From positions 1,808,501 through 1,872,500 of the forward strand of contig CP016269.1 in assembly GCA_001880285.1 (NCBI GenBank): a DNA stretch of 64,000 nucleotides, given 5' to 3'. The notes beneath the pieces are model-generated. The model worked only from the letters and a program-made list of their open reading frames with translations, was not told the origin of the DNA and searched no databases. This document shows positions 1 to 64,000 of this stretch, one piece after another (the stretch's first letter is position 1; the number at the start of each line of letters is the position of its first letter). The DNA is from Flavobacteriaceae bacterium UJ101. Lineage in GTDB: Bacteria > Bacteroidota > Bacteroidia > Flavobacteriales > UJ101. A program made the translations under genes and the position numbers.

Positions 1-1
1 T

Positions 2-403
2 GATGATCGAGAAGAGTGTTTGAAAGATTTGAGAAAAAAAGGGTATCAAATTATTGCCACAACGCCTCATAATGATTCTTGTTATCTAGATGATTTTGAT
101 GTTACAAAGAAATCGGCTTTGGTTTTTGGAACAGAACGAGATGGTATTTCTCCAGAAATTATGAAAGAAGCAGATGGTTTTTTAAAAATACCTATGCGTG
201 GTTTTACTGAAAGTTTTAATATATCCGTTTCAGCAGCCATTATTTTACAAGCGCTAACACAGAAGTTGATGGATTCTGATGTGCAATGGCAATTAACAGA
301 AAAAGAGATTTTTGAAAAGCGATTAGATTGGACAAAAAAATCGACTCGCAGTGTGGAACAGATTTTGGAGCGATATTTGAAAGAATATCAACAAGAGGGT
401 TAA
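2..403 (+). CDS. TrmH/SpoU-family RNA 2'-O-methyltransferase, C-terminal part (5' end outside window)
   Basis: The reading frame is open from base 2 and has no start inside the window, so this is the C-terminal part of a longer gene. The family transfers a methyl group from S-adenosylmethionine to a ribose 2'-hydroxyl in rRNA or tRNA, using a trefoil-knot SPOUT fold. The SAM-binding knot motifs are visible: FGTERDGIS and then IPMRGFTESFNISVSAAI, with the conserved N-x-S of the last motif. The tail is charged and helical. Whether the target is rRNA or tRNA (for example TrmH on tRNA G18) cannot be decided without the missing N-terminus. DUF445 follows 31 bp downstream on the same strand. Confidence 0.85.
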   Translation, partial: DDREECLKDLRKKGYQIIATTPHNDSCYLDDFDVTKKSALVFGTERDGISPEIMKEADGFLKIPMRGFTESFNISVSAAIILQALTQKLMDSDVQWQLTEKEIFEKRLDWTKKSTRSVEQILERYLKEYQQEG

Positions 404-434
404 ATAATTATAAAGTGTTATTTTAAAAAAGAAT

Positions 435-1043
435 ATGGATTTCTATCTTCAATTACTATTCATTCCATTAATCGCAGGTACTATTGGTTGGGTAACGAAC
501 AAAATAGCCGTTTTAATGCTTTTTCATCCTAAAAACCCTATTAAAATTATAGGAATTGAAGTTCAAGGTATTTTTCCTAAACGACAATTGGATATTGCCA
601 ACCGAATAGGAGAAATGGTGGCAGAAAACCTATTATCTCATGATGTCGTAAAACAGAAAGTTTTTACCACAGAAAATATTAACCTTGTAAAAAATACTAT
701 TGAAGCGAAATTAGATACCTACCTAGAATATGATTTGAAAGAAACGTATCCTATTGCATCTATATTTGTAAGCTCTAAAAAACGACTTCAAATTAAAGAG
801 AAAATAGTATCAGAAGTAGATCATACCATTGCAGATTTACAAAATAACTTTGAAACCTATTTGTCAGAGAAAGTGAACATCAAAGAAATGGTAACAGAAA
901 AAATTGCTAGTTTAGATTCTGATGAGGTCAATGATTTAATGACTACCGTAATGAAAAATGAGCTCCAATTTATTGAATGGATAGGTGCAATTCTTGGTTT
1001 TTTGATTGGATTGATACAGGTTTTAATTGTAAATCTGGTTTAG
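435..1043 (+). CDS. DUF445 family membrane protein
   Basis: A 202-residue protein with one hydrophobic segment at each end (about residues 5-25 and 180-200). Between them lies a long helical, charged central part predicted to sit outside the membrane. The N-terminal sequence GWVTNKIAVLMLFHP is the hallmark of DUF445 (YheB-like) proteins, whose function is unknown. The motif IFPKRQLDIANRIGE, just after the first membrane segment, is also typical. The gene follows the methyltransferase fragment by 31 bp and is convergent with hemH. Family assignment is from recognised motifs; no role is inferred. Confidence 0.8.
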   Translation: MDFYLQLLFIPLIAGTIGWVTNKIAVLMLFHPKNPIKIIGIEVQGIFPKRQLDIANRIGEMVAENLLSHDVVKQKVFTTENINLVKNTIEAKLDTYLEYDLKETYPIASIFVSSKKRLQIKEKIVSEVDHTIADLQNNFETYLSEKVNIKEMVTEKIASLDSDEVNDLMTTVMKNELQFIEWIGAILGFLIGLIQVLIVNLV

Positions 1044-1132
1044 TGTAAAAGATTCAAAAATTTGCCTTTATAAGTGTTATTTTCTGTTTGGGGAATGATT
1101 TTAAAGTATAAACCTGAACCATTCAGGAATTT

Positions 1133-2167
1133 CTAATTTTTTGAAATCCATTCATTGCACCATTTAGCCATCAATTTTACCCAGGCATCTTGATCGTTTA
1201 GACAATCAATATAGTGAAACTCTTTTCCTCCCGCTTCTAAAAACTCTTCTTTTCCTTCCATAGAAATTTCTTCTAAGGTTTCTAAACAGTCTGAAACAAA
1301 AGCAGGACATACCACAGCAACTTTACGTTTCCCTTGTGCAGGTAAGGCTTCTAAAGTATCATCAGTAGCAGGTTGTAACCAAGGTTGATTTCCTAATCGC
1401 GATTGAAATGCAATACCATATTGATCTTTATTTAGACCTAATTTTTCAGCTGTTAACCAAGTAGTACTAAAACATTGATGACGGTAGCAAACACTTTGTG
1501 CCTTTTTTCCAGTTTCATTTGTAGCCTTTTGGCAACATTCATCATTGATTTGACAATGTGATTGTGTTATATCTGTTTTAAAAATATGAGAATGAGGTAC
1601 ACCATGATAAGAAAACAATAAATAATCTAATTCTTCAGGTAAATTTTTCTTTATACTGTCGCTTAAAACTTCTATATAATCAGGGTGATCATACCAAACA
1701 GGTAAAAACTCTAAATGAATATTAGGATGATTTTTTTGTTGAACTTGTTTCGCTTTTTCTACTACTGTTGTTACTGTACTCATGGCATAATGAGGGTATA
1801 AAGGAACGACTAAAATATCGGTAACACCTTGTTTTTTAAGTTCGGTAATTCCTTGATCAATAGAAGGGTTTCCATAGCGCATGGCTAAGGCAACAGGAGC
1901 ATCTAAAACCTCTTTAGCTTTTTCTGTAAAACGTTCTGAAAGGACAATTAAAGGAGAACCTTCTTCCCACCAAATACTTTGATAGGCTTCTGCAGATTTT
2001 TTAGGTCGACGAGGTAGAATAATACACTCTACGATAAATTTTCGCATAAGCCATGAAGTATCAATAACGTATTTATCTGATAAAAATTCTCTCAAATACG
2101 TTCTAACATCTGAAACTTCAGTACTTTTTGGGGATCCTAAATTGACAAATAATATTCCTTTCTTCAT
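1133..2167 (-). CDS. hemH: Ferrochelatase
   Basis: Inserts ferrous iron into protoporphyrin IX, the last step of protoheme synthesis. The 344-residue length is normal for the family. It opens with GILFVNLGSP, the usual ferrochelatase start, and contains LLFSYHGVPHSH with the catalytic histidine in the SYHG-type motif. Later come FQSRLGNQPWLQP and CPAFVSDCLETLEE, including the conserved glutamate pair. There are many cysteines around residues 205-235 (SHCQINDECCQKA); some ferrochelatases bind a 2Fe-2S cluster, but I cannot assign one here. hemE and hemD lie 4-6 kb away on the same strand. A TAnnTTTG promoter element ends only 4 bases before the ATG, so the transcript may be leaderless. Confidence 0.95.
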   Translation of the reverse strand: MKKGILFVNLGSPKSTEVSDVRTYLREFLSDKYVIDTSWLMRKFIVECIILPRRPKKSAEAYQSIWWEEGSPLIVLSERFTEKAKEVLDAPVALAMRYGNPSIDQGITELKKQGVTDILVVPLYPHYAMSTVTTVVEKAKQVQQKNHPNIHLEFLPVWYDHPDYIEVLSDSIKKNLPEELDYLLFSYHGVPHSHIFKTDITQSHCQINDECCQKATNETGKKAQSVCYRHQCFSTTWLTAEKLGLNKDQYGIAFQSRLGNQPWLQPATDDTLEALPAQGKRKVAVVCPAFVSDCLETLEEISMEGKEEFLEAGGKEFHYIDCLNDQDAWVKLMAKWCNEWISKN

Positions 2168-2171
2168 ATTA

Positions 2172-2179
2172 CAAATCTA
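2172..2179 (-). promoter_or_regulatory. Bacteroidota -7 promoter element (TAgaTTTG) for hemH
   Basis: On the minus strand the sequence TAGATTTG matches the TAnnTTTG -7 consensus of the Bacteroidota housekeeping sigma factor. Only four bases separate it from the hemH ATG at 2167. No clear -33 TTG was found at the right distance, so support is from one element only. Confidence 0.35.
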
Positions 2180-2273
2180 GTGTAAATATTAATGAAGAAA
2201 GAAATAAATTTGATTGTTATTCTTTATTTCATGATAAAAAAAAGGAAATAGGCTGTAATTGAAATTTCACAAA

Positions 2274-3410
2274 CTATTTTTTCTTTTGTTTCTTTTTTCT
2301 TCCTCTCCATACCAAAAAACCAGTAATAGGTAATGATGCTGAGATTAAACTGGCAAAGAAAGCAATGTATTTTCCTGTTAATCCAAAAATACTTCCCGTA
2401 TGTAAATCATAATTAATTCGATGAACTTTATCAGCAAAAGAAGCTTGAGAAAATCGTCGTTCAGGAATGGTATTAGGTGTTAATTCTTGTAAAGAATATT
2501 GATCATAAAAAACGGAGTTACTTTTATAATATTGATCAATATCGGTTGTAGACATAACCCAATATACCGAAGTTTCTTCATCAGGTAAGAATGTAATGGT
2601 TAATCCTGCATTAGGAAATTCAGCCATTGTTTTTTGAGTAACTTCTTCTAAAGGATATTCCGAAACAGGTTCTGAGACAATGGAAGTTAAGGTACTTTCT
2701 TGAATGGTTTCTCCTCCTGACGCTAACCAATAGGTTCCTTTTTCCATCCATTCATAGCCCCAAACAAGACCGGTTATGGCAATAAAAATGGAAATCCATA
2801 ACATATAAAAGCCTAAGATATTATGTAAATCATAATTTTTTCTCCTCCATTTGGTAGTAGGTTTCCATTTGAATGATAAACGTTGTTTTCGAGCTGCTTT
2901 ATTCTTTGGCCACCATAAAATAAGGCCACTGATCATCATGATAACAAAAATAAACGTTGCTGCTGCTGTAATGTTTTTACCTACTCCTCCTAAAATAAGA
3001 AGATCGGTATGTAGATATAATACTATGGTGAAAAAATCGGTTGTCATATCACGGCTTTCAACTACCTCTCCTGTATATGGATCGATATAAACCCAATGAT
3101 AACCTTGGTCATCGTAAAATAAAAAAGTAACCGTATGTTCTGCTTTTCTTTGAAAAATTCGAAAAGCTTTACGGTTTTCAAACTGATTTTCTGCTATAAC
3201 TTTTAATTCATCTAATGGAATCGTCTTTTCTCTTATTTCCTTAACATATCGAAAGGACTGCGTAGCATCTTGTATTTCTTTTTGGAATGCATAAATACAT
3301 CCTGTAATAGAAATAATAAAAACAATAAGACCAGATGATAATCCTAGCCATAAATGCAGAGTGCTAATATAACTTTTTAAGTAATTTTTCTTTTTTGTCT
3401 TTTTTTTCAT
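2274..3410 (-). CDS. PepSY-associated transmembrane (PepSY_TM) protein, iron-uptake linked
   Basis: An inner-membrane protein of the PepSY_TM family, often found next to TonB-dependent siderophore receptors. Some relatives are proposed to reduce ferric siderophores in the periplasm, but the role here is inferred from context only. Visible features are a first membrane helix (LHLWLGLSSGLIVFIISITG), a periplasmic PepSY-like stretch ending HWVYIDPYTGEVVE, three further helices, and a lysine-rich tail. I chose the ATG at 3410 (MKKKTKKK) because the longer GTG start at 3452 lies inside a perfect hairpin and would add 14 atypical residues. The TonB receptor lies 63 bases upstream on the same strand, so the two are probably one transcript. 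Confidence 0.85.
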   Translation of the reverse strand: MKKKTKKKNYLKSYISTLHLWLGLSSGLIVFIISITGCIYAFQKEIQDATQSFRYVKEIREKTIPLDELKVIAENQFENRKAFRIFQRKAEHTVTFLFYDDQGYHWVYIDPYTGEVVESRDMTTDFFTIVLYLHTDLLILGGVGKNITAAATFIFVIMMISGLILWWPKNKAARKQRLSFKWKPTTKWRRKNYDLHNILGFYMLWISIFIAITGLVWGYEWMEKGTYWLASGGETIQESTLTSIVSEPVSEYPLEEVTQKTMAEFPNAGLTITFLPDEETSVYWVMSTTDIDQYYKSNSVFYDQYSLQELTPNTIPERRFSQASFADKVHRINYDLHTGSIFGLTGKYIAFFASLISASLPITGFLVWRGRKKKQKKK

Positions 3411-3427
3411 ATAGATAATAGAGAATA

Positions 3428-3454
3428 CCGTGTTAGAGAAAATCCCTAACACGG
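3428..3454 (-). promoter_or_regulatory. Intercistronic hairpin in front of the PepSY gene
   Basis: Perfect 9-bp inverted repeat CCGTGTTAG / CTAACACGG with a 9-base loop. It lies between the stop of the TonB receptor and the preferred ATG of the PepSY gene, 17 bases before that ATG. No T-run follows on the minus strand, so it is unlikely to be a simple terminator. It may stabilise the receptor mRNA or reduce translation of the downstream gene. Confidence 0.55.
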
Positions 3455-3473
3455 TTTGAGTTGAATATAATAA

Positions 3474-5720
3474 TTAAAACTTATACGTGATACTTCCTAA
3501 GAAGCGTCGTGGCATTTGAGGGTTGATTGTTGTCCAACCACGATAGTATTCACGATCTGTTAAATTATCTACTTTGGCATTAATTTTAAACTTAGAAAAT
3601 TCGTAAGATACCGCTGCATTTAAAATAAATTCAGCAGGAACATTGAACACACCTGTTGAGGCGTAATTAATAATAGCCATTTCGCTTGTGTAATTTCCAC
3701 CTATTCCAAAACCTAATCCTTTTAAGAAAGAATAGTCTTGCATCGTATAATTTACCCAGAAGTTGAATAAGTGGTCTGCACCAGCCTCTAAAGGTCTTGT
3801 GCCTAAAATTTCTTGGTTATCTGTTTTTTCAACTTTACTATCATTATAGCTATAACCTACAATCATATCTAGTCCGGCAAAAGGGTTGGCTCTTACGTCC
3901 AATTCAACTCCTTTACTACGAACTTCACCACCTTGAATAAAGTTATTAGGATTGTTAGGGTCAGCCATAATACGATCGGTAACCTTAATGTCATAAAAAC
4001 TTAAGGAAGAAACCATTTTATTATCGATTAGACTGGTTTTTATTCCAAATTCCCATTGGTTAGCCTGTTCTGGGTCAAATTCTTTTATAGAAACATTATT
4101 CCCAGCAGTATCAGCTACAGATCGAGGAGTTGTATTGGTAAAACCATTCATATAATTTCCAAATAAGGATAATTTTTTAGGAATAACTTGATAAACTGCT
4201 CCAAATCTAGGTGATAAGGTGGTTTGATCTGCTCCTGATTCTTGGCTATCAAAATAATCTAGGCGTAATCCTGCTGATAAAGCTAAACGAGAGGTTACAT
4301 CGAGAACATCAGAAACATAAGCACTGTATACCTTGTTTTTGACTTCATTATCATTATATGTTGTAGTTTGAAGTAGTTGTTCAGCTCCTTCTTTTGTTAA
4401 ATTTCCATTAGCTCCTGAAATAGGGTATTGATCAGGCGAAAAATTTTGTACAAATAAATTTAATACTTGATTTACGTAATTGGCATCATCATTTCCGAAA
4501 TAGATAGCTCCATTTGATATATAATTTGAACTTTTATCTCTTTGTTTATTGTGATAATAGTCTAAACCAACTAAAAGTTTGTTTTTCATGTTTCCAACTT
4601 TGAAATTTCCAGTGAAATTTTGTTGGATATCAAAGGTAGTATTGGTAATATTTTGGTCAGAGAAAAGTCTCATAAACATAGATCCTTGTGATAATGTAGG
4701 AAAACTTTGTTGTGTTAATACATTATTTAAGGTAGTAGTTCCTTCATATAAATAGCTGTAAATTCCTTTTGAACGAGATTCTCCAACTTGGAAAACGGTT
4801 TGAGAGTTCCAATTGTCTGCTATTTTATAATTTGCTTGTGTTTGAATATTAAAAGTAGGATTTTCTAAAGTAAGATCATCACTCGTATAGGAATGATAAG
4901 GGTTGTATTGAAAATCGTTAATATTATCAACAGTTAAGGGGTTAGCTCGATCTAAAAATAACATAGTAGGATTGGTTATTTCAGAATCGGTGAATTGAGC
5001 CTGAACTAAAAAAGATAAACGATCACTGGGTTTGTAAGAAAATGATGGTGCGAATAAATACGATCGGTTAAACCCATAGTCTTGGTAACTATCCTCAGTA
5101 TGAAAAGCTCCAACAAATCGTGAAGTTAATTTTCCTTGTTTATCAATAGGCGTATTAATATCTGCTGTAACACGATTTAAAGTGTTTTCTCCTAATGTAT
5201 AACTAAGTTCTCCTTCAAAATCTTTTTTAGGCTTTTTAGTAATCACGTTAATTAATCCTCCATAGGAAGTAATTTGACTACCAAATAGGGTGCCAGAAGG
5301 TCCCTTGATGACTTCTATTCGTTCTACATTGGCGGGGTCAGGATAACCACTGGTTAATCCTGGTAAACCATTTAACATCGTAGGTTGAACTGAAAATCCT
5401 CTAACAGAATAATAAGCTCCATTTGAAACACCACGACCTGTGGATTGCCATAATTGTTGTACTCCTGGTACATTTTTCATAGCATCATCGTAATTAGTGA
5501 TGATTTGTTGTTTTAACAAATTTTCACTGACAGTACTATAAACCTGTGGATTCTCAATATTTTTCAAAGGCATTTTTGAAACATATTCAGATTTGTCACG
5601 ATAACCTTCTAAAACGACACTTTCAATAAATTCTCCATCAAGATCAATAGAATCTTGCTCTTGAGCATAGAAATGATGAACACTAAGTAATGTTAAGATG
5701 GTTAGTAATTTTTTTTTCAT
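3474..5720 (-). CDS. TonB-dependent siderophore receptor
   Basis: Outer-membrane, TonB-energised receptor for ferric siderophores. It is 748 residues long with a Sec signal peptide (MKKKLLTILTLLSVHHFYAQ). The plug domain covers about residues 45-160, including NVPGVQQLW, SVRGFSVQP and VERIEVIKGPSGTLFGS. A long beta-barrel follows and ends in GSITYKF, the usual C-terminal phenylalanine. The family is the FhuA/FpvA-like siderophore group (TIGR01783-like) rather than SusC, since no carboxypeptidase-like N-terminal extension is present. The substrate cannot be told from sequence. A PepSY membrane protein follows it. A palindrome sits next to the promoter, consistent with iron control, but the regulator is not shown. 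Confidence 0.92.
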   Translation of the reverse strand: MKKKLLTILTLLSVHHFYAQEQDSIDLDGEFIESVVLEGYRDKSEYVSKMPLKNIENPQVYSTVSENLLKQQIITNYDDAMKNVPGVQQLWQSTGRGVSNGAYYSVRGFSVQPTMLNGLPGLTSGYPDPANVERIEVIKGPSGTLFGSQITSYGGLINVITKKPKKDFEGELSYTLGENTLNRVTADINTPIDKQGKLTSRFVGAFHTEDSYQDYGFNRSYLFAPSFSYKPSDRLSFLVQAQFTDSEITNPTMLFLDRANPLTVDNINDFQYNPYHSYTSDDLTLENPTFNIQTQANYKIADNWNSQTVFQVGESRSKGIYSYLYEGTTTLNNVLTQQSFPTLSQGSMFMRLFSDQNITNTTFDIQQNFTGNFKVGNMKNKLLVGLDYYHNKQRDKSSNYISNGAIYFGNDDANYVNQVLNLFVQNFSPDQYPISGANGNLTKEGAEQLLQTTTYNDNEVKNKVYSAYVSDVLDVTSRLALSAGLRLDYFDSQESGADQTTLSPRFGAVYQVIPKKLSLFGNYMNGFTNTTPRSVADTAGNNVSIKEFDPEQANQWEFGIKTSLIDNKMVSSLSFYDIKVTDRIMADPNNPNNFIQGGEVRSKGVELDVRANPFAGLDMIVGYSYNDSKVEKTDNQEILGTRPLEAGADHLFNFWVNYTMQDYSFLKGLGFGIGGNYTSEMAIINYASTGVFNVPAEFILNAAVSYEFSKFKINAKVDNLTDREYYRGWTTINPQMPRRFLGSITYKF

Positions 5721-5743
5721 TTCAAATATTTTTAAAGATTATT

Positions 5744-5770
5744 CAAATATACTTTATTTAGATTAAATAA
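5744..5770 (-). promoter_or_regulatory. Promoter and palindromic operator of the TonB receptor gene (Fur-like candidate)
   Basis: On the minus strand TATATTTG at 5744-5751 fits the TAnnTTTG -7 element. Directly upstream, 5754-5770 is a perfect inverted repeat TTATTTA-GAT-TAAATAA with 7-bp arms and a 3-base spacer. An AT-rich palindrome at the -10 to -30 region of a siderophore receptor is where a Fur-type repressor would act. The match to a Fur consensus for this group is not verified. Confidence 0.45.
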
Positions 5771-5803
5771 AAATAATGATAATAAAAATAAATTATGAAA
5801 AAA

Positions 5804-5826
5804 AGCCAACTTTATTAAAGCTGGCT
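5804..5826 (-). terminator. Intrinsic terminator downstream of hemE and the acetyltransferase
   Basis: Arms 5804-5813 (agccaacttt) and 5817-5826 (aaagctggct) pair with a single mismatch around a 3-base loop. On the minus strand the stem is followed by a run of T (complement of the A-run at 5797-5803). It closes the hemE-acetyltransferase unit before the receptor promoter. Confidence 0.7.
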
Positions 5827-5854
5827 CAATATTTTTAAAGAAAGTAGATATAAA

Positions 5855-6391
5855 TTAATTTTGTTCCCAATCTATTTTTAATAGTCCGAAATAAAGACAA
5901 TCGTGTAAATGACCGTTAATATCTTTAAAATCACTTCGTAAGATACCTTCTTGAACAAATCCATTTTTTAAAATAGTTTTTTGACTGGGTAGATTATCTT
6001 TTGCTGTTCGAGCATAAATTTTGTTCATGTTTAATTTTTCAAAACTAAAACGGATGATTTTTGATAATGCAGTTGACATAATACCTTTTCCTTGATAATC
6101 CGTATCGGTAAAATAGGCTAATTCACATTTTGGTATGTCAGCATCGATGTTTAAAATTTTGATATAGCCAATTAATTCATTGGAATCCATATTTATAATG
6201 CAGAATGGGATGGATTTTTGCTCCTCCATTTCTTCTAAATTATAAGCAATAAAATCTTTTGTTTGTTCAAGTGACTGGCAAAAAGATAATGTTTTTGGAA
6301 AATGATCTATTAAATCAGTTCTATTTTTTTCAATTAAATTAAAAAAATCTTCAGCACTTACTTTTTTAAAATCGACTAGTGAAAAACGCAT
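5855..6391 (-). CDS. GNAT family N-acetyltransferase (RimJ/RimL type)
   Basis: A 178-residue acetyltransferase using acetyl-CoA. The acetyl-CoA binding region is visible as YFTDTDYQGKGIMSTALSKIIRFSFEKLNMNKIY in shortened view: the Q-x-G-x-G/A core is QGKGIMSTAL. It is followed by the RimL-type sequence NLPSQKTILKNGFVQEGILR. Its start codon overlaps the hemE stop by one base (TAATG), so the two are translationally coupled. No heme function is implied for the enzyme. The substrate is unknown; ribosomal protein or small-molecule acetylation are both possible. Confidence 0.85.
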   Translation of the reverse strand: MRFSLVDFKKVSAEDFFNLIEKNRTDLIDHFPKTLSFCQSLEQTKDFIAYNLEEMEEQKSIPFCIINMDSNELIGYIKILNIDADIPKCELAYFTDTDYQGKGIMSTALSKIIRFSFEKLNMNKIYARTAKDNLPSQKTILKNGFVQEGILRSDFKDINGHLHDCLYFGLLKIDWEQN

Positions 6392-7419
6392 TATTTTTGA
6401 TAGTTTTTAACAGCTTCAACAAAGGCTTTAGCGTGATCGACAGGAATATTTGGTAAAATACCATGTCCTAAATTTGCAATATAACGATCGGTACCAAAAG
6501 CATCAATCATTTCTTTAACTCGTTTTTGAATTTCAGGGATTGGAGCTAATAAAGCAGCTGGATCAAAATTCCCTTGTAACGTAATATTGCCTCCTGTCAT
6601 TTGGCGGGCTAATTTAGGAGTCAAAGTCCAATCTACACCCAATCCGGATGCTTTAGATTTTGCCATTTCTTCCATAGCAAACCAACAACCTTTTGCAAAT
6701 ACAATAACTTTTGCTTTTTCACTAACTGCCTCAACAATTTGATTAATATACGGCCATGAAAATTCTTGATAATCTTGAGGAGAAAGTAACCCCCCCCAGC
6801 TATCAAAAATCTGAATAACATCACAACCTGCTTCTACTTTTTTTAGTAGGTACTGAATAGAAGTATCGGTAAATTTTTGTAGTAACTGATGTGCAGCTTC
6901 ACGTTCTTGAAAGCAAAAACCTTTGGCAATATCAAACGTTTTAGAACCTTTTCCTTCAACGGCATAACAAAATACAGTCCAAGGGGATCCTGCAAAACCA
7001 ATAAGAGGCACTTCATCGTTTAATTCTTGTTTGGTCATTTTAATGGCATCTAAAACATAGCCTAATGTTTCATCAATGTTTGGAACAATAACTTGATCGA
7101 CATCTTTTTGAGAACGAATAGGTTCTGGAACCCAAGGCCCTACACCTGGTTTCATTTCAACATCAATATTCATAGCTTGGGGAACAACCAAAATATCAGA
7201 AAATAAAATAGCTGCATCAGTTCCCACTTGACGAATTGGCATTACTGTAATTTCAGTAGCTAGTTCAGGTGTACGACAACGTGTAAAGAAATCATATTTC
7301 TCTTTTAATTTCATGAAATCAGGTAAATAACGTCCTGCTTGACGCATCATCCATACAGGTGGACGCTCTAAAGATTCTCCATTTAATGCACGTAGGAATA
7401 AGTCGTTTTTATATGCCAT
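6391..7419 (-). CDS. hemE: Uroporphyrinogen decarboxylase
   Basis: Decarboxylates the four acetate side chains of uroporphyrinogen III to give coproporphyrinogen III in heme synthesis. The 342-residue protein has the signature [17 protein letters not shown], with Arg26 and Arg30, and [10 protein letters not shown] with Asp75, matching the substrate-binding residues of the family. [13 protein letters not shown] is the later conserved motif. The two glycines of DSWGG are encoded inside a run of eight G (C at 6790-6797 on the plus strand), which is unusual for this AT-rich gene. The start lies 38 bases after the hemD stop. Confidence 0.96.
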
Positions 7420-7457
7420 TTTTAGTGTCTTAGTATATTGATAAATAGTATGTTAAA

Positions 7458-8126
7458 CTATTTGTTGTTAAAATAATAATTAACTGTTTCTATCAAACTT
7501 TCTAGAGTAGGTTTTTTTGAAATAATGCATTCACTACCTTTTTGTTTAATAAAATCAGCGGTGGTATCACCGATAGCAAAGATAAGTGTATTTTTAGAAA
7601 ATTGATTGTTTTTAAGGTAAGATTCAACACCTGAAGGACTGAAAAATATCATTCCATCAAAATGTTGGAATAGAGTATGAGGTTGAGATATGGTTTTGTA
7701 AACAGTAATTTCTTTAAAATCAATGTTTTCAGATTGTAAAATATGAGGGAGTTCATCACGTCGTAAGTTCCCACTTAAAAAAAGAATAGATGAATAGTGG
7801 GCCTTTATAATTTCTTGAGCTAGTTGTTTTGATGAATTTCCTATGATTTTAGGTTTCTTTTGAAATTGATTTTCTATTAATTTTGCTGTTTTTTCTCCAA
7901 CACAAACGATATCATTTTCAATTGTGGAAGTTTTTTGTGTTACCGCTTTTACAGCATTTTGACTTGTGAAAACAATAAGATCGTTTGTTTGAGGTGTAAA
8001 ATTAAAGTGAATGGGTTCTATAGAAATAAAATCCTGAGCTATAATTTCTAAATTGGTAGAAAAATGTTGTTTGTGTTCTTTAGTTAGAACTTTTGTAGAT
8101 AATATTTTGAATTTTTCTGGGAGCAT
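7458..8126 (-). CDS. hemD: Uroporphyrinogen-III synthase
   Basis: Cyclises hydroxymethylbilane to uroporphyrinogen III, the step before HemE. The family is poorly conserved. Recognisable parts are LIVFTSQNAVKAV near residue 50, ILFLSGNLRRDELP near residue 115, VYKTISQPH, and DGMIFFSPSGVESYL followed by AIGDTTADFIKQKG. Length (222 residues) is slightly short but within the family range. It precedes hemE in the same direction by 38 bases, which supports the call. Confidence 0.88.
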   Translation of the reverse strand: MLPEKFKILSTKVLTKEHKQHFSTNLEIIAQDFISIEPIHFNFTPQTNDLIVFTSQNAVKAVTQKTSTIENDIVCVGEKTAKLIENQFQKKPKIIGNSSKQLAQEIIKAHYSSILFLSGNLRRDELPHILQSENIDFKEITVYKTISQPHTLFQHFDGMIFFSPSGVESYLKNNQFSKNTLIFAIGDTTADFIKQKGSECIISKKPTLESLIETVNYYFNNK

Positions 8127-8179
8127 ATTATGAAACCAAATCTTCTATTCAATAAAATTAAGAAAAATTAATAAGTTTA

Positions 8180-8881
8180 TTAAAAATCATACCCCTCTTG
8201 TATGATTTCAATAGCTTTTTCGATTGAGAAAGCATTTTGTATAGTGAAATTCCCAATTTGTTCACGCCTTAAAGCAGTTAAATAACCTCCCGAATTTAAG
8301 GCTTTACCAAAATCATGTGCTAGAGAACGAATATATGTTCCTTTACTACAGGTGACATTAAAGTCTAAGTAAGGCAATTCCGTAGATGTTATTTCAAAAT
8401 TTTGAATATGAATTTGTCGTGGTTTTACTTCTACTTCTTTTCCTGCTCTTGCAAATTCATACAATCGCTTTCCTTCTTTTTTTAAAGCTGAAAAAATAGG
8501 AGGGTATTGTTGAATAGTTCCAGTAAATTGTGGTAGCGTTTTTTTTATTAATTCCTTGCTTATATGATCAATAGGAAAGTTTCCTTCTTCTTCAGTTTCC
8601 GTATCGTATGAAGGAGTTGTAACTCCTAATTTAATAGTTCCGGTGTAGATTTTTTCTTGACCTTGATAAGTTTCAATATTTTTGGTTTCTTTACCAAGGC
8701 AAAGAATGAGTAATCCTGTTGCTTTGGGATCTAAAGTCCCAGCATGACCTACTTTGAATTTTTTTAAATGATATTTTTTTCGAATTTCCCAACGAATTTT
8801 GTTCACCACATCAAATGAAGTCCAATCTAATGGTTTGTCAATAAGTAAAATTTTTCCAGACTGTAATTCTTCAAGTGTCAT
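8180..8881 (-). CDS. truB: tRNA pseudouridine(55) synthase
   Basis: Converts U55 in the T-loop of tRNAs to pseudouridine. The 233-residue protein has the family start LLIDKPLDWTSFDVV and the catalytic motif GHAGTLDPKATGLL, where Asp51 is the nucleophile. It also has KIYTGTIKLGVTT and GTYIRSLAHDFG. There is no C-terminal PUA domain, as is common for short bacterial TruB. The leader on the minus strand contains an AC-rich sequence (AACCAATAACCAATATAC) and, just upstream, one arm of a palindromic repeat. The truB-uppP-DUF3098-ftsX order is one I recognise from flavobacteria. Confidence 0.95.
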   Translation of the reverse strand: MTLEELQSGKILLIDKPLDWTSFDVVNKIRWEIRKKYHLKKFKVGHAGTLDPKATGLLILCLGKETKNIETYQGQEKIYTGTIKLGVTTPSYDTETEEEGNFPIDHISKELIKKTLPQFTGTIQQYPPIFSALKKEGKRLYEFARAGKEVEVKPRQIHIQNFEITSTELPYLDFNVTCSKGTYIRSLAHDFGKALNSGGYLTALRREQIGNFTIQNAFSIEKAIEIIQEGYDF

Positions 8882-8915
8882 TTTAATGGGTGGTTAGTAT
8901 ATTGGTTATTGGTTG

Positions 8916-8999
8916 TGTCATCCTGAACTTGATTCAGGATCCTGTTCAATTATTCTTAATAATACGATGATGAGATTCCAAATCAAGTTTGGAATGACA
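8916..8999. repeat. Paired palindromic extragenic repeats (gtcatcc...gaatgaca family)
   Basis: Two arms, 8916-8941 and 8974-8999, are imperfect inverted copies of each other. Each arm is itself a hairpin: TCCTGAA-cttga-TTCAGGA in the first and ATTCCAAA-tcaag-TTTGGAAT in the second. Each is flanked by the trinucleotide-like edge TGTCAT or ATGACA. A third, single copy of the same type lies at 30612-30638 before hutH. Elements with this look are scattered in many Bacteroidota genomes. Confidence 0.75.
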
Positions 9000-9118
9000 T
9001 TCTTTTAATTGTTCTTTTCACTTTTCGTTATTCACTTTTAACTTACTATTGGTATTCTGAGCTCTGAATTTCTAATAAAACCTTTATTCTTTTCTCTTTT
9101 TCATCTTTTTTCTATGAC

Positions 9119-9919
9119 TTATTGTATAAATAGTGCATAACCAATAGCTAAGGTTCCTACAATCAAACAATAAATAGAGAAATAAGTAAGTTTTGCTTTT
9201 TTAACGAGTGAAACCATCCATTTACAAGCTATGATTCCAAAAATAAAAGCTGCAATAAAACCTGCAATTAAAGGCAGTATTTCATTAGTTGATAAAGATA
9301 AAGTATCAGCTTCATCGATTAGGTCTTTTGCCATAGCACCTAAAATAACAGGAATAACCATTAAAAAAGAGAAAGTAGCTGCTTTTGAACGATCATTTCC
9401 TAATAAAACAGAAGTGGAAATGGTAGCTCCTGATCTTGAAATTCCTGGTAGAATAGCAATTCCTTGAGCAATCCCAATGATAAGCGAATCTCTAAAACTA
9501 ACATCACGTTGTGTATCTTTTGCCTTATCTGCTAAATATAATAATCCTGCTGTGATTAATAACATAATACCTACTAGTAAAATGTTTCCTGAGAATAAGG
9601 CTTCAATTTGATCTTTTAATAGTAACCCTATTAGAACAGCTGGGATCATAGAAATCACAACTTTAATAGCAAAATTTATGTCTTCTTTTTCTCCTTTGAA
9701 AATTCCTGAAATGATGTCAAGAATTTGGTTTTTAAAGATTACTACAGTACTTAAAGCTGTTGCAGTGTGAAGAACTAAGGTGAACAATAAGCTTTGTTCT
9801 CCAAAATCTAAATTTAAAATGGCTTTAGATAATTCAATATGTCCACTAGAAGATACAGGTAAAAATTCAGTTAATCCTTGGATGATTCCAACAATGATAG
9901 CTTTTATGATTTCTTCCAT
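9119..9919 (-). CDS. uppP: Undecaprenyl-diphosphatase
   Basis: Integral membrane phosphatase that recycles undecaprenyl diphosphate to the monophosphate carrier for peptidoglycan and surface polysaccharides; its overproduction gives bacitracin resistance. The 266-residue protein carries the first signature GLTEFLPVSSSGH (residues 15-27) and the second LPGISRSGAT, both catalytic. About eight membrane helices are visible. It is one base from the DUF3098 gene upstream. About 200 bases of noncoding DNA separate its 5'-adjacent operon from truB downstream. Confidence 0.95.
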   Translation of the reverse strand: MEEIIKAIIVGIIQGLTEFLPVSSSGHIELSKAILNLDFGEQSLLFTLVLHTATALSTVVIFKNQILDIISGIFKGEKEDINFAIKVVISMIPAVLIGLLLKDQIEALFSGNILLVGIMLLITAGLLYLADKAKDTQRDVSFRDSLIIGIAQGIAILPGISRSGATISTSVLLGNDRSKAATFSFLMVIPVILGAMAKDLIDEADTLSLSTNEILPLIAGFIAAFIFGIIACKWMVSLVKKAKLTYFSIYCLIVGTLAIGYALFIQ

Positions 9920-9920
9920 A

Positions 9921-10178
9921 TTATTTTTTTTCTAATTCTTGTGGATTCTTTAAAATAGCAAAGATTTCAATTATAAAACCAATAATAATGATGATAGGAG
10001 CCAAGCGTATTCTTCTAAAAGAAAAAATATCTTCATTAAAGTAGTTGGGATCAAAGTTTCCTTCGGGAGTTGTATTTGCACCATTTCCCATCATCAAAAG
10101 AAAACCAAGAGCAATAACAACGATACCTATAACCATTAAAAGGTAGTTTTGTTTTTTAAATATAAATTGATTCTTCAT
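9921..10178 (-). CDS. DUF3098 family small membrane protein
   Basis: An 85-residue protein with two membrane helices (YLLMVIGIVVIALGFLLMMG and APIIIIIGFIIEIFAIL) joined by an acidic loop. Both location and pattern (FDPNYFNEDIFSFRRIRLAPIIII) fit DUF3098, known from Bacteroidota. It lies between ftsX (2 bases away) and uppP (1 base away), so it is part of that operon. Function is unknown; the context suggests envelope or division work. Confidence 0.8.
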   Translation of the reverse strand: MKNQFIFKKQNYLLMVIGIVVIALGFLLMMGNGANTTPEGNFDPNYFNEDIFSFRRIRLAPIIIIIGFIIEIFAILKNPQELEKK

Positions 10179-10180
10179 AA

Positions 10181-11068
10181 TTAATAGTACAATTGATCGG
10201 TTCGTAATTTTAAGAATTTTGAGGTAGCAAAGTAGGTGCTTAAGTAGGATAACAAAATTCCTATTGCGATAATTCCTAAAGCTAATAATCCTAATAAATT
10301 ATAATCTAAAGCAAAAGGTTCTTGAAATATTTTTTTGTAGAAAAATAAATAATATAAAATTCCTCCTAGAGCCAAAATAGCCAATAAAGCACTAATAAAC
10401 CCAATGAAAACACTTTTCCACAAAAAAGGTCTTCTAATAAACGATTTTTTTGCTCCAATTAATTGCATGGTTTTAATTGTAAATCGTTTAGAATAGATGT
10501 TTAAGCGAATAGAGTTGTTGATTAATACAATCGCAATAATTAAAAATAAACTAGCAATAACAAGTGCCCAAATACTAATTTTACTAATGTTATGGTAAAT
10601 GGTGTCCAACTCATCTTTTGGGTAACCTATTTTATCAATAATACTATTAGAACGTAGTTTAGTTGCAATACTATCTACCTTTGCAGGTTCTACATAATCA
10701 GCTTTTAAGTAAACTTGTAATGAGGCAGGGTAGATAGGTTCGTTGTAAAAAGGATCATCTTCTGTCATTCCTGTTACTTCTCTTGCTTCAATAAGTGCTT
10801 GTTCTTTGTTGATAAAGATTTGATCTCTAGAATAGTCAGAAAGTTTAATTTTTTTAACTAATTCATCTATTTGATTTTCTTTAGCACCATCAGAAAAAAT
10901 AATTTCTAATGAAATATTTTCTTTTACAAAATCTGAAAATTGTTTTGCATTGATCAATAAAACACCAATAAATCCAATCATGAAAAGTACTAGTGACATA
11001 CTAATAATAACGGATATGTATGATGAACGTGCGCGGCGTTTATTAACTTTATTTTCGTAATCAGACAT
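10181..11068 (-). CDS. ftsX: Cell-division permease FtsX
   Basis: Membrane subunit of the FtsEX ABC-type complex, which couples division to peptidoglycan hydrolase activation. The 295-residue protein has the FtsX arrangement: N-terminal helix (residues 18-40), a periplasmic domain of about 130 residues, then three helices with MQLIGAKKSFIRRPFLW between the second and third. That cytoplasmic loop motif (M-x-L-I/V-G-A) is diagnostic. ftsE is not adjacent; Bacteroidota often keep it elsewhere. It heads the ftsX-DUF3098-uppP operon. Confidence 0.9.
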   Translation of the reverse strand: MSDYENKVNKRRARSSYISVIISMSLVLFMIGFIGVLLINAKQFSDFVKENISLEIIFSDGAKENQIDELVKKIKLSDYSRDQIFINKEQALIEAREVTGMTEDDPFYNEPIYPASLQVYLKADYVEPAKVDSIATKLRSNSIIDKIGYPKDELDTIYHNISKISIWALVIASLFLIIAIVLINNSIRLNIYSKRFTIKTMQLIGAKKSFIRRPFLWKSVFIGFISALLAILALGGILYYLFFYKKIFQEPFALDYNLLGLLALGIIAIGILLSYLSTYFATSKFLKLRTDQLYY

Positions 11069-11120
11069 GTTGTTAAGAATTATTTTGCTAAGATAAAAAT
11101 ATTATGTGAAAGGATGGTGT

Positions 11121-11630
11121 TTATTGTGAATCAAGATATTTTTTTACTACTCTACGTAAAGAATCAAAACCGATATCTTCGAGTTTGATTTCATCAGGCT
11201 TTAACCATTTTATTTCTTGAATTTCTTCAGGATCTATAGAAAAATGAGTGTCATCAATTTCTGTAATATAACATACATCGCAGGTTCTATAGGTAATGCC
11301 TTTGAAAAAATAAGTGTTTTGGTCTGTGGTAAAAAAATCTAAATGTTGAATATCTAAATTAAGTTCTTCTTTTAGCTCTCTTTTTACGGCTTCTTCAGCT
11401 GTCTCACCTGGGTCAACAAACCCTCCAGGGAGATCTAGTTTCCCTTTCATAGGTTCATTATTTCGAACAGAAAAGAGTATTCTCCCATTATTTTTTATGA
11501 TGGTAGCAACAGCAGTTGCAACATTATGATAATAAATAAAATGACAATCGTGACAAGTGAACAAATGATCATTTTCAAATGTTGTGTTTTCAGATTGGCA
11601 ATTAGGACAATATTTAAATACGTTTCTCAT
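11121..11630 (-). CDS. NUDIX hydrolase with N-terminal zinc ribbon
   Basis: A 169-residue hydrolase of nucleoside-diphosphate-linked compounds. Residues 8-29 form a zinc ribbon with cysteines 8, 11, 26 and 29. The NUDIX box follows as GGFVDPGETAEEAVKRELKEE, with the G-x5-E-x7-RE-x2-EE pattern complete. The architecture resembles NudC-like or ADP-ribose pyrophosphatase-like proteins, but the substrate cannot be read. It stands alone between the glmS terminator and ftsX. Confidence 0.88.
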   Translation of the reverse strand: MRNVFKYCPNCQSENTTFENDHLFTCHDCHFIYYHNVATAVATIIKNNGRILFSVRNNEPMKGKLDLPGGFVDPGETAEEAVKRELKEELNLDIQHLDFFTTDQNTYFFKGITYRTCDVCYITEIDDTHFSIDPEEIQEIKWLKPDEIKLEDIGFDSLRRVVKKYLDSQ

Positions 11631-11647
11631 GAAAAGTAGGGATTAAA

Positions 11648-11679
11648 CTAAAAACCTGTTCCAAAGAACAGGTTTTTAG
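11648..11679 (-). terminator. Intrinsic terminator of glmS
   Basis: Perfect 14-bp stem (ctaaaaacctgttc / gaacaggtttttag) with a CAAA tetraloop, located 16 bases past the glmS stop codon. The stem carries a T-run on the minus strand. Confidence 0.85.
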
Positions 11680-11694
11680 TTTTTATATGATTAA

Positions 11695-13539
11695 TTATTC
11701 TACCGTTACTGATTTTGCTAAGTTACGAGGTTGATCAACATTTGCACCTCTTAGAACTGCAACATGATATGAAAATAATTGTAATGGTATTGCATTTACA
11801 ATAGGAGAAAACTCTTCTAAAGTTTCTGGAACTTCAATTACATGATCTGCAATTTTAGCTATTTGAGAATCTCCGTTAGTTACGATGGCAATTACTTGAC
11901 CTTTACGAGATTTAATTTCTTGAATATTAGAAACTACTTTTTCATAATGTTCGTTTTTGGTTGCAATTACAATAACAGGCATATTTTCATCTATTAAAGC
12001 AATCGGACCATGCTTCATTTCGGCAGCAGGATATCCTTCTGCATGAATGTATGAGATTTCTTTTAATTTTAAAGCACCTTCTAAGGCAGAAGGGAAATTG
12101 TATCCTCTTCCTAAGAATAAAGCATTAGGAAAGTCAGCATATTTTTTTGATAATTCTAATACTTTAGCATCTGTTTTTAAAGCTTCTTTTACTTTTTCAG
12201 GAATGATTTCTAGTTCTTCACGTAAATTTTTATAACGTTGATTGTCAATTGTTCCTTTATGATTTCCTAGTTTTAAAGCAAGTAAAGATAAAATAGAAAC
12301 CTGTGCTGTGAAGGCTTTTGTTGAGGCAACTCCGATTTCTGGTCCGGCGTGTGTATAAGCACCAGCATCAGTTAAACGAGCAATAGAAGATCCTACTACG
12401 TTACAAATTCCGAAAATAAATGCACCTTTTTCTTTTGACATTTTTAAAGCAGCCAGTGTATCAGCTGTTTCACCTGATTGTGAAATAGCAATCACAATAT
12501 CATCAGGATAGATAATGGGGTTTCTATATCGAAACTCAGAGGCATATTCAACTTCTACAGGAACGCGAGCAATATTTTCAAAAAGATATTCTCCAATTAA
12601 TCCAGCATGCCATGAAGTTCCACATGCGATGATCAGGATACGTTTTGCGTTAACCCATTTTTCTCGATGATCCCAAATACCAGCCATTTTAATGATCCCT
12701 TCTTCGTTTAATAAACGACCACGTAAGGTGTCATGAATAGATTTAGGTTGCTCATGTATCTCTTTAAGCATAAAATGCTCATAACCTCCTTTTTCAATTT
12801 GTTCTAAATCGAGTTTTAATTCTTGAATAGCAGGTTCAACGACATCATCATTTTTTATTTTTCTAATTTCCAATTTTTTACCTCTTCGGATGACACCAAT
12901 TTCACCGTCTTCTAAATAAACCGCATTTTTGGTGTATTCAATAAATGGAGAGGCATCTGAAGCAACAAAAAATTCATCTTCACCAATTCCAATAGCTAAA
13001 GGACTTCCTAGTTTTCCTGTAATAATTTCATCAGGATTACTTTTTTCCATTACAGCTATAGCATAAGCTCCGTATACCTCGTTTAAGGCAAAACGAGTGG
13101 CTTTTGCAAGAGTTAAATTTTCTTTTTCTTTAATGTACTGAATAAGATTTGCTAATACTTCAGTATCTGTATCAGATTTAAATGTAAATCCGTTAGAAAT
13201 AAGCATTTGCTTAATCGGTTCATAATTTTCGATAATTCCATTATGAATTAAAACAATTTCACCGTTATTAGAAACGTGAGGATGTGAATTCACATCATTG
13301 GGAACACCATGAGTTGCCCAACGGGTGTGCCCTATACCAATTCCAGATTCCAAAGCCGAATTTCCTGCTTTTTCTTCTAGTTTGGCCACTTTACCTTTTG
13401 TTTTAACTAATGTAATGTCATCATTTTTTAATACAGCAATTCCTGCTGAATCATAACCCCTATATTCTAATCTTTTTAATCCTTTAATAATAATTGGATA
13501 CGCTTCGCGATTTCCTAAATAACCAACAATACCACACAT
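11695..13539 (-). CDS. glmS: Glutamine--fructose-6-phosphate aminotransferase (isomerizing)
   Basis: Makes glucosamine-6-phosphate from fructose-6-phosphate and glutamine, the entry to cell-wall amino sugars. The 614-residue length is standard. Cys2 (MCGIVGYLG) is the N-terminal nucleophile of the glutaminase domain, with GHTRWATHG at about residue 72. Two SIS domains follow (ACGTSWHAG and SQSGETADT in the first, STKAF and LGRG in the second). The protein ends in the conserved DQPRNLAKSVTVE. It lies 13 bases behind the DUF4270 gene and ends at a strong terminator. No glmS ribozyme-like structure was seen upstream, and there is no room for one. Confidence 0.97.
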   Translation of the reverse strand: MCGIVGYLGNREAYPIIIKGLKRLEYRGYDSAGIAVLKNDDITLVKTKGKVAKLEEKAGNSALESGIGIGHTRWATHGVPNDVNSHPHVSNNGEIVLIHNGIIENYEPIKQMLISNGFTFKSDTDTEVLANLIQYIKEKENLTLAKATRFALNEVYGAYAIAVMEKSNPDEIITGKLGSPLAIGIGEDEFFVASDASPFIEYTKNAVYLEDGEIGVIRRGKKLEIRKIKNDDVVEPAIQELKLDLEQIEKGGYEHFMLKEIHEQPKSIHDTLRGRLLNEEGIIKMAGIWDHREKWVNAKRILIIACGTSWHAGLIGEYLFENIARVPVEVEYASEFRYRNPIIYPDDIVIAISQSGETADTLAALKMSKEKGAFIFGICNVVGSSIARLTDAGAYTHAGPEIGVASTKAFTAQVSILSLLALKLGNHKGTIDNQRYKNLREELEIIPEKVKEALKTDAKVLELSKKYADFPNALFLGRGYNFPSALEGALKLKEISYIHAEGYPAAEMKHGPIALIDENMPVIVIATKNEHYEKVVSNIQEIKSRKGQVIAIVTNGDSQIAKIADHVIEVPETLEEFSPIVNAIPLQLFSYHVAVLRGANVDQPRNLAKSVTVE

Positions 13540-13552
13540 AATGTATCAGCTT

Positions 13553-15325
13553 TTAATTACTTCGATAGGTAAATAATATAATTAATTTCAATTTCTTTTG
13601 TTCATTACTAGATGTATTCCCATGTATGACAACTTCTCCTGCTTGATAAGGATTAGTACTTTTAAAAATGTTCGTATTATCTTCAGTAATGAATTCGTTT
13701 GTAACATGTTGACCTACTTTGATACCTAATTCTACATTTTCATAAGGAAGTTCTTCCGTTGTATTCCCATTGCCATTTGTATCGTAAGTGTCGGTATAGG
13801 TTTTATTTTCAATAATATCTTTGATATGTTGAGTTACTTTGATACGATATTTTTTATTCGTATCATCGTATGTTCCACCGATTCTGTTTTTATAATCATC
13901 TAAACCAGTTAAAGAATTTGCATATAAAGAATAATCTGTAATTTCTCTTTTATTAGTATTATCAAATATTTGTAGCCAGTATGGAATACTAGAAGTGGAT
14001 TTTGATTCGTCAATGTAAAGATCTATATAAGCGTCAGCGATAGAAGCACCTACTTGTCCATTTATAGTAATGGAATCTTTGAAAGCAGTTAAAGCTTCTT
14101 GATCAATGTTCAGTAATAACTCAGAACCTCCTTGCCCTTGTAAATATAACAATTCATCATTGCCTTCTGCACTAGTAAATTCTCCAGCAAGTTCTCGTAA
14201 ATATTTACTTACACGGTGTTCAGTTTGATTACCAATAGAGAATGTTAATGTATTATCAAGAACATAATCTTTGTAATTTGAATCAGAAAGGTTATCAGTT
14301 CCATCTCCGTCATCATCATTATCAGTCCCATCTTGTAAGTTATTGTTAGAATCATATACTCCATCAGGTATACCATCATTATCATCGTCAGGATCTGTAC
14401 TGTCAGGAATTCCATCACCATCAGTATCACGATTATAGGTGTAATCTAATGATATCGTAGGTGCAGTTGAAATAGTTTCAAAAGTAAATCCATTGGTGTT
14501 ATCAGGTTCTACAACAAATCCAGGGAAACGCTCTTTAAAAATAGTTTGATTTGAGATACTTCCATTTTGAAGATCATCAAATAATGTTGAAAACTCAGAA
14601 AGACTTAATTCAATTTCATAATTAACAGTCGAAAGAGCTGATGAAATAGAATATTCAGAAGTATCAGAATTATAAAACGCGTATATAGTGTCGGTTACTA
14701 CACTTGAAATACTACCTGATCCTAACTTAGTACCTTTTGAAAATTCAGTTTGGGTAGCATTAGTCCCATATGTTTTCCCATCAGAAAAATAATCTGTACT
14801 GAATGCATCTAATTTTTGACTTAATTGATAAACAGATAAGTCTAATTGATCAGAACGTTTGTTAAAAATAGAATCTACTGTATATTGTGTCACTAAAGTG
14901 TCAACATCAGATCTGTTTTCTCCTTTTATTAAAGTTGTTTTGGAGCTATCGTTTAATAAACTATTGTATTCATCATTAGTTAAAGTTTCAGCATAAGCAG
15001 GTATTTTTAATACTACTTTGGTCAAAGTAGCTTGATCTCCAAAAGAAGATCCTAAAGTACCTGAATAGTCTACTGCTGCTGCATATGAGGATACGGTAGT
15101 TCCAAATGCCGTAGAAGAAGCATTTCCTATTGGAACTAATAAATTGGTTTCATCTGATCGTATAGAATCAATAATATGTGTTGTGGATGCTATAGGAATT
15201 TCAATAACGGCAGTGTTTAAATTTCCATTTCCTAAATCTACTGTAATATTCTCATTTTCTGATTCACACGAAATAACCCCTAGACCTAAAAAACATAGGC
15301 CAATATAATTCAAAATCTTTTTCAT
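13553..15325 (-). CDS. DUF4270 family lipoprotein with thrombospondin-type-3-like acidic repeats
   Basis: A 590-residue secreted lipoprotein. The signal peptide ends in a lipobox (GVISC, Cys19), so it should be membrane-anchored. The region around residues 40-250 (HIIDSIRSDETN, LTKVVLKIP) and the late LKLIILFTYRS match DUF4270, which is common in Bacteroidota and has no known role. Around residues 294-350 there is a run of calcium-binding-like D-x-D-x-D-G repeats (DTDGDGIPDSTDPDDDNDG), as in OmpA or thrombospondin type 3 linkers. It is one base from the glycogen-synthase-like gene upstream and 13 bases from glmS downstream. Confidence 0.85.
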   Translation of the reverse strand: MKKILNYIGLCFLGLGVISCESENENITVDLGNGNLNTAVIEIPIASTTHIIDSIRSDETNLLVPIGNASSTAFGTTVSSYAAAVDYSGTLGSSFGDQATLTKVVLKIPAYAETLTNDEYNSLLNDSSKTTLIKGENRSDVDTLVTQYTVDSIFNKRSDQLDLSVYQLSQKLDAFSTDYFSDGKTYGTNATQTEFSKGTKLGSGSISSVVTDTIYAFYNSDTSEYSISSALSTVNYEIELSLSEFSTLFDDLQNGSISNQTIFKERFPGFVVEPDNTNGFTFETISTAPTISLDYTYNRDTDGDGIPDSTDPDDDNDGIPDGVYDSNNNLQDGTDNDDDGDGTDNLSDSNYKDYVLDNTLTFSIGNQTEHRVSKYLRELAGEFTSAEGNDELLYLQGQGGSELLLNIDQEALTAFKDSITINGQVGASIADAYIDLYIDESKSTSSIPYWLQIFDNTNKREITDYSLYANSLTGLDDYKNRIGGTYDDTNKKYRIKVTQHIKDIIENKTYTDTYDTNGNGNTTEELPYENVELGIKVGQHVTNEFITEDNTNIFKSTNPYQAGEVVIHGNTSSNEQKKLKLIILFTYRSN

Positions 15326-16138
15326 TTATACTTCTTTTTCTTCCAATATGTGTTTTGAATAAAACGCTAAAAAAGCATCTTTAGTCTCTTCGATAGGTTT
15401 AAAATCTAATTTTATAGGATGATTTAAAGATTTTAATTCTTCTGAAAGTTCTTCAGAACCTTCAACGATACCATCGGAGAAATCTACACCAATTTTGTTA
15501 AGATTTTGGAATGTAGGTTCATTTAATGTCTTGATAATGTCACTATCAATACCATCAAATTTAATTTTATTAGAAATATCATGATTCAAAGAGCCACTAA
15601 ACTCTTGATCATATAGTGAGTATACAATTTTTGAATTAGAAAAAATAGGTTCGTTTTTATAGATCGTTTTGGCGTATAAAGGCAATAAAGCACCAAACCA
15701 TCCTTGAATATGAATAATATCAGGAGACCAATTAAGCTTTTTTACAGTTTCTAAAACACCTCTTGCAAAAAAGATAAGACGTTCATCATTATCTTTAAAG
15801 AAAGGATCTTCTTCATTACCGTAAACAGCTTTTCGTTTGAAATATTCTTCATTATCTATAAAGTAAGCCTGTAATTTTGCTCCTGGGACAGAAGCTACTT
15901 TTATAATTAAAGGTTGATCAATATCGTTAACAACAATGTTCATCCCTGATAAACGGATAACTTCATGTAGTTGATGACGTCTTTCATTAATAACACCAAA
16001 TCTTGGCATAAAAACACGTACATCGTGTCCTGATTCTTGCATACGTTTTGCCGCTTCTAAACTAGAAGTGGAAAGGTTGTTCTCTGCAAAATAAGGGGTT
16101 AATTCTGAAGTTACGTATAATATTTTTTTCTTATCCAT
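15326..16138 (-). CDS. Glycogen/starch synthase-like protein, N-terminal half only
   Basis: A 270-residue protein matching only the N-terminal Rossmann domain of GlgA-type glycogen synthases (GT5): it opens ILYVTSELTPYF and contains DIIHIQGWFGALLPLY. Full enzymes have about 480 residues and a second domain that binds ADP-glucose, which is missing. The KTGGL motif that follows SE-x-x-PF in active enzymes is replaced by AENNLSTSS. I therefore infer a non-catalytic or altered role. It reaches to the start of the DUF4270 gene with no gap. I recall such short genes next to panC in other flavobacteria, so it is likely a conserved family, not a recent truncation. Confidence 0.75.
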   Translation of the reverse strand: MDKKKILYVTSELTPYFAENNLSTSSLEAAKRMQESGHDVRVFMPRFGVINERRHQLHEVIRLSGMNIVVNDIDQPLIIKVASVPGAKLQAYFIDNEEYFKRKAVYGNEEDPFFKDNDERLIFFARGVLETVKKLNWSPDIIHIQGWFGALLPLYAKTIYKNEPIFSNSKIVYSLYDQEFSGSLNHDISNKIKFDGIDSDIIKTLNEPTFQNLNKIGVDFSDGIVEGSEELSEELKSLNHPIKLDFKPIEETKDAFLAFYSKHILEEKEV

Positions 16139-16178
16139 AATGAACTGAAATGATAAATATTTTAAACTAAATATCTTG

Positions 16179-16186
16179 CAAAGTTA
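16179..16186 (-). promoter_or_regulatory. -7 promoter element for the glycogen-synthase-like/DUF4270/glmS unit
   Basis: TAACTTTG on the minus strand fits TAnnTTTG, 40 bases upstream of the ATG at 16138. It is divergent from the panC promoter at 16208-16236. Confidence 0.45.
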
Positions 16187-16207
16187 ATAAAAAGCATTGA
16201 AAATAGG

Positions 16208-16236
16208 TTGGTTTTATTTGTAAATTAATACCTTTG
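16208..16236 (+). promoter_or_regulatory. panC promoter (-33 TTG, -7 TACCTTTG)
   Basis: TTG at 16208-16210 and TACCTTTG at 16229-16236 are separated by 18 bases, the spacing expected for Bacteroidota promoters. Transcription would begin near 16240. This places the upstream TTG at 16234 outside the mRNA and supports ATG 16258 as the start of panC. Confidence 0.6.
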
Positions 16237-16257
16237 ATTGTTATAAACTTTGTTAAA

Positions 16258-17097
16258 ATGAAGGTTTTTAGGTCAGAAAAAGAATTAAAATCAACTCTTT
16301 TATTAACGAAAGAAAGCAAAAAAAGAATTGGATTTGTTCCTACGATGGGAGCTTTACATGAAGGGCATATTTCTTTAATAGAAAAAGCAAAAAAAGAATG
16401 TGATGAAGTTATATGTAGTGTTTTTGTAAATCCAACGCAGTTTGATAATAAAGATGATTTAATTAAATATCCAATTACGATAGAGGAAGATCTAAAACTT
16501 TTAGAAAAAGCTTCTTGCGATATTGTTTTTGTACCTTCTGTAAAAGAAATGTATCCAAGAGGAGCAGAATCTAAAAAATATGATTTTGGAGGAATAGAAA
16601 AAGAAATGGAAGGTGCTTTTCGGATAGGACATTTTGATGGGGTTGGAACAATTGTTCATCGTTTTTTTGATATAATTAAACCAGATAAAGCTTTTTTTGG
16701 AGAAAAAGATTTTCAACAACTTCAGATTATAAAAAAACTGGTTGAAATTGAAAAATTACCTATTGAAATTATAGGATGTCCGATTTTTAGAGAGCAAGAT
16801 GGCTTGGCAATGAGTTCTAGAAATAGAAGATTGACTATTGAAATGCGAAACGAAGCACCTATAATTTATCGAATATTAAAAGAAGTTCAATATAAAATAA
16901 CAAAAGAATCAATATCCGATATTGAACATTTTGTAAAACAAAGTTTTAATGAAAGTGCATTAGATTTGGAATACTTTTTGATTAGTGATATTCAAACGTT
17001 AAAACCAACGCAAGTTATCGATAAAAATAAAAAATATCGTGCATTTGTAGCAGCTTTTGCAAATGATATTCGATTAATTGATAATATTGCATTATAA
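16258..17097 (+). CDS. panC: Pantothenate synthetase (pantoate--beta-alanine ligase)
   Basis: Joins pantoate and beta-alanine using ATP to make pantothenate, the precursor of coenzyme A. With the ATG at 16258 the protein has 279 residues, the normal length. It shows [16 protein letters not shown] (the HIGH-like nucleotide-binding motif), [10 protein letters not shown], and [13 protein letters not shown], followed by AMSSRNRRL with the KMSKS-like loop. panD starts 10 bases downstream, so both last steps of pantothenate assembly are coupled. A frame-extended start at 16234 is rejected because the promoter overlaps it. Confidence 0.95.
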
Positions 17098-17107
17098 AAT
17101 TCTAAAA

Positions 17108-17458
17108 ATGATTGTAGAAGTTTTTAAATCAAAAATACATAGAGTAAAAATTACGGAGGCCGATTTAAATTATATGGGAAGTATTACAATTGATGAAGAT
17201 CTTTTGGATGCTGCTAATATGATTTCAGGTGAAAAAGTACAGATTGTTAATGTTAATAATGGAGAAAGATTAGAAACATATACAATACCAGGGAAAAGAG
17301 GAAGTGGTGTTATTCAAATGAATGGGCCAGCAGCTCGTAAGGTTCAAAAAGGTGATGTTGTGATTATTATTGCTTATGCTCAAATGGATTTTGAAGAAGC
17401 TAAAATATTTGAACCTACTGTTATTTTCCCTAATGAAGAGACTAATCAATTGAGGTAA
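17108..17458 (+). CDS. panD: Aspartate 1-decarboxylase proenzyme
   Basis: Makes beta-alanine from aspartate for pantothenate synthesis. The proenzyme is cut between Gly24 and Ser25 (NYMGSITID), and Ser25 becomes the pyruvoyl group; Tyr22 before the site is also conserved. From ATG 17108 the protein has 116 residues, the usual size. [14 protein letters not shown] is the second family signature. An upstream ATT start at 17078 would overlap panC and is not needed. The membrane protein gene that follows begins one base after the stop. Confidence 0.95.
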
Positions 17459-17459
17459 T

Positions 17460-18464
17460 TTGAGTAAAATAGGAAAAATAGCAAAAATTATAATCCCTTC
17501 TGTTTTATTAGGGATTTTCTTTATTTGGTTAGGAACTAAAGATTTAACCGAAGTTCAACAAAAAGAAATTATAGATTCTTTTAAAAATGCAGATTATTTC
17601 TGGATTTTTATATCTTTATTGATTGCTATGATTAGTCATGTAAGCCGTGCAATTAGATGGCAATATTCATTAGATGCGGTAAATATTAAAACTTCATTTT
17701 GGAACCGTTATTTAACGCTTTTAATTAATTATTTTACTAATCTAGCCATTCCAAGAGCAGGAGAAGTAACACGTTGTGCTTTGATGAGTCGATATGAAAA
17801 AAAACCATTTGAAAAGATTTTTGGGACTATGATTGTGGAACGATTGGTAGATTTAATTATGTTATTCGTTATAATGTTAGGTTTTATTTTCTTTCAATAT
17901 GAAGTGGTGTATGATTTTTTGTTACCTAAAATACAATCAAAATTAGCTTTTTTGCAAAATGTTTCTGCTTTATCATTTTTAATTGGATTTATGCTGTTAG
18001 GAATGATGATTCTTTTAGGGATAATTCTTTTTGTGAAAAAATCGAATTCTAGAATAGCAAAAAAAATAAGTGAACTTTGGCAAGGTTTGTATGATGGAAT
18101 GATGACAATTTTTACGATGAAAGATAAGATGATGTATTTTATACATACAATAATTATTTGGGTGTCGTATATTTGTATGTTTGGAATTTGTTTTAAAGCT
18201 TTGCCAGAAACAGCAGAGGTGGGTGTTGCTACCATGGTTGCTGGTTTTGTTTTTGGAACCCTAGCGATGATTTTAACTCAAGGAGGTTTGGGAGCTTATC
18301 CATTATTTGTTATGCAAGGTTTGGCTATTTATGATATTGCAGAAACAACGGGGTATGCTTTAGGATGGATTATCTGGACTTCTCAAACTGTTATGGTGGT
18401 TCTTGCTGGAATTATAGCTGTGATAGTGTTACCTCTGTATAATCGTAAAAGAACTCAAGTGTGA
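17460..18464 (+). CDS. Lysylphosphatidylglycerol synthetase-type transmembrane (UPF0104) protein
   Basis: A 334-residue inner-membrane protein with about eight helices of the LPG_synthase_TM family, the flippase-like membrane half of MprF without the aminoacyl-transferase domain. The family motifs are SHVSRAIRW near residue 60, FTNLAIPRAGEVTRCALM, and QGGLGAYPLFVMQGLAIY. Function in Bacteroidota is not established; lipid transport or synthesis is the usual guess. The only reasonable start is TTG at 17460 since the next ATG is at residue 57, inside a helix. It is one base from panD and overlaps or abuts the next gene. Confidence 0.8.
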   Translation: MSKIGKIAKIIIPSVLLGIFFIWLGTKDLTEVQQKEIIDSFKNADYFWIFISLLIAMISHVSRAIRWQYSLDAVNIKTSFWNRYLTLLINYFTNLAIPRAGEVTRCALMSRYEKKPFEKIFGTMIVERLVDLIMLFVIMLGFIFFQYEVVYDFLLPKIQSKLAFLQNVSALSFLIGFMLLGMMILLGIILFVKKSNSRIAKKISELWQGLYDGMMTIFTMKDKMMYFIHTIIIWVSYICMFGICFKALPETAEVGVATMVAGFVFGTLAMILTQGGLGAYPLFVMQGLAIYDIAETTGYALGWIIWTSQTVMVVLAGIIAVIVLPLYNRKRTQV

Positions 18465-18466
18465 AC

Positions 18467-18850
18467 ATGAAGTCTTTTTTATTGAAACCTTTATTAGGTA
18501 GTGCAATAAGTTTAATAATATTGTGTTTTGTACACTATCTGTTAATTGAGATAGTTCCTTTAAAAATTAACTTTTCAGTACTTGATTATTATGCTATTTT
18601 AACGAGTCTTACTTTAGGTGTTATTGTGTTAAGTTTAATATGGTTTTTTAAAAAGCCCGAACAACTTAATGCAGGTTTTTTGTATGGTAGTGTAATCAAA
18701 GTGGTCGTGGTAGCTAGCTATGTTTTTCTTGTACTTGAATTAGAATTGAAAAGCGATAAAATTCATGTTACATTACTCTACGTTTTAAGTCTTTTTATAG
18801 AAATATTTTTCATAGGAAAAACATTAAATAACGAGCCAAGAAAAAAATAA
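18467..18850 (+). CDS. DUF6168-like small membrane protein before the atp operon
   Basis: A 127-residue protein with four predicted membrane helices (about residues 5-25, 39-60, 70-90 and 98-118). Its size, helix layout and place directly before atpB fit the DUF6168 proteins that precede the ATP synthase genes in flavobacteria; some such genes are thought to be AtpI-like assembly helpers. No AtpZ gene is present next to it. The ATG at 18467 is chosen; GTG at 18461 would overlap the previous gene by four bases and is also possible. Confidence 0.6.
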   Translation: MKSFLLKPLLGSAISLIILCFVHYLLIEIVPLKINFSVLDYYAILTSLTLGVIVLSLIWFFKKPEQLNAGFLYGSVIKVVVVASYVFLVLELELKSDKIHVTLLYVLSLFIEIFFIGKTLNNEPRKK

Positions 18851-18873
18851 TCAATTTTATATTGAAATAGCGC

Positions 18874-18903
18874 TTTGTTATTTGATTATAATATGTAAAT
18901 TTG
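18874..18903 (+). promoter_or_regulatory. atp operon promoter (-33 TTTG, -7 TAAATTTG)
   Basis: TTTG at 18874-18877 and TAAATTTG at 18896-18903 are 18 bases apart, a near-ideal Bacteroidota promoter. Transcription would begin about 25 bases before the atpB ATG. Confidence 0.65.
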
Positions 18904-18932
18904 CAAATATTTTTAAAAGAGTGTAACAAGTG

Positions 18933-20027
18933 ATGAGTAAATCATATCCATTAAGTACTTTAGTATCATTCGTATTATTGTTTTTAACTAGCTTTGCATG
19001 GGCTAGTGATAAAAATGAGACTGTAGTAGAAGAAATTGAAGAAACCGAGCAAACAAGAAAGGAATACATAGATCATCACTTATTAGATTCGCATGATTTT
19101 TCATTGTTTTCTTATACAGATGATGCTGGGAAAACACACCATATTGGACTTCCTTTACCTGTAATTATTTGGGATGATGGATTGAAGATCTTCTCTTCTT
19201 CTAAATTCCACCATGGTGAAACGGTTGCAGAGGTAGATGGGAATTATTATAAACTGAGCCATTCTAAGATTTATAAGACAGATGCTCAAGGAACCTTACA
19301 TTATGATGAGCATCATCATCCAACAAACGAAAAGATTTTATTAGATTTTTCTATTACTAAAAATGTTGTTACGATTCTATTTACAGGATTGTTAATGTTT
19401 TTATTGTTTAGAAGTTTAGCAAAGTCATATGCTAAAAACGGTGGGGTAGCTAAAGGAATTGGACGCTTTTTTGAACCTATCGTTTTATATATTAGAGATG
19501 ATATTGCTATTCCAAATATTGGGAAAAAACATTATAAAAGATATATGAGTTATTTGTTAACCATCTTTTTCTTTATATGGTTTTTGAACTTGTTAGGATT
19601 AACACCTCTTGGAGTAAATGTAACAGGGAATATTGCGATTACCTTTGCATTAGCTTTATTAACTTATTTAATTACAACATTTACAGCTAAAAAAGATTAT
19701 TGGAAACATATATTTTGGATGCCAGGGGTACCTGCTCCAATGAAAGTAATATTAGCTCCTATTGAATTATTAGGAACTATTATTAAGCCTTTCTCGTTAA
19801 TGATTCGTTTGTATGCTAATATTGTAGCGGGACACGTTGTATTAATGAGTATTATAGGATTAATGTTCTTGTTTAAAAACTGGATAGGAAGTTCGTTGTC
19901 ATTTGGATTGGCTTTTGCACTTTCTATTTTAGAATTATTAGTAGCAGCATTACAAGCCTATATTTTTACAATGCTTTCAGCATTATATTTTGGATCAGCA
20001 GTTGAAGAACATGATGATCACCATTAA
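18933..20027 (+). CDS. atpB: ATP synthase F0 subunit a
   Basis: Membrane stator subunit that forms the proton half-channels against the c-ring. The core is in the C-terminal half; IKPFSLMIRLYANIVAGHVV holds the essential arginine (in MIRLYAN). Before it lies an N-terminal extension of about 150 residues with a Sec signal peptide (LVSFVLLFLTSFAWA) and a His- and Asp-rich periplasmic stretch (HHLLDSHDF, YDEHHHPTNE). This extension is typical for Bacteroidota a subunits. I start at ATG 18933, directly after an in-frame GTG. First gene of atpBEFHAG. Confidence 0.95.
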   Translation: MSKSYPLSTLVSFVLLFLTSFAWASDKNETVVEEIEETEQTRKEYIDHHLLDSHDFSLFSYTDDAGKTHHIGLPLPVIIWDDGLKIFSSSKFHHGETVAEVDGNYYKLSHSKIYKTDAQGTLHYDEHHHPTNEKILLDFSITKNVVTILFTGLLMFLLFRSLAKSYAKNGGVAKGIGRFFEPIVLYIRDDIAIPNIGKKHYKRYMSYLLTIFFFIWFLNLLGLTPLGVNVTGNIAITFALALLTYLITTFTAKKDYWKHIFWMPGVPAPMKVILAPIELLGTIIKPFSLMIRLYANIVAGHVVLMSIIGLMFLFKNWIGSSLSFGLAFALSILELLVAALQAYIFTMLSALYFGSAVEEHDDHH

Positions 20028-20059
20028 AAAAGAATGTTTAATTATTAAATAAATATATT

Positions 20060-20251
20060 ATGACAATTCCAAACATTGTAGGAGCAGGTTTAATCGTTAT
20101 TGGTGCTGGATTAGGTATCGGTAAAATTGGTGGATCAGCAATGGATGCTATCGCACGTCAACCTGAAGCTTCAGGAAAAATTCAAACAGCGATGTTAATT
20201 GCAGCAGCGTTAATTGAAGGTATTGGATTCGCGGCATTATTCGCGTCTTAA
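20060..20251 (+). CDS. atpE: ATP synthase F0 subunit c
   Basis: 63-residue helical hairpin forming the rotor ring. GAGLGIGKIGG is the glycine motif of helix 1, ARQPE is the polar loop that contacts the F1 stalk, and Glu53 in LIEGIGF carries the ion. No Ser or Thr follows that glutamate, so a proton-type rather than sodium-type ring is likely. A hairpin with a T-run follows the gene and could raise its expression over the rest of the operon. Confidence 0.95.
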   Translation: MTIPNIVGAGLIVIGAGLGIGKIGGSAMDAIARQPEASGKIQTAMLIAAALIEGIGFAALFAS

Positions 20252-20262
20252 AAATCAAAGTT

Positions 20263-20296
20263 AACAGTTGCGACGGTTGGTTGCAACTGTTCTTTT
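20263..20296 (+). terminator. Hairpin with T-run after atpE (partial terminator or mRNA stabiliser)
   Basis: Perfect 9-bp stem AACAGTTGC / GCAACTGTT with an 11-base loop, followed by CTTTT. It lies inside the atp operon between atpE and atpF. Since the genes downstream must still be made, it is probably a partial terminator or a 3' protective structure for the atpE message. Confidence 0.65.
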
Positions 20297-20335
20297 AATT
20301 TTAAAAATAGATTGAATATAATAGAATATAGATAA

Positions 20336-20836
20336 ATGGATAAATTAATAGAACAATTTTCATTAGGTTTATTTTTTTGGCAAACAGTTTTGTTTATTGG
20401 ATTAGTTTTCTTGTTAAAGAAATTTGCTTGGAAACCTATTTTAGATGCAGTAAATGAGCGTGAAGAAGGAATTAAGGATGCATTAGAGGCAGCAGAACGT
20501 GCTAGAGAAGAAATGGTAGCACTACAAGCTAATAATGATAAAATTTTAAGAGAAGCACGTGTTGAACGTGAAGGAATCTTAAATGAAGCACGTGAAATGC
20601 GTGATAAAATCATTGCAGAAGCAAAAGAAAAAGCACATGAGGCCGGAGCTAAAGAATTAGAAGCGGCTCGTCAAACAATCCATCAAGAAAAAATGGCTGC
20701 TCAAACGGAATTGAAAAATGAATTGGCATCATTATCTATTGGAATTGCAGAAAAAGTATTAAAAGGAGAGCTTCAAGACAAATCTAAGCAAGAAAGTTTG
20801 GTGGCGTCATTAGTAGAAGATATTAAACTAAATTAA
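20336..20836 (+). CDS. atpF: ATP synthase F0 subunit b
   Basis: 166-residue peripheral stalk subunit: one N-terminal membrane helix (LGLFFWQTVLFIGLVFLLKKF) and then a long charged coiled coil rich in Glu, Ala and Arg. KFAWKPILDAVNEREEGIKDAL is the typical sequence after the membrane helix (positions about 22-45). It anchors delta and the F1 head. Located 84 bases behind atpE, past the hairpin, and 9 bases before atpH. Confidence 0.95.
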   Translation: MDKLIEQFSLGLFFWQTVLFIGLVFLLKKFAWKPILDAVNEREEGIKDALEAAERAREEMVALQANNDKILREARVEREGILNEAREMRDKIIAEAKEKAHEAGAKELEAARQTIHQEKMAAQTELKNELASLSIGIAEKVLKGELQDKSKQESLVASLVEDIKLN

Positions 20837-20845
20837 AAATAACTC

Positions 20846-21406
20846 ATGCAACAAGGATCAAGAGCTGCGAAACGTTATGCAAAAGGATTGTTGTTATTTG
20901 CTCAAGAAACAAATCAGGAAGATTTGATTTATGAGGAAATGAACAATGTGCATGAGGTAGTAAAGGAAAGTAGAGATTTACGAAACTTTTTAAGTACACC
21001 AACTATTGATATCAAAAAGAAAAGTGTAATTGCAAAAGAATCGTTAAAAGGACTTTCTGAATTAACATTAAAATTTGTTGATTTATTAATCTCTCATAAA
21101 CGAGCTGATTTGTTAGGTGTTGCTGCTAAAGAATATGTTACTTTGTATGATTTTCAAAGACAAATTGAAGCAGTTAATATTACAACAGCAGTTGAAGTAA
21201 GTGATGATACTATCCAAAAGATTTTAACTAAAGTACAAAGTTTGATTGGTAATCGTCAACTAAAAGTAAATAAGAAAGTAGATGCTTCTTTAATAGGAGG
21301 ATTTATTGTTCGAGTAGGTGATAAACAAATTGATAACTCTATTAAATCTAAATTATACAGTTTAACACAAGAGTTCTCAGATAATCATTATATACCAAAA
21401 TTTTAA
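20846..21406 (+). CDS. atpH: ATP synthase F1 subunit delta
   Basis: 186-residue subunit linking the b stalk to the top of F1. RAAKRYAKGLLLFAQE is the usual start; the C-terminal signature DASLIGGFIVRVGDKQIDNSI (about residues 148-168) is diagnostic. It sits 9 bases after atpF and 69 bases before atpA. Confidence 0.95.
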   Translation: MQQGSRAAKRYAKGLLLFAQETNQEDLIYEEMNNVHEVVKESRDLRNFLSTPTIDIKKKSVIAKESLKGLSELTLKFVDLLISHKRADLLGVAAKEYVTLYDFQRQIEAVNITTAVEVSDDTIQKILTKVQSLIGNRQLKVNKKVDASLIGGFIVRVGDKQIDNSIKSKLYSLTQEFSDNHYIPKF

Positions 21407-21475
21407 AAAAATATTGAATAGATATATTGAAGTTTAAATGTATTAACTACTAAATATCTAAAATACTAAAATAAA

Positions 21476-23053
21476 ATGGCACAAATAAAACCAGCTGAAG
21501 TATCAGCAATCTTAAAACAACAACTTTCAGGTTTTCAAACTGAAGGAGAATTAAACGAAGTAGGTACTGTTCTTCAAGTAGGAGATGGTATTGCACGTAT
21601 TTTCGGTCTAGAAAATGCTCAATATGGAGAATTAGTTGAGTTTGAAAGTGGTTTAGAAGGAATGGTTCTTAACCTAGAAGAAGACAACGTTGGAGTTGTA
21701 TTGTTAGGGGCATCAGATGAAGTAAAAGAAGGCTCAACAGTTAAACGTACCAACCGAATTGCTTCTATTAACGTAGGAGAAGGAATGTTAGGACGTGTAG
21801 TAAATACTTTAGGTCTTCCAATTGATGGTAAAGGTCCTATCGAAGGAGAAACATTCCAAATGCCATTAGAACGTAAAGCTCCAGGAGTTATTTTCCGTCA
21901 ACCTGTAAACGAACCTTTACAAACAGGTGTAAAAGCAATTGACGCGATGATCCCAGTTGGAAGAGGACAACGTGAGTTAGTTATTGGTGATCGTCAAACA
22001 GGTAAGACAACGGTTTGTATCGATACCATTTTAAATCAAAAAGAATTTTATGACGCAGGTGAGCCTGTATATTGTATTTATGTAGCAATTGGACAAAAAG
22101 GTTCAACAGTTGCAGGAATTGTAAAAACATTAGAAGAGCACGGTGCATTAGCGTATACAACAGTTGTAGCAGCAAATGCTGCTGATCCTGCTCCAATGCA
22201 AGTATATGCTCCAATGGCAGGTGCCGCAATTGGAGAATATTTCCGTGATACAGGTCGTCCAGCTTTAATTATCTATGATGATTTATCAAAACAAGCTGTA
22301 GCCTACCGTGAGGTATCATTATTATTAAGAAGACCTCCAGGACGTGAAGCTTATCCAGGAGATGTATTCTACTTACACTCTAGATTATTAGAACGTGCTG
22401 CAAAAGTAATTGCAGATGATGATATTGCTAAAAACATGAACGATTTGCCAGAATCGTTAAAAGATAAAGTAAAAGGAGGAGGATCGTTAACTGCTTTACC
22501 AATTATTGAAACACAAGCGGGAGATGTATCAGCTTATATTCCAACTAACGTGATATCCATTACAGATGGACAGATCTTCTTAGAGTCTGATTTATTTAAT
22601 TCAGGAGTTCGTCCTGCTATTAACGTAGGTATTTCGGTATCTCGTGTAGGAGGTTCTGCTCAGATTAAGTCAATGAAGAAGGTATCAGGTACATTGAAGT
22701 TAGACCAAGCACAGTTTCGTGAATTAGAGGCCTTTGCTAAATTTGGTTCTGATTTAGACGCTGCTACAATGTCTGTAATTAATAAAGGACAACGTAACGT
22801 AGAGATTTTAAAACAAGGTGTTTCTTCTCCATTACCAGTAGAAGAACAAACGGCTATTATTTATTTAGGATCTAAAGGGAAATTAGGTAATGTACCAGTA
22901 GAAAAAGTACGTGAATTTGAAACTTCTTTCTTATCATTGATGAGAAATAAGCATCGTAATATTTTAGATTTACTTAAAGCAGGTAAATTGACAGACGAAG
23001 TAACTTCAACTCTTGAGAAAGTAGGAGAAGAAGTAGCACAAACTTTTGCATAA
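21476..23053 (+). CDS. atpA: ATP synthase F1 subunit alpha
   Basis: 525-residue non-catalytic nucleotide-binding subunit of F1. The Walker A motif is GDRQTGKTT (residues 171-179). Further signatures are [16 protein letters not shown] and [17 protein letters not shown] with the arginine finger. The leader between atpH and atpA is A-rich with repeated ACTAAA elements and no Shine-Dalgarno sequence. atpD and atpC are not in the window, as usual for the group. Confidence 0.98.
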
Positions 23054-23059
23054 ATGGAT

Positions 23060-23118
23060 TTTTAGTAGTTGGTAGGTTAGTTAAGCTAGCCTTACCAAAA
23101 TACTAATCTACTAAAATA
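23060..23118 (+). promoter_or_regulatory. Nested stem-loop between atpA and atpG
   Basis: Outer arms TTTAGTAG (23060-23067) and CTACTAAA (23111-23118) enclose inner arms TTGGTAGGTTAG (23069-23080) and CTAGCCTTACCAA (23086-23098), paired with one bulge and one G-U. The structure ends 10 bases before the atpG ATG and could tune its translation. Confidence 0.45.
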
Positions 23119-23128
23119 CACGAATATA

Positions 23129-23989
23129 ATGAGTGGATTAAAAGAAATAAAAAATAGAATTACATCAGTTGGGTCAACAATTCAGATTACCAGTGCCATG
23201 AAAATGGTATCAGCTGCTAAGTTGAAAAAAGCCCAAGATGCCATTACTGAAATGCGCCCTTATGCAAATAAGATGCAAGAAATTCTTCAAAATGTATGTG
23301 CCACATTAGAAGGAGACGTTGGGGGTGCGTTTATTGAAGAAAGAGAAGTGAAAAAAGTATTATTGGTTGTGATTTCATCAAACCGTGGACTTTGTGGAGC
23401 TTTTAATTCTGCTGTAGTTAAAGAAGCATCAAAAGTGATCGATTCTAAATATAATAATGCAGATGTAGAGCTTTATACGATTGGTAAAAAAGCAAATGAT
23501 CTATTATCAAAGCAGTATAATGTTGTAAAAAATTATAGTGATTTGTTTGATGATTTGACTTTCAAAAATACCTCAAATATTGTTCAAGAAATCATGGATT
23601 TATTTGTTGCTGGAGATTATGATAAAGTAGAAATTGTATACAATCGCTTTAAGAATGCTGCAACAACTATTCTAACAACAGAACAAATGTTGCCAGTTGT
23701 TTTACCTGAAGGAGAAGGAGATCAAAATTCAGATTATATTTTTGAACCAGGAAAAGTAGAAATTGTAACTAACTTAATTCCTAAAACACTCAAAACACAA
23801 TTATTTAAAGCTGTTTTAGATTCTGTAGCAGCAGAACATGGTTCTCGTATGACTGCGATGCATAAGGCAACGGATAATGCAACGGATCTTAAGAATGAAT
23901 TATTATTAACCTATAATAAAGCACGTCAAGCATCCATTACCAATGAAATTTTAGAAATTGTTGGAGGTGCGGAAGCATTGAATAATTAG
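23129..23989 (+). CDS. atpG: ATP synthase F1 subunit gamma
   Basis: 286-residue central rotor shaft. The N-terminal coiled coil begins LKEIKNRITSVGSTIQITSAMKMV in shortened view: the conserved element is IKNRI and ITSAMKMVSAAKL. The C-terminal helix contains SRMTAMHKATDNA and ends ITNEILEIVGGAEALNN. The last codons (GCG GAA GCA TTG AAT AAT TAG) are the first part of a 54-bp unit that is repeated downstream, so the gene end was copied. Last gene of the operon. Confidence 0.96.
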   Translation: MSGLKEIKNRITSVGSTIQITSAMKMVSAAKLKKAQDAITEMRPYANKMQEILQNVCATLEGDVGGAFIEEREVKKVLLVVISSNRGLCGAFNSAVVKEASKVIDSKYNNADVELYTIGKKANDLLSKQYNVVKNYSDLFDDLTFKNTSNIVQEIMDLFVAGDYDKVEIVYNRFKNAATTILTTEQMLPVVLPEGEGDQNSDYIFEPGKVEIVTNLIPKTLKTQLFKAVLDSVAAEHGSRMTAMHKATDNATDLKNELLLTYNKARQASITNEILEIVGGAEALNN

Positions 23990-24160
23990 ACGAAACAAAG
24001 TGGAGTCAAATTTTTAAAATAAGCTGAAGCATTAAATAATTAGACGAAACAAAGTGGAGTCAAATTTTTAAAATAAGCTGAAGCATTAAATAATTAGACG
24101 AAACAAAGTGGAGTCAAATTTTCAAAATAAGCAGAGACATTGAACAATTAGACGAAACAG
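23969..24160 (+). repeat. 54-bp tandem repeat array starting at the atpG 3' end
   Basis: The element TAGACGAAAC starts at 23987, 24041, 24095 and 24149, an exact period of 54 bases. About three and a half copies are present. The first TAG is the stop codon of atpG. Units 2 and 3 are nearly identical; the last is diverged (cagagacattgaac). The period is a multiple of three, so each copy re-encodes the tail A-E-A/T-L-N-N-stop in frame after an internal stop. Confidence 0.9.
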
Positions 24161-24173
24161 ATTTTAGAAATAT

Positions 24174-24208
24174 AAAATGCTCTAAATTTATTTAGAGCAT
24201 TTTTCTTT
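24174..24208 (+). terminator. Intrinsic terminator of the atp operon
   Basis: Perfect 13-bp stem aaaatgctctaaa / tttagagcatttt, 4-base loop, followed by CTTTTT. It lies between the tandem repeat and the convergent reductase gene and may serve both strands. Confidence 0.9.
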
Positions 24209-24224
24209 TTAATACCAAAGAATA

Positions 24225-25292
24225 CTATTCTTGAAAAACAATGGAAACTTCGTGTGTTTTAGGATGTGCTTGACAAGTTAATGTCATTCCTGATTTCACT
24301 TCGTCATCTGATAAAGCCATATTATGATTCATAAAGGTTTCCCCTTGTGTAGTTTTGGCAACACATTTCCCACAAACACCTCCTTCACACCCATAATTAG
24401 GTTTATGTCCTGCATCTAAAATAGCACGCAAAATCGTGTCATTTTCTGGTACATGTATTTGATGTTTTTCTCCCTCTAATTCAAATGTTAATAAAGATTC
24501 TACCCCCTTTTTTTGTGTATCCTTTGTATTTGAACCAAAACTTTCAAAAAAGATTCTAGTTTCAGGGACATCAAGGGTTTTTAAAGTGTTTTTAGTATGT
24601 TCAATCATAGAGCCAGGCCCACAGATGTAATATTCAGCATTTTGGGCATAAGGAGGATTTTCATTAATAAATGCTTTAATAGAAGTTTCATCAATCCGTC
24701 CTGTTTTGTAGGGTTTTTCTTTTTCCCATAAGTCTGACCATTTAGATTTTGGACGACTTAAAATATGTTGTAGGAATAATCGATTTTCATAATGATTTTG
24801 AAATTTATCAAGTTCTTTCTTGAACATAATGGTATTTTCATTCGAATTTCCGTATAATACATAGAGATAACTTTCAGGTTCTTGATTTAATACCGATTTT
24901 ATAATAGAAAGAATAGGGGTGATACCACTTCCAGCTGCAAATAAATAATAACTTTTATAGTTTTTTGGATCAATTGAAGCAGAAAAATGTCCTTCAGGAG
25001 GTAATACTTCTATAAAATCCCCTATTTTTAAATAATCATTAATATGATTAGAAACCAGACCTTTTTCTACTCGTTTTATGGCAATTTGAAGTGGTTCTTC
25101 TTCAAAAGGGTTACTACAGATAGAATAAGAACGACGTACTTCCTTACCATTTAAATTAAAAATAAGGGTTATATATTGGCCAGGTTTGTAGGAGAAGGTT
25201 TCATATAATCCTGGAGGAATGTCAAATGATAGGGAAACAGCATTATCTGTTTCTTTTTGAATATTTATTATCTGAATGAAATAGGTTTTCAT
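24225..25292 (-). CDS. Ferredoxin-type oxidoreductase (FAD, NAD(P)H and plant-type 2Fe-2S), likely Rieske oxygenase partner
   Basis: 355 residues with three parts: an FAD domain with RRSYSICSNP (R-x-Y-S/T), an NAD(P)-binding domain with FAAGSGITPILSIIK and YYICGPGSMI, and a C-terminal 2Fe-2S domain with CEGGVCGKC plus a distal cysteine (LTCQAHP). This is the PaaE-like order found in reductases of multicomponent oxygenases. It is the last gene of a four-gene operon headed by a Rieske oxygenase, so I infer that it feeds electrons to that enzyme. The true partner and substrate are not proven. Confidence 0.88.
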   Translation of the reverse strand: MKTYFIQIINIQKETDNAVSLSFDIPPGLYETFSYKPGQYITLIFNLNGKEVRRSYSICSNPFEEEPLQIAIKRVEKGLVSNHINDYLKIGDFIEVLPPEGHFSASIDPKNYKSYYLFAAGSGITPILSIIKSVLNQEPESYLYVLYGNSNENTIMFKKELDKFQNHYENRLFLQHILSRPKSKWSDLWEKEKPYKTGRIDETSIKAFINENPPYAQNAEYYICGPGSMIEHTKNTLKTLDVPETRIFFESFGSNTKDTQKKGVESLLTFELEGEKHQIHVPENDTILRAILDAGHKPNYGCEGGVCGKCVAKTTQGETFMNHNMALSDDEVKSGMTLTCQAHPKTHEVSIVFQE

Positions 25293-25302
25293 GAGTGATT
25301 TT

Positions 25303-25614
25303 TTAATTTGAAATACGTATTATTTTTTTAGCAAAAATTTGTACCGGATAAGATTCTGCATAAGCTCCTTCGACCATTACTTGTTCTCCTTCTTTTAAAT
25401 CAATATAATCTTTACCTAGATTTGGAATACTAACAATCATGGTATATTTACCTCCTTTATTATCTTTTAAGAAAGTAGTGTAACCGTCTTTTTCAGGTTG
25501 AATTTTGGTTACGGTTAAAACTAAACTATTTGAAACCTCAGAGATGGTTTGATTTTTTGAGGTGGTACAATTTAAAAAAGCAATTATTACAAAAGATACT
25601 ATAATTCTGATCAT
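25303..25614 (-). CDS. Small hypothetical lipoprotein
   Basis: 103 residues. The signal sequence MIRIIVSFVIIAFLNC ends with a lipobox-like LNC, giving a 16-residue leader. The rest is beta-rich (SLVLTVTKIQPEKDGYTTFL ... EGEQVMVEGAYAESYPVQIFAKKI, quoted in parts) and could form a small OB-like barrel; that fold guess is weak. It lies between the glyoxalase-like gene (4 bases) and the reductase (10 bases), so it belongs to the operon. No family recognised. Confidence 0.65.
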   Translation of the reverse strand: MIRIIVSFVIIAFLNCTTSKNQTISEVSNSLVLTVTKIQPEKDGYTTFLKDNKGGKYTMIVSIPNLGKDYIDLKEGEQVMVEGAYAESYPVQIFAKKIIRISN

Positions 25615-25618
25615 ATTA

Positions 25619-26014
25619 TTATTTTTTAGGTTCTAATAAATCCCACAAATTACCATATAAATCTTCAAAAACGGCTACAGTTCCATAAGATTCTTTTTTG
25701 GGTGGACGAATAAAATGAACTCCATTTTCTTTAAAACGATTGTAATCATACCAAAAATCATCTGTGTAAAGAAATAAGAATACACGACCTCCAGTTTGAT
25801 TTCCAACAGCTTTCGATTCAAGGTCATTTTTAGCTTTCCCTAATACTAATCCATTTTCTTTAGATTGATTAGGTGAGATAATTACCCACCGCTTATGTTC
25901 TTTAGGAATTTGTACATCTTCAATCAAATGAAAACCCAATTTTTGAGTGTAAAAGGCAATCGTTTCATCATAATCATGAACGATTAAGGTAGTTAACGCA
26001 ATTCGGTTATTCAT
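25619..26014 (-). CDS. VOC family (glyoxalase/bleomycin resistance-like) protein
   Basis: 131 residues from ATG 26014 with the paired beta-alpha-beta-beta-beta modules of the vicinal oxygen chelate fold: IALTTLIVHDYDETIAFYTQKLGF at the start (shortened: HDYDETIAFYTQKLGFHL) and AVFEDLYGNLWDLLEP at the end. The latter has the usual D-x-x-G-N-x-W/L-x-L/E pattern. A longer start at 26080 would overlap the Rieske gene by 74 bases and is rejected; with 26014 the overlap is 8 bases. Its reaction is unknown; it may act on a product of the Rieske enzyme. Confidence 0.82.
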   Translation of the reverse strand: MNNRIALTTLIVHDYDETIAFYTQKLGFHLIEDVQIPKEHKRWVIISPNQSKENGLVLGKAKNDLESKAVGNQTGGRVFLFLYTDDFWYDYNRFKENGVHFIRPPKKESYGTVAVFEDLYGNLWDLLEPKK

Positions 26015-27206
26015 TTGATTGTTCTTTTTCGATCCATTCTTTAATGATTTCTTGAAATTTGAATATGGCATATTCACCATGCTTTGCTTGGGCTCCTACA
26101 CTAAACATAGGAGAAGACAATGACTTTTGTTGTTGTTCGCAAGCATAAATATCTTCTTCCATAAAATCCCCACTAGCCATAGGATCTGTGTTAGGATCTC
26201 CCTCATATTTTCCCTTCGTTCCATGATGACTCCAAAAATTACTCATTCCTGATTTTAAATATTGTTGAGTTTGTTTCCATTCACTCACATTCATCACTTT
26301 AGAACGAATGATAACTAGAGTACGATCAGGAGCCATAGGTATTACTTGAAAAGTACTCCAAGAACCTTCACTTTCAGCTAAACCTAAATTTGGAAATAAC
26401 CATGGAACGTAAGCTCCAATTTGATCTTCAGGGACAGAATCAATTAATACATAAGGTGATAATTTTTTAACATTCTCTCTATACTCAGGAATTAAAGGTT
26501 CGTAAAACCAATAATGAGGACCAATCCAACCAAATTCAGCTTTTTCATGATCGTACATATTCAAAGTTCCTTCATGAAGATGAGCTAAATGATAGTGATC
26601 AATATAGTTTTCTACTACAATTTTCCAATTAGCTTTGATTTCTTTCATGTAAAAAGGTTCTTCTTCCTTTTCTGAATATTCAATGAGTTCTTCTACTTTA
26701 TGAGGACCTAGATAGGGTTCAACTTCTCCAAAATAAGAGCGAATACTCGGAGCATTTTTTTCTGGATGAACAAATAACATACCTTTAAAAATATCAACAG
26801 AAGCTTCATGTAGGTTTAAATTACACTCATGTAATTTTTTGCCTTTTAAAGAAGGGAATTCCTCATTTTGCTTAGGTACAGAGGTTAAATTTCCTTCTAA
26901 ATCGTAAGTCCAATCGTGGTAAGGGCAAGTAATAGCTTTTTGATCTTTTCCTACTGCACGAAGTAATTGAGTTCCTCGATGTCGACAAATATTGTGAAAA
27001 GCTCTTAAACGATGGTCCCGTCCTTTAATAATAAAAATATTGTTAAGACCCGCCTGAATACTAATATAATCTCCAGGGTTTTGAATATCTTCAATAAAAC
27101 CAGCAAATTGCCATGTTTTACTAAAGATATGCTTCATTTCTAAGTCTAACCACTTTTGTGAAGTATAAGCTTCTACAGGTAAAGCGTGCATCATGGTTTT
27201 TTTCAT
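26007..27206 (-). CDS. Rieske 2Fe-2S aromatic-ring-hydroxylating/quaternary-amine oxygenase, alpha subunit
   Basis: 399 residues. The Rieske cluster motif is C74-x-H76 ... C94-x2-H97 (CRHRG and CPYHDW). The mononuclear iron site is D203-x2-H206-x4-H211 in NYIDHYHLAHLH, and the third ligand is probably an aspartate in EEDIYACEQQQ. The overall pattern resembles the CntA/choline monooxygenase branch and general ring-hydroxylating alpha subunits. No beta subunit is present. The reductase three genes downstream is the likely electron donor. An FNR/CRP-type box lies 55-70 bases upstream of the ATG. The substrate is unknown. Confidence 0.88.
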   Translation of the reverse strand: MKKTMMHALPVEAYTSQKWLDLEMKHIFSKTWQFAGFIEDIQNPGDYISIQAGLNNIFIIKGRDHRLRAFHNICRHRGTQLLRAVGKDQKAITCPYHDWTYDLEGNLTSVPKQNEEFPSLKGKKLHECNLNLHEASVDIFKGMLFVHPEKNAPSIRSYFGEVEPYLGPHKVEELIEYSEKEEEPFYMKEIKANWKIVVENYIDHYHLAHLHEGTLNMYDHEKAEFGWIGPHYWFYEPLIPEYRENVKKLSPYVLIDSVPEDQIGAYVPWLFPNLGLAESEGSWSTFQVIPMAPDRTLVIIRSKVMNVSEWKQTQQYLKSGMSNFWSHHGTKGKYEGDPNTDPMASGDFMEEDIYACEQQQKSLSSPMFSVGAQAKHGEYAIFKFQEIIKEWIEKEQSNE

Positions 27207-27219
27207 AATGAAAGGTATT

Positions 27220-27234
27220 TTGATTTGAGATCAA
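27220..27234 (-). promoter_or_regulatory. Second, loose FNR/CRP-like palindrome before the Rieske gene
   Basis: TTGAT-TTGAG-ATCAA has the same half sites as the boxes at 27262 and 27617 but a 5-base spacer instead of 4. Its centre is about 41 bp from the centre of the 27262 box. It overlaps the predicted start of transcription and the -7-like AATCTTTG (27232-27239). Confidence 0.4.
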
Positions 27235-27261
27235 AGATTATTAAAAGATAAGCATTATTTT

Positions 27262-27275
27262 TTGATTTATATCAA
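27262..27275 (-). promoter_or_regulatory. FNR/CRP-family box TTGATTTATATCAA
   Basis: A perfect TTGAT-N4-ATCAA palindrome, the classical FNR/DNR consensus. Its centre is about 41 bp upstream of the start point predicted from a near -7 element (AATCTTTG, 27232-27239 on the minus strand), the position of class II activation. It would act on the Rieske operon. Confidence 0.7.
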
Positions 27276-27301
27276 AAAGGAAGTTTGAAGAAATTGTATG
27301 G

Positions 27302-27565
27302 TTAGTTAAATATGGTTGTAAAAAGAGTAGAAATTGAATAGAAGCACATACTAATCCAAGTAATCATAATAAACCAATATAAAATAGGATTTTCTTTTTT
27401 ATGAATAGGTTCCATAAAATAGGTAGAGCCTGTTATAAGGTCAGGAATAACCCAAATTAAAAATAGAATTCCCCAAGCCCATTCCCATTGCATGAAAATG
27501 ATAAGATACATTAGAATTAAAGCAACGATTGTTCTCCATTTTTTTATACTAGAAGCCATAAACAT
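27302..27565 (-). CDS. Small hypothetical membrane protein
   Basis: 87 residues with three hydrophobic segments: IVALILMYLIIFMQWEWAW, GILFLIWVIPDLITG and ILYWFIMITWISMCFYSIS. The first two may be one hairpin. It is rich in tryptophan. No family recognised. Its promoter region is shared with the divergent cytochrome c gene, and one FNR/CRP-type box lies midway, so the two are probably co-regulated. ATG at 27565 is used; ATG at 27559 is possible. Confidence 0.7.
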   Translation of the reverse strand: MFMASSIKKWRTIVALILMYLIIFMQWEWAWGILFLIWVIPDLITGSTYFMEPIHKKENPILYWFIMITWISMCFYSISTLFTTIFN

Positions 27566-27616
27566 ATTTTATATTGTATAACATTGCTAAATTAGGGTTA
27601 AATAAAAGAATATCTT

Positions 27617-27630
27617 TTGATATAAATCAA
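27617..27630. promoter_or_regulatory. FNR/CRP-family box TTGATATAAATCAA shared by divergent promoters
   Basis: A perfect TTGAT-N4-ATCAA palindrome midway between the start codons at 27565 (minus) and 27684 (plus). On the plus strand a -7 element TATCTTTG is at 27653-27660; on the minus strand TAATTTAG at 27587-27594 is one base off the consensus. Both give start points about 40-41 bp from the centre of the box, so one site could activate both genes. Confidence 0.72.
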
Positions 27631-27683
27631 AAAATAGTAATAAGGATCCGTTTATCTTTGCTCTGTTCAGAAAAAAATAAAAA

Positions 27684-29039
27684 ATGAGAAAAATTTCCAT
27701 CATTATTTTAATAGGCTTAATAAGTAGTAATTTTTATAAAAACTATTCTTATGAAAAAGTTAACCCTATTGATATTAATAAAGAAGGATTAGGTTTATTA
27801 GAAAAACTTCAAGGACATTGGGTTGGGACTAATGAAGTATTAGGAATGAAGTTTCCATGGTTTTCTTTTGATTATCGAGCTATTTCTCCTTCACATATTC
27901 ACGGTATTTTTGAAGGAGGAACTTCAGGAAACTTATTAACTTCTTTTTTTGTAACTAATTTTAAAGGGAAGAGAACAATCATGGCTCGAAATGGAGGTGT
28001 TTTAAATGGTATTTATCGTTCCTCCTATTTTGTCCTAGATCGAGTAGAGCATTCTAAAGATGAAGATTATTATCGATTGGTAGATGCTATTGGAGGGGAG
28101 AAATTGATGTATATGGAGCTTATGTTTAAAAAAGAAGAACTTGTTTGGAATGTATACACAAGTCAATTAGGAGCTGATTCAAAACCTAGTAAACACATGG
28201 AGTTTAAAGCCAAAAGGAATTCTGTTTTATTAGCTCAGAAGGCAGCTGAACAAGTTGGCTTTCCTCAAAACAAAATTGCTTTTGATTTATCGAAAGGTTT
28301 TAATACAACTCAATTATATGGAAATTTAGAAAGAAAAACAGCTACTTTTTTAAGTAAATCATCCCATCTTGATGTGTATGATTTAGCAAAGAAAGCTCAA
28401 GATGTAATCACCATAGCTGATTATCCTTTTTTAAGTACATTACATATGAAGTTAATTAAAAACCCAGCTCATAAAAAAGTAAAAACGTTTATTTACCTCT
28501 CTAGTGAACCACTGGCTGATAAAGTAGGTTTTAAAAGTATGGAAGCTTTTAATTCTGTTTTATTATTTCCTGAATTGAATCCTACTGTATCAGAATTTCG
28601 TTTTACGTATTTACATCCGGGTGATTATTTTATAACGATCATTTCTGATACAGATGAAAATGGAGAAGTTTCTATGAATGATATAGTGTTACCAAGTCAG
28701 TTAATTACCATTCTTCCAGAAGAAAATAAGGAGATGGTGATTGCTGTAGAAAAAGGAGTTGTACAAAAAGAGCATATCAATGATTTTATAAAGCCAATCA
28801 GTTTCGAAGAAGATGTAGAAGTTATTATTCAAAATATGTGTTTGTTTTGTCATAGTGGAGATTTACCAAGCGGAGGTTTAGATTTAAGTACAAAAGAAAA
28901 TATAAAGAAAGCAATAGAAGAAAATGGATTACTCTATAGAATTAATAATATGGATAACCCAATGCCTCCTGAAGGATTATTAGATGGGGAATACCGAACT
29001 ACAATAGAAAATTGGCAAAAAACAGGGTTTAATGATTAG
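27684..29039 (+). CDS. Exported three-part protein: lipocalin-like domain, beta domain, C-terminal cytochrome c domain
   Basis: 451 residues with an N-terminal signal (ISIIILIGLISSNF). Residues about 35-180 look like a lipocalin/nitrobindin-like barrel (KLQGHWVGTNEV, GGTSGNLLTSFF). Residues about 195-350 are beta-rich and include an EF-hand-like loop, DTDENGEVSMND. The C-terminal 75 residues hold a covalent heme site C386-L-F-C389-H390 and a likely Met ligand in NPMPPEG. I do not recognise the whole architecture. An electron-transfer or heme-sensing role in the periplasm is an inference. Promoter and FNR/CRP box lie directly upstream; it is convergent with the Crp/Fnr-like gene, only 2 bases apart. 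Confidence 0.7.
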   Translation: MRKISIIILIGLISSNFYKNYSYEKVNPIDINKEGLGLLEKLQGHWVGTNEVLGMKFPWFSFDYRAISPSHIHGIFEGGTSGNLLTSFFVTNFKGKRTIMARNGGVLNGIYRSSYFVLDRVEHSKDEDYYRLVDAIGGEKLMYMELMFKKEELVWNVYTSQLGADSKPSKHMEFKAKRNSVLLAQKAAEQVGFPQNKIAFDLSKGFNTTQLYGNLERKTATFLSKSSHLDVYDLAKKAQDVITIADYPFLSTLHMKLIKNPAHKKVKTFIYLSSEPLADKVGFKSMEAFNSVLLFPELNPTVSEFRFTYLHPGDYFITIISDTDENGEVSMNDIVLPSQLITILPEENKEMVIAVEKGVVQKEHINDFIKPISFEEDVEVIIQNMCLFCHSGDLPSGGLDLSTKENIKKAIEENGLLYRINNMDNPMPPEGLLDGEYRTTIENWQKTGFND

Positions 29040-29041
29040 CA

Positions 29042-29605
29042 TTACTTTTTACCTCTTATTCGACTCAATGTTTCTTGGCTGACTCCTAACATTGAAGCAA
29101 TGTGACCTAAATTTGCTCTCTGTGTAATATCAGGATAATAGTGTAATAATAAATCATATTTTTCTTTAGCAGATAAAAAATAATATCCTTTATAAAAATG
29201 ATCGAGCATTGCCAAGTCTTGTTGACTAATCATGCGCATTGAGCGCTCTAGTATGGGATGTTTTTTGTATAAAACTTCCCATTTTTCATAACTAATTGAA
29301 ACGAGTATAGAATCTTCGGTTGTTTCATATAGCTCTTCTGTAGATTGATTGAATATGTAACTATGCCAAGCTGTAAAAAAATGATGATGTGTGTAAATCC
29401 AATGAGTGATTTCTTTATCTTTATAATAGAAATAAGAACGGACAGTTCCTTTAACTAAAAAATATAACTGTTTACAAAAAATACCTTTTGGAATAATAGT
29501 AGTATTCTTTTTGTAGTGATCAATTTTAGAAGCTTTCTTTAAATCTTCAATAATTTCATCAGTTAAATGACAGTATGTTTTGATATAATGTATAAATTCT
29601 TCCAT
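29042..29605 (-). CDS. Crp/Fnr family transcriptional regulator
   Basis: 187 residues: an N-terminal cyclic-nucleotide-binding-like barrel (IIPKGIFCKQLYFLVKGTVRSYF) and a C-terminal helix-turn-helix (LGHIASMLGVSQETLSRI). It has no N-terminal cluster of cysteines, so it is not a 4Fe-4S FNR; only Cys12 and Cys44 lie in that half. This short type is very common in Bacteroidota. It is next to two genes with FNR/CRP-type boxes, but its recognition helix (SQETLSRIR) cannot be shown to read TTGAT. I call it a candidate regulator only. Confidence 0.85.
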   Translation of the reverse strand: MEEFIHYIKTYCHLTDEIIEDLKKASKIDHYKKNTTIIPKGIFCKQLYFLVKGTVRSYFYYKDKEITHWIYTHHHFFTAWHSYIFNQSTEELYETTEDSILVSISYEKWEVLYKKHPILERSMRMISQQDLAMLDHFYKGYYFLSAKEKYDLLLHYYPDITQRANLGHIASMLGVSQETLSRIRGKK

Positions 29606-29608
29606 ATT

Positions 29609-30502
29609 CTAAAATAATGATAAAAATTGAGTTTTAAGAATGTTGTGCAAAACAGGATTTCTATTTTTCTTATTCCAAATTATCGATAATACAGCTTGTT
29701 GTCTAATATTAGGAATCTCAAGAAATTTTACCTTCAAATTAAACCCTTTTTGTAAAGAGGTTGGAACAACGGCAATTCCCAAGCCATTTTCAACTAAAGT
29801 AAAGATGGTTTGTGCATGTACAGATCGATGACTGATATTGGGTTCAAATCCCTGGTCCTCAAAAATACTCATGATTTTTTGATAGTATAAAGGACTATAG
29901 TCTTTTGAAAAAAGAATAAAATTTTCTTCTTCCAATTGTTTCATACTTTTAAAATTGTCATGAGTTAAAAAATGCTTCTGGGGAAGAACAACAGAAAAAG
30001 TGTCATTGAAAACGGTTTTGATTTGAATATCATTTGGAACTTGATCTAAGCGTACAAACCCTAAGTCTAAGGCATTGCTTTGGATAGCTTCTACTTGTTT
30101 TAAATTAGAAATTTCTTCAAAGTTCATGTGAGTATTAGGAAAATGAGTGTTCATGGTTACCAATAATTTTGGTATGATGGTTTGCATAGCAGAGCCCACA
30201 AAACCAATAGTAAGTTCCCCTTCTTCTCCTTTGTCTAATTTTTTTATGTGTTGTTGAGTTTGTTTTAAATGATTAAAAATAAAATCAGTCTCTTTTTTTA
30301 AATAATGCCCCGCAGGAGTTAATTGTACTTTACGCTTATTTCGGGAAAATAATTCAACTTCTAATAAGTTTTCCATTTGTTTGATTTGACGACTTAAACC
30401 AGGTTGTGAGATGAATAGTTTTTCTGCAGCCCTTCTAAAATGTAATTCTTCAGCAACTGCTTTGAAATAATGAAGGTGTCGTAATTCTAATTGATAACTC
30501 AT
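29609..30502 (-). CDS. LysR family transcriptional regulator (divergent from hutH)
   Basis: 297 residues from ATG 30502. The N-terminal winged helix shows LRHLHYFKAVAEELHFRRAAEKL and SQPGLSRQIKQMENLLEVELF, both typical. A periplasmic-binding-like sensor domain covers residues about 90-290 (LTIGFVGSAMQTIIPKLL). The longer frame from 30670 includes a translated palindromic repeat and is rejected. The gene is divergent from hutH, so control of histidine use is a fair inference, but the ligand is unknown. A palindrome ATAACT-ATG-AGTTAT is centred on its own start codon. Confidence 0.88.
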   Translation of the reverse strand: MSYQLELRHLHYFKAVAEELHFRRAAEKLFISQPGLSRQIKQMENLLEVELFSRNKRKVQLTPAGHYLKKETDFIFNHLKQTQQHIKKLDKGEEGELTIGFVGSAMQTIIPKLLVTMNTHFPNTHMNFEEISNLKQVEAIQSNALDLGFVRLDQVPNDIQIKTVFNDTFSVVLPQKHFLTHDNFKSMKQLEEENFILFSKDYSPLYYQKIMSIFEDQGFEPNISHRSVHAQTIFTLVENGLGIAVVPTSLQKGFNLKVKFLEIPNIRQQAVLSIIWNKKNRNPVLHNILKTQFLSLF

Positions 30503-30543
30503 AGTTATTAAATGTTGATAAAAATAGTATTTATAATTATCAA
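30494..30543. promoter_or_regulatory. Candidate LysR operator region between lysR-type gene and hutH
   Basis: Two inverted repeats: ATAACT-cat-AGTTAT at 30494-30508, centred on the regulator's start codon, and TTGATAA (30515-30521) with TTATCAA (30537-30543), spacer 15. The second contains a T-N11-A core typical for LysR proteins. Both lie in the divergent region. Binding is not shown. Confidence 0.4.
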
Positions 30544-30611
30544 TAATAAAACTTAAATTTGAGATAAGCAAATGTGAATTGAGAATAAAGATAGAAAGAG
30601 AAAAGAATATA

Positions 30612-30638
30612 GATTCCGAAATAAATTCGGGATGACAT
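30612..30638 (+). repeat. Solitary palindromic extragenic repeat upstream of hutH
   Basis: ATTCCGAA-ataaa-TTCGGGAT (30613-30633) followed by GACAT. It has the same layout as the paired copies at 8974-8999 and ends in the same ATGACA-like edge. Like the truB copy it is followed toward the gene by AC-rich leader sequence containing AATAACCAATATAC. Confidence 0.65.
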
Positions 30639-30700
30639 TTATCATTCAAAACTAATAACCAATATACCAAATACTAACATACTAAAATACCAACAAGTAC

Positions 30701-32263
30701 ATGAAAAATATATTTCAATATGGGCATGATTTTTTAACGTCAGGTATAGCGTTAAAAATAGCAAAAGGGGAAGTAAAAGGAATTTTAACAGATTCTACAA
30801 AAGATAAAGTACAAAATTGTCGTGAAATTGTAGAGGATATTGCACATTCAGATAAAGTAGTGTATGGAATTAATACAGGATTTGGAATTTTAGCTAATAA
30901 ACATATTTCTCCAGAAGATGGGAAAACATTGCAATATAAAATTTTACAAAGTCATAGTTCAGGTTTGGGAAAACCTATAGCAGAAGATATCGCGAAACTA
31001 ATGCTAGTAACTAAAGTTCACGCTTTAGCGAAAGGCTTTTCAGGATGTCAATTGCAAACTTTAGAACGGTTAATTTGGCATATTGAAAATGATGTAATTC
31101 CTGTTATTCCAGAAAAAGGTTCTGTGGGTGCTTCAGGAGATTTAGCACCGCTTTCACATATGAGTTTGCCTTTAATTGGATTAGGTGAAGTGTTTTTTCA
31201 AGGAAATATTGTACCTACAGAAGAAGTATTAAAGCAATTTGATTTAAATCCCATTCCGTTAAGTTATAAAGAAGGTCTTTCATTGATTAATGGGACGCAA
31301 TTTATGCTAGCACATGCTATTAAAGCAGTGGAGCGTTTACAAAATGCATTGGATACAGCAGATATCATTGGAGCTATGAGTATTGAAGCCTTGATGGGAT
31401 CGCAATCTCCATTTCAGCCTCATTTTCATGAATTAAGGCCGTATAAAGGGAATAAATTAGTAGCGCAACGTATTCGAAAAATTTTAGAGAACTCTGAAAT
31501 AGGAAATTCTCATGTAGATTGTGATCGTGTTCAGGATCCTTACTCTATGCGATGTATTCCACAGGTTCATGGAGCTACTCGAAATGCATGGCTGCATTTA
31601 AAAGAAACGGTTGAAATTGAATTAAATGCCGTTACCGATAATCCTATCATTTTTTCAGAAACCGATACCATTAGTGGAGGTCATTTTCATGGACAACCTA
31701 TTGCTCTTCCAATGGATTATGCTTGTTTCGCAGCAGCTGAATTAGGGAATATTTCAGATAGAAGAACGTATTTATTAATAGAAGGAAAGTGGGACTTACC
31801 TGTTCTTTTAATGGACAATATAGGTTTGAATAGTGGATTTATGATTCCACAATATGCAACAGCCGCTTTGGTTACCGAAAATAAAACATTGTGTTTCCCA
31901 AGTAGTGCTGATAGTATTCCCACTTCATTAGGGCAAGAAGATCATGTGAGTATGGGAAGTATTAGTGGACGTAAATTAAATACTGTGATATCCAATTTAG
32001 AACAGATTTTAGCCATAGAACTATTAAATGCTGCCCAAGCATTAGATTTCCGAAGACCTTTAAAATCATCTGCAATTGTTGAAGAAATGCATGCATTAGT
32101 TCGTTCAAAAGTTGATTTTGCTACAGAAGATCGTGTATTTGCTACAGATATTGCTAAAGTACATGAATTGATTCATAGCAATGAATTTATCAATCATTTT
32201 AATCAGAAAACAATAGAATTAGGTTTAAATGTAAATGAAACTTTTGAAGAATTTTCAATTTAG
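30701..32263 (+). CDS. hutH: Histidine ammonia-lyase
   Basis: Removes ammonia from histidine to give urocanate, first step of histidine degradation. 520 residues. The catalytic MIO group forms from Ala144-Ser145-Gly146 in GSVGASGDLAPLSH. YGINTGFG, RVQDPYSMRCIPQVHGA and TDNPIIF are further family signatures. hutU follows after 51 bases. The leader is AC-rich without a Shine-Dalgarno sequence and has a palindromic repeat in front. Confidence 0.97.
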   Translation: MKNIFQYGHDFLTSGIALKIAKGEVKGILTDSTKDKVQNCREIVEDIAHSDKVVYGINTGFGILANKHISPEDGKTLQYKILQSHSSGLGKPIAEDIAKLMLVTKVHALAKGFSGCQLQTLERLIWHIENDVIPVIPEKGSVGASGDLAPLSHMSLPLIGLGEVFFQGNIVPTEEVLKQFDLNPIPLSYKEGLSLINGTQFMLAHAIKAVERLQNALDTADIIGAMSIEALMGSQSPFQPHFHELRPYKGNKLVAQRIRKILENSEIGNSHVDCDRVQDPYSMRCIPQVHGATRNAWLHLKETVEIELNAVTDNPIIFSETDTISGGHFHGQPIALPMDYACFAAAELGNISDRRTYLLIEGKWDLPVLLMDNIGLNSGFMIPQYATAALVTENKTLCFPSSADSIPTSLGQEDHVSMGSISGRKLNTVISNLEQILAIELLNAAQALDFRRPLKSSAIVEEMHALVRSKVDFATEDRVFATDIAKVHELIHSNEFINHFNQKTIELGLNVNETFEEFSI

Positions 32264-32314
32264 AATATCAAATTAATAACATACTAATATTCCAATATAC
32301 TAAATACAAAGCAA

Positions 32315-34315
32315 ATGACATTCAAAGAACAAATCCTACAAGGAATACCATATCAATTACCTTCTAAAAAAGAATATCCTAAAGGAGGAAATCCAGCTCC
32401 GAAGCGGAAAGATATATTAACTGTTGAGGAAAAGAAATTAGCTATTCGAAATGCATTACGTTATTTTCCAGAAGAATGGCATTCAGAGTTGGCAGTAGAA
32501 TTTGCAGAAGAATTAAAACAATTTGGACGTATTTATATGTATCGTTTTCAACCTGATTATGAAATGTATGCACGCCCAATTGAAGAATATCCAGCGAAGA
32601 GTAAACAAGCTGCAGGAATTATGCTTATGATTCAGAATAATTTAGATCCTGCTGTAGCACAACATCCAAATGAATTGATTACCTATGGTGGAAATGGTGC
32701 TGTTTTTCAAAATTGGGCACAATATTTATTGACGATGCATTATCTAGCTACTATGACGGATGAACAGACTTTGCATATGTATTCTGGACATCCTATGGGG
32801 TTGTTCCCTTCCCATAAAGAGGCTCCTCGTGTAATTGTAACCAATGGGATGATGATTCCGAATTATTCAAAACCAGATGATTGGGAAAGATTTAATGCTT
32901 TAGGAGTTACACAATATGGGCAAATGACCGCAGGATCGTATATGTATATTGGACCACAAGGAATTGTACATGGAACCACCATTACTGTAATGAATGGATT
33001 TCGAAAAAAGTTGGAAGAAGGAGAAACTTCAAAAGGAAAAATTTTCTTGACTGCAGGCTTAGGTGGGATGAGTGGTGCTCAACCTAAAGCAGGAAATATT
33101 GCGGGCTGTATTACCGTATGTGCCGAAGTAAATCCAAATGCAGCAAAGAAACGTTACGAACAAGGTTGGGTGGATGTTTTGGTTGATACTATAGAAGATT
33201 TAGTAAACCGAGTAAAAGAAGCACAAAGAAAAGAAGAAATCGTTTCAATTGCCTACATTGGAAATGTAGTAGAGGTATGGGAACAATTTGATGAAGAAGA
33301 TATATTTATACATTTAGGATCTGATCAAACGTCTTTACATAATCCGTGGGCAGGAGGTTATTATCCTGTAGGATTATCATATGAAGAGTCCAATATCATG
33401 ATGGCAGAAAATCCTACTTTTTTTAAAGAAAAAGTACAAGAAAGTTTAAGAAGACATGCTGCTTCAGTGAATAAACATACAGCAAAAGGAACCTATTTTT
33501 TTGATTATGGAAATGCTTTTTTATTAGAAGCTTCACGAGCAGGAGCTGATGTAATGGCTGAAAATGGTATTGATTTTAAATATCCATCGTATGTACAAGA
33601 TATTTTAGGACCAATGTGCTTTGATTATGGATTTGGACCTTTCCGTTGGGTATGTACTTCGGGAAAACCAGAAGATTTGAAGAAAACGGATCAAATTGCT
33701 TTAAAAGTAATGCGTGAGATAATGAGGACAGCTCCTGAAGAAATCAAACAACAAATGAACGATAACATTCGTTGGATTGAAGAAGCAGAGCAAAATAAAT
33801 TAGTCGTTGGATCACAGGCTCGTATTTTATATGCTGATGCGGAAGGACGTGCTAAAATTGCAGAAGCTTTTAATCAAGCTATTCAATCAGGTGAAATTAC
33901 AGCTCCGGTTGTGTTAGGTCGTGATCATCATGATGTCAGTGGAACAGATTCTCCCTATCGTGAAACCAGTAATATTTATGATGGTAGTAAGTTTACTGCT
34001 GATATGGCTATTCATAATGTAATTGGAGATAGTTTTCGTGGTGCAACCTGGGTTTCTATTCACAATGGTGGAGGTGTAGGCTGGGGAGAAGTTATCAACG
34101 GAGGTTTTGGGATGTTATTAGATGGAACTGCAGAAGCTTCCAAACGTTTAAAAAATATGTTATTTTATGATGTAAATAATGGAATCTCAAGAAGAAGCTG
34201 GGCGCGAAATAAGGAAGCATTATTTGCTATTAAACGTGAAATGGAACGTACACCCGAATTGAAAGTGACCTTACCCAATATGGTAGAAGATGATGTATTA
34301 GAAACATTATTTTAA
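32315..34315 (+). CDS. hutU: Urocanate hydratase
   Basis: Adds water to urocanate to give imidazolonepropionate, using tightly bound NAD as electrophile. 666 residues, the longer Bacteroidota type (classic enzymes have about 555). Signatures are LITYGGNGAVFQNWAQY, QMTAGSYMYIGPQGIVHGTT, TAGLGGMSGAQPKA and FDYGFGPFRWVCTSG. It continues the hutH message. A strong hairpin follows at 34339-34373. Confidence 0.96.
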   Translation: MTFKEQILQGIPYQLPSKKEYPKGGNPAPKRKDILTVEEKKLAIRNALRYFPEEWHSELAVEFAEELKQFGRIYMYRFQPDYEMYARPIEEYPAKSKQAAGIMLMIQNNLDPAVAQHPNELITYGGNGAVFQNWAQYLLTMHYLATMTDEQTLHMYSGHPMGLFPSHKEAPRVIVTNGMMIPNYSKPDDWERFNALGVTQYGQMTAGSYMYIGPQGIVHGTTITVMNGFRKKLEEGETSKGKIFLTAGLGGMSGAQPKAGNIAGCITVCAEVNPNAAKKRYEQGWVDVLVDTIEDLVNRVKEAQRKEEIVSIAYIGNVVEVWEQFDEEDIFIHLGSDQTSLHNPWAGGYYPVGLSYEESNIMMAENPTFFKEKVQESLRRHAASVNKHTAKGTYFFDYGNAFLLEASRAGADVMAENGIDFKYPSYVQDILGPMCFDYGFGPFRWVCTSGKPEDLKKTDQIALKVMREIMRTAPEEIKQQMNDNIRWIEEAEQNKLVVGSQARILYADAEGRAKIAEAFNQAIQSGEITAPVVLGRDHHDVSGTDSPYRETSNIYDGSKFTADMAIHNVIGDSFRGATWVSIHNGGGVGWGEVINGGFGMLLDGTAEASKRLKNMLFYDVNNGISRRSWARNKEALFAIKREMERTPELKVTLPNMVEDDVLETLF

Positions 34316-34338
34316 GAAAATATGAAATATTAGTATTA

Positions 34339-34373
34339 TTTTGCCATTCCGTTCCAAGAAAGGGATGGCAAAA
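34339..34373 (+). promoter_or_regulatory. Intercistronic hairpin after hutU
   Basis: Stem ttttgccattcc / gggatggcaaaa, 12 bp with one G-U pair, loop of 11. No T-run follows on the plus strand (taaatgataaa). It may be a bidirectional pause site or mRNA stabiliser; it precedes the thioesterase ATG by 11 bases. Confidence 0.55.
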
Positions 34374-34384
34374 TAAATGATAAA

Positions 34385-34810
34385 ATGGAAGAACTAAATC
34401 AATTTAAAATACAATCTAAATTCAAAGTACGTTGGGGAGATCATGATGCTTATAATCATGTAAATAATGTAGTGTATTTAAAATGGTCAGAAACAGCCCG
34501 TATTGATTTTATGGAAGCAGTTGGGTTTGATTTTATGAATATCTCAAAATCTGAATTCTATCCAATATTAGCCGCTCAAGAAATCAAATATTTCAGTCCT
34601 GTTATTTACCCAGATACGATTACTATTGGATGTAAAATAGGAGAGGATGTAGGGGAAGATTATTTTTATAACGAATGTCACTTCTTCTCAGAAAAACAGC
34701 AACGAAAAGTAGCCATATCAAAACATAAAATTAAATTGTTGGATGTTAGAACTCATCAAAAGATGAAATTATCGGAAAGTTTTTTAAAGATTATAGAAAA
34801 ATATATTTAG
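34385..34810 (+). CDS. Acyl-CoA thioesterase (4HBT hotdog family)
   Basis: 141 residues. The hotdog active-site motif is RWGDHDAYNHVNNVVYLKWSE in shortened view: key are D-x-D-x-x-x-H-V-N-N and the following YLKW. KYFSPVIYPDTITI is the second family strand. It hydrolyses acyl-CoA; the substrate is unknown. The gene lies 69 bases behind hutU and may ride on the hut message, though a hairpin separates them. Confidence 0.85.
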   Translation: MEELNQFKIQSKFKVRWGDHDAYNHVNNVVYLKWSETARIDFMEAVGFDFMNISKSEFYPILAAQEIKYFSPVIYPDTITIGCKIGEDVGEDYFYNECHFFSEKQQRKVAISKHKIKLLDVRTHQKMKLSESFLKIIEKYI

Positions 34811-34819
34811 TAAACTTTT

Positions 34820-35500
34820 CTACTGCTCACATTTTAATAATTTATCTGTGAAATAGTTTAACATATTTTCAACCTCTTTTTCATCTTTTTTGATAGATAT
34901 ATCAGTGAGTTTAGGAATATGCTTGGCAAAATATATTTGATTATTTGACATTTCAAATAAATTAGTTGCTAAAGCAAAAGGGTATTTAAAATTAGGATTA
35001 ATTTCAGCTATAACTTTAGATACAGAGTGAACCAGATTTTTATAACTACTAAAAAAGCCTTTTAAATTTTCTTTGTCAACATCTTTGGTGTGATATGCTT
35101 TTCCTCCTTCTGAGATCACAATATTATGAAGTTTATCCTCATTTACATAGTCAACAGAAGGATTTTCTTTTGAGGCGAATATAAAGGAGTGGATAATAAT
35201 TCGTAATTTTTTATTCGGACTTTTTATATTAAGGGTGTTAATGCTGATTAAATAGTTCACCCATTCCCAATACCAGTTTACTAGAAAAAGTAATAAAAGA
35301 TGTTTATTTTCAAAATAACGATAAATAGAAGCTTCAGTTGAATTAATTCTGATAGCTAGTTTCTTAAAAGTAAATTGCTCAAAACCAAACTCATCAATTA
35401 ACAAGATACTATGTTGAATTATTTTCCTACCTAATTTTGAATCTTGTGGCTCTTTCAAATATAAGCCTTCATTTAGAGCTATTTTAATATTGATATTCAT
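34820..35500 (-). CDS. TetR family transcriptional regulator
   Basis: 226 residues. The helix-turn-helix lies at about residues 45-65: FTFKKLAIRINSTEASIYRYFENKH in shortened view, with the diagnostic IYRYFENK. The remainder is a helical ligand domain with no known similarity. It is divergent from the SulP transporter; a perfect 17-bp palindrome between the two overlaps both promoters, so repression of itself and of the transporter is likely. Confidence 0.85.
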   Translation of the reverse strand: MNINIKIALNEGLYLKEPQDSKLGRKIIQHSILLIDEFGFEQFTFKKLAIRINSTEASIYRYFENKHLLLLFLVNWYWEWVNYLISINTLNIKSPNKKLRIIIHSFIFASKENPSVDYVNEDKLHNIVISEGGKAYHTKDVDKENLKGFFSSYKNLVHSVSKVIAEINPNFKYPFALATNLFEMSNNQIYFAKHIPKLTDISIKKDEKEVENMLNYFTDKLLKCEQ

Positions 35501-35561
35501 TCAATAGTGTTCTTTAAAAGAAAAAATTGGAAAAAGAATTTTTTGAAACTTAATACTAATG

Positions 35562-35569
35562 CAAATATA
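35562..35569 (-). promoter_or_regulatory. -7 element (TATATTTG) of the tetR-type gene
   Basis: TATATTTG on the minus strand, about 62 bases upstream of the ATG at 35500. Its upstream region includes the palindrome at 35591-35607. Confidence 0.45.
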
Positions 35570-35590
35570 AAAAAGTTTTATATAATTTTA

Positions 35591-35607
35591 TGATAGTATT
35601 ACTATCA
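35591..35607. promoter_or_regulatory. Palindromic operator TGATAGTATTACTATCA
   Basis: Perfect inverted repeat with 8-bp arms around one central base, in the typical size for TetR-family operators. It covers the -33 region of both the SulP promoter (-7 at 35624-35631) and the tetR promoter (-7 at 35562-35569). Confidence 0.7.
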
Positions 35608-35623
35608 ATTTAAAAAGTATTAT

Positions 35624-35631
35624 TATATTTG
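35624..35631 (+). promoter_or_regulatory. -7 element (TATATTTG) of the sulP-type gene
   Basis: Fits TAnnTTTG; it lies 29 bases before the ATG at 35660 and 17 bases after the palindromic operator. Confidence 0.55.
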
Positions 35632-35659
35632 TGGCTGTAGAATTTTAACAAAGGGAAAT

Positions 35660-37246
35660 ATGAAAAATAATCTTTTTTCAAATTTAAAAAACGATATACC
35701 AGCTAGTGTAGTTGTTTTTTTTGTGGCTTTACCGTTATGTTTAGGTATTGCCTTAGCTAGTGGAGCTCCTCTTTTTTCAGGATTAATTGCTGGAATCATA
35801 GGAGGGATTATTGTAGGAGCACTTAGTGGTTCTAATATTGGAGTAAGTGGTCCAGCAGCTGGATTAGCAGCGATTGTACTAACTGCAATTGGAACATTAG
35901 GAGGATATGAGAATTTTTTAGTAGCAGTAGTTTTAGGAGGTATAATTCAAGTTGTTTTTGGGATGCTAAAAGCAGGAATTATTGGATATTATTTTCCATC
36001 ATCTGTTATTAAAGGAATGCTTACTGGAATAGGAATTATCATTATAATGAAACAAATTCCTCATTTTTTTGGATATGATGCTGACCCTGAAGGAGACTTT
36101 TCTTTTTTACAGTTAGATGGTAATAATACGATATCAAGTATTTTTAGCACCTTGGATTATATACAACTAGGTTCTGCTGTGATTGGTATTATAGGATTAC
36201 TTATTTTATTACTATGGGATAAGGTATTAGTTAAAAAGTCTAAAATATTCCAAATTATTCAAGGACCATTAGTTGCGGTTGTTGTAGGGATTATATTTTA
36301 TGCAGTGACAAAGTCAAATCCAAATTTAGCTATTGCGGACACACATTTAGTTAGTGTGCCAATTCCAGAAGATGTTTCTTCATTCTTTGGACAATTTAGT
36401 TTTCCAAATTTTAGTGCTATCACAAATTCTGAAGTTTGGATTGTAGCCTTTACTATTGCGCTTGTAGCAAGTTTGGAAACATTATTGTGTGTTGAAGCAA
36501 CAGACAAATTAGATCCGCACAAGAATGTAACACCAACCAATAGAGAATTATTAGCTCAAGGAACAGGAAATATTATTTCAGGAATGATAGGAGGTTTACC
36601 AATTACACAAGTTATTGTACGAAGTTCAGCTAATATTCAGTCGGGTGGTAGAACAAAAATGTCAGCTATTATCCATGGATTTTTATTATTAATCTCTGTG
36701 ATAACAATTCCTAGATTATTAAATATGATACCTCTTTCTGTATTAGCAGCGATATTATTAATTGTTGGTTATAAATTAGCAAAACCTTCTTTATTCAAAA
36801 AAATGTATGAGTTAGGTTGGAAACAATTTATTCCTTTTACAGTAACAGTTTTAGGTATTGTTTTTATTGATTTACTGTATGGTATTTTATTAGGTTTAAC
36901 CGTAGGAATTATTGTGATTTTAATTAAGAGTTTCCAAAATTCTCATTTTTTACATAAAGAAGAGGATAATAATAAATTGAAAATGACTCTAGCAGAAGAA
37001 GTAACTTTTTTCAATAAGGGAGCAATTTTAAAAGAATTGGATGCATTACCTGAAAATTCTTACTTAGAGTTAGATGTAAGAAATACACGCTATTTAGATC
37101 ATGATATTATAGAAATATTAGAGGATTTTGCTTTTAAAGCACAAGAACGAAATATCACAATAAAACTCGTTTCTGAAAGAGGTGTTGTAGAAAATCCACC
37201 GAGTTATATAGAGTTTTTTAAATTACGTCCTAAAAAAGCTTGGTAG
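35660..37246 (+). CDS. SulP family anion permease with C-terminal STAS domain
   Basis: 528 residues: about 10-12 membrane helices and then a STAS domain at about 435-528 (YLELDVRNTRYLDHDIIEILEDF in part). ASVVVFFVALPLCLGIALASGAP is the family start and SNIGVSGPAAGLAAIV and GLPITQVIVRSSANIQSGGRTK in parts are transport-core motifs. Members carry sulfate, bicarbonate or other anions; the substrate is unknown here. Short-STAS members of this branch are often bicarbonate importers, an inference only. No carbonic anhydrase gene is adjacent. Confidence 0.9.
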   Translation: MKNNLFSNLKNDIPASVVVFFVALPLCLGIALASGAPLFSGLIAGIIGGIIVGALSGSNIGVSGPAAGLAAIVLTAIGTLGGYENFLVAVVLGGIIQVVFGMLKAGIIGYYFPSSVIKGMLTGIGIIIIMKQIPHFFGYDADPEGDFSFLQLDGNNTISSIFSTLDYIQLGSAVIGIIGLLILLLWDKVLVKKSKIFQIIQGPLVAVVVGIIFYAVTKSNPNLAIADTHLVSVPIPEDVSSFFGQFSFPNFSAITNSEVWIVAFTIALVASLETLLCVEATDKLDPHKNVTPTNRELLAQGTGNIISGMIGGLPITQVIVRSSANIQSGGRTKMSAIIHGFLLLISVITIPRLLNMIPLSVLAAILLIVGYKLAKPSLFKKMYELGWKQFIPFTVTVLGIVFIDLLYGILLGLTVGIIVILIKSFQNSHFLHKEEDNNKLKMTLAEEVTFFNKGAILKELDALPENSYLELDVRNTRYLDHDIIEILEDFAFKAQERNITIKLVSERGVVENPPSYIEFFKLRPKKAW

Positions 37247-37282
37247 AATCCATTTAATCTAAGTTTTTAAATAACTAAAATG

Positions 37283-37327
37283 AAATTCAGCAATAGGTTC
37301 AAAGAACAAATATTGCTGAATTTTTTT
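37283..37327 (+). terminator. Intrinsic terminator of the sulP-type gene
   Basis: Perfect 13-bp stem aaattcagcaata / tattgctgaattt with a 15-base loop and a following T-run, 37 bases behind the stop codon. Confidence 0.85.
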
Positions 37328-37416
37328 ATATAATATTTTATGAAAAAATTGTAGATTTACTTATTAGAAGAAAATGCATTTTAATTCATAAATCTTCTTC
37401 ATAAAAATATATTAAA

Positions 37417-38649
37417 ATGAATAGAACCCTTATAAAGAATATACATTTAGTTAATGTTCGAGAAGAAAATAAACTTTTGCGTGGGCAAGAGTTAGCCCAG
37501 TTACCTATTATTGAAAATGGTTTTATTTTAATTGAAGAAGGCAAAATCAAAAATTATGGATTAATGGAGAATGTTCCGTCTATAACGGAAGAGGAAATAA
37601 TAGATGGGGAAGGACGTTATCTAATACCTTCATGGTGTGATAGTCATACTCATTTAGTATTTGCTAAAAGTCGCGAAGAAGAATTTATTGATAAAATAAA
37701 AGGTCTTTCCTATGCTGAAATAGCAGCAAAAGGAGGAGGAATATTAAATTCAGCAAGAAAATTACAAGAAACTTCTGAAAATGATTTATTTAAGTCGGCA
37801 AAAAAACGATTAGAGGAAATTATTCAGATGGGTACAGGAGCCATTGAAATAAAAAGTGGTTATGGTTTAACAGTTGAAGCAGAGTTGAAAATGCTACGTG
37901 TTATTCAGCGTCTAAAAGAAAGTTCCCCTATTCCAATTAAAGCAACGTTCTTAGGAGCTCATGCTTTTCCTACTGCTTATAAAGAGAATAAAGAGGGGTA
38001 TATTCAATTGATTTTGAATGAGATGCTTCCTGAAATAGAAAAACAAGGTTTGGCAGATTATATCGATGTGTTTTGCGAAACAGGTTTCTTTTCGGTAAAA
38101 GATACTGAACGTATTTGTAAAGCAGGAATCGAACGAGGTTTAAAACCTAAAATCCATGCCAATCAATTAAATGCTTCAGGAGGTACAGAAATAGGGGTTA
38201 AATTAGGAGCTGTTTCAGTCGATCATCTGGAAACTATGAGTGAAAGCGCTATTGAAGCCTTGTCCAATTCAAATACAATTGGAACAATGTTACCCTCAGC
38301 AGCTTTTTATTTGAGAATGGATTACCCTCCAGTTCGAGAAATGATTGATCGTAATTGTGCATTGGCTTTAGCAACAGATTATAATCCTGGATCTTCTCCT
38401 AGTGGTAATATGAACTTATTATTTTCACTAGCTTGTATTCAAATGAAAATGTTACCAGCTGAGGTTATTAACTGTATGACATTAAATGGTGCCTATGCTA
38501 TGGAGTTAGAACAAGAAGTAGGAAGTATTACAAAAGGGAAACGAGCTAATTTTATTTTAACAAAGAAAGTTCCTTCATTAAATTATTTACCGTATGCTTT
38601 CGGAGGTAATCATATAGAGCAGGTTATGGTCAATGGTAGCTTTTTGTAA
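37417..38649 (+). CDS. hutI: Imidazolonepropionase
   Basis: Hydrolyses imidazolonepropionate to formiminoglutamate, third step of histidine degradation. 410 residues of the amidohydrolase family. The metal site begins CDSHTHLVFAKSREEEF. Other motifs are KSGYGLTVEAELKMLR and ATDYNPGSSPSGNM. It is separated from hutHU by the thioesterase and the tetR/sulP pair. hutG or hutF were not found in the window, so the last step lies elsewhere. Confidence 0.95.
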   Translation: MNRTLIKNIHLVNVREENKLLRGQELAQLPIIENGFILIEEGKIKNYGLMENVPSITEEEIIDGEGRYLIPSWCDSHTHLVFAKSREEEFIDKIKGLSYAEIAAKGGGILNSARKLQETSENDLFKSAKKRLEEIIQMGTGAIEIKSGYGLTVEAELKMLRVIQRLKESSPIPIKATFLGAHAFPTAYKENKEGYIQLILNEMLPEIEKQGLADYIDVFCETGFFSVKDTERICKAGIERGLKPKIHANQLNASGGTEIGVKLGAVSVDHLETMSESAIEALSNSNTIGTMLPSAAFYLRMDYPPVREMIDRNCALALATDYNPGSSPSGNMNLLFSLACIQMKMLPAEVINCMTLNGAYAMELEQEVGSITKGKRANFILTKKVPSLNYLPYAFGGNHIEQVMVNGSFL

Positions 38650-38823
38650 TAGCTTTGCAATACTTTTGTGATCTTTTATAGTGAATTTTGCACTAGATGA
38701 GGCTAAAAAAATAAATTTTAGATAACTCTGAATGCTGTAATTTCTTTTAAAATAAGTCTATAGTAAGAAGCTATAGTTATTTTATAATGTCTATTTTGAA
38801 AGCTTAATAAAAAACAAATAAAA

Positions 38824-39204
38824 ATGAAGGAGAAAGTTTTATTAATAATAAGTTGGGTCATTGCAATTATTTATTTGCAAACCTTATATTTTAAATTTTC
38901 TGGACATCCAGATTCCATACATATATTTTCAACATTAGGTTTAGAACCATACGGACGAATTATAATTGGTTTTTTTGAACTAATAGCAGCGGTTCTTTTA
39001 TTAGTGCCTAAAACTAGAATTTATGCAGCTATGCTTAGTTTAGTAATTATAACAGGGGCAATTTTCTCTCATTTAGGCCCATTGGGTATTGAGGTAAATG
39101 GCGATGGGGGGAAAGTATTTTATTTAGCTGTTGTGGTTTTTGTATTGAGTTTAGTGTATTTAGTTTTAAAAAAAGATGAATTGATTAATTTTATAAAAAA
39201 ATAA
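38824..39204 (+). CDS. DoxX/MauE-like membrane protein
   Basis: 126 residues with four membrane helices. SWVIAIIYLQTLYFKFSGHPDS and GRIIIGFFELIAAVLLLVPKTR in parts match the DoxX-like pattern (K-F-S/T-G, then helix with E-L-x-A). Function unknown; relatives are linked to quinone oxidation or thiol redox. The stop overlaps the next ATG by one base (TAATG), so it is coupled to the DinB-like gene. Confidence 0.75.
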   Translation: MKEKVLLIISWVIAIIYLQTLYFKFSGHPDSIHIFSTLGLEPYGRIIIGFFELIAAVLLLVPKTRIYAAMLSLVIITGAIFSHLGPLGIEVNGDGGKVFYLAVVVFVLSLVYLVLKKDELINFIKK

Positions 39205-39683
39205 TGGATTTTAAGGAAGTCAAAAAAATAATAGATTCTTTAAAGGATCTAATTTTAAAGTTAGATAATCAAGATTATGTCTATCGTCAAGATAGTTTAA
39301 GTGGTTCTACTATTGGAGAACATAGTAGACACATTATTGAATTATTTCAATGTCTTGAAAAAGGATATTCTTCAGCAAAAGTTTCGTATGATGATCGAAA
39401 AAGAAATTCATCTATTCAAGAAAATACAAAAGTAGCATTCGATATACTTGAAGTAGTGAAAAATTCTATAATTAAAGAAGATAAACCTGTACTATTAAAA
39501 AGTTCCTTTGGAGATATTCAAACCAGCTATTATCGTGAAGTATTATATTGTGTAGAACATTGTATACATCATCAAGCATTAATTAGAGTGGCTTTAATAG
39601 AATTAGGAAAAGAAGATCTTATAGATAACCAATTTGGTGTAGCACCTTCTACATTAAAACATAGAAATAATGTGCACGCTTAG
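39204..39683 (+). CDS. DinB-like (DinB/YfiT) putative metal-dependent protein
   Basis: 159 residues forming a four-helix bundle. Candidate metal ligands are the histidine in GEHSRHIIELF (helix 2) and the two in EHCIHHQALIRVAL (helix 4), the pattern of the DinB superfamily, whose members include bacillithiol-type transferases. The reaction here is unknown. Overlaps the NRDE gene by 14 bases. Confidence 0.75.
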   Translation: MDFKEVKKIIDSLKDLILKLDNQDYVYRQDSLSGSTIGEHSRHIIELFQCLEKGYSSAKVSYDDRKRNSSIQENTKVAFDILEVVKNSIIKEDKPVLLKSSFGDIQTSYYREVLYCVEHCIHHQALIRVALIELGKEDLIDNQFGVAPSTLKHRNNVHA

Positions 39684-40371
39684 TTTTATACCAATAAAAA
39701 ATAAAGTCTTTATCACATCCAATCGTGATGAAGATGTCCGTAGAGGTTTAGCACTAGAGCCTGCTGTTTATAAAATTAATGAAAAAGAAATTTTATACCC
39801 TAAAGATCCTTTATCAGGAGGGACTTGGTTTGCAGTTCGAGAACAAGAAGCTATAATGGTTCTACTCAATGGAGCAGAGGAAAAACATAAACGAATACCT
39901 CCCTATCGAAAAAGTCGAGGGATTATTTTATTGGATTTAATAGGAAGCGAAGACTCTTTAAAAGCTTGGGATAATATAAATTTAGATAGAATAGAACCTT
40001 TTACGATTGTATTTTATAATAAGCAAGAATTGTATCAATGGAGATGGAATGGGATTATAAAAACAACTACTAAGTTAGACCCTGTTAAACCATATATTTG
40101 GTCGAGTTCTACACTATATTCAAGAGAAATTCGAAAGATGAGAGAAAAGTGGTTTTCTGATTTTTTAGAAAATGATTTTAAAGATGCAGAAAGTATTATT
40201 CATTTTCATAAATATGGAGGTAGTATTGACAAACAAAATGGTTTTCAAATTAACCGTAATAAAACATTGATTACCCAAAATATTACTCAGGCTATTCTAA
40301 CCAAACAAACAATTTCATTAACTTATGAAAATCTTTTAAAAGAAGAAGTTAAAGAAACTAATCTTTCATAA
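39670..40371 (+). CDS. NRDE (TANGO2-like) family protein
   Basis: 233 residues. It begins MCTLSFIPIKNKVFITSNRDE: N-terminal Cys2 and the N-R-D-E motif (residues 18-21) that names the family; the fold is thought to be Ntn-hydrolase-like. Human TANGO2 is involved in heme or lipid handling, but the bacterial role is not known. The DinB-like gene overlaps at its start and recX overlaps convergently at its end by 14 bases. Confidence 0.85.
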   Translation: MCTLSFIPIKNKVFITSNRDEDVRRGLALEPAVYKINEKEILYPKDPLSGGTWFAVREQEAIMVLLNGAEEKHKRIPPYRKSRGIILLDLIGSEDSLKAWDNINLDRIEPFTIVFYNKQELYQWRWNGIIKTTTKLDPVKPYIWSSSTLYSREIRKMREKWFSDFLENDFKDAESIIHFHKYGGSIDKQNGFQINRNKTLITQNITQAILTKQTISLTYENLLKEEVKETNLS

Positions 40372-40822
40372 GATCTAAAATAAGATCTGATTCAAATCCT
40401 TTATAAATTAGATGTTGGTAAATTTTTTGTCGTTTTTTATAAGGATTAGATTCTTTAATTTCTTTATTCTTTTTTAAATAAAGCATTTCTAAAGTTTTAA
40501 AATAATCTCTAGAATCAATTTCAAGTAAAGCTATATCAACTAATCGATTGTTTATTTTTCGAAATTTTAATTCACGTTTAATACGATTTTTCCCCCAGTG
40601 TTTTTGATTGAATTTTCCTCTGGCAAAACTTTTAGCAAAACGTTCTTCATTGAGAAAGTCATGTTGTATTAAAAAAAGAAGGATATGATCTTTTGCCTCA
40701 GGAATTAAATCATATTCGCTAAGCTTTTTTTCAACATCATAATGGCAACGATCTTGATAAATACAATAATTAGCCATTTTTTGTTGGATTTCTTCTAAAC
40801 TATAACTTTTTTTTAAGTTCAA
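40358..40822 (-). CDS. recX: Regulatory protein RecX
   Basis: 154 residues. RecX blocks extension of RecA filaments. The three-helix repeats are visible: the first with CIYQDRCHYDVEKKLSEY, the second FLIQHDFLNEERFAKSFARGKF with HWGKNRIKRELKFRKI, the third ending KIYQHLIYKGFESDLI. recA is not adjacent, as is common in Bacteroidota. It overlaps the convergent NRDE gene by 14 bases, so there is no room for a terminator. Confidence 0.85.
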   Translation of the reverse strand: MNLKKSYSLEEIQQKMANYCIYQDRCHYDVEKKLSEYDLIPEAKDHILLFLIQHDFLNEERFAKSFARGKFNQKHWGKNRIKRELKFRKINNRLVDIALLEIDSRDYFKTLEMLYLKKNKEIKESNPYKKRQKIYQHLIYKGFESDLILDLMKD

Positions 40823-40880
40823 ACTGTAATGTATTTTAAGGCAAAATTGTAATTTTACATCAAAAGTAAATAAAATACTT

Positions 40881-41921
40881 ATGAAATACGATAAATTAGG
40901 AAATACAGGAGTAGAAGTTTCTAAAATTTGTTTAGGAACTATGACTTGGGGAGAACAAAATACAGAAGCTGATGCTCATGAACAATTAAATTATGCAATA
41001 GATAAAGGAATTAATTTTATTGATACAGCTGAAGCATATGCTGTACCACTTAATAAAGAAACACAAGGTTTAACAGAACAATACATTGGAACTTGGTTGA
41101 AAAATCAAAAACGAGATAATATAATTTTAGCCTCAAAGGTTTCAAGCGCAAATCCTGTTGCATTAAAACATATTCGGGAAGGAAAAGGTTTCTCAGGAAA
41201 AGGTTTCATTCAAGAAGCTGTTGAAGGTTCTTTAAAACGTTTACAAACCGACTATATTGATTTGTATCAATTGCATTGGCCTGAGCGGCCAACTAATTTC
41301 TTTGGACAATTAGGTTATACACATATTTCAGATGATCCTGTTACTGATTTTCGATATGTGATGGAAGAATTGAAAAAACAAGTGGAAAAAGGAGCAATTC
41401 GCTATATTGGAATTTCAAATGAAAGTCCTTGGGGATTAATGCAATACATCAATTTAGCTAGAGAATTTGATTTGCCTCTTGTATCGAATCAAGATGCCTA
41501 TTCATTAATTAACCGAAAATTTGAAGTAGGAATGTCTGAAATGGCAATTCGTGAGAATTGTAAATTATTAGCATATTCTCCTTTAGGAGGTGGAATTCTT
41601 TCAGGGAAATATTTAGGAGGTAAGAAACCAGAAGGAGCTCGATATACCAATTGGCCAAATTATTTTGCTCGATATGCTCATGAAAACACAGTAAAAGCTA
41701 CACAGCAATACGCTAATTTAGCGCAAGAGAATGGACTATCTTTAACACAAATGGCACTTTCATTTGTTAACTCACGAGATTTTCTAATTTCCAATATAAT
41801 CGGAGCCACGACTATGGAACAATTAAAAGAAAATATAGATTCTATTGATATTATATTAAATGAGGATATTTTAAATGAAATAGAAAAGATTCATTTAGCA
41901 TTTCCAAACCCTGCACCTTAA
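40881..41921 (+). CDS. Aldo/keto reductase (Tas-like)
   Basis: 346-residue NADPH-dependent oxidoreductase. The catalytic tetrad is seen as D in NFIDTAEAYAV, Y in the same stretch, K in ASKVSS, and H in YQLHWPERP. GIGS-like cofactor residues lie in the C-terminal part (NIIGATTMEQLKENI). It resembles E. coli Tas with its extended loop (VPLNKETQGLTEQYIG). The physiological substrate is unknown. A terminator follows. Confidence 0.9.
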   Translation: MKYDKLGNTGVEVSKICLGTMTWGEQNTEADAHEQLNYAIDKGINFIDTAEAYAVPLNKETQGLTEQYIGTWLKNQKRDNIILASKVSSANPVALKHIREGKGFSGKGFIQEAVEGSLKRLQTDYIDLYQLHWPERPTNFFGQLGYTHISDDPVTDFRYVMEELKKQVEKGAIRYIGISNESPWGLMQYINLAREFDLPLVSNQDAYSLINRKFEVGMSEMAIRENCKLLAYSPLGGGILSGKYLGGKKPEGARYTNWPNYFARYAHENTVKATQQYANLAQENGLSLTQMALSFVNSRDFLISNIIGATTMEQLKENIDSIDIILNEDILNEIEKIHLAFPNPAP

Positions 41922-41950
41922 TAGAGATAAATACGATCATAATAAATATT

Positions 41951-41987
41951 AAAAAAGGTTTGTAATTTATTTACAGACCTTTTTTTA
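41951..41987 (+). terminator. Intrinsic terminator of the aldo/keto reductase gene
   Basis: 15-bp stem aaaaaaggtttgtaa / ttacagacctttttt with one G-U pair, loop of 5, and continued T-run. Confidence 0.9.
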
Positions 41988-42303
41988 CTTTTAAAGTATC
42001 AACTAATAAATAAAAAAAGAGAAAATATAATTTTTATTATATATGTAATTTTAGAATTATTTTTCTTAAAATATGTTAAAAAACAATTGTAAACATTTTA
42101 TTTTTAATGATTGTTTAAGGAGGTTTAACAGTTTGTTTTTATCGATGAAATGTATTTTTTTATCGATGATGTTTGTTTTTTGCGGAAAAAAACTAAATTC
42201 GCGTCAGTTTTTAAAAAGTTAAAAAAAACTTAAAGAAATAATACTCGTTTTCTAACATGGGGAAATTTTAAAAAGGTTAGGAAATTAAATAGATTAGAAA
42301 AAT
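41988..42303. other. AT-rich noncoding region upstream of the giant secreted protein gene
   Basis: About 315 bases with no convincing ORF. TTTTTATCGATGA occurs twice at 42136 and 42157, 21 bp apart, and GTTTGTTTTT occurs at 42131 and 42171, 40 bp apart. Such helically phased direct repeats could bind a regulator. No clear TAnnTTTG element was found. Confidence 0.4.
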
Positions 42304-45300
42304 ATGAAAAAAAGTTTATGGGGATTACTTCTCATGGGGGGAAGTATTTTTTCACAGGTTCAATTGAATAGAGAAAAAAATGAAAATGTGAAACATGAAC
42401 CTAAATGGGTTCAAGAAATGTATCAAGATTATCCAAATTTACAAAAGGTAATGGATTTGTATGATAACTATTATACAAATCATGAGTTTGAGAAAAATTA
42501 TAATACACAGTATTACAAAGAGTTAGTTAGAACGTACGAACCTTTTATAAAAGAAAATGGAGAAATTGATTTCGATTTATATAATAAACAATTTGAAATC
42601 GAAAAAGTTGGTTCTGTTCAGAAACGAAGTGCACGTACAGTAGATAATGCTAATTGGGAAGATATAGGTTTAGGTACTGTTTATAAAAATTCTATAAAAT
42701 CTATACCAAGAAATTCAAATGTATTTTCAATTGCACAATCGGAAACAAATCCAAAAGTTCTCTATGCAGGAACAGAAGGAGGGGGATTATGGAAAACGAC
42801 TGATAAAGGAAAAACTTGGATCAGTGTAGGGCAAGAACAGCCTTTTTCATCCGTTACTTCGGTCTCTATTAACCCTATTAATGAGAATGTTGTACTAACA
42901 GGAACGAATGGAGGTCTTTATCGAACTTCTAATGGGGGAATAACATGGCAAAAAGTTTTAAGTGTTGGTTTTGATGCTATCGAATTTTCCAAAGATAGTA
43001 AAGTAATATTGGCTGCTCGTAGAGCGACTAATGGATTTTATAAAAGTATAGATGGAGGTATAAATTGGACTCTTGTTTCGGCAGATAAGTTTTATGATGT
43101 TAAAACACACCCAACAGATGCTAATATATTTTATGCAATAAAATATGATAGTAAAAATAAAAGAGCCGTACCATTGCGTTCTAATGATAAAGGTAACACT
43201 TGGAATGAAATATCTAATACATGGTATATGCCTTCTGAACCAACTGTTGATGCAACTTATGATCATAGAAATGTAAGTGGAGCACGTATTGCAGTGACAA
43301 AAGCAGCTCCAAATAATGTATATATTTTTGTTGTAGGAAATGCAACTCCTGGTGCTGCTGGACAAACTGGACTTTTTTTAAGTGAAGACAAAGGAAATTC
43401 ATGGAAAAATTTATTGGGAAGAGAAGGTGGCCCTTATAAAAATGTTGATTTCTCTGCACCTAAAGATCCAAATGGTCCTTTGTATTTAGTTGGGTATAAT
43501 AATGGATATTATCAAGGATATTATAATTTAGATTTAGAAGTTTCACCAACGGATCCTAATAATATTTATATAGGGAATATTTTTGCATATAAAACTACAG
43601 ATTTAGGGAAAACATTTACAAAGTTAAATACAGGACACTCTGATCAGCAATGGTATCTCTTTGATAAGATTGAAAAAAATATTATGTGGACAGCCACAGA
43701 TGGAGGTCTTGTTCGCTACGATATTAATACAGATACGTATGAAAATATAGAAGGAATTCGAGCTCGTTATATGTGGGGCTTTTCTCAAGCTTGGAATGAA
43801 GACTTATGGGGTGGAGGTTCTTACCATAATGGAAATGCGATTTCTCGTGAATCATATCCAAATCATTTTGGAGCTTTTTTAGGAGGAGCTGAAGCTTATA
43901 CAGGAGTAGTCAATCCTATAAATAAACTAGGTTATTTTAGAGATTTAGGGAGTAAGTTTATTGAATCACCTGTTATTGTAACTGAAAGTGCAAAGTCTAG
44001 TCATAAAAATAATAAAGGTCCTAATGGGAATAAAATTATACAGTCTAACCGTCATATAGAATGGCACCCATACTATTTTGAAAGTATGTATGAAGGAGCT
44101 GGAAATTCATTATGGTATTCAAAAGACTTAGGAAGAACTTTTAAAGAAATCAAAGACTTTGAAGAAAATGTTCGTCAAGTAGTTGTTTCAAGGGTAGATC
44201 CATCTATTTTATATGTTGCAACGAAAAATAGTGTTTATAAATCAGTTGATGAAGGTGAAAATTGGAAACAATTAACCTTTCCTACAGGTTATTCTAAACA
44301 AACGGATTTAGGTATAGAATTGAGTGGTACAGATAAAAATAGAGTTTGGTTATATAACAAATATAGAGTGTACCAAAGTAATGATGGTGGTTCTTCTTGG
44401 AATGAAATTAAAAAACCAACGGGAGCAGGAAATATACAGAGTATTGTTCACCAATTAGGAACGGAAGAGACACTTTATTTAGCAACTGGGAGTAAGGTTT
44501 ACGTAAGAAATTCAGGCGAAAATTGGATTGATTATAGCCAAGGGTTACCAGTTCAACCAAGAATTTTTGCTTTAGAACCGTTCTATCGTGATGAAAAATT
44601 ACGAATGGCTGGTGCTAGAGGAGTATGGTCAACGCCATTGCGTTCAAATTCAGATATTTTAGTACAACCTTCTGTAGCTAAAAAATTGTATAAAGAAAAA
44701 GATTCTATTCAGTTTGATAGTTATTCTGTTGTGAAAGCAAAAGGTGCCAAATGGAAATGGAGTTTTCCTGGAGCTTCTTATGTTTCATCAACTAGAGTGA
44801 GAAATCCTATGGTTCGATATGATGTCTCAGGAAAATATGATATTACTTTAACTATAACGGATGATCAAGGGAGAACATCGACTAAAACTATTAAAGAAAT
44901 GGTTTGGGTTCGTGATGTGAAGGAAATTGATAATGTTGTATTAGCAGATACTTATATCCGAGGAGGTAATAGTTCTTCTAAAAACTATGGTAATGATACT
45001 GAGATAGTTTTAAAAAATGTATCAAATGATTTAGGTTCTTGGGATCGAATGCCATATTATAAATTAGATATTTCAAAGATCAATTTGAATGAATTGAATG
45101 ATGATACAGAGATTGTTTTATTTTTGAAAGGAAATATAACAGCTTCATCTATTACAGCACAATATGTTGGGGATAACGAATGGGAAGAAAATAAGGTGAC
45201 TAAAAATAATCGTCCAATTGCTGAAGGAGAAATGACTGATGGTGGTTCTATTAGTAATACGGAAGTGGAAATTAGCATTACAGAATTAATAAAAAAGGCA

Positions 45301-47253
45301 AAAGTAGAAGGAAAGAATGAATTAAGTTTCACTCTAAATACTTCTAATGACAGTTCATATTCAACATTTTTTTCTAAAGAATCTGACAAAAAACCTAGTA
45401 TTAAAATATTAGGAAATTATGAAACACCAGAGCCACGAGAATTTATTAAGGTTGAAGGTGTTATAATTGAAGACTCCTATGTTCGAGGAGGTAATTTTTC
45501 TGATACAAATTTTGGAAATGACGAAACTTTAGTTTTAAAGAATGATGGAACAGGTCATTATTATCGACGTCCTTTTATTAAGGTCGATTTAACTAATATG
45601 AAGTTTGATGAAGATTCGGAAGTGAAATTAGTTATGCCTATTCAAAGTATAGGAAATTCTGAGATGGATGTATATGTTCAAGAAGTAATACAGAATGATT
45701 GGGATGAAATGGAGATTACGAAAAATAACTTTACTAATTTTAATACATCTATTATTTCTGAAAATAGAATAATGAAGGGAGATAATGAAGCAGTTTTGGA
45801 TATTACAGAATTAGCTTTGGATGCTTATTCTAAAGGAGAAAGTACATTGAGTTTAACCTTATTTGCTAAGCAATCAGGAGGGCGTAATTATGCAGTGTTT
45901 TATTCAAAAGAAGGAAAACAAAAACCTTATGTGAAATTTACAGGTGAGTATTTTAAAAATTATGTATTAGCAGATTCCTATGTTCGAGGAGGAAGTTTCA
46001 AAGGGAATAATTATGGAATGGAAGAGAGTTTAATAGTAAAAACAGATAGTAACTCTTCAAGTTATTATCGAGAATCTATTCTAAGATTAGATATTAAGGA
46101 TTTACAAATAGAAAATATTCCTGTGGTGGAATTAAAATTACCTATTAATGGAGTAGGGTCTACATTAGAAGCAGCTATTTATGAAGTTGAAGATAATTGG
46201 AAAGAAATAGAAGTGAATTATGATAATAGACCTTTATCAGTTGATGAATCCATTATTGATAAAAAACAAATTGATAAATCAATGGATGCTGTTTATTTTG
46301 ATATTAGGTCATTGATTTTGAAGTCGAAGAGTGAAGGTAAAGAACAAATAAATGTTGTGATTAGATCTTTAACAAAAGGTTCTACTCAATGGGTTTCATT
46401 TAATTCAAAAGAAAATAAAGGAGAAAAACCAAGTATTGTACTATCGGGTTCATATTATCCATTAGCAGATACTTATTTAAGAGGTGGTAAATATGCGGAT
46501 ACAAATTATGGAAATGATGAAACATTTATAATAAAGAATAATTCGGGTATTTATTATAGAAAAGGATTATTAAAATTCAATACATCACATTTAGATATTG
46601 ATGAAGATGAAGAGGTTTTCTTGGTGTTACCTATCAATTCTATTGAAAGAAACTTAGAAGTGGAAGTGTATTCTGTGTCAGATTTGTTATGGAAAGAAAA
46701 AGTAGTTACAAAAAATTCAAGTCCAACTATATCTAATGAGCCTATTTTAACAACATTTGTTAGTAGTGATGCAAAAGATCTTAAAATTAATGTAACAGAA
46801 TTAGTGAAAAATTCTAACAATGATATATTTAGTATAGCATTGAATGTGAAGTCAGAAGGATCTAAAGATTATATTACGTTCTATTCAAAAGAAAAGGAAG
46901 AAGATCATCTTAAACCTCACTTAGAAGTTTCTAAAGAAACAGTAGTAAGAGAAAATGTAAGAAAACGCCAACTAGAGAAAGAAACTCTTAAAGAAACATT
47001 GAATATAGAGATTTATCCTACTTATTTTGATCAGGATTTAAATTTGAAAGTCAATAATATAGAAGGAGATGTGTTGATTCAAATTTACGATTTATATGGA
47101 CGTTTAATTTCTAAAGATAATCGAAGAGTTTCTAAATATGAAAATGTTATAGACATATCTTCACTGGTAAGAGGAGCTAAGTCAGGAAGTCATTACATTG
47201 TTACATTAATAAATAATGGTTTAAAAAAGAATTATAGAATTTATAAAAAATAA
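42304..47253 (+). CDS. Giant type IX-secreted protein: Asp-box beta-propeller, PKD, four DNRLRE domains, sorting domain
   Basis: 1649 residues. A signal peptide (MKKSLWGLLLMGGSIFSQ) is followed at about 115-780 by a sortilin/VPS10-like propeller with at least nine Asp-boxes such as TTDKGKTW, SNGGITW, SIDGGINW, SNDKGNTW, SEDKGNSW and SNDGGSSW. A PKD domain covers about 795-870 (WKWSFPGA, YDITLTITDDQG). Four DNRLRE-like modules begin near residues 879, 1055, 1220 and 1386, each with ADTYIRGG-type and NYGND motifs. The last 75 residues (IEIYPTYFDQDLN to NYRIYKK) are a type IX sorting domain. It is probably a surface adhesin or glycan/protein-binding factor. Confidence 0.88.
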   Translation: MKKSLWGLLLMGGSIFSQVQLNREKNENVKHEPKWVQEMYQDYPNLQKVMDLYDNYYTNHEFEKNYNTQYYKELVRTYEPFIKENGEIDFDLYNKQFEIEKVGSVQKRSARTVDNANWEDIGLGTVYKNSIKSIPRNSNVFSIAQSETNPKVLYAGTEGGGLWKTTDKGKTWISVGQEQPFSSVTSVSINPINENVVLTGTNGGLYRTSNGGITWQKVLSVGFDAIEFSKDSKVILAARRATNGFYKSIDGGINWTLVSADKFYDVKTHPTDANIFYAIKYDSKNKRAVPLRSNDKGNTWNEISNTWYMPSEPTVDATYDHRNVSGARIAVTKAAPNNVYIFVVGNATPGAAGQTGLFLSEDKGNSWKNLLGREGGPYKNVDFSAPKDPNGPLYLVGYNNGYYQGYYNLDLEVSPTDPNNIYIGNIFAYKTTDLGKTFTKLNTGHSDQQWYLFDKIEKNIMWTATDGGLVRYDINTDTYENIEGIRARYMWGFSQAWNEDLWGGGSYHNGNAISRESYPNHFGAFLGGAEAYTGVVNPINKLGYFRDLGSKFIESPVIVTESAKSSHKNNKGPNGNKIIQSNRHIEWHPYYFESMYEGAGNSLWYSKDLGRTFKEIKDFEENVRQVVVSRVDPSILYVATKNSVYKSVDEGENWKQLTFPTGYSKQTDLGIELSGTDKNRVWLYNKYRVYQSNDGGSSWNEIKKPTGAGNIQSIVHQLGTEETLYLATGSKVYVRNSGENWIDYSQGLPVQPRIFALEPFYRDEKLRMAGARGVWSTPLRSNSDILVQPSVAKKLYKEKDSIQFDSYSVVKAKGAKWKWSFPGASYVSSTRVRNPMVRYDVSGKYDITLTITDDQGRTSTKTIKEMVWVRDVKEIDNVVLADTYIRGGNSSSKNYGNDTEIVLKNVSNDLGSWDRMPYYKLDISKINLNELNDDTEIVLFLKGNITASSITAQYVGDNEWEENKVTKNNRPIAEGEMTDGGSISNTEVEISITELIKKAKVEGKNELSFTLNTSNDSSYSTFFSKESDKKPSIKILGNYETPEPREFIKVEGVIIEDSYVRGGNFSDTNFGNDETLVLKNDGTGHYYRRPFIKVDLTNMKFDEDSEVKLVMPIQSIGNSEMDVYVQEVIQNDWDEMEITKNNFTNFNTSIISENRIMKGDNEAVLDITELALDAYSKGESTLSLTLFAKQSGGRNYAVFYSKEGKQKPYVKFTGEYFKNYVLADSYVRGGSFKGNNYGMEESLIVKTDSNSSSYYRESILRLDIKDLQIENIPVVELKLPINGVGSTLEAAIYEVEDNWKEIEVNYDNRPLSVDESIIDKKQIDKSMDAVYFDIRSLILKSKSEGKEQINVVIRSLTKGSTQWVSFNSKENKGEKPSIVLSGSYYPLADTYLRGGKYADTNYGNDETFIIKNNSGIYYRKGLLKFNTSHLDIDEDEEVFLVLPINSIERNLEVEVYSVSDLLWKEKVVTKNSSPTISNEPILTTFVSSDAKDLKINVTELVKNSNNDIFSIALNVKSEGSKDYITFYSKEKEEDHLKPHLEVSKETVVRENVRKRQLEKETLKETLNIEIYPTYFDQDLNLKVNNIEGDVLIQIYDLYGRLISKDNRRVSKYENVIDISSLVRGAKSGSHYIVTLINNGLKKNYRIYKK

Positions 47254-47279
47254 TAATAATATTATTTTTAAAATTGATG

Positions 47280-47305
47280 AAAGGAGGGGATACCCTCCTT
47301 TTGTT
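47280..47305 (+). terminator. Terminator of the giant secreted protein gene
   Basis: Perfect 9-bp GC-rich stem AAAGGAGGG / CCCTCCTTT with loop GATA and a T-rich tail, 27 bases behind the stop. Confidence 0.8.
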
Positions 47306-47420
47306 GTTTATAATGATTCTAGATACCTGTAAAAACCCTAAATAATAAAAGCTAATTTTAAAATAAGAAAGAAAAGATGTAAATTTAGGGCTAAAATTTT
47401 AAAATAAATACAATAATAAT

Positions 47421-49685
47421 ATGGCATTTGATATTGAAATGATTAAAGGAACTTATGCCCGAATGAAAGAGCGAATTGATATTGCTCGTGAAACAGTAGG
47501 ACGTCCTTTAACACACGCTGAGAAAGTTTTATATAACCACCTTTGGGATGGAAAAGCAACAGAATCATATGTAAGAGGTAAGTCTTATGTAGATTTTGCA
47601 CCAGATCGTATTGCTTGCCAAGATGCGACAGCACAAATGGCTTTGTTACAATTTATGCAAGCAGGTAAGAAGAAAGTGGCTGTTCCAACTACAGTACACT
47701 GTGACCACTTAATTCAAGCAAAATTAGGTGCAGACAAAGATTTACAAAATGCGTTAAATCAAAGTTCAGAAGTATTTAATTTCTTAGAATCAGTATCAAA
47801 TAAATATGGAATTGGTTTCTGGAAACCAGGAGCAGGAATTATTCACCAAGTAGTATTAGAAAATTATGCTTTTCCTGGTGGAATGATGATTGGAACTGAT
47901 TCACATACAGTGAATGCTGGAGGATTAGGAATGATTGCAATTGGTGTTGGTGGAGCTGATGCTGTTGATGTTATGGCTGGAATGCCATGGGAATTGAAAT
48001 TTCCTAAATTGATTGGAGTAAAATTAACTGGAAAACTATCGGGTTGGACATCACCAAAAGATGTAATTTTAAAAGTAGCTGATATCTTAACAGTAAAAGG
48101 AGGAACAGGAGCTATCGTAGAGTACTTTGGCGAAGGAGCCCTTTCAATGTCTTGTACAGGTAAAGGTACTATCTGTAATATGGGAGCAGAAATTGGAGCT
48201 ACAACTTCAACTTTCGGTTATGATGAATCAATGGAGCGTTATTTACGTGCTACCGATCGTGATGATGTTGCAGATGCTGCTAATCAATATAAAGAATATT
48301 TAACAGCAGATCCTGAAGTATACGCTGAACCCGAAAAATACTTTGATCAGTTAATTGAAATTAACTTAGATGAATTATTACCACATTTAAATGGACCATT
48401 CTCTCCAGATATCGCGACACCTGTAGGTGAAATGAATGCGAAAGCTACGAAAAATGACTGGCCTTTAGATGTTGAATGGGGATTAATTGGTTCATGTACC
48501 AATTCTTCTTATGAAGATTTATCAAGAGCAGCATCAGTTGCAAAGCAAGCAGTTGATAAAGGATTAGAAACTAAAGCTGAATTTGGTATCAATCCAGGTT
48601 CTGAACAGGTACGTTATACGGCAGAGCGTGATGGATTATTACAAATATTTGAAGATTTAGACGCAACGATTTTCACGAATGCATGTGGTCCATGTATTGG
48701 ACAATGGGCACGTTATACAGATCCTAAAAATGCACCTAAAAATAGTATTGTACATTCCTTTAATCGTAACTTTGCTAAACGTGCAGACGGAAATCCTAAT
48801 ACACATGCCTTTGTAGCATCTCCAGAGTTGGTAGCTGCAATTGCGATTTCAGGTCGTTTAGATTTTAACCCTATAACGGATACTATTAAAAATAAAGATG
48901 GTGTTGAGGTAAAATTAGATGAACCAACAGGTGAAGAATTACCACCAAAAGGATTTGATGTAGAAGACGCAGGATTCCAAGCACCAATGGAAGATGGTTC
49001 TGGAGTTGAAGTAAGTGTTAGCCCAGATTCTGAGCGTTTACAATTATTAACACCATTTGTTCCTTTAGGTACAGAGATTAAAGGAGCTAAATTGTTAATC
49101 AAAGCATTTGGAAAGTGTACAACGGATCATATTTCAATGGCAGGTCCTTGGTTACGTTTCCGTGGACATTTAGATAATATTTCAAATAACTGTCTTATTG
49201 GAGCAGTAAATGCATTTAATAAAGAAACGGATAAGGTTAAAAACCAATTAACGGGAGAGTATGGACCTGTTCCTGCAACACAAAGAGCTTATAAAGCAGC
49301 AGGAGTTAAAACAATTGTAGTAGGAGATCATAATTATGGAGAAGGTTCTTCTCGTGAGCATGCTGCAATGGAACCTCGTCATTTAGGTGTTGCAGCTGTT
49401 ATTGTGAAATCTTTTGCACGTATTCATGAAACCAACTTGAAAAAACAAGGGATGTTAGGTTTAACGTTTGCTAATGAAAACGATTATGATTTAATTCAAG
49501 AAGATGATACGTTTAACTTCTTAGATTTAGATCAGTTTGCACCTGGTAAACCTTTAACATTAGAAGTAGTTCATACAGATGGTTCTAAAGATACGATTAT
49601 GTTAAATCATACGTATAATGAAGGACAGATTGAGTGGTACAAAGAAGGTTCTGCTTTAAATTTAATTAAAAAACAAAATGCTTAA
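47421..49685 (+). CDS. acnA: Aconitate hydratase (mitochondrial-type)
   Basis: Interconverts citrate and isocitrate in the TCA cycle using a 4Fe-4S cluster. 754 residues, a length near mitochondrial aconitase and shorter than AcnA (about 890). Cluster cysteines lie in [11 protein letters not shown] and [31 protein letters not shown] and [15 protein letters not shown] in part are further signatures; the swivel domain starts near residue 560. The symbol is the usual one in this group, but the type is closer to ACO2. Confidence 0.95.
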
Positions 49686-49724
49686 TTTGTAGTTAGTAAC
49701 TAGTATTAAGTAATTTCAAATAGC

Positions 49725-49762
49725 AACCTTGTCAAGTTCAAAGTATCTTGACAAGGTTTTTT
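49725..49762 (+). terminator. Intrinsic terminator of aconitase gene
   Basis: Perfect 12-bp stem AACCTTGTCAAG / CTTGACAAGGTT, loop of 10, followed by TTTTTA. Confidence 0.9.
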
Positions 49763-49886
49763 ATTAGAATTTATTCTCTTTTTTAGACATTGTGTAGGTT
49801 GATGATTAAAGGTAAATTTTAAAAATCTGTAAGCAATCCAATTCCTTTACGTCTATAGAACTGTAAAAATATAAAATACAGTTATT

Positions 49887-50312
49887 ATGAATGGAAATAG
49901 TATTGTAAGAATCGGAATTGGATTATTATTTGTTTGGGGAGGTTTAGAAAAATTTATTCCAGGTTTTTTTGGAGGAGTAGGTCTAGATGCCATGAGTGAA
50001 TTTTTAAAACAGTCAGGACTTAGTTTTTTAGGTGGAGGAACTTATATTGTAGGTGCTCTATTAGCTGCAGCTGAGTTAATCGCAGGAATATTAATTTTGG
50101 CAAATAAACGTCTCTTTGAAGCGTATTTAGCAGTAGCATTTTTTATGTTTATGGCTTTAATTTTAGTTTGGTTACCTGCTGTTTTTAGTAGTGAATCTAT
50201 TTTAGCTTCTTCTGGCTGGATGAATGTAATGATTCATATAACCTTAATGTTAGTACCGCTAGGATTAGCATTTGAAGCAAGAGAAAAAAGTCAAATAAGC
50301 AAAGAAAATTAA
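49887..50312 (+). CDS. DoxX family membrane protein
   Basis: 141 residues, four helices. IGIGLLFVWGGLEKFIPGFFGG has the G-x-x-K-F pattern of DoxX; VGALLAAAELIAGILIL and the later helices follow. The function is unknown. It is flanked by two terminators, so it is transcribed alone. It is not close in sequence to the other DoxX-like gene at 38824. Confidence 0.75.
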   Translation: MNGNSIVRIGIGLLFVWGGLEKFIPGFFGGVGLDAMSEFLKQSGLSFLGGGTYIVGALLAAAELIAGILILANKRLFEAYLAVAFFMFMALILVWLPAVFSSESILASSGWMNVMIHITLMLVPLGLAFEAREKSQISKEN

Positions 50313-50347
50313 AATTACATTATAATAAATAATATAATTTGTAGTGG

Positions 50348-50386
50348 TAAAGCGTTTGTTTTTATTAAAAGCAAACGCTTTATTTA
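50348..50386 (+). terminator. Intrinsic terminator of the DoxX gene
   Basis: Stem TAAAGCGTTTG / CAAACGCTTTA of 11 bp, extendable inward by four T-A pairs, followed by a T-rich stretch. Confidence 0.85.
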
Positions 50387-50449
50387 TATATCCTTTATTA
50401 ACCTAATTTATATCAGTAAAAAAATACAAAGTGTTCAATGTACGATTAG

Positions 50450-50457
50450 TAAATTTG
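50450..50457 (+). promoter_or_regulatory. -7 element (TAAATTTG) of the SLC13 gene
   Basis: Fits TAnnTTTG; 17 bases upstream of the ATG. No clear -33 element seen. Confidence 0.4.
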
Positions 50458-50474
50458 TATAGAAAGAAAACAAT

Positions 50475-51908
50475 ATGGCAGATTCAAGGCGAGCGAGTAT
50501 TCGGGTAATGCGTAAAATGCAACAGGTAGTAGCTTTTCAAAATCGCATTATTTCTTTTTTGGTCAGTATTTTAGTAGCATTATTATTAACGCATTTGCTA
50601 CAAGATGATTCTTTTGTAGATTCTCAAAAATATGTACTTTTTTTATTGTTTCTTTCAGTGGGTTTATGGGTGACAGAAGCTGTACCGCCTTTTGCAGTTG
50701 GTATCATGATTATTGGTTTTCTAGTTTATATTTTAGGAAGTGAAAATTTTATTGAAACTCCAGATGATGTTCAAAAATATGTTAATACATGGAGTAGTAG
50801 TGTAATCTGGTTAATGCTAGGAGGTTTCTTTTTAGCAGAAGGAATGAAAAAAACAGGATTAGATGTTGGTATATTTAAATTAGCAGCTAAGAATTTTGGA
50901 AATAAACCCCAGCAAATTTTATTAGGAATTATGTTAGCAACAGGTTTGGCTTCTATGGTTATGAGTAATACTGCTACGACTGCTATGATGATTGCAAGTG
51001 TAACACCTTTTATTGGGCAATTATCTAAAGATTCTCCTTTTGCAAAAGGATTATTAATTGGAATTCCAGCAGCAGCTTCCATTGGAGGTATGGGGACTAT
51101 TATTGGTTCTCCTCCTAATGCTATTGCGGTGGAAGCTTTAAAAAATGTAGGAGTTGAAGTTAGTTTCTTACAATGGATGCTATTCGGATTCCCAGTTGCA
51201 TTATTATTAATCTTAAGTTTTTGGAAAGTATTGGTTTATAAATATGCACCAAAAGTTGAATCGTTAGACATGAGTTTCTTAACAAAATCAAGTGGTAAAT
51301 TATCAAATGAAAGTATTGTTAGAAGAAACATTGTATTAGGTGTTTTAAGTGTAACAATGATTTTATGGCTTACGAATAAAACACTACATAACATTCCTGT
51401 TTCCGCAGTTTCAGGTATTCCAATTATTTGTTTTACCATGTTTGGAATTGTCACAGCAGATGATGTACGTAAATTACCTTGGGATACTTTAATGTTAGTA
51501 GCGGGAGGATTATCCTTAGGTTTGGCAATTCGTGAAACTGGTTTAGCAGAACATTTTGTAAGGCAATTAAAAGATGTTACATTGAATTTTTATTTGTTGG
51601 TATTTGTATTTGCTTTTGCAACGGTTATCTTTTCAAATATTATGAGTAATACAGCTACAACAACTATATTAGTTCCAATCGCAAGTATTTTGGTGATTGA
51701 TCAACCGTTAGTTTTACCTTTGGTTATTGGTTTGTGTGCAAGTGCAGCATTATTTTTACCTGTATCGACTCCACCCAATGCTATAGCATTTAGTACAGGT
51801 TTATTAAAACAGAAAGATTTTCGTTTAGGTGGAATCTTTATAGGTGTATTAGGTCCTGTATTGATTATTATATGGCTCTTTTTAATGCTTTATTTTATGA
51901 ATTATTAA
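50475..51908 (+). CDS. SLC13/DASS family sodium-coupled anion transporter
   Basis: 477 residues, about 11-12 helices in two inverted halves. The substrate motif Ser-Asn-Thr occurs twice as SNTATTAMMIAS and SNTATTTILVPI, diagnostic of this family. GTIIGSPPNAIAVEAL and LPVSTPPNAIAFSTG are the paired re-entrant motifs. Members import dicarboxylates such as succinate, or sulfate or phosphate. The two sequence halves favour dicarboxylate use but do not prove it. Its end overlaps the convergent small gene by 14 bases. Confidence 0.9.
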   Translation: MADSRRASIRVMRKMQQVVAFQNRIISFLVSILVALLLTHLLQDDSFVDSQKYVLFLLFLSVGLWVTEAVPPFAVGIMIIGFLVYILGSENFIETPDDVQKYVNTWSSSVIWLMLGGFFLAEGMKKTGLDVGIFKLAAKNFGNKPQQILLGIMLATGLASMVMSNTATTAMMIASVTPFIGQLSKDSPFAKGLLIGIPAAASIGGMGTIIGSPPNAIAVEALKNVGVEVSFLQWMLFGFPVALLLILSFWKVLVYKYAPKVESLDMSFLTKSSGKLSNESIVRRNIVLGVLSVTMILWLTNKTLHNIPVSAVSGIPIICFTMFGIVTADDVRKLPWDTLMLVAGGLSLGLAIRETGLAEHFVRQLKDVTLNFYLLVFVFAFATVIFSNIMSNTATTTILVPIASILVIDQPLVLPLVIGLCASAALFLPVSTPPNAIAFSTGLLKQKDFRLGGIFIGVLGPVLIIIWLFLMLYFMNY

Positions 51909-52122
51909 TTTTATTAATCTCTTCATTACGTTCCTTTTCTTTTTGACGTTTAAAATAACGCCATAATAAAAAACAAGGAATGACAAGAAACATAAGCACA
52001 AGCGTTCCAAATCCCATAAAACGTTGATGAAGTATTTCGTCTAATTCAATAAAATGGTAATAAGCAGCACACCCAAATAATAGGAATGCGATAAATAAGG
52101 TTATATAAGTAGCATATTTCAT
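51895..52122 (-). CDS. Small hypothetical membrane protein
   Basis: 75 residues with two helices (ATYITLFIAFLLFGCAAYYHF and FGTLVLMFLVIPCFLLWRYF) and a charged tail KRQKEKERNEE. No family recognised. Its ATG overlaps the dgt stop by four bases (ATGA), so it is the last gene of that operon. Confidence 0.65.
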   Translation of the reverse strand: MKYATYITLFIAFLLFGCAAYYHFIELDEILHQRFMGFGTLVLMFLVIPCFLLWRYFKRQKEKERNEEINKINNS

Positions 52123-53459
52123 GATGGTAGTTCAATTCCTTTAAGTTTTTTATACAATGAGATTGCATTTTTGTCGGTCATTTCTGAAACAAAACTGGTA
52201 ATTTTTTGAATTCTAGTATACAATAAATCTTCTTCATTAGGAGAATACTCAATAGGGAGTAATTTGAGAATATGTTGATCGTAATAAGACCCTTTTCCTT
52301 CGTGATTAAGATTAACAGCTGTAACAAAGGTGTCTAAGATTCCGGTGATAATTTCATGACCTGAAGCTTCTGTTTCTAATACTTTAGGATGATTGTATAC
52401 TTTTTCAATTGTAAGTCGTTTTATATCTTCTACCTGAGCATTATATTTACTTTTGTCTAGTAAAGCATAATTAAAAGTTCCACATAGAATGGCTTCTTCA
52501 TTTTCAATAAAAACCTGAGCTAGATCTTGAACTAGCACTCCAATTGTTAAGGCTCTTAAATAACTAAAACGGTCAGAAGGAACCTTCATCTTATGGTATT
52601 TTTCAGTAATTAATACATCTTTAACAATAGGAATCATAAATTCGAGAGCAGCATCCTCCTGAATCCATCCTAAATTTAAACCATCTTCAAAATCAATAAT
52701 GGAATAACAAATATCATCAGCAGCTTCTAATAAGTAAGCTAATGGGTGACGCATCCAACTGTGTGAATCTATTTTTTCGAGATTCAATTCTTGAGCAATC
52801 GCTTCAAATTGTTCATTTTCTGACTGAAAGAAACCAAATTTCTTTTGAGATTTTAGTGGATGTTCAACAGGTAAGGAGTTTTTTGGATATTTAGTAAAAG
52901 TTCCTAAAGTCGCATAAGTTAAACGAATTCCCCCTGTAATTCCATTGTTATGTTGGGTTAGAATTTTAAAACCATTGGCATTTCCTTCAAAACGTGTTAA
53001 ATCATGCCATTGCTCAGGAGTTAAGTATTCCTTATATTGTAGTCCTTTACCATTAGAAAAGTAATTTCCAATAGCTTTTTCACCAAAATGACCAAAAGGA
53101 GGGTTTCCAATATCATGAGCTAAACATGCTGCTGCTACAATCGCTCCAAAATCATCAATTTGATAACCTAAAACTTCTTTTAAATGAGGATGTTTATCTA
53201 ATATCATTTTACCAGCAATACGTCCTAATGAACGTCCAACACTAGAAGTTTCTAAACTATGTGTAAGACGATTATGGACAAACCCACTTTTAGGTAAAGG
53301 AATTACTTGTGTTTTGTCTTGCAAACGTCGAAATGCAGATGAAAATACAATTCGATCAAAATCTACTTCAAATCCAGAACGGATAGGGTTTTCTTCAATT
53401 CGTAATCGTTTTGTTGTGTCACCGTCACGGCGTAAGGATAAAAGGTTTTCCCAGTTCAT
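52119..53459 (-). CDS. dgt: Deoxyguanosinetriphosphate triphosphohydrolase
   Basis: Hydrolyses dGTP to deoxyguanosine and triphosphate; in many bacteria it limits dNTPs. 446 residues with an HD metal site: His67 in NRLTHSLET, and His115-Asp116 in CLAHDIGNPPFGHFGE. The later aspartate is probably in YLLEAADDICYSIIDFED. Family members may act on several dNTPs. It lies two bases behind the RDD gene and overlaps the small gene downstream. Confidence 0.9.
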   Translation of the reverse strand: MNWENLLSLRRDGDTTKRLRIEENPIRSGFEVDFDRIVFSSAFRRLQDKTQVIPLPKSGFVHNRLTHSLETSSVGRSLGRIAGKMILDKHPHLKEVLGYQIDDFGAIVAAACLAHDIGNPPFGHFGEKAIGNYFSNGKGLQYKEYLTPEQWHDLTRFEGNANGFKILTQHNNGITGGIRLTYATLGTFTKYPKNSLPVEHPLKSQKKFGFFQSENEQFEAIAQELNLEKIDSHSWMRHPLAYLLEAADDICYSIIDFEDGLNLGWIQEDAALEFMIPIVKDVLITEKYHKMKVPSDRFSYLRALTIGVLVQDLAQVFIENEEAILCGTFNYALLDKSKYNAQVEDIKRLTIEKVYNHPKVLETEASGHEIITGILDTFVTAVNLNHEGKGSYYDQHILKLLPIEYSPNEEDLLYTRIQKITSFVSEMTDKNAISLYKKLKGIELPS

Positions 53460-53461
53460 TT

Positions 53462-53953
53462 TTACTTTATTTCGTTTTCAATTCCAATTTGATCAATCAG
53501 GTCAACTGGATTATTTTTCATTTCTTCCCATTTCTTTTTATTGACAACATATGTGTCAGTAACGGTATCGTGAAATCCTCTTTTTGATTCTCTTAAAAAA
53601 GATAATGAATCAAAAGGAATAAGTCTACAGATGCTTCTATAAAAAGATTTCTTAATGTCTACAATATTTCCTTGATTATCTACAGCAATACTACCAGTTA
53701 CTATTTTTCCAATAGTACGTCCTCTTAATAAATATTCTTGGATGAAATAAAAAAGAATCATTAATAAATAGGGGATTATATAATTTATGATAAAAGGATG
53801 TGATGTTTCTAATGTTTCTAGATTAATTGAGAAAACAAATGAAAACATAATCAGAACAATAAAAGTGACTAAAAAAAGGATACTATCAATTAATGAATTG
53901 ATAAATCGTTCTGTTCTTCTCAGTTTGATACTTTCAAGGCCTTTTTCAGTCAT
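53462..53953 (-). CDS. RDD family membrane protein
   Basis: 163 residues. The name-giving R-D-D pattern is altered to RFINSLIDSILFLV (R ... D). Two further helices follow: INYIIPYLLMILFYFIQEYLL, then the conserved GRTIGKIVTGSIAVDNQG. The family has unknown functions, with some members in ion transport. Two bases separate it from each neighbour, so it is in the DUF3109-RDD-dgt operon. Confidence 0.8.
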   Translation of the reverse strand: MTEKGLESIKLRRTERFINSLIDSILFLVTFIVLIMFSFVFSINLETLETSHPFIINYIIPYLLMILFYFIQEYLLRGRTIGKIVTGSIAVDNQGNIVDIKKSFYRSICRLIPFDSLSFLRESKRGFHDTVTDTYVVNKKKWEEMKNNPVDLIDQIGIENEIK

Positions 53954-53955
53954 GG

Positions 53956-54537
53956 TTATTTTTTTAGATTCTTTTGATATTCTTGAGCAACTAAAGATAA
54001 TTCATTATACCAATCTTCTCCAAATTTACGAATTAGAGATTCTTTTGTGAATTGATAAATAGGAACTTGTAATTCCTTTCCTAAAGAGCAAGCATCATCA
54101 CAAATGGGCCAACGGTGATAGTTGACAGCAGAAAATTCACTATAATCCGTTACTCGAATAGGATATAGATGACAAGAAATAGGTTTTTTCCAATCTACTT
54201 TACCATCATTATAGGCTTTTTCAATAGCACAACTAGCTGTTCCATTTTCTTCAAAAATTACATAAGCACATTCTTTTTGATTAACAAGAGGTGTTACATA
54301 ATCTCCTTCATGATCAATAATATGTTTCCCTTGTTCTTCAATAGCTTGAATACCTTCTAATCTCATATACGGTTTGACACTATCATAAATTTGATCGAGG
54401 ATTAAAGTTTCGTTTTCTTCCAAAGGTGCTCCAGATTCCCCTTCAACACAGCAAATCCCTTTACACTTTGATATATTGCAAACAAATTCTTTTTCAATTA
54501 TGTCCTCTGAAACTAATGTTTTACCTAAATGAATCAT
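53956..54537 (-). CDS. DUF3109 family cysteine-rich protein
   Basis: 193 residues. The cysteine cluster CNISKCKGICC (residues about 20-30) and later conserved cysteines (SCAIEKAY, ISCHLYPIRVT, ICDDACSLG) fit DUF3109, a YkgJ-like family that probably binds an Fe-S cluster or zinc. Function is unknown. It heads the operon. A -7 element ends four bases before its ATG, suggesting a leaderless message. Confidence 0.85.
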   Translation of the reverse strand: MIHLGKTLVSEDIIEKEFVCNISKCKGICCVEGESGAPLEENETLILDQIYDSVKPYMRLEGIQAIEEQGKHIIDHEGDYVTPLVNQKECAYVIFEENGTASCAIEKAYNDGKVDWKKPISCHLYPIRVTDYSEFSAVNYHRWPICDDACSLGKELQVPIYQFTKESLIRKFGEDWYNELSLVAQEYQKNLKK

Positions 54538-54541
54538 GTTG

Positions 54542-54549
54542 CAAATTTA
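54542..54549 (-). promoter_or_regulatory. -7 element (TAAATTTG) immediately before the DUF3109 start codon
   Basis: TAAATTTG on the minus strand, followed by only CAAC before the ATG at 54537. This is the same arrangement as at hemH. Confidence 0.4.
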
Positions 54550-54629
54550 AGTTTTAGAAATGATAATGAATCGTCTTTCATGATAAAAATACAGCAGATC
54601 GAAAAATTGTTCAATAAAGTTTATAAAAT

Positions 54630-54645
54630 ACTATCTTTCGATAGT
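54630..54645. promoter_or_regulatory. Palindrome ACTATC-tttc-GATAGT upstream of marC
   Basis: Perfect 6-bp arms with a 4-base spacer between the divergent DUF3109 and MarC genes. It may be a small operator. The arms resemble inverted halves of the tetR operator at 35591, but in the opposite order. Confidence 0.3.
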
Positions 54646-54679
54646 TAAACTCGATCATATTCTAGAGGTTTAATCGACT

Positions 54680-54687
54680 TATATTTG
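54680..54687 (+). promoter_or_regulatory. -7 element (TATATTTG) of the marC gene
   Basis: Fits TAnnTTTG and lies 27 bases before ATG 54715, which supports that ATG over the earlier in-frame start at 54685. Confidence 0.5.
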
Positions 54688-54714
54688 TTTATTTTGCACA
54701 AAAATTACAAGGCT

Positions 54715-55326
54715 ATGCTAGATACAATCTTAAATTATGAATTAAACTTTGATGGGAATCAGATTTGGCAGTGTTTTTTATTACTTTTTACGATTATTGA
54801 TATGATTGGGAATATTCCTGTTATCATAGCCATGAGTAAAGGGAGTAAACAAGTTATAAACCCTGTTTCGATTTCACTTTCAGTAGGGCTTATCTTCATA
54901 TCTTTTCTATTTGTTGGACAAACATTATTAGGATGGTTACATGTTGATATTGAATCGTTTGCAGTAGCAGGGTCTATTGTGTTATTTTTTATAGCAATAG
55001 AACTGATCTTAGGAATTGAATTACATAAAGCAGGAGAAGATAATCTTTCAGGAGGAGGAATTGTACCTATAGCCTTTCCTTTGATTGCAGGACCAGGGTC
55101 TTTGACATTAATTTTAACTTTAAGAGCTGATCATGCAATAGAAAATATTATTATTGGAATTTTGTTAAATGTAATTGTTATCTTTATAGGGATAAAATTT
55201 TCACCTGTTATATCACGTTATATAAGTGAAGGTGTTTTATCAGTAATTAAAAAAGTATTTGGGGTAATTTTATTGGCTATTTGTATACGATTATTTAGTG
55301 ATTATGCACCTCAATTGTTTCAATAA
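54715..55326 (+). CDS. MarC family integral membrane protein
   Basis: 203 residues from ATG 54715, six predicted helices. FTIIDMIGNIPVIIAMSKG near the start and GIVPIAFPLIAGPGSLTLIL in the middle match MarC, including the family's conserved P-x-x-P-L-x-x-G-P-G. The role is uncertain; some members are named amino-acid transporters, but the link to antibiotic resistance has been withdrawn. A start at 54685 would lie at the promoter and is rejected. Confidence 0.88.
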   Translation: MLDTILNYELNFDGNQIWQCFLLLFTIIDMIGNIPVIIAMSKGSKQVINPVSISLSVGLIFISFLFVGQTLLGWLHVDIESFAVAGSIVLFFIAIELILGIELHKAGEDNLSGGGIVPIAFPLIAGPGSLTLILTLRADHAIENIIIGILLNVIVIFIGIKFSPVISRYISEGVLSVIKKVFGVILLAICIRLFSDYAPQLFQ

Positions 55327-55338
55327 AAAAAGTAAATC

Positions 55339-55551
55339 ATGAAATATTTTTATTACATTTTAATTATCGTTTTTATAGGATTAATTGGATACAATCTTTA
55401 TGAAATGGATTTTACAGAGCTAAGTTCACCTGTAAATTATATTGGATGGGTTTGTGTCTTATCAGGATTTTGTGGTTTAATTTTAACCATAATCATGCTT
55501 AAAGTAAATTCAATAAAGGATATTAACGCGAAAACAGACGATAAAAAGTGA
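55339..55551 (+). CDS. Small hypothetical membrane protein
   Basis: 70 residues with two helices: YYILIIVFIGLIGYNLYEM and YIGWVCVLSGFCGLILTIIML. No family recognised. It follows marC by 12 bases and is probably co-transcribed; a hairpin terminator follows. Confidence 0.65.
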   Translation: MKYFYYILIIVFIGLIGYNLYEMDFTELSSPVNYIGWVCVLSGFCGLILTIIMLKVNSIKDINAKTDDKK

Positions 55552-55648
55552 TTTTTCATCTAAATTTCTTTTATTTTTTTATTAAACGATATAAATTTGA
55601 GTGAATCTTTTATATAAGATTTATTTAAAAAAGTGGTTTGAAAATTAG

Positions 55649-55676
55649 AGGGTGTTACAAAGTAATGCCCTTTATT
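55649..55676. terminator. Bidirectional terminator between marC unit and rnpA
   Basis: Stem AGGGTGTTAC / GTAATGCCCT with two G-U pairs, loop AAA, followed by a long T-run on the plus strand. The rnpA stop codon lies at its edge. Confidence 0.65.
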
Positions 55677-56028
55677 TTTTTTCTAATTTTTCTAAAATAG
55701 TTTTTATGGATGTTTCAATAAGCAAATAAGACTTTATTTTTCTACTGGTATAAATTAGTATAAAATCAAAACCTTTTTCATTTAAATCATATTTATTTAA
55801 ACGATAAGCCTCACGCATTAATCTTTTTACTCGATTTCGATCTACGGCTAGTTTAAAGTTTCTTTTAGATACAGAAAAGGCTACTTGATTGATATCTGAA
55901 GTTTCATTTTTAATATAAACAATACGAATAGGGTGTTGAACAAAACTTTTTCCTTCAGAAAAAAGTCGTTCAATTGATTTTTTGCTTTTAAGTTTTTCTT
56001 CTTTACTTAATGTATAGCGTTTTATCAA
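55672..56028 (-). CDS. rnpA: Ribonuclease P protein component
   Basis: Protein subunit of RNase P, which matures the 5' ends of tRNAs. The RNR motif is RNRVKRLMREAYR; the start KEEKLKSKKSIERLFSEGKSF is typical. I use TTG 56028 (118 residues) as the start: there is no ATG, and a promoter element at 56045-56052 leaves the longer version from 56088 outside the message. rpmH is not next to it, as often in Bacteroidota. Confidence 0.88.
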   Translation of the reverse strand: MIKRYTLSKEEKLKSKKSIERLFSEGKSFVQHPIRIVYIKNETSDINQVAFSVSKRNFKLAVDRNRVKRLMREAYRLNKYDLNEKGFDFILIYTSRKIKSYLLIETSIKTILEKLEKK

Positions 56029-56044
56029 CGTAATATAATTTTTG

Positions 56045-56052
56045 CAAAAATA
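56045..56052 (-). promoter_or_regulatory. -7 element (TATTTTTG) of rnpA
   Basis: Fits TAnnTTTG on the minus strand; about 16 bases upstream of the proposed TTG start. Confidence 0.45.
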
Positions 56053-56099
56053 CACTTTTTGATTGTCTAAAATACTATAGAAATCCAAAAAATAAATTG

Positions 56100-56107
56100 T
56101 AATTTTG
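56100..56107 (+). promoter_or_regulatory. -7 element (TAATTTTG) of the bacilliredoxin gene
   Basis: Fits TAnnTTTG; 30 bases upstream of ATG 56138, divergent from rnpA. Confidence 0.5.
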
Positions 56108-56137
56108 TATGAAACAGTTTAAAAATATACAAAAGAT

Positions 56138-56548
56138 ATGTATCCAGAAGAATTAGTATTACCTATGAAAGGTGAATTAACACAAAATGGTTTTGAAGAT
56201 TTAACCTCTCCAGAAGCTGTAGAAATATTATTAAAAAAGGAAGGAACTACTTTAGTTGTGGTGAATTCAGTTTGTGGTTGTGCTGCAGGAGCTGCTCGTC
56301 CAGGTGTTATAATGTCGTTAACAGGATCTAAAACGCCAGATAATATGGGAACCGTTTTTGCAGGATTTGATAAAGATGCTACCGATGTTGCAAGAGGACA
56401 TATGTTACCTTTTCCTCCTTCATCTCCTTCCGTTGCATTATTTAAAGATGGAGAATTGGTTCACATGGTAGAACGTCATCATATAGAAGGAAGAACAGCT
56501 GAAATGATTGCAGAAAATTTAAAAACAGCTTACGAAGAGTATTGTTAA
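56138..56548 (+). CDS. Bacilliredoxin (BrxA/BrxB, YphP/YqiW family)
   Basis: 136 residues of the thioredoxin-fold UPF0403 family. The active site is Cys46-Gly-Cys48 in VNSVCGCAAGAARPG; in Bacillus it removes bacillithiol from proteins. VALFKDGELVHMVERHHIEG is the conserved end. This fits the occurrence of bacillithiol in some Bacteroidota; synthesis genes are not in the window, but a DinB/YfiT-like protein is at 39204. Confidence 0.9.
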   Translation: MYPEELVLPMKGELTQNGFEDLTSPEAVEILLKKEGTTLVVVNSVCGCAAGAARPGVIMSLTGSKTPDNMGTVFAGFDKDATDVARGHMLPFPPSSPSVALFKDGELVHMVERHHIEGRTAEMIAENLKTAYEEYC

Positions 56549-56569
56549 GACTCTATTTATAATCAATAT

Positions 56570-56595
56570 AAAGCACTCTTTTGAGTGCTTTTTTT
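56570..56595 (+). terminator. Intrinsic terminator of the bacilliredoxin gene
   Basis: Perfect 9-bp stem AAAGCACTC / GAGTGCTTT, loop TTTT, and T-run. It ends four bases before the start codon of dinB. Confidence 0.85.
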
Positions 56596-56598
56596 AAC

Positions 56599-57702
56599 TT
56601 GGAAAATCAACTGGCAAATAGAAAAATTATTCACATTGATATGGATGCCTTTTATGCATCCGTAGAGCAATATGATAATCCTGATTTAAGGGGGAAGCCT
56701 ATTGCTGTAGGTGGTGGAAGCGATCGTGGAGTGGTAGCGGCAGCAAGTTATGAATCTCGTAAATTTGGTGTGCGATCAGCTATGTCAGGAAAGCAGGCTA
56801 AAAAATTATGTCCAGATTTGATTTTTGTAAAAGCTCGTTTTTCACGTTATAAAGAGGTTTCAACTCAAATTCGAAAAATCTTTTATGAGTATACCGATTT
56901 GGTAGAGCCTTTGTCTTTAGATGAAGCTTTTTTAGATGTAACAGTGAATAAAATAAATAATCCTTCTGCGACCTTTATAGCAGAAGAAATTCGTGCTAAA
57001 ATTTTTGAAAAGACAGGGCTTACAGCTTCGGCAGGGATCTCTGTTAATAAATTTCTTGCTAAAATTGCTTCGGATGAAAATAAACCCAATGGTCAATATT
57101 TAATTCCTCCACATAAAATAGAATCTTTTTTAGAAGATCTTCGTATTGAGCGTTTCTTTGGTATAGGTAAGGTTACGGCTGATAAAATGAAAAAGATGGG
57201 AATTTTTACAGGAAAAGATCTAAAAGAATGGCCGCTAGAAGAGTTGGAAAAGCGTTTTAAGAGCTCTGGAAGACATTACTATCAGATTGTAAGAGGAATT
57301 CATCAGTCTCCTGTAAAACCGTTTAGAGAACGCAAATCGTTAAGTGCAGAACGTACTTTTAGTGAAGATATTATTGACGTTACAGTTTTAGATGAAAAAT
57401 TGTTTGAAATTTGTAGAGAAGTGAATCAGCGTTTAAAAAAAGGTGATTTTAGAGGGAAAACCGTTACATTAAAAATAAAGTATAAAGATTTTACCGTTTC
57501 AACGCGTAGTAAGACATTTGATTTCTATTTCAATGATTATAAAACGATTTATTCTGAGGCAAAAGAGCTGTTACTAGCTAATTTCCCTAAAAAATTCATT
57601 CGTTTACTAGGTGTTGGGGTTTCTAATTTTGAAAAAGAAGAAGAACCACAAGAGTTTAAACCGTATCAAATTGAAATTCCATTTAAAGGTTTTTATGAAT
57701 AG
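56599..57702 (+). CDS. dinB: DNA polymerase IV (Y-family)
   Basis: Error-prone translesion polymerase. 367 residues from TTG 56599. The catalytic acidic residues are in IHIDMDAFYASVEQ and LSLDEAFLDV; GISVNKFLAKIASDENKPNG is another signature. The little-finger domain ends LLGVGVSNF, and no beta-clamp peptide beyond QIEIPF is evident (this may be the clamp motif). The next ATG would remove the first catalytic aspartate, so a TTG start is required. The start is four bases behind a terminator. Confidence 0.93.
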   Translation: MENQLANRKIIHIDMDAFYASVEQYDNPDLRGKPIAVGGGSDRGVVAAASYESRKFGVRSAMSGKQAKKLCPDLIFVKARFSRYKEVSTQIRKIFYEYTDLVEPLSLDEAFLDVTVNKINNPSATFIAEEIRAKIFEKTGLTASAGISVNKFLAKIASDENKPNGQYLIPPHKIESFLEDLRIERFFGIGKVTADKMKKMGIFTGKDLKEWPLEELEKRFKSSGRHYYQIVRGIHQSPVKPFRERKSLSAERTFSEDIIDVTVLDEKLFEICREVNQRLKKGDFRGKTVTLKIKYKDFTVSTRSKTFDFYFNDYKTIYSEAKELLLANFPKKFIRLLGVGVSNFEKEEEPQEFKPYQIEIPFKGFYE

Positions 57703-57728
57703 ATTTGAAATTAGAATTGTAAAAGATC

Positions 57729-58214
57729 TTACTTTAAACATTTATACATTATGAAAGTGTCAACTAAACCTAATTTAACATGTCTAAAGCCATTAGGTGT
57801 TATCCCAATTATCTCAAAACCAAAGAACTTCCATAAATCAACGGCTCTTTTGTTGGTGCTAACTACAATATTAAATTGAATACCTTCAAATCCTCTTTCT
57901 TTAGCAATTTGTAGTGAATGTTCGCAAAGTTTTTTCCCAATTCCTTTTCCTTGAGAAATTGGATTTACCATATAGCTACAGTTTGCAATATGATTTCCTA
58001 AACCAATTTGATTAGGTTTTATAATATAGGTTCCTAATATTTGTTCATGATCTTCTATTACAAATGTTTCCATGTAATTAGCAAACCAATGTTTTTTCAA
58101 ATCCTTTTTTGGAGTATTAGGCGTAAAAACATAGGTGTCTCCCGATTCAATCACTTTTGAAAATATTTCCCAAATGGATTCAAAATCTGTTTCTAAAGCT
58201 TTTCTTATATTCAA
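57729..58214 (-). CDS. GNAT family N-acetyltransferase
   Basis: 161 residues. The acetyl-CoA site is MVNPISQGKGIGKKLCEHSL (Q-G-x-G-I-G-x-x-L) and the later NKRAVDLWKFFGFEIIG is typical. It resembles phosphinothricin acetyltransferase-like GNATs, but substrates cannot be predicted. It lies 26 bases behind the small membrane protein gene on the same strand. Confidence 0.85.
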   Translation of the reverse strand: MNIRKALETDFESIWEIFSKVIESGDTYVFTPNTPKKDLKKHWFANYMETFVIEDHEQILGTYIIKPNQIGLGNHIANCSYMVNPISQGKGIGKKLCEHSLQIAKERGFEGIQFNIVVSTNKRAVDLWKFFGFEIIGITPNGFRHVKLGLVDTFIMYKCLK

Positions 58215-58240
58215 TTTTTATTGTTTTTTATGAGAAATAT

Positions 58241-58708
58241 TTAATTCGTTGAATCAAAAATTTGCTTTCTAGTTAAGATAAGACCAATGGTCATCAGTGT
58301 ACAAAAAGTAAAAGGCATAATAAATAAAGATATTCCCGTTTTGGTATAAAATATAAATACACTGTAAGCATCTTGAAATCCTAGCCAAATAAGTGCAATA
58401 AACATAAACCACCATGCCCATTTTTGTTTATGCTTTAATGCAAAGTATGAAATCATGATAATGGAAAAAGCTCCAATAATAATATTAACGGAACTTAAGG
58501 AAGATAAAAGCTCCAAAAAATCTCCTGAATTATGTGATAAATTCGATATATCATGGAAGCTAAAGTCCAATTTGCCTAAAATTAAATTCCATTCTGAGTT
58601 AGGATTGTTTTTTGAAATAAGGGAGGTGATAAGCATAATGAAACCTGCTGTAAAAGGAATAAATCCTGCCGCAAAGTTCCATTGCCAGTGTTTGATAGTT
58701 GTATTCAT
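58241..58708 (-). CDS. Hypothetical four-helix membrane protein
   Basis: 155 residues with helices at about 10-30, 70-92, 97-118 and 125-147 ([53 protein letters not shown]). No family recognised with certainty. Co-directional with the GNAT gene, 26 bases apart. Confidence 0.65.
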   Translation of the reverse strand: MNTTIKHWQWNFAAGFIPFTAGFIMLITSLISKNNPNSEWNLILGKLDFSFHDISNLSHNSGDFLELLSSLSSVNIIIGAFSIIMISYFALKHKQKWAWWFMFIALIWLGFQDAYSVFIFYTKTGISLFIMPFTFCTLMTIGLILTRKQIFDSTN

Positions 58709-58782
58709 GATTATAAAATTTGTAATATATTTTATTAAATAATATTTAAATTACAAAATGAATTGTACTTTTAATTCAATTC

Positions 58783-59808
58783 TTATTTTAAAATCTGATA
58801 AATTTTTTCCACAAAAATTGTTTCATCAATGTCTAAACAAGCCCAATCTCCACGCCAGCATGGTTTATTCCCATAAACAGAACAAGGACGACAATCTAAA
58901 TCACTTCGTTGAATACTATTTTCCTCCGATTGTCCGAACCCCATAAAGCCTGCATAAGGATGTGTAGCACCCCAGAATGATACTACAGGTGTTCCAACCA
59001 AACTAGCCATATGCATGTTAGATGAATCCATGGAAAACATCAGGTTTAAATTACTAATAATTTGGAGTTCTTCTTCTAAAGTTGTTTTCCCAACTAAGCT
59101 TATGGTATTAATATTTTGTTGCGCAATTTCTTCTAAGAGTTTTTTTTCTTTTTCTCCTCCTCCAAAAAGATAAATTTGAAGTTCTGGATCTTGTGCTAGT
59201 GTTTTTACAATATTTTGAATTTTCACAAGAGGATATATTTTTCCTTCATGTTGGGCAAAAGGAGCTATTCCTATGTGTTTTTTAGTAGAGTCAAAAAGAA
59301 TTTTTTCTTGTAAAATAGGAGTTAAAGGTTCTTCTTTATGAGTTAAAGTTTGCTTTATATTGACTGTAATGTCTAATGACCTAAAGACATCTGCATAACG
59401 TTCAAAGGTACTTTTTAAAGGTGTGAATTTTTTATTTTCTTTACGTGTTAAGGCTTTTTTTTCTTTTCTCCCTTTATTGATGGAAGCAATATTGGAAATA
59501 GAAAATTTTAAAAAAAGACGAAGTAGTTGGGTTCTTAAAACGTTATGTAAATCGGCATAAGCATCAAATTTTTCTTTTTTTAAATCTTGTGCTAGTTTAT
59601 AAATACCTAAAATACCTTTATGTTTTGCTTTTAAATCAATTTCTTTAAAAGATAGACGTTCTATATTTTGAAAAAAAGGTTTAAAAAAACCACGAGAAAC
59701 TAGTGTGATGTGAACATCAGGATTTTGTTCCAGAACATTTTTTAAAACGGGAACTATCATGGCAACATCGCCCATAGCAGAAAAACGGGTAACTAATATT
59801 TTTTTCAA
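58783..59808 (-). CDS. Glycosyltransferase family 9 (heptosyltransferase-like)
   Basis: 341 residues of the GT-B fold. ILVTRFSAMGDVAMIVPVL is the family start (R-x-x-x-x-G-D). The donor-site region is MFSMDSSNMHMASLVGTPVVSFWG in part, with S-x-x-x-H-x-A. It ends with DCRPCSVYGNKPCWRGDWACL, a cysteine-rich tail common in this group. It should add a heptose or related sugar to lipopolysaccharide at the inner membrane. Confidence 0.88.
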   Translation of the reverse strand: MKKILVTRFSAMGDVAMIVPVLKNVLEQNPDVHITLVSRGFFKPFFQNIERLSFKEIDLKAKHKGILGIYKLAQDLKKEKFDAYADLHNVLRTQLLRLFLKFSISNIASINKGRKEKKALTRKENKKFTPLKSTFERYADVFRSLDITVNIKQTLTHKEEPLTPILQEKILFDSTKKHIGIAPFAQHEGKIYPLVKIQNIVKTLAQDPELQIYLFGGGEKEKKLLEEIAQQNINTISLVGKTTLEEELQIISNLNLMFSMDSSNMHMASLVGTPVVSFWGATHPYAGFMGFGQSEENSIQRSDLDCRPCSVYGNKPCWRGDWACLDIDETIFVEKIYQILK

Positions 59809-59841
59809 AAACGCATTATTTTTTCAAAAATACTATAAAAA

Positions 59842-59875
59842 ATAAAAAGAGCTGTTTTGAGACAACTCTTTTTAT
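59842..59875 (-). terminator. Terminator behind the prolyl oligopeptidase gene
   Basis: Perfect 10-bp outer stem ATAAAAAGAG / CTCTTTTTAT continued inward by three pairs after one mismatch. It is T-rich on the minus strand and lies 17 bases past the stop. Confidence 0.75.
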
Positions 59876-59892
59876 AAGATATAAAGTAAATA

Positions 59893-62076
59893 TTACATTT
59901 TCTTTTTAGAAGGTAATTGTTCATACCCCATATTATAAAATAAGAAAGACCATACATCAGCACTTTCTTCGATTTGTTTTGAAATAGGTTTCCCAGCTCC
60001 ATGGCCAGCATCTTTTTCAATTCTAATTAATACTGGATTATCTCCCTTATGTTTTTCTTGTACTTCTGCAATAAATTTAAAGGAGTGAGCTGGAACTACA
60101 CGATCATCATGATCAGCAGTTAAAACCATTGTAGAAGGGTATTTTGTTCCTTTTTTGACATTATGTAGAGGAGAATATCCTTTTAAATAATGAAACATTT
60201 CAGGTCCATCATCAGAGCGCCCGTATTCATCTGCCCATCCCCATCCTATGGTAAAAGTATGGTATTTTAACATATCCATTACACCAACAGCAGGATAGGC
60301 TACTTGGTATAAGTCAGGCCGTTGTGTCATACAGGCTCCAATTAGTAATCCTCCATTAGAACCTCCAGCTATGGCTAATTTTTCTTTACGAGTATATTTT
60401 TCGTTGATTAAATATTCTGCTGCTGCAATAAAATCATCAAATACATTTTGTTTTTTGGTTAACATTCCAGCTTTATGCCATTCTGCACCAAATTCTCCAC
60501 CTCCTCGTAAATTGGGAATAGCATAAATACCGCCTTCTTCTAAGAAAGGGATGAAATTGGTTTTAAATGAAGGAACAATATTAATGTTGAATCCTCCATA
60601 AGCGTATAAATAGGTAGGATTATCTCCATTTAAATCAAGTCCTTTTTTAGCTGTTACAAACATAGGAACTTTGGTTCCATCTTTACTAGAATACCACACT
60701 TGTTTTGTTTCGTAGTCAGCAGGATTAAATTGTAATTGAGGTTGAAAATAAATAGAACTTTTTCCTGATGCAATATCATATTCAAAAATAGTAGTTGGAT
60801 AAGTGAAAGATGTAAAGTAATAAAATGATGAAGTGTCTTCATCTTCTCCTTTAAATCCTCCAGCCGTTCCAATTCCAGGAAGTTGAACTTCTTTTTTTGA
60901 TTGTCCATTTACATCAAATTGATAAATTTTTGTAGAAGCATTTTCTAAATAGTTAGCAAATAATTTACCTCCAGAAAAACTAACACTTTCTAATAGAGAT
61001 TTTGACTCAGGAAGAACCTCTTTCCAATCACTTTCTTCATATTTTTCAAAATCAAAAGTAACTAAGCGTTGGTTAGGAGCTTGATAATCTGTTAAAAGAT
61101 AAAACTTTCCATTTTTTACATCGACAATACTATTCTGTGATTCATAATCATCCATAACTGTCCTCCAATCAATTTTATTGAATTCTTGAGTTGCTTTGGC
61201 AATATTAATTTTATTTCCTCCTGTACCTTGTGCAGAAGAAAGGATAAAGTAATTTTCATCATCACTAACCCAAATATTGTTATAAGTTTCAGGTTCAGTA
61301 TCCATATAGACTAAAATGTCCTGATCTTGTGGAGTTCCTAATTTGTGATAATAAACAGAGTGAAATTCATTCTTTTCAGATAATTCAGAGCCTTTTGTTT
61401 TAGGAAATCGAGAATAGAAAAAGCCATCTTTATACCATGATGCAGGAGAAAATTTAACTTGTTCAATTACATCTTTTAAATATTCGTTGGTTTCAATATT
61501 TTTTATTTTAATTGTTTTCCAATCACTTCCAGCTTCATTTATACCGATAGAAGCTAATTTTTTATCTTTAGAAAAAGTTTCAACGTTAGCTGAAGTAGTG
61601 CCTTTTTCAGACATTGAATTGGGGTCTAAAAAAATAGTTTCTTTTCCATCTTTCCCCTTTTTATAATACGTAACCGATTGATTTTGTAATCCGTTATTTT
61701 TACTAATGAAATAGTAATCACCTTTTTTATATGGTAAACCAACTCGCTCGTATTGTAACAATTCTTTTAAACGCTGTTTAAAGTCTTTTTTATATGGAAT
61801 TTGATTTAAATATTGTTCCGTTACAGCGTTTTGTTCATTCACCCATTTCTCGGTTTCTTTACTTCGATCATCTTCCAACCATTGATATGGATCTGCTACT
61901 TTTTCAGTTCCATTAAGATAGGAATCATAAACCGTAGTATCTTTTTTTGAATTAGGATAGTTTAATTCAATTGTATTAAGATTTTTCACTTCAGATAATT
62001 TGTGTGCTTTTTTTTCTTCTTTTTTATGGCAAGCTGTTAGTAAAATAATACTAACGAATAGTGTTATTCTTCTCAT
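59893..62076 (-). CDS. Prolyl oligopeptidase family serine peptidase (S9A), lipoprotein
   Basis: 727 residues. The signal ends in a lipobox (LLTAC, Cys16). A seven-bladed propeller precedes the alpha/beta hydrolase domain. The catalytic triad is Ser573 in GGSNGGLL, Asp657 or 658 in ADHDDRVVP, and His692 in DAGHGAGKP. It cleaves peptides after proline. Being a lipoprotein, it should work on the outer membrane or in the periplasm. Its ATG overlaps the CYTH gene stop by four bases. Confidence 0.93.
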   Translation of the reverse strand: MRRITLFVSIILLTACHKKEEKKAHKLSEVKNLNTIELNYPNSKKDTTVYDSYLNGTEKVADPYQWLEDDRSKETEKWVNEQNAVTEQYLNQIPYKKDFKQRLKELLQYERVGLPYKKGDYYFISKNNGLQNQSVTYYKKGKDGKETIFLDPNSMSEKGTTSANVETFSKDKKLASIGINEAGSDWKTIKIKNIETNEYLKDVIEQVKFSPASWYKDGFFYSRFPKTKGSELSEKNEFHSVYYHKLGTPQDQDILVYMDTEPETYNNIWVSDDENYFILSSAQGTGGNKINIAKATQEFNKIDWRTVMDDYESQNSIVDVKNGKFYLLTDYQAPNQRLVTFDFEKYEESDWKEVLPESKSLLESVSFSGGKLFANYLENASTKIYQFDVNGQSKKEVQLPGIGTAGGFKGEDEDTSSFYYFTSFTYPTTIFEYDIASGKSSIYFQPQLQFNPADYETKQVWYSSKDGTKVPMFVTAKKGLDLNGDNPTYLYAYGGFNINIVPSFKTNFIPFLEEGGIYAIPNLRGGGEFGAEWHKAGMLTKKQNVFDDFIAAAEYLINEKYTRKEKLAIAGGSNGGLLIGACMTQRPDLYQVAYPAVGVMDMLKYHTFTIGWGWADEYGRSDDGPEMFHYLKGYSPLHNVKKGTKYPSTMVLTADHDDRVVPAHSFKFIAEVQEKHKGDNPVLIRIEKDAGHGAGKPISKQIEESADVWSFLFYNMGYEQLPSKKKM

Positions 62077-62546
62077 TTATTCCAATTTTTAAAAGGATTT
62101 GTGCTAATATACGAATTATAGTAGTTTAAGTTTCCTGTAACTTCTTTGATAATCCATTTTGGGAGGATTATTGTTTCATTTTTATCTTTTAATTCAACCT
62201 CTGCTAAGATGAGTCCTTTATTGTCTCCTAGAAATTCATCAATTTCAAAAAGATAGTTTTCATACAAAATTTCATGACGAATTTTTTCAATACAATGTTT
62301 CTCACAAAGAGGAAATAGAATTTTTGCTTCTTGAAGACTGAGTTCTTTTTCCCATTCAAAGCGTTCCAAACCATCTTTTGAAGATTTTCCCTTTACTGTG
62401 ATAAAAGCTTTATTTCCTTTTGTTCGAATACGAACGGTACGTTCAGGATCGGTATTAAGGTAGCCTTGTTTAATTGGAGTTGATTTTTGAATGAATTTTC
62501 TAAAATCATCTGAAACTAAAAATTTACGTTCTATTTCAATATTCAT
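62073..62546 (-). CDS. CYTH domain protein (triphosphate tunnel metalloenzyme)
   Basis: 157 residues. The E-x-E-x-K motif is seen at the start (EIERKFLV, Glu4, Glu6, Lys8). Further basic and acidic strands (RTVRIRTKGNKAFITVKG; FEWEKEL; LAEVELKD) form the tunnel. Family members act on inorganic triphosphate or ATP; this short type is likely an inorganic triphosphatase, but the class IV adenylate cyclase alternative is not excluded. It overlaps the peptidase gene by four bases. Confidence 0.88.
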   Translation of the reverse strand: MNIEIERKFLVSDDFRKFIQKSTPIKQGYLNTDPERTVRIRTKGNKAFITVKGKSSKDGLERFEWEKELSLQEAKILFPLCEKHCIEKIRHEILYENYLFEIDEFLGDNKGLILAEVELKDKNETIILPKWIIKEVTGNLNYYNSYISTNPFKNWNK

Positions 62547-62604
62547 GTGAAATGTATGTATGGATTAATGTAAAAATAGTAATTTTAAAGAAAGAAAATA
62601 CGTT

Positions 62605-63156
62605 TTGGAGAAATCAGAATTAAGAAAACAATATAAACAGAAGAGAAAACAATTAACAGAAGATGAAATTCGGTTGAGAAGTTTAGATCTTTTACGACAA
62701 TTAAAAGAAACGGATGTGTTTGAAAACCAAGTGTTTCATATTTTTTTACCCATTGAGAAACGAAAGGAAGTTTTTACTTGGTTTTTTATTGAATTCTTAA
62801 GGATGAAAGGAAAAACCATTGTGGTCAGTAAATGTGATTTTAAAACGACAACACTTGAACATTTTAGATTAGATAAGGATACTATTTTAAAGGAAAATCA
62901 TTATGGCGTTCCAGAGCCTATTGAAGCAAAGCGTGTTATGCCAAAGGAATTGGATGTTGTTTTTGTCCCGTTGTTAATTTCAGATTCTAATAAATATAGA
63001 GTAGGCTATGGAAAAGGGTTTTATGATCGTTTTTTAGCAGAATGTAGAGAAGATGTTAGAACTATAGGGTTGAATTTTTTTGAGCCAATTGATCACATAA
63101 CTGATGTGAATTCATATGATGTTTCGTTAAGTGAAGTTGTTTTTAATTCAAATTAA
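62605..63156 (+). CDS. 5-formyltetrahydrofolate cyclo-ligase
   Basis: Converts 5-formyl-THF to 5,10-methenyl-THF with ATP. 183 residues from TTG 62605. It starts KSELRKQYKQKRKQL, and RVGYGKGFYDRFLAE is the family signature with the phosphate loop. VPLLISD precedes it. The start is TTG because no ATG precedes the conserved region. A structured region follows; in many bacteria this gene neighbours 6S RNA. Confidence 0.92.
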   Translation: MEKSELRKQYKQKRKQLTEDEIRLRSLDLLRQLKETDVFENQVFHIFLPIEKRKEVFTWFFIEFLRMKGKTIVVSKCDFKTTTLEHFRLDKDTILKENHYGVPEPIEAKRVMPKELDVVFVPLLISDSNKYRVGYGKGFYDRFLAECREDVRTIGLNFFEPIDHITDVNSYDVSLSEVVFNSN

Positions 63157-63201
63157 AAGAAAGGTTTTGGTGAATTCATTTAGAGTTTAATAAAGATTAA
63201 T

Positions 63202-63271
63202 TAGCTTGTTTAAGCAGGCAGAATTAAGAAAGATTTCTACCTGCTATTATAATTTACTAATGAACAAGCTA
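63202..63271. ncRNA. Compound stem-loop, possible structured RNA or terminator of the cyclo-ligase gene
   Basis: Outer arms TAGCTTGTT (63202-63210) and AACAAGCTA (63263-63271) pair perfectly. Inside, AGCAGG (63213-63218) pairs with CCTGCT (63240-63245), followed by AGAA with TTCT after one mismatch. No T-run follows. The asymmetry between the stems is 17 bases on one side. Confidence 0.35.
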
Positions 63272-63587
63272 TGTTTAATTTAGTTAGACTTTCTCTCACG
63301 TCTGATTCGAATATCGGGAGAGATCAACATATATACAAGGAAAGTATGGTGGGATTTATAAATCACGACTACTAATTCATGAATCGCATATTATTTATTT
63401 TATTGATATATATGGTGTTACGCATGCATAAGGTTTTTTACGCATAATTTCTATAAGAATAGTATTTTAGGTTAAAATTATATGAATTAGCATACAAAAA
63501 CGATTGAGCCTGTATCAAGTTTTTAATTATTTTGTTCTTTGAATACCTCAGTTTTCATTTGAATTTTATAAAAAAATAAAAGTATGT

Positions 63588-63622
63588 TTAGAATCATTCT
63601 AACAACAAATGATGTAATTTTG
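63588..63622 (+). promoter_or_regulatory. Palindrome and -7 element before the glutamate-synthase-like gene
   Basis: TTAGAAT-C-ATTCTAA at 63588-63602 is a perfect 7-1-7 inverted repeat, the geometry of Fur/PerR-family boxes. TAATTTTG at 63615-63622 fits TAnnTTTG and lies 31 bases before the ATG. The palindrome covers the -33 region. Confidence 0.45.
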
Positions 63623-63653
63623 TATATTGGAAATAAATTAATTTTATAAGAAA

Positions 63654-64000
63654 ATGTTAGAGTTTTTATCATCAATTTCATGGTGGGTTTGGGTTATCAT
63701 CGTGTTAGTTTTAGTTGCTATTAGAGATATCTTTTTTAACCCTTATCATACTATTACACATAATTTCCCTATAGTTGGACATATTCGCTACATGTTAGAA
63801 AGAATAGGGCCAGAGTTACGCCAATATATTGTTGCAAATAATAGGGAAGAGCGTCCTTTTAATCGAATACAACGTAGTTGGATTTACGCTTCAGCTAAAA
63901 AAGAAAACAATTACGAAAGTTTTGGTACTGATCAGGATATTTATCAACACCAATATGTATTCATAAATCCTGCTATGATTCCTTATGAATTGCCTAAAGA
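63654..64000 (+). CDS. FMN-binding glutamate synthase family protein, N-terminal part (3' end outside window)
   Basis: 115 codons are open to the window end. A membrane-like N-terminal helix (WWVWVIIVLVLVAIRDIFF) is followed by HTITHNFPIVGHIRYMLERIGPELRQYI in parts, then NREERPFNRIQRSWIYASAK. This is the start of the stand-alone GltB-like family (about 500-540 residues) that carries the FMN and 3Fe-4S glutamate synthase domain without the glutaminase domain. The reaction in this group is not settled. A palindrome sits in front of it. Confidence 0.85.
   Translation, partial: MLEFLSSISWWVWVIIVLVLVAIRDIFFNPYHTITHNFPIVGHIRYMLERIGPELRQYIVANNREERPFNRIQRSWIYASAKKENNYESFGTDQDIYQHQYVFINPAMIPYELPK

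Follow-up and report, generated by a model that had tools for sequence, protein, structure and literature searches.

A short CRP-fold protein as candidate local activator of a Rieske oxygenase cluster in Flavobacteriaceae bacterium UJ101

Two perfect palindromes of the TTGAT-N4-ATCAA type flank a small membrane protein gene upstream of a Rieske oxygenase operon in Flavobacteriaceae bacterium UJ101, within the 64,000-nucleotide stretch of DNA analysed here (the window). Which regulator reads these boxes, which genes does it control, and is the control of the FNR type that the box sequence brings to mind? A first-pass annotation had proposed one FNR-type regulon joining the Rieske operon, the small membrane protein and a lipocalin/cytochrome c protein. 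Our comparison with related genomes supports a single predicted regulon of these three units; oxygen or anaerobic control did not stand.

Two boxes and their promoters

The perfect TTGATNNNNATCAA boxes lie at 27262–27275 and 27617–27630, are both intergenic and together span 369 bp, in agreement with the first-pass annotation. Their occurrence is beyond chance: the window holds three perfect TTGAT-N4-ATCAA boxes against 0.42 expected, none of 100 shuffles reaches three, and of 20,000 dinucleotide-shuffled versions of the two intergenic stretches none contained two boxes. The third box, at 41257, was dismissed as it lies inside an ORF. Genome-wide (3.07 Mb) there are 40 perfect boxes, and since 36 of them are within ORFs the plain FNR consensus alone is uninformative. 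The four outside ORFs are 27262 and 27617 (window positions) and 212674 and 125534 (genome search); the box at 125534 was rejected as a promoter site because two convergent ORFs overlap there at their ends. The box consensus derived from relatives, TTGAYNTANRTCAA (TTGAY-NTAN-RTCAA), has four occurrences in the genome, namely the two window boxes and two sites within genes. A version of this extended pattern allowing two mismatches was swamped by noise (383/369 matches vs 182/201 in the control).

Start-point geometry was checked via the position of the Bacteroidota −7 element, TAnnTTTG (PMC7366714), relative to the box. Box 1 (TTGATTTATATCAA, 27262..27275, minus strand) is a candidate class II site for the Rieske operon: the TTTG of the −7 element AATCTTTG (27232..27239, minus strand) lies exactly 26 nt past it, with the same spacing as in relatives. 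Box 2 (TTGATATAAATCAA, 27617..27630) is located between two divergent genes. On the plus strand the element TATCTTTG (27653..27660) of the lipocalin/cytochrome gene also has its TTTG exactly 26 nt past the box, whereas the candidate element of the small membrane gene on the minus strand, TAATTTAG (27588..27595), is a weak and imperfect match (TTAG) at 25 nt. If transcription starts about 4–5 nt after TTTG, which is how we read the name "−7 element", the 26-nt spacing puts the box centre near −41. The predicted start points of the Rieske operon and the lipocalin/cytochrome gene thus give class II geometry, and the earlier estimate of about 41 bp between box 1 and the Rieske start point agrees with it. 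Box 2 had been proposed as a class II site for both strands; this fits well on the lipocalin/cytochrome side and more poorly on the small membrane side. In the relative L129, however, a single box is clearly flanked by TTTG at 26 nt in both directions, and two-way use of box 2 is plausible, if weak in the window.

The spacing recurs outside this genome. Among 148 intergenic box matches from 31 Bacteroidota loci, counted per strand, TTTG is found at offset 26 in 68, while the remaining offsets in the range 10–49, 39 in all, have a mean of 1.5 TTTG each. In 28 Rieske loci there are 73 instances of the combination of box, 26 nt and TTTG; the reversed control has none. Such a fixed distance is what an activator would be expected to show. 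As a separate observation, offset 20 has 22 TTTG cases among the same 148 matches and also stands apart from the mean.

The adjacent CRP-fold gene

The gene at 29042..29605 (minus strand) encodes a 187-aa one-component regulator, here called CrpA, which is the best-supported candidate binder of both boxes. Its description in the first-pass annotation as a Crp/Fnr-family protein without iron-sulfur cysteines is borne out. PF00027 scores 27.6 bits, barely over the cut-off of 27.5, and HTH_Crp_2 is below its cut-off; the only cysteines are C12 and C43 (0–1 Cys in the closest orthologues), and the FNR-type Fe-S cluster motif, looked for in the sequence, is absent. The AlphaFold model (pLDDT 88) finds 621 matches in the PDB at E ≤ 0.001, with 3dn7 at the top and CRP and FNR next, and it places CrpA in the CRP/FNR superfamily, with a predicted cNMP-binding beta-roll, long dimer helix and C-terminal HTH. 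FNR contacts DNA through the E..SR pattern of its recognition helix. CrpA retains this pattern (Q-E-T-L-S-R) in the helix SQETLSRIR, and positions 176–182 are invariant in eight homologues. A correlation between E181 and A6 has been described (PMC1274295). The genome encodes 12 CRP/FNR paralogues (relatives have up to about 40 candidate stretches), and the E-T-L-S-R helix is found only in CrpA and in one paralogue at 212 kb.

Conservation was compared at the order level. A CrpA homologue is present in 28/28 genomes with the Rieske cluster, in 24 of them at 46–55% identity; across 395 genomes of the order, a match above 45% to CrpA occurs in this genome and in a single other one. Of 29 related crp loci, 18 carry the box plus TTTG at 26 nt downstream of the crp stop codon, vs 0 in 300 shuffle rounds. 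These loci were selected for their similarity to CrpA and some are close relatives, which makes the 18 not fully independent. In 19 cluster genomes there are 67 box-promoter sites, most of them on the contig of the Rieske cluster, vs one control match. It is because of the 28/28 homologues and the 18/29 crp loci that we assign the predicted regulator role to CrpA, and every comparative test applied supports the earlier proposal that the adjacent gene is the regulator. The boxes are conserved in related species, a point on which that proposal had been staked. Judged by sequence comparison, the design of crp gene plus box recurs across the flavobacterial order. In this genome, no box lies behind the stop codon of crpA itself, and the gene converges on the barrel-cytochrome gene, which speaks against the assignment.

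The 212-kb paralogue (212093–212677) is an improbable main binder of the window boxes. It could bind them as well, since it has a like helix (PETLSR) and a perfect TTGAT-N4-ATCAA box of its own (212674) directly behind the gene, with 26 nt to TTTG; however, this box, TTGATTTCAATCAA, is without the NTAN spacer, and it is CrpA that co-occurs with the Rieske cluster, in a count that covers CrpA alone.

A global FNR/oxygen regulon would explain the perfect E. coli FNR consensus, the class II spacing and the E-T-L-S-R helix, but this reading is largely refuted and we regard it as very improbable. The label fails because CrpA has no Fe-S cysteines, the family box is at no other promoter, and another protein of this genome is a candidate FNR. 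The search for full matches to the family box at respiratory genes, as in an FNR-style global regulon, found none; the only perfect FNR boxes outside ORFs besides the window pair are the two mentioned above, and the box is confined to the Rieske cluster. This other candidate, a CRP/FNR protein that has a CxxC motif near its N terminus and adjoins cbb3-oxidase and copper-ATPase genes, seems better suited to the FNR role than CrpA. Moreover, the key enzyme of the cluster consumes O2.

Products of the cluster and the signal

The Rieske operon is on the minus strand. Its first product is a Rieske non-heme iron oxygenase of the alpha-subunit type (26007..27206; PF00355, PF00848) with intact catalytic motifs: CxH...CxxH from residue 74, D203-x2-H-x4-H, and a third iron ligand, read by eye, in the Asp of MEEDIY. 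The alpha-subunit motifs are present, and relatives are 70–80% identical in Bacteroidota and 56–62% in other phyla. Further genes encode a VOC/glyoxalase-fold protein (25619..26014; PF00903; start set at an inner ATG), a small lipoprotein, weakly DUF3221-like (25303..25614), and an oxygenase reductase with FAD, NAD and 2Fe-2S parts, PaaE/GbcB-like (24225..25292). The reductase gene follows the Rieske gene in 27/28 Bacteroidota loci and in 43/52 others; several Tenacibaculum/Polaribacter loci have lipoprotein-related ORFs between the two, and in one relative (G071) a VOC gene comes after the crp-box unit. Directly upstream of the Rieske gene is a conserved partner, an 87-aa membrane protein recognised by hydropathy (27302..27565, minus strand), whose gene was detected close to the Rieske gene in 22/28 Bacteroidota loci and in 36/52 others.

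The lipocalin/cytochrome gene (27684..29039, plus strand) encodes an exported protein with a nitrobindin/lipocalin-like barrel (32–180), an Ig-like, DUF2141-like part (about 245–357) and a cytochrome c domain (CLFCH at 386). PSCyt1 is above its cut-off and DUF2141 below; Pfam gave no nitrobindin match, the PDB sequence search with the lipocalin alignment no match, and the protein-based search no related loci. In the predicted model, residues 32–180 reach VIA-align Z scores of 10–12.5 with spirocyclases as best matches, and Z 10–11 with nitrobindin.

What does CrpA sense? It is possible, although unlikely, that CrpA is a heme/NO sensor like DNR and NnrR and runs a nitrosative or heme-stress regulon. 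The DNR box is the same TTGATnnnnATCAA (PMC1274295). The exported target has, in its model, the nitrobindin-like barrel, a c-type heme motif and His171, found in 25/25 relatives. His171 falls at the place of nitrobindin His158, which we take to be the heme ligand, by end offset (model 179 = chain 166) and not by residue alignment. Di-haem peroxidase and cytochromes are among the cluster partners in relatives, and the box of the 212-kb paralogue precedes an HbpS-like gene. On the other hand, no further promoter of this genome, be it for denitrification, hcp or anything else, has the family box (no nir/nor/nos promoter has it, in a search by box and not by gene), most partners in relatives are oxygenase, fatty-acid-hydroxylase-like, radical SAM, ABC and SMR proteins, and spirocyclases are the best barrel matches.

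A cyclic nucleotide from a clustered cyclase is a highly doubtful signal. One related cluster (L112) has a Guanylate_cyc-domain gene, and three further loci have related ORFs; yet most loci and the window neighbourhood lack a cyclase gene, and the CRP phosphate-binding cassette GE..L...xxR.A is absent from the eight-sequence CrpA alignment, read by eye. Quaternary-ammonium sensing is only suggestive, from the SMR exporters that accompany some clusters and some crp-box units, the GbcA/CntA-like Rieske protein and conserved Trp/Tyr in the CrpA sensor domain. We favour as inducer a small molecule handled by the cluster, with heme/NO as a possible signal.

Taken together, box, spacing and regulator assignment have strong comparative support, and CrpA is very likely a local, ligand-responsive class II activator of the Rieske, barrel-cytochrome and probably small membrane genes through TTGAY-NTAN-RTCAA boxes. 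Its dimerisation, activation and ligand we infer. Once its signal is bound, a CrpA dimer would bind the boxes centred near −41 and recruit the Bacteroidota housekeeping RNA polymerase to TAnnTTTG promoters. The genes thereby turned on would be those of the Rieske operon (oxygenase, VOC protein, lipoprotein and reductase), that of the exported barrel-cytochrome c protein and probably that of the small membrane protein. The most likely task of their products is the oxidation, export or detoxification of a small molecule, which would double as inducer. One inducer screen on one promoter could then reveal the substrate of the whole pathway.

We lean towards a wider reading as well: a short CRP-fold clade may have expanded in Bacteroidota into local TetR-like one-component switches, each acting on a neighbouring detoxification or redox operon via a TTGAY-N4-RTCAA box that lies at a fixed 26 nt upstream of the −7 TTTG, in many cases immediately downstream of the crp reading frame. 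CrpA would be the branch for a membrane protein–Rieske–reductase cassette conserved across several phyla. We found no published description of such a Bacteroidota regulon in the open-licence PMC literature, where the slash spelling "Crp/Fnr" may escape a search. The box-spacing signature offers a computational route for assigning targets to uncharacterised flavobacterial CRP/FNR paralogues, whose ligands may be guessable via the targets, and it links a widely distributed oxygenase cassette with conserved membrane, cytochrome and barrel proteins.

Comparison with known systems

With the FNR/DNR/NnrR activators the CrpA system shares the TTGAT-N4-ATCAA-type box, the E..SR recognition helix and a site near −41. 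Unlike them, CrpA has no Fe-S cysteines, is only 187 aa long with a short C-terminal HTH, prefers an NTAN spacer and has a single local target cluster, with its box at no denitrification or anaerobic target. The cyclic nucleotide binding regulatory protein of Cytophaga hutchinsonii (3dn7) has the same short Bacteroidota CRP architecture and is the best sequence and fold match of CrpA; the aligned helices read E-Y-L-S-E-I-R and E-T-L-S-R-I-R, respectively. To our knowledge, no box or function is known for 3dn7. The layout of gene, site and target is like that of HcpR2/crp2, a crp-family gene that adjoins its single target hcp with the site in between (PMC1274295), but the HcpR2 box is CRP-like and the target is different. 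Finally, GbcA–GbcB and CntA share the Rieske domain and reductase type with the window operon and are among the best-scoring families (CntA as 6y8j). With 132.7 bits against an NCBIfam equivalog cut-off of 670, the Rieske protein was rejected as a glycine betaine monooxygenase GbcA. In CntA the bridging residue is Glu, whereas the window protein has Asp203 at this position.

Box positions and promoter geometry

The two perfect TTGAT-N4-ATCAA boxes reported in the first-pass annotation were confirmed by a scan of the window: box 1 (27262–27275) on the side of the Rieske operon and box 2 (27617–27630) between the divergent genes for a small membrane protein (27302–27565, minus strand) and a lipocalin/cytochrome protein (27684–29039, plus strand). 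The window contains three perfect sites as compared to 0.42 expected, the third lying within an ORF, and when the two intergenic regions were dinucleotide-shuffled 20,000 times, no trial yielded two boxes. The 3.07-Mb genome has 40 perfect sites versus 8 for the reversed pattern; only four of the 40 are outside ORFs: besides the two window boxes, these are the site at 212674 and another where two convergent ORFs overlap. The exact box TTGAYNTANRTCAA is found at four places in the genome. Since the two places beyond the window boxes fall inside long ORFs, the regulon bearing this box, counting exact matches only, is the Rieske cluster of the window.

The −7 element of Bacteroidota is TAnnTTTG (PMC7366714). 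TTTG follows at exactly 26 nt from box 1 toward the Rieske gene (26007–27206, minus strand) and from box 2 toward the lipocalin/cytochrome gene, a gap that would place the box centre near −41, i.e. in the class II position. On the small membrane gene side of box 2 the candidate −7 element TAATTTAG, an imperfect match, lies at 25 nt. In a relative, Polaribacter sp. Z022, a single box is flanked by a small membrane gene and a lipoprotein-lipocalin operon, and in either direction TTTG follows it at 26 nt.

Conservation of the box-promoter unit and its probable regulator

Relatives of the Rieske protein with 70–80% identity occur in 28 Bacteroidota loci, with the small membrane protein, a lipocalin-like protein, cytochrome c, the reductase and others as partners. 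In these and three further loci, 148 intergenic TTGAY-N4-RTCAA matches, counted per strand, have TTTG at offset 26 in 68 cases, at offset 20 in 22 and almost never elsewhere. Eighty offset-26 sites give the consensus TTGA(C/T)NTAN(A/G)TCAAAA, plus an A three bases ahead of TTTG. At least one full unit (box, 26 nt and TTTG) is present in 27 of the 28 loci, in total 73 versus none in the reversed control, and closely spaced divergent box pairs are frequent. The offset-20 group, found in the clusters L096–L138, may reflect an alternative promoter geometry or arise secondarily from boxes that occur in pairs.

CrpA, a 187-aa CRP-like protein (29042–29605, minus strand), has a homologue in all 28 Rieske-cluster genomes. 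In 24 of them identity is 46–55%; in the remaining four, three Chitinophagales MAGs and a Lewinella MAG, it is 35–41%. When 395 genomes of the order were compared, 45% identity was exceeded, apart from the source genome, in G071 alone, and G071 carries the lipocalin cluster with boxes. In 18 of 29 crp loci picked by similarity to CrpA, a box lies between −3 and +30 relative to the stop codon, and in every case TTTG follows at 26 nt (shuffle control: 0.09 boxes, 0 full units); given this selection and the presence of close relatives, the 18 do not count as independent events. Nineteen cluster genomes hold 67 full sites versus one control match. The recognition helix SQETLSR is invariant across eight aligned homologues; in the source genome E-T-L-S-R is found only in CrpA and a 212-kb paralogue, the two crp genes adjoining intergenic boxes. 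The stop codon of this paralogue (genome 212093–212717, PETLSR helix) overlaps a perfect TTGATTTCAATCAA box; TTTG comes 26 nt later and precedes an HbpS-like (PF03928) gene, so that crp, box and target are laid out in the same way here too (L073:8093–9128).

Sequence comparison shows the box, its fixed spacing, the regulator-box association and its locality. A CrpA dimer, putatively binding a ligand, would bind the box and activate transcription via the −7 promoter.

The FNR label of the regulon was not borne out. CrpA has no Fe-S cysteines, and no cAMP phosphate-binding cassette was seen by eye in the alignment of its sensor domain. A paralogue at 1055.9 kb, with an N-terminal CRMC motif and a full HTH, is a better FNR candidate; its neighbours are a fused COX1/FixO (cbb3) gene and one for a copper-type P-ATPase. 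As CrpA is not an FNR, an oxygenase under an "FNR box", which had seemed odd, poses no paradox.

Genes of the cluster

The Rieske, reductase (24225–25292, minus strand) and small membrane protein genes form a cassette that occurs also outside Bacteroidota. In 52 such loci, which by title include a few Saprospiraceae/Bacteroidetes MAGs, the membrane protein is detectable in 36 and the reductase in 43; record titles name Alphaproteobacteria, Gammaproteobacteria, Acidimicrobiia, Chloroflexi groups, Poribacteria, Vicinamibacteria and others. On Ruegeria sp. THAF33 plasmid pTHAF33_a (L110/L283) a DUF2141 gene comes first, followed by TetR and then by the small membrane protein, Rieske and reductase genes; the cassette and the DUF2141 gene are thus under TetR, another local regulator that has replaced CrpA there. 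A related TetR-like gene is common to 17 non-Bacteroidota loci.

The 451-aa exported protein (27684–29039) consists of a barrel (residues 32–180), an Ig-like part and a cytochrome c domain. Most relatives encode the barrel and the cytochrome in two neighbouring genes instead. In structure comparison the barrel matches spirocyclases, Rv2717c and nitrobindin with Z 10–12.5. His171 is invariant in 25 relatives. It lies in the last barrel strand, by end offset at the position of the nitrobindin heme ligand, and a heme site here, beside the c-type heme within one polypeptide, is possible. In view of the heme and cytochrome content, the inducing signal may be heme or NO.

An Aquimarina MAG has an adenylate/guanylate cyclase-domain membrane protein inside its Rieske cluster (L112:5898–6983), with related ORFs in three other loci. 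Adjoining crpA, at 29609–34315, a LysR-type regulator gene is divergent from histidine ammonia-lyase-like and urocanase-like genes, by sequence resembling the hut pathway.

A wider crp-box-promoter design

Box, 26 nt and ANNTTTG are present in 75 of the 395 genomes, with two matches in total for the reversed pattern. For many of these sites the nearby crp gene is no CrpA orthologue but encodes a different protein of this clade of short CRPs, so the design is more general than the Rieske cluster. Targets of the related units are SMR exporters, TolC-type efflux, flavodoxin-fold reductase, NmrA-like, thioesterase and VOC proteins, which suggests small-molecule detoxification switches. At genome 2905144–2911636 (L346:3144–9635), five similar Crp-like genes with an ASLSRIK/ASLGRIK-type helix lacking Glu lie in 6.5 kb, interspersed with one long exported-protein gene.

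In the open-access papers searched we found no description of the dedicated Bacteroidota clade, the NTAN-spacer box, the crp-box-promoter layout or the Rieske-cluster regulon. The CRP/FNR superfamily and class II activation are already known.
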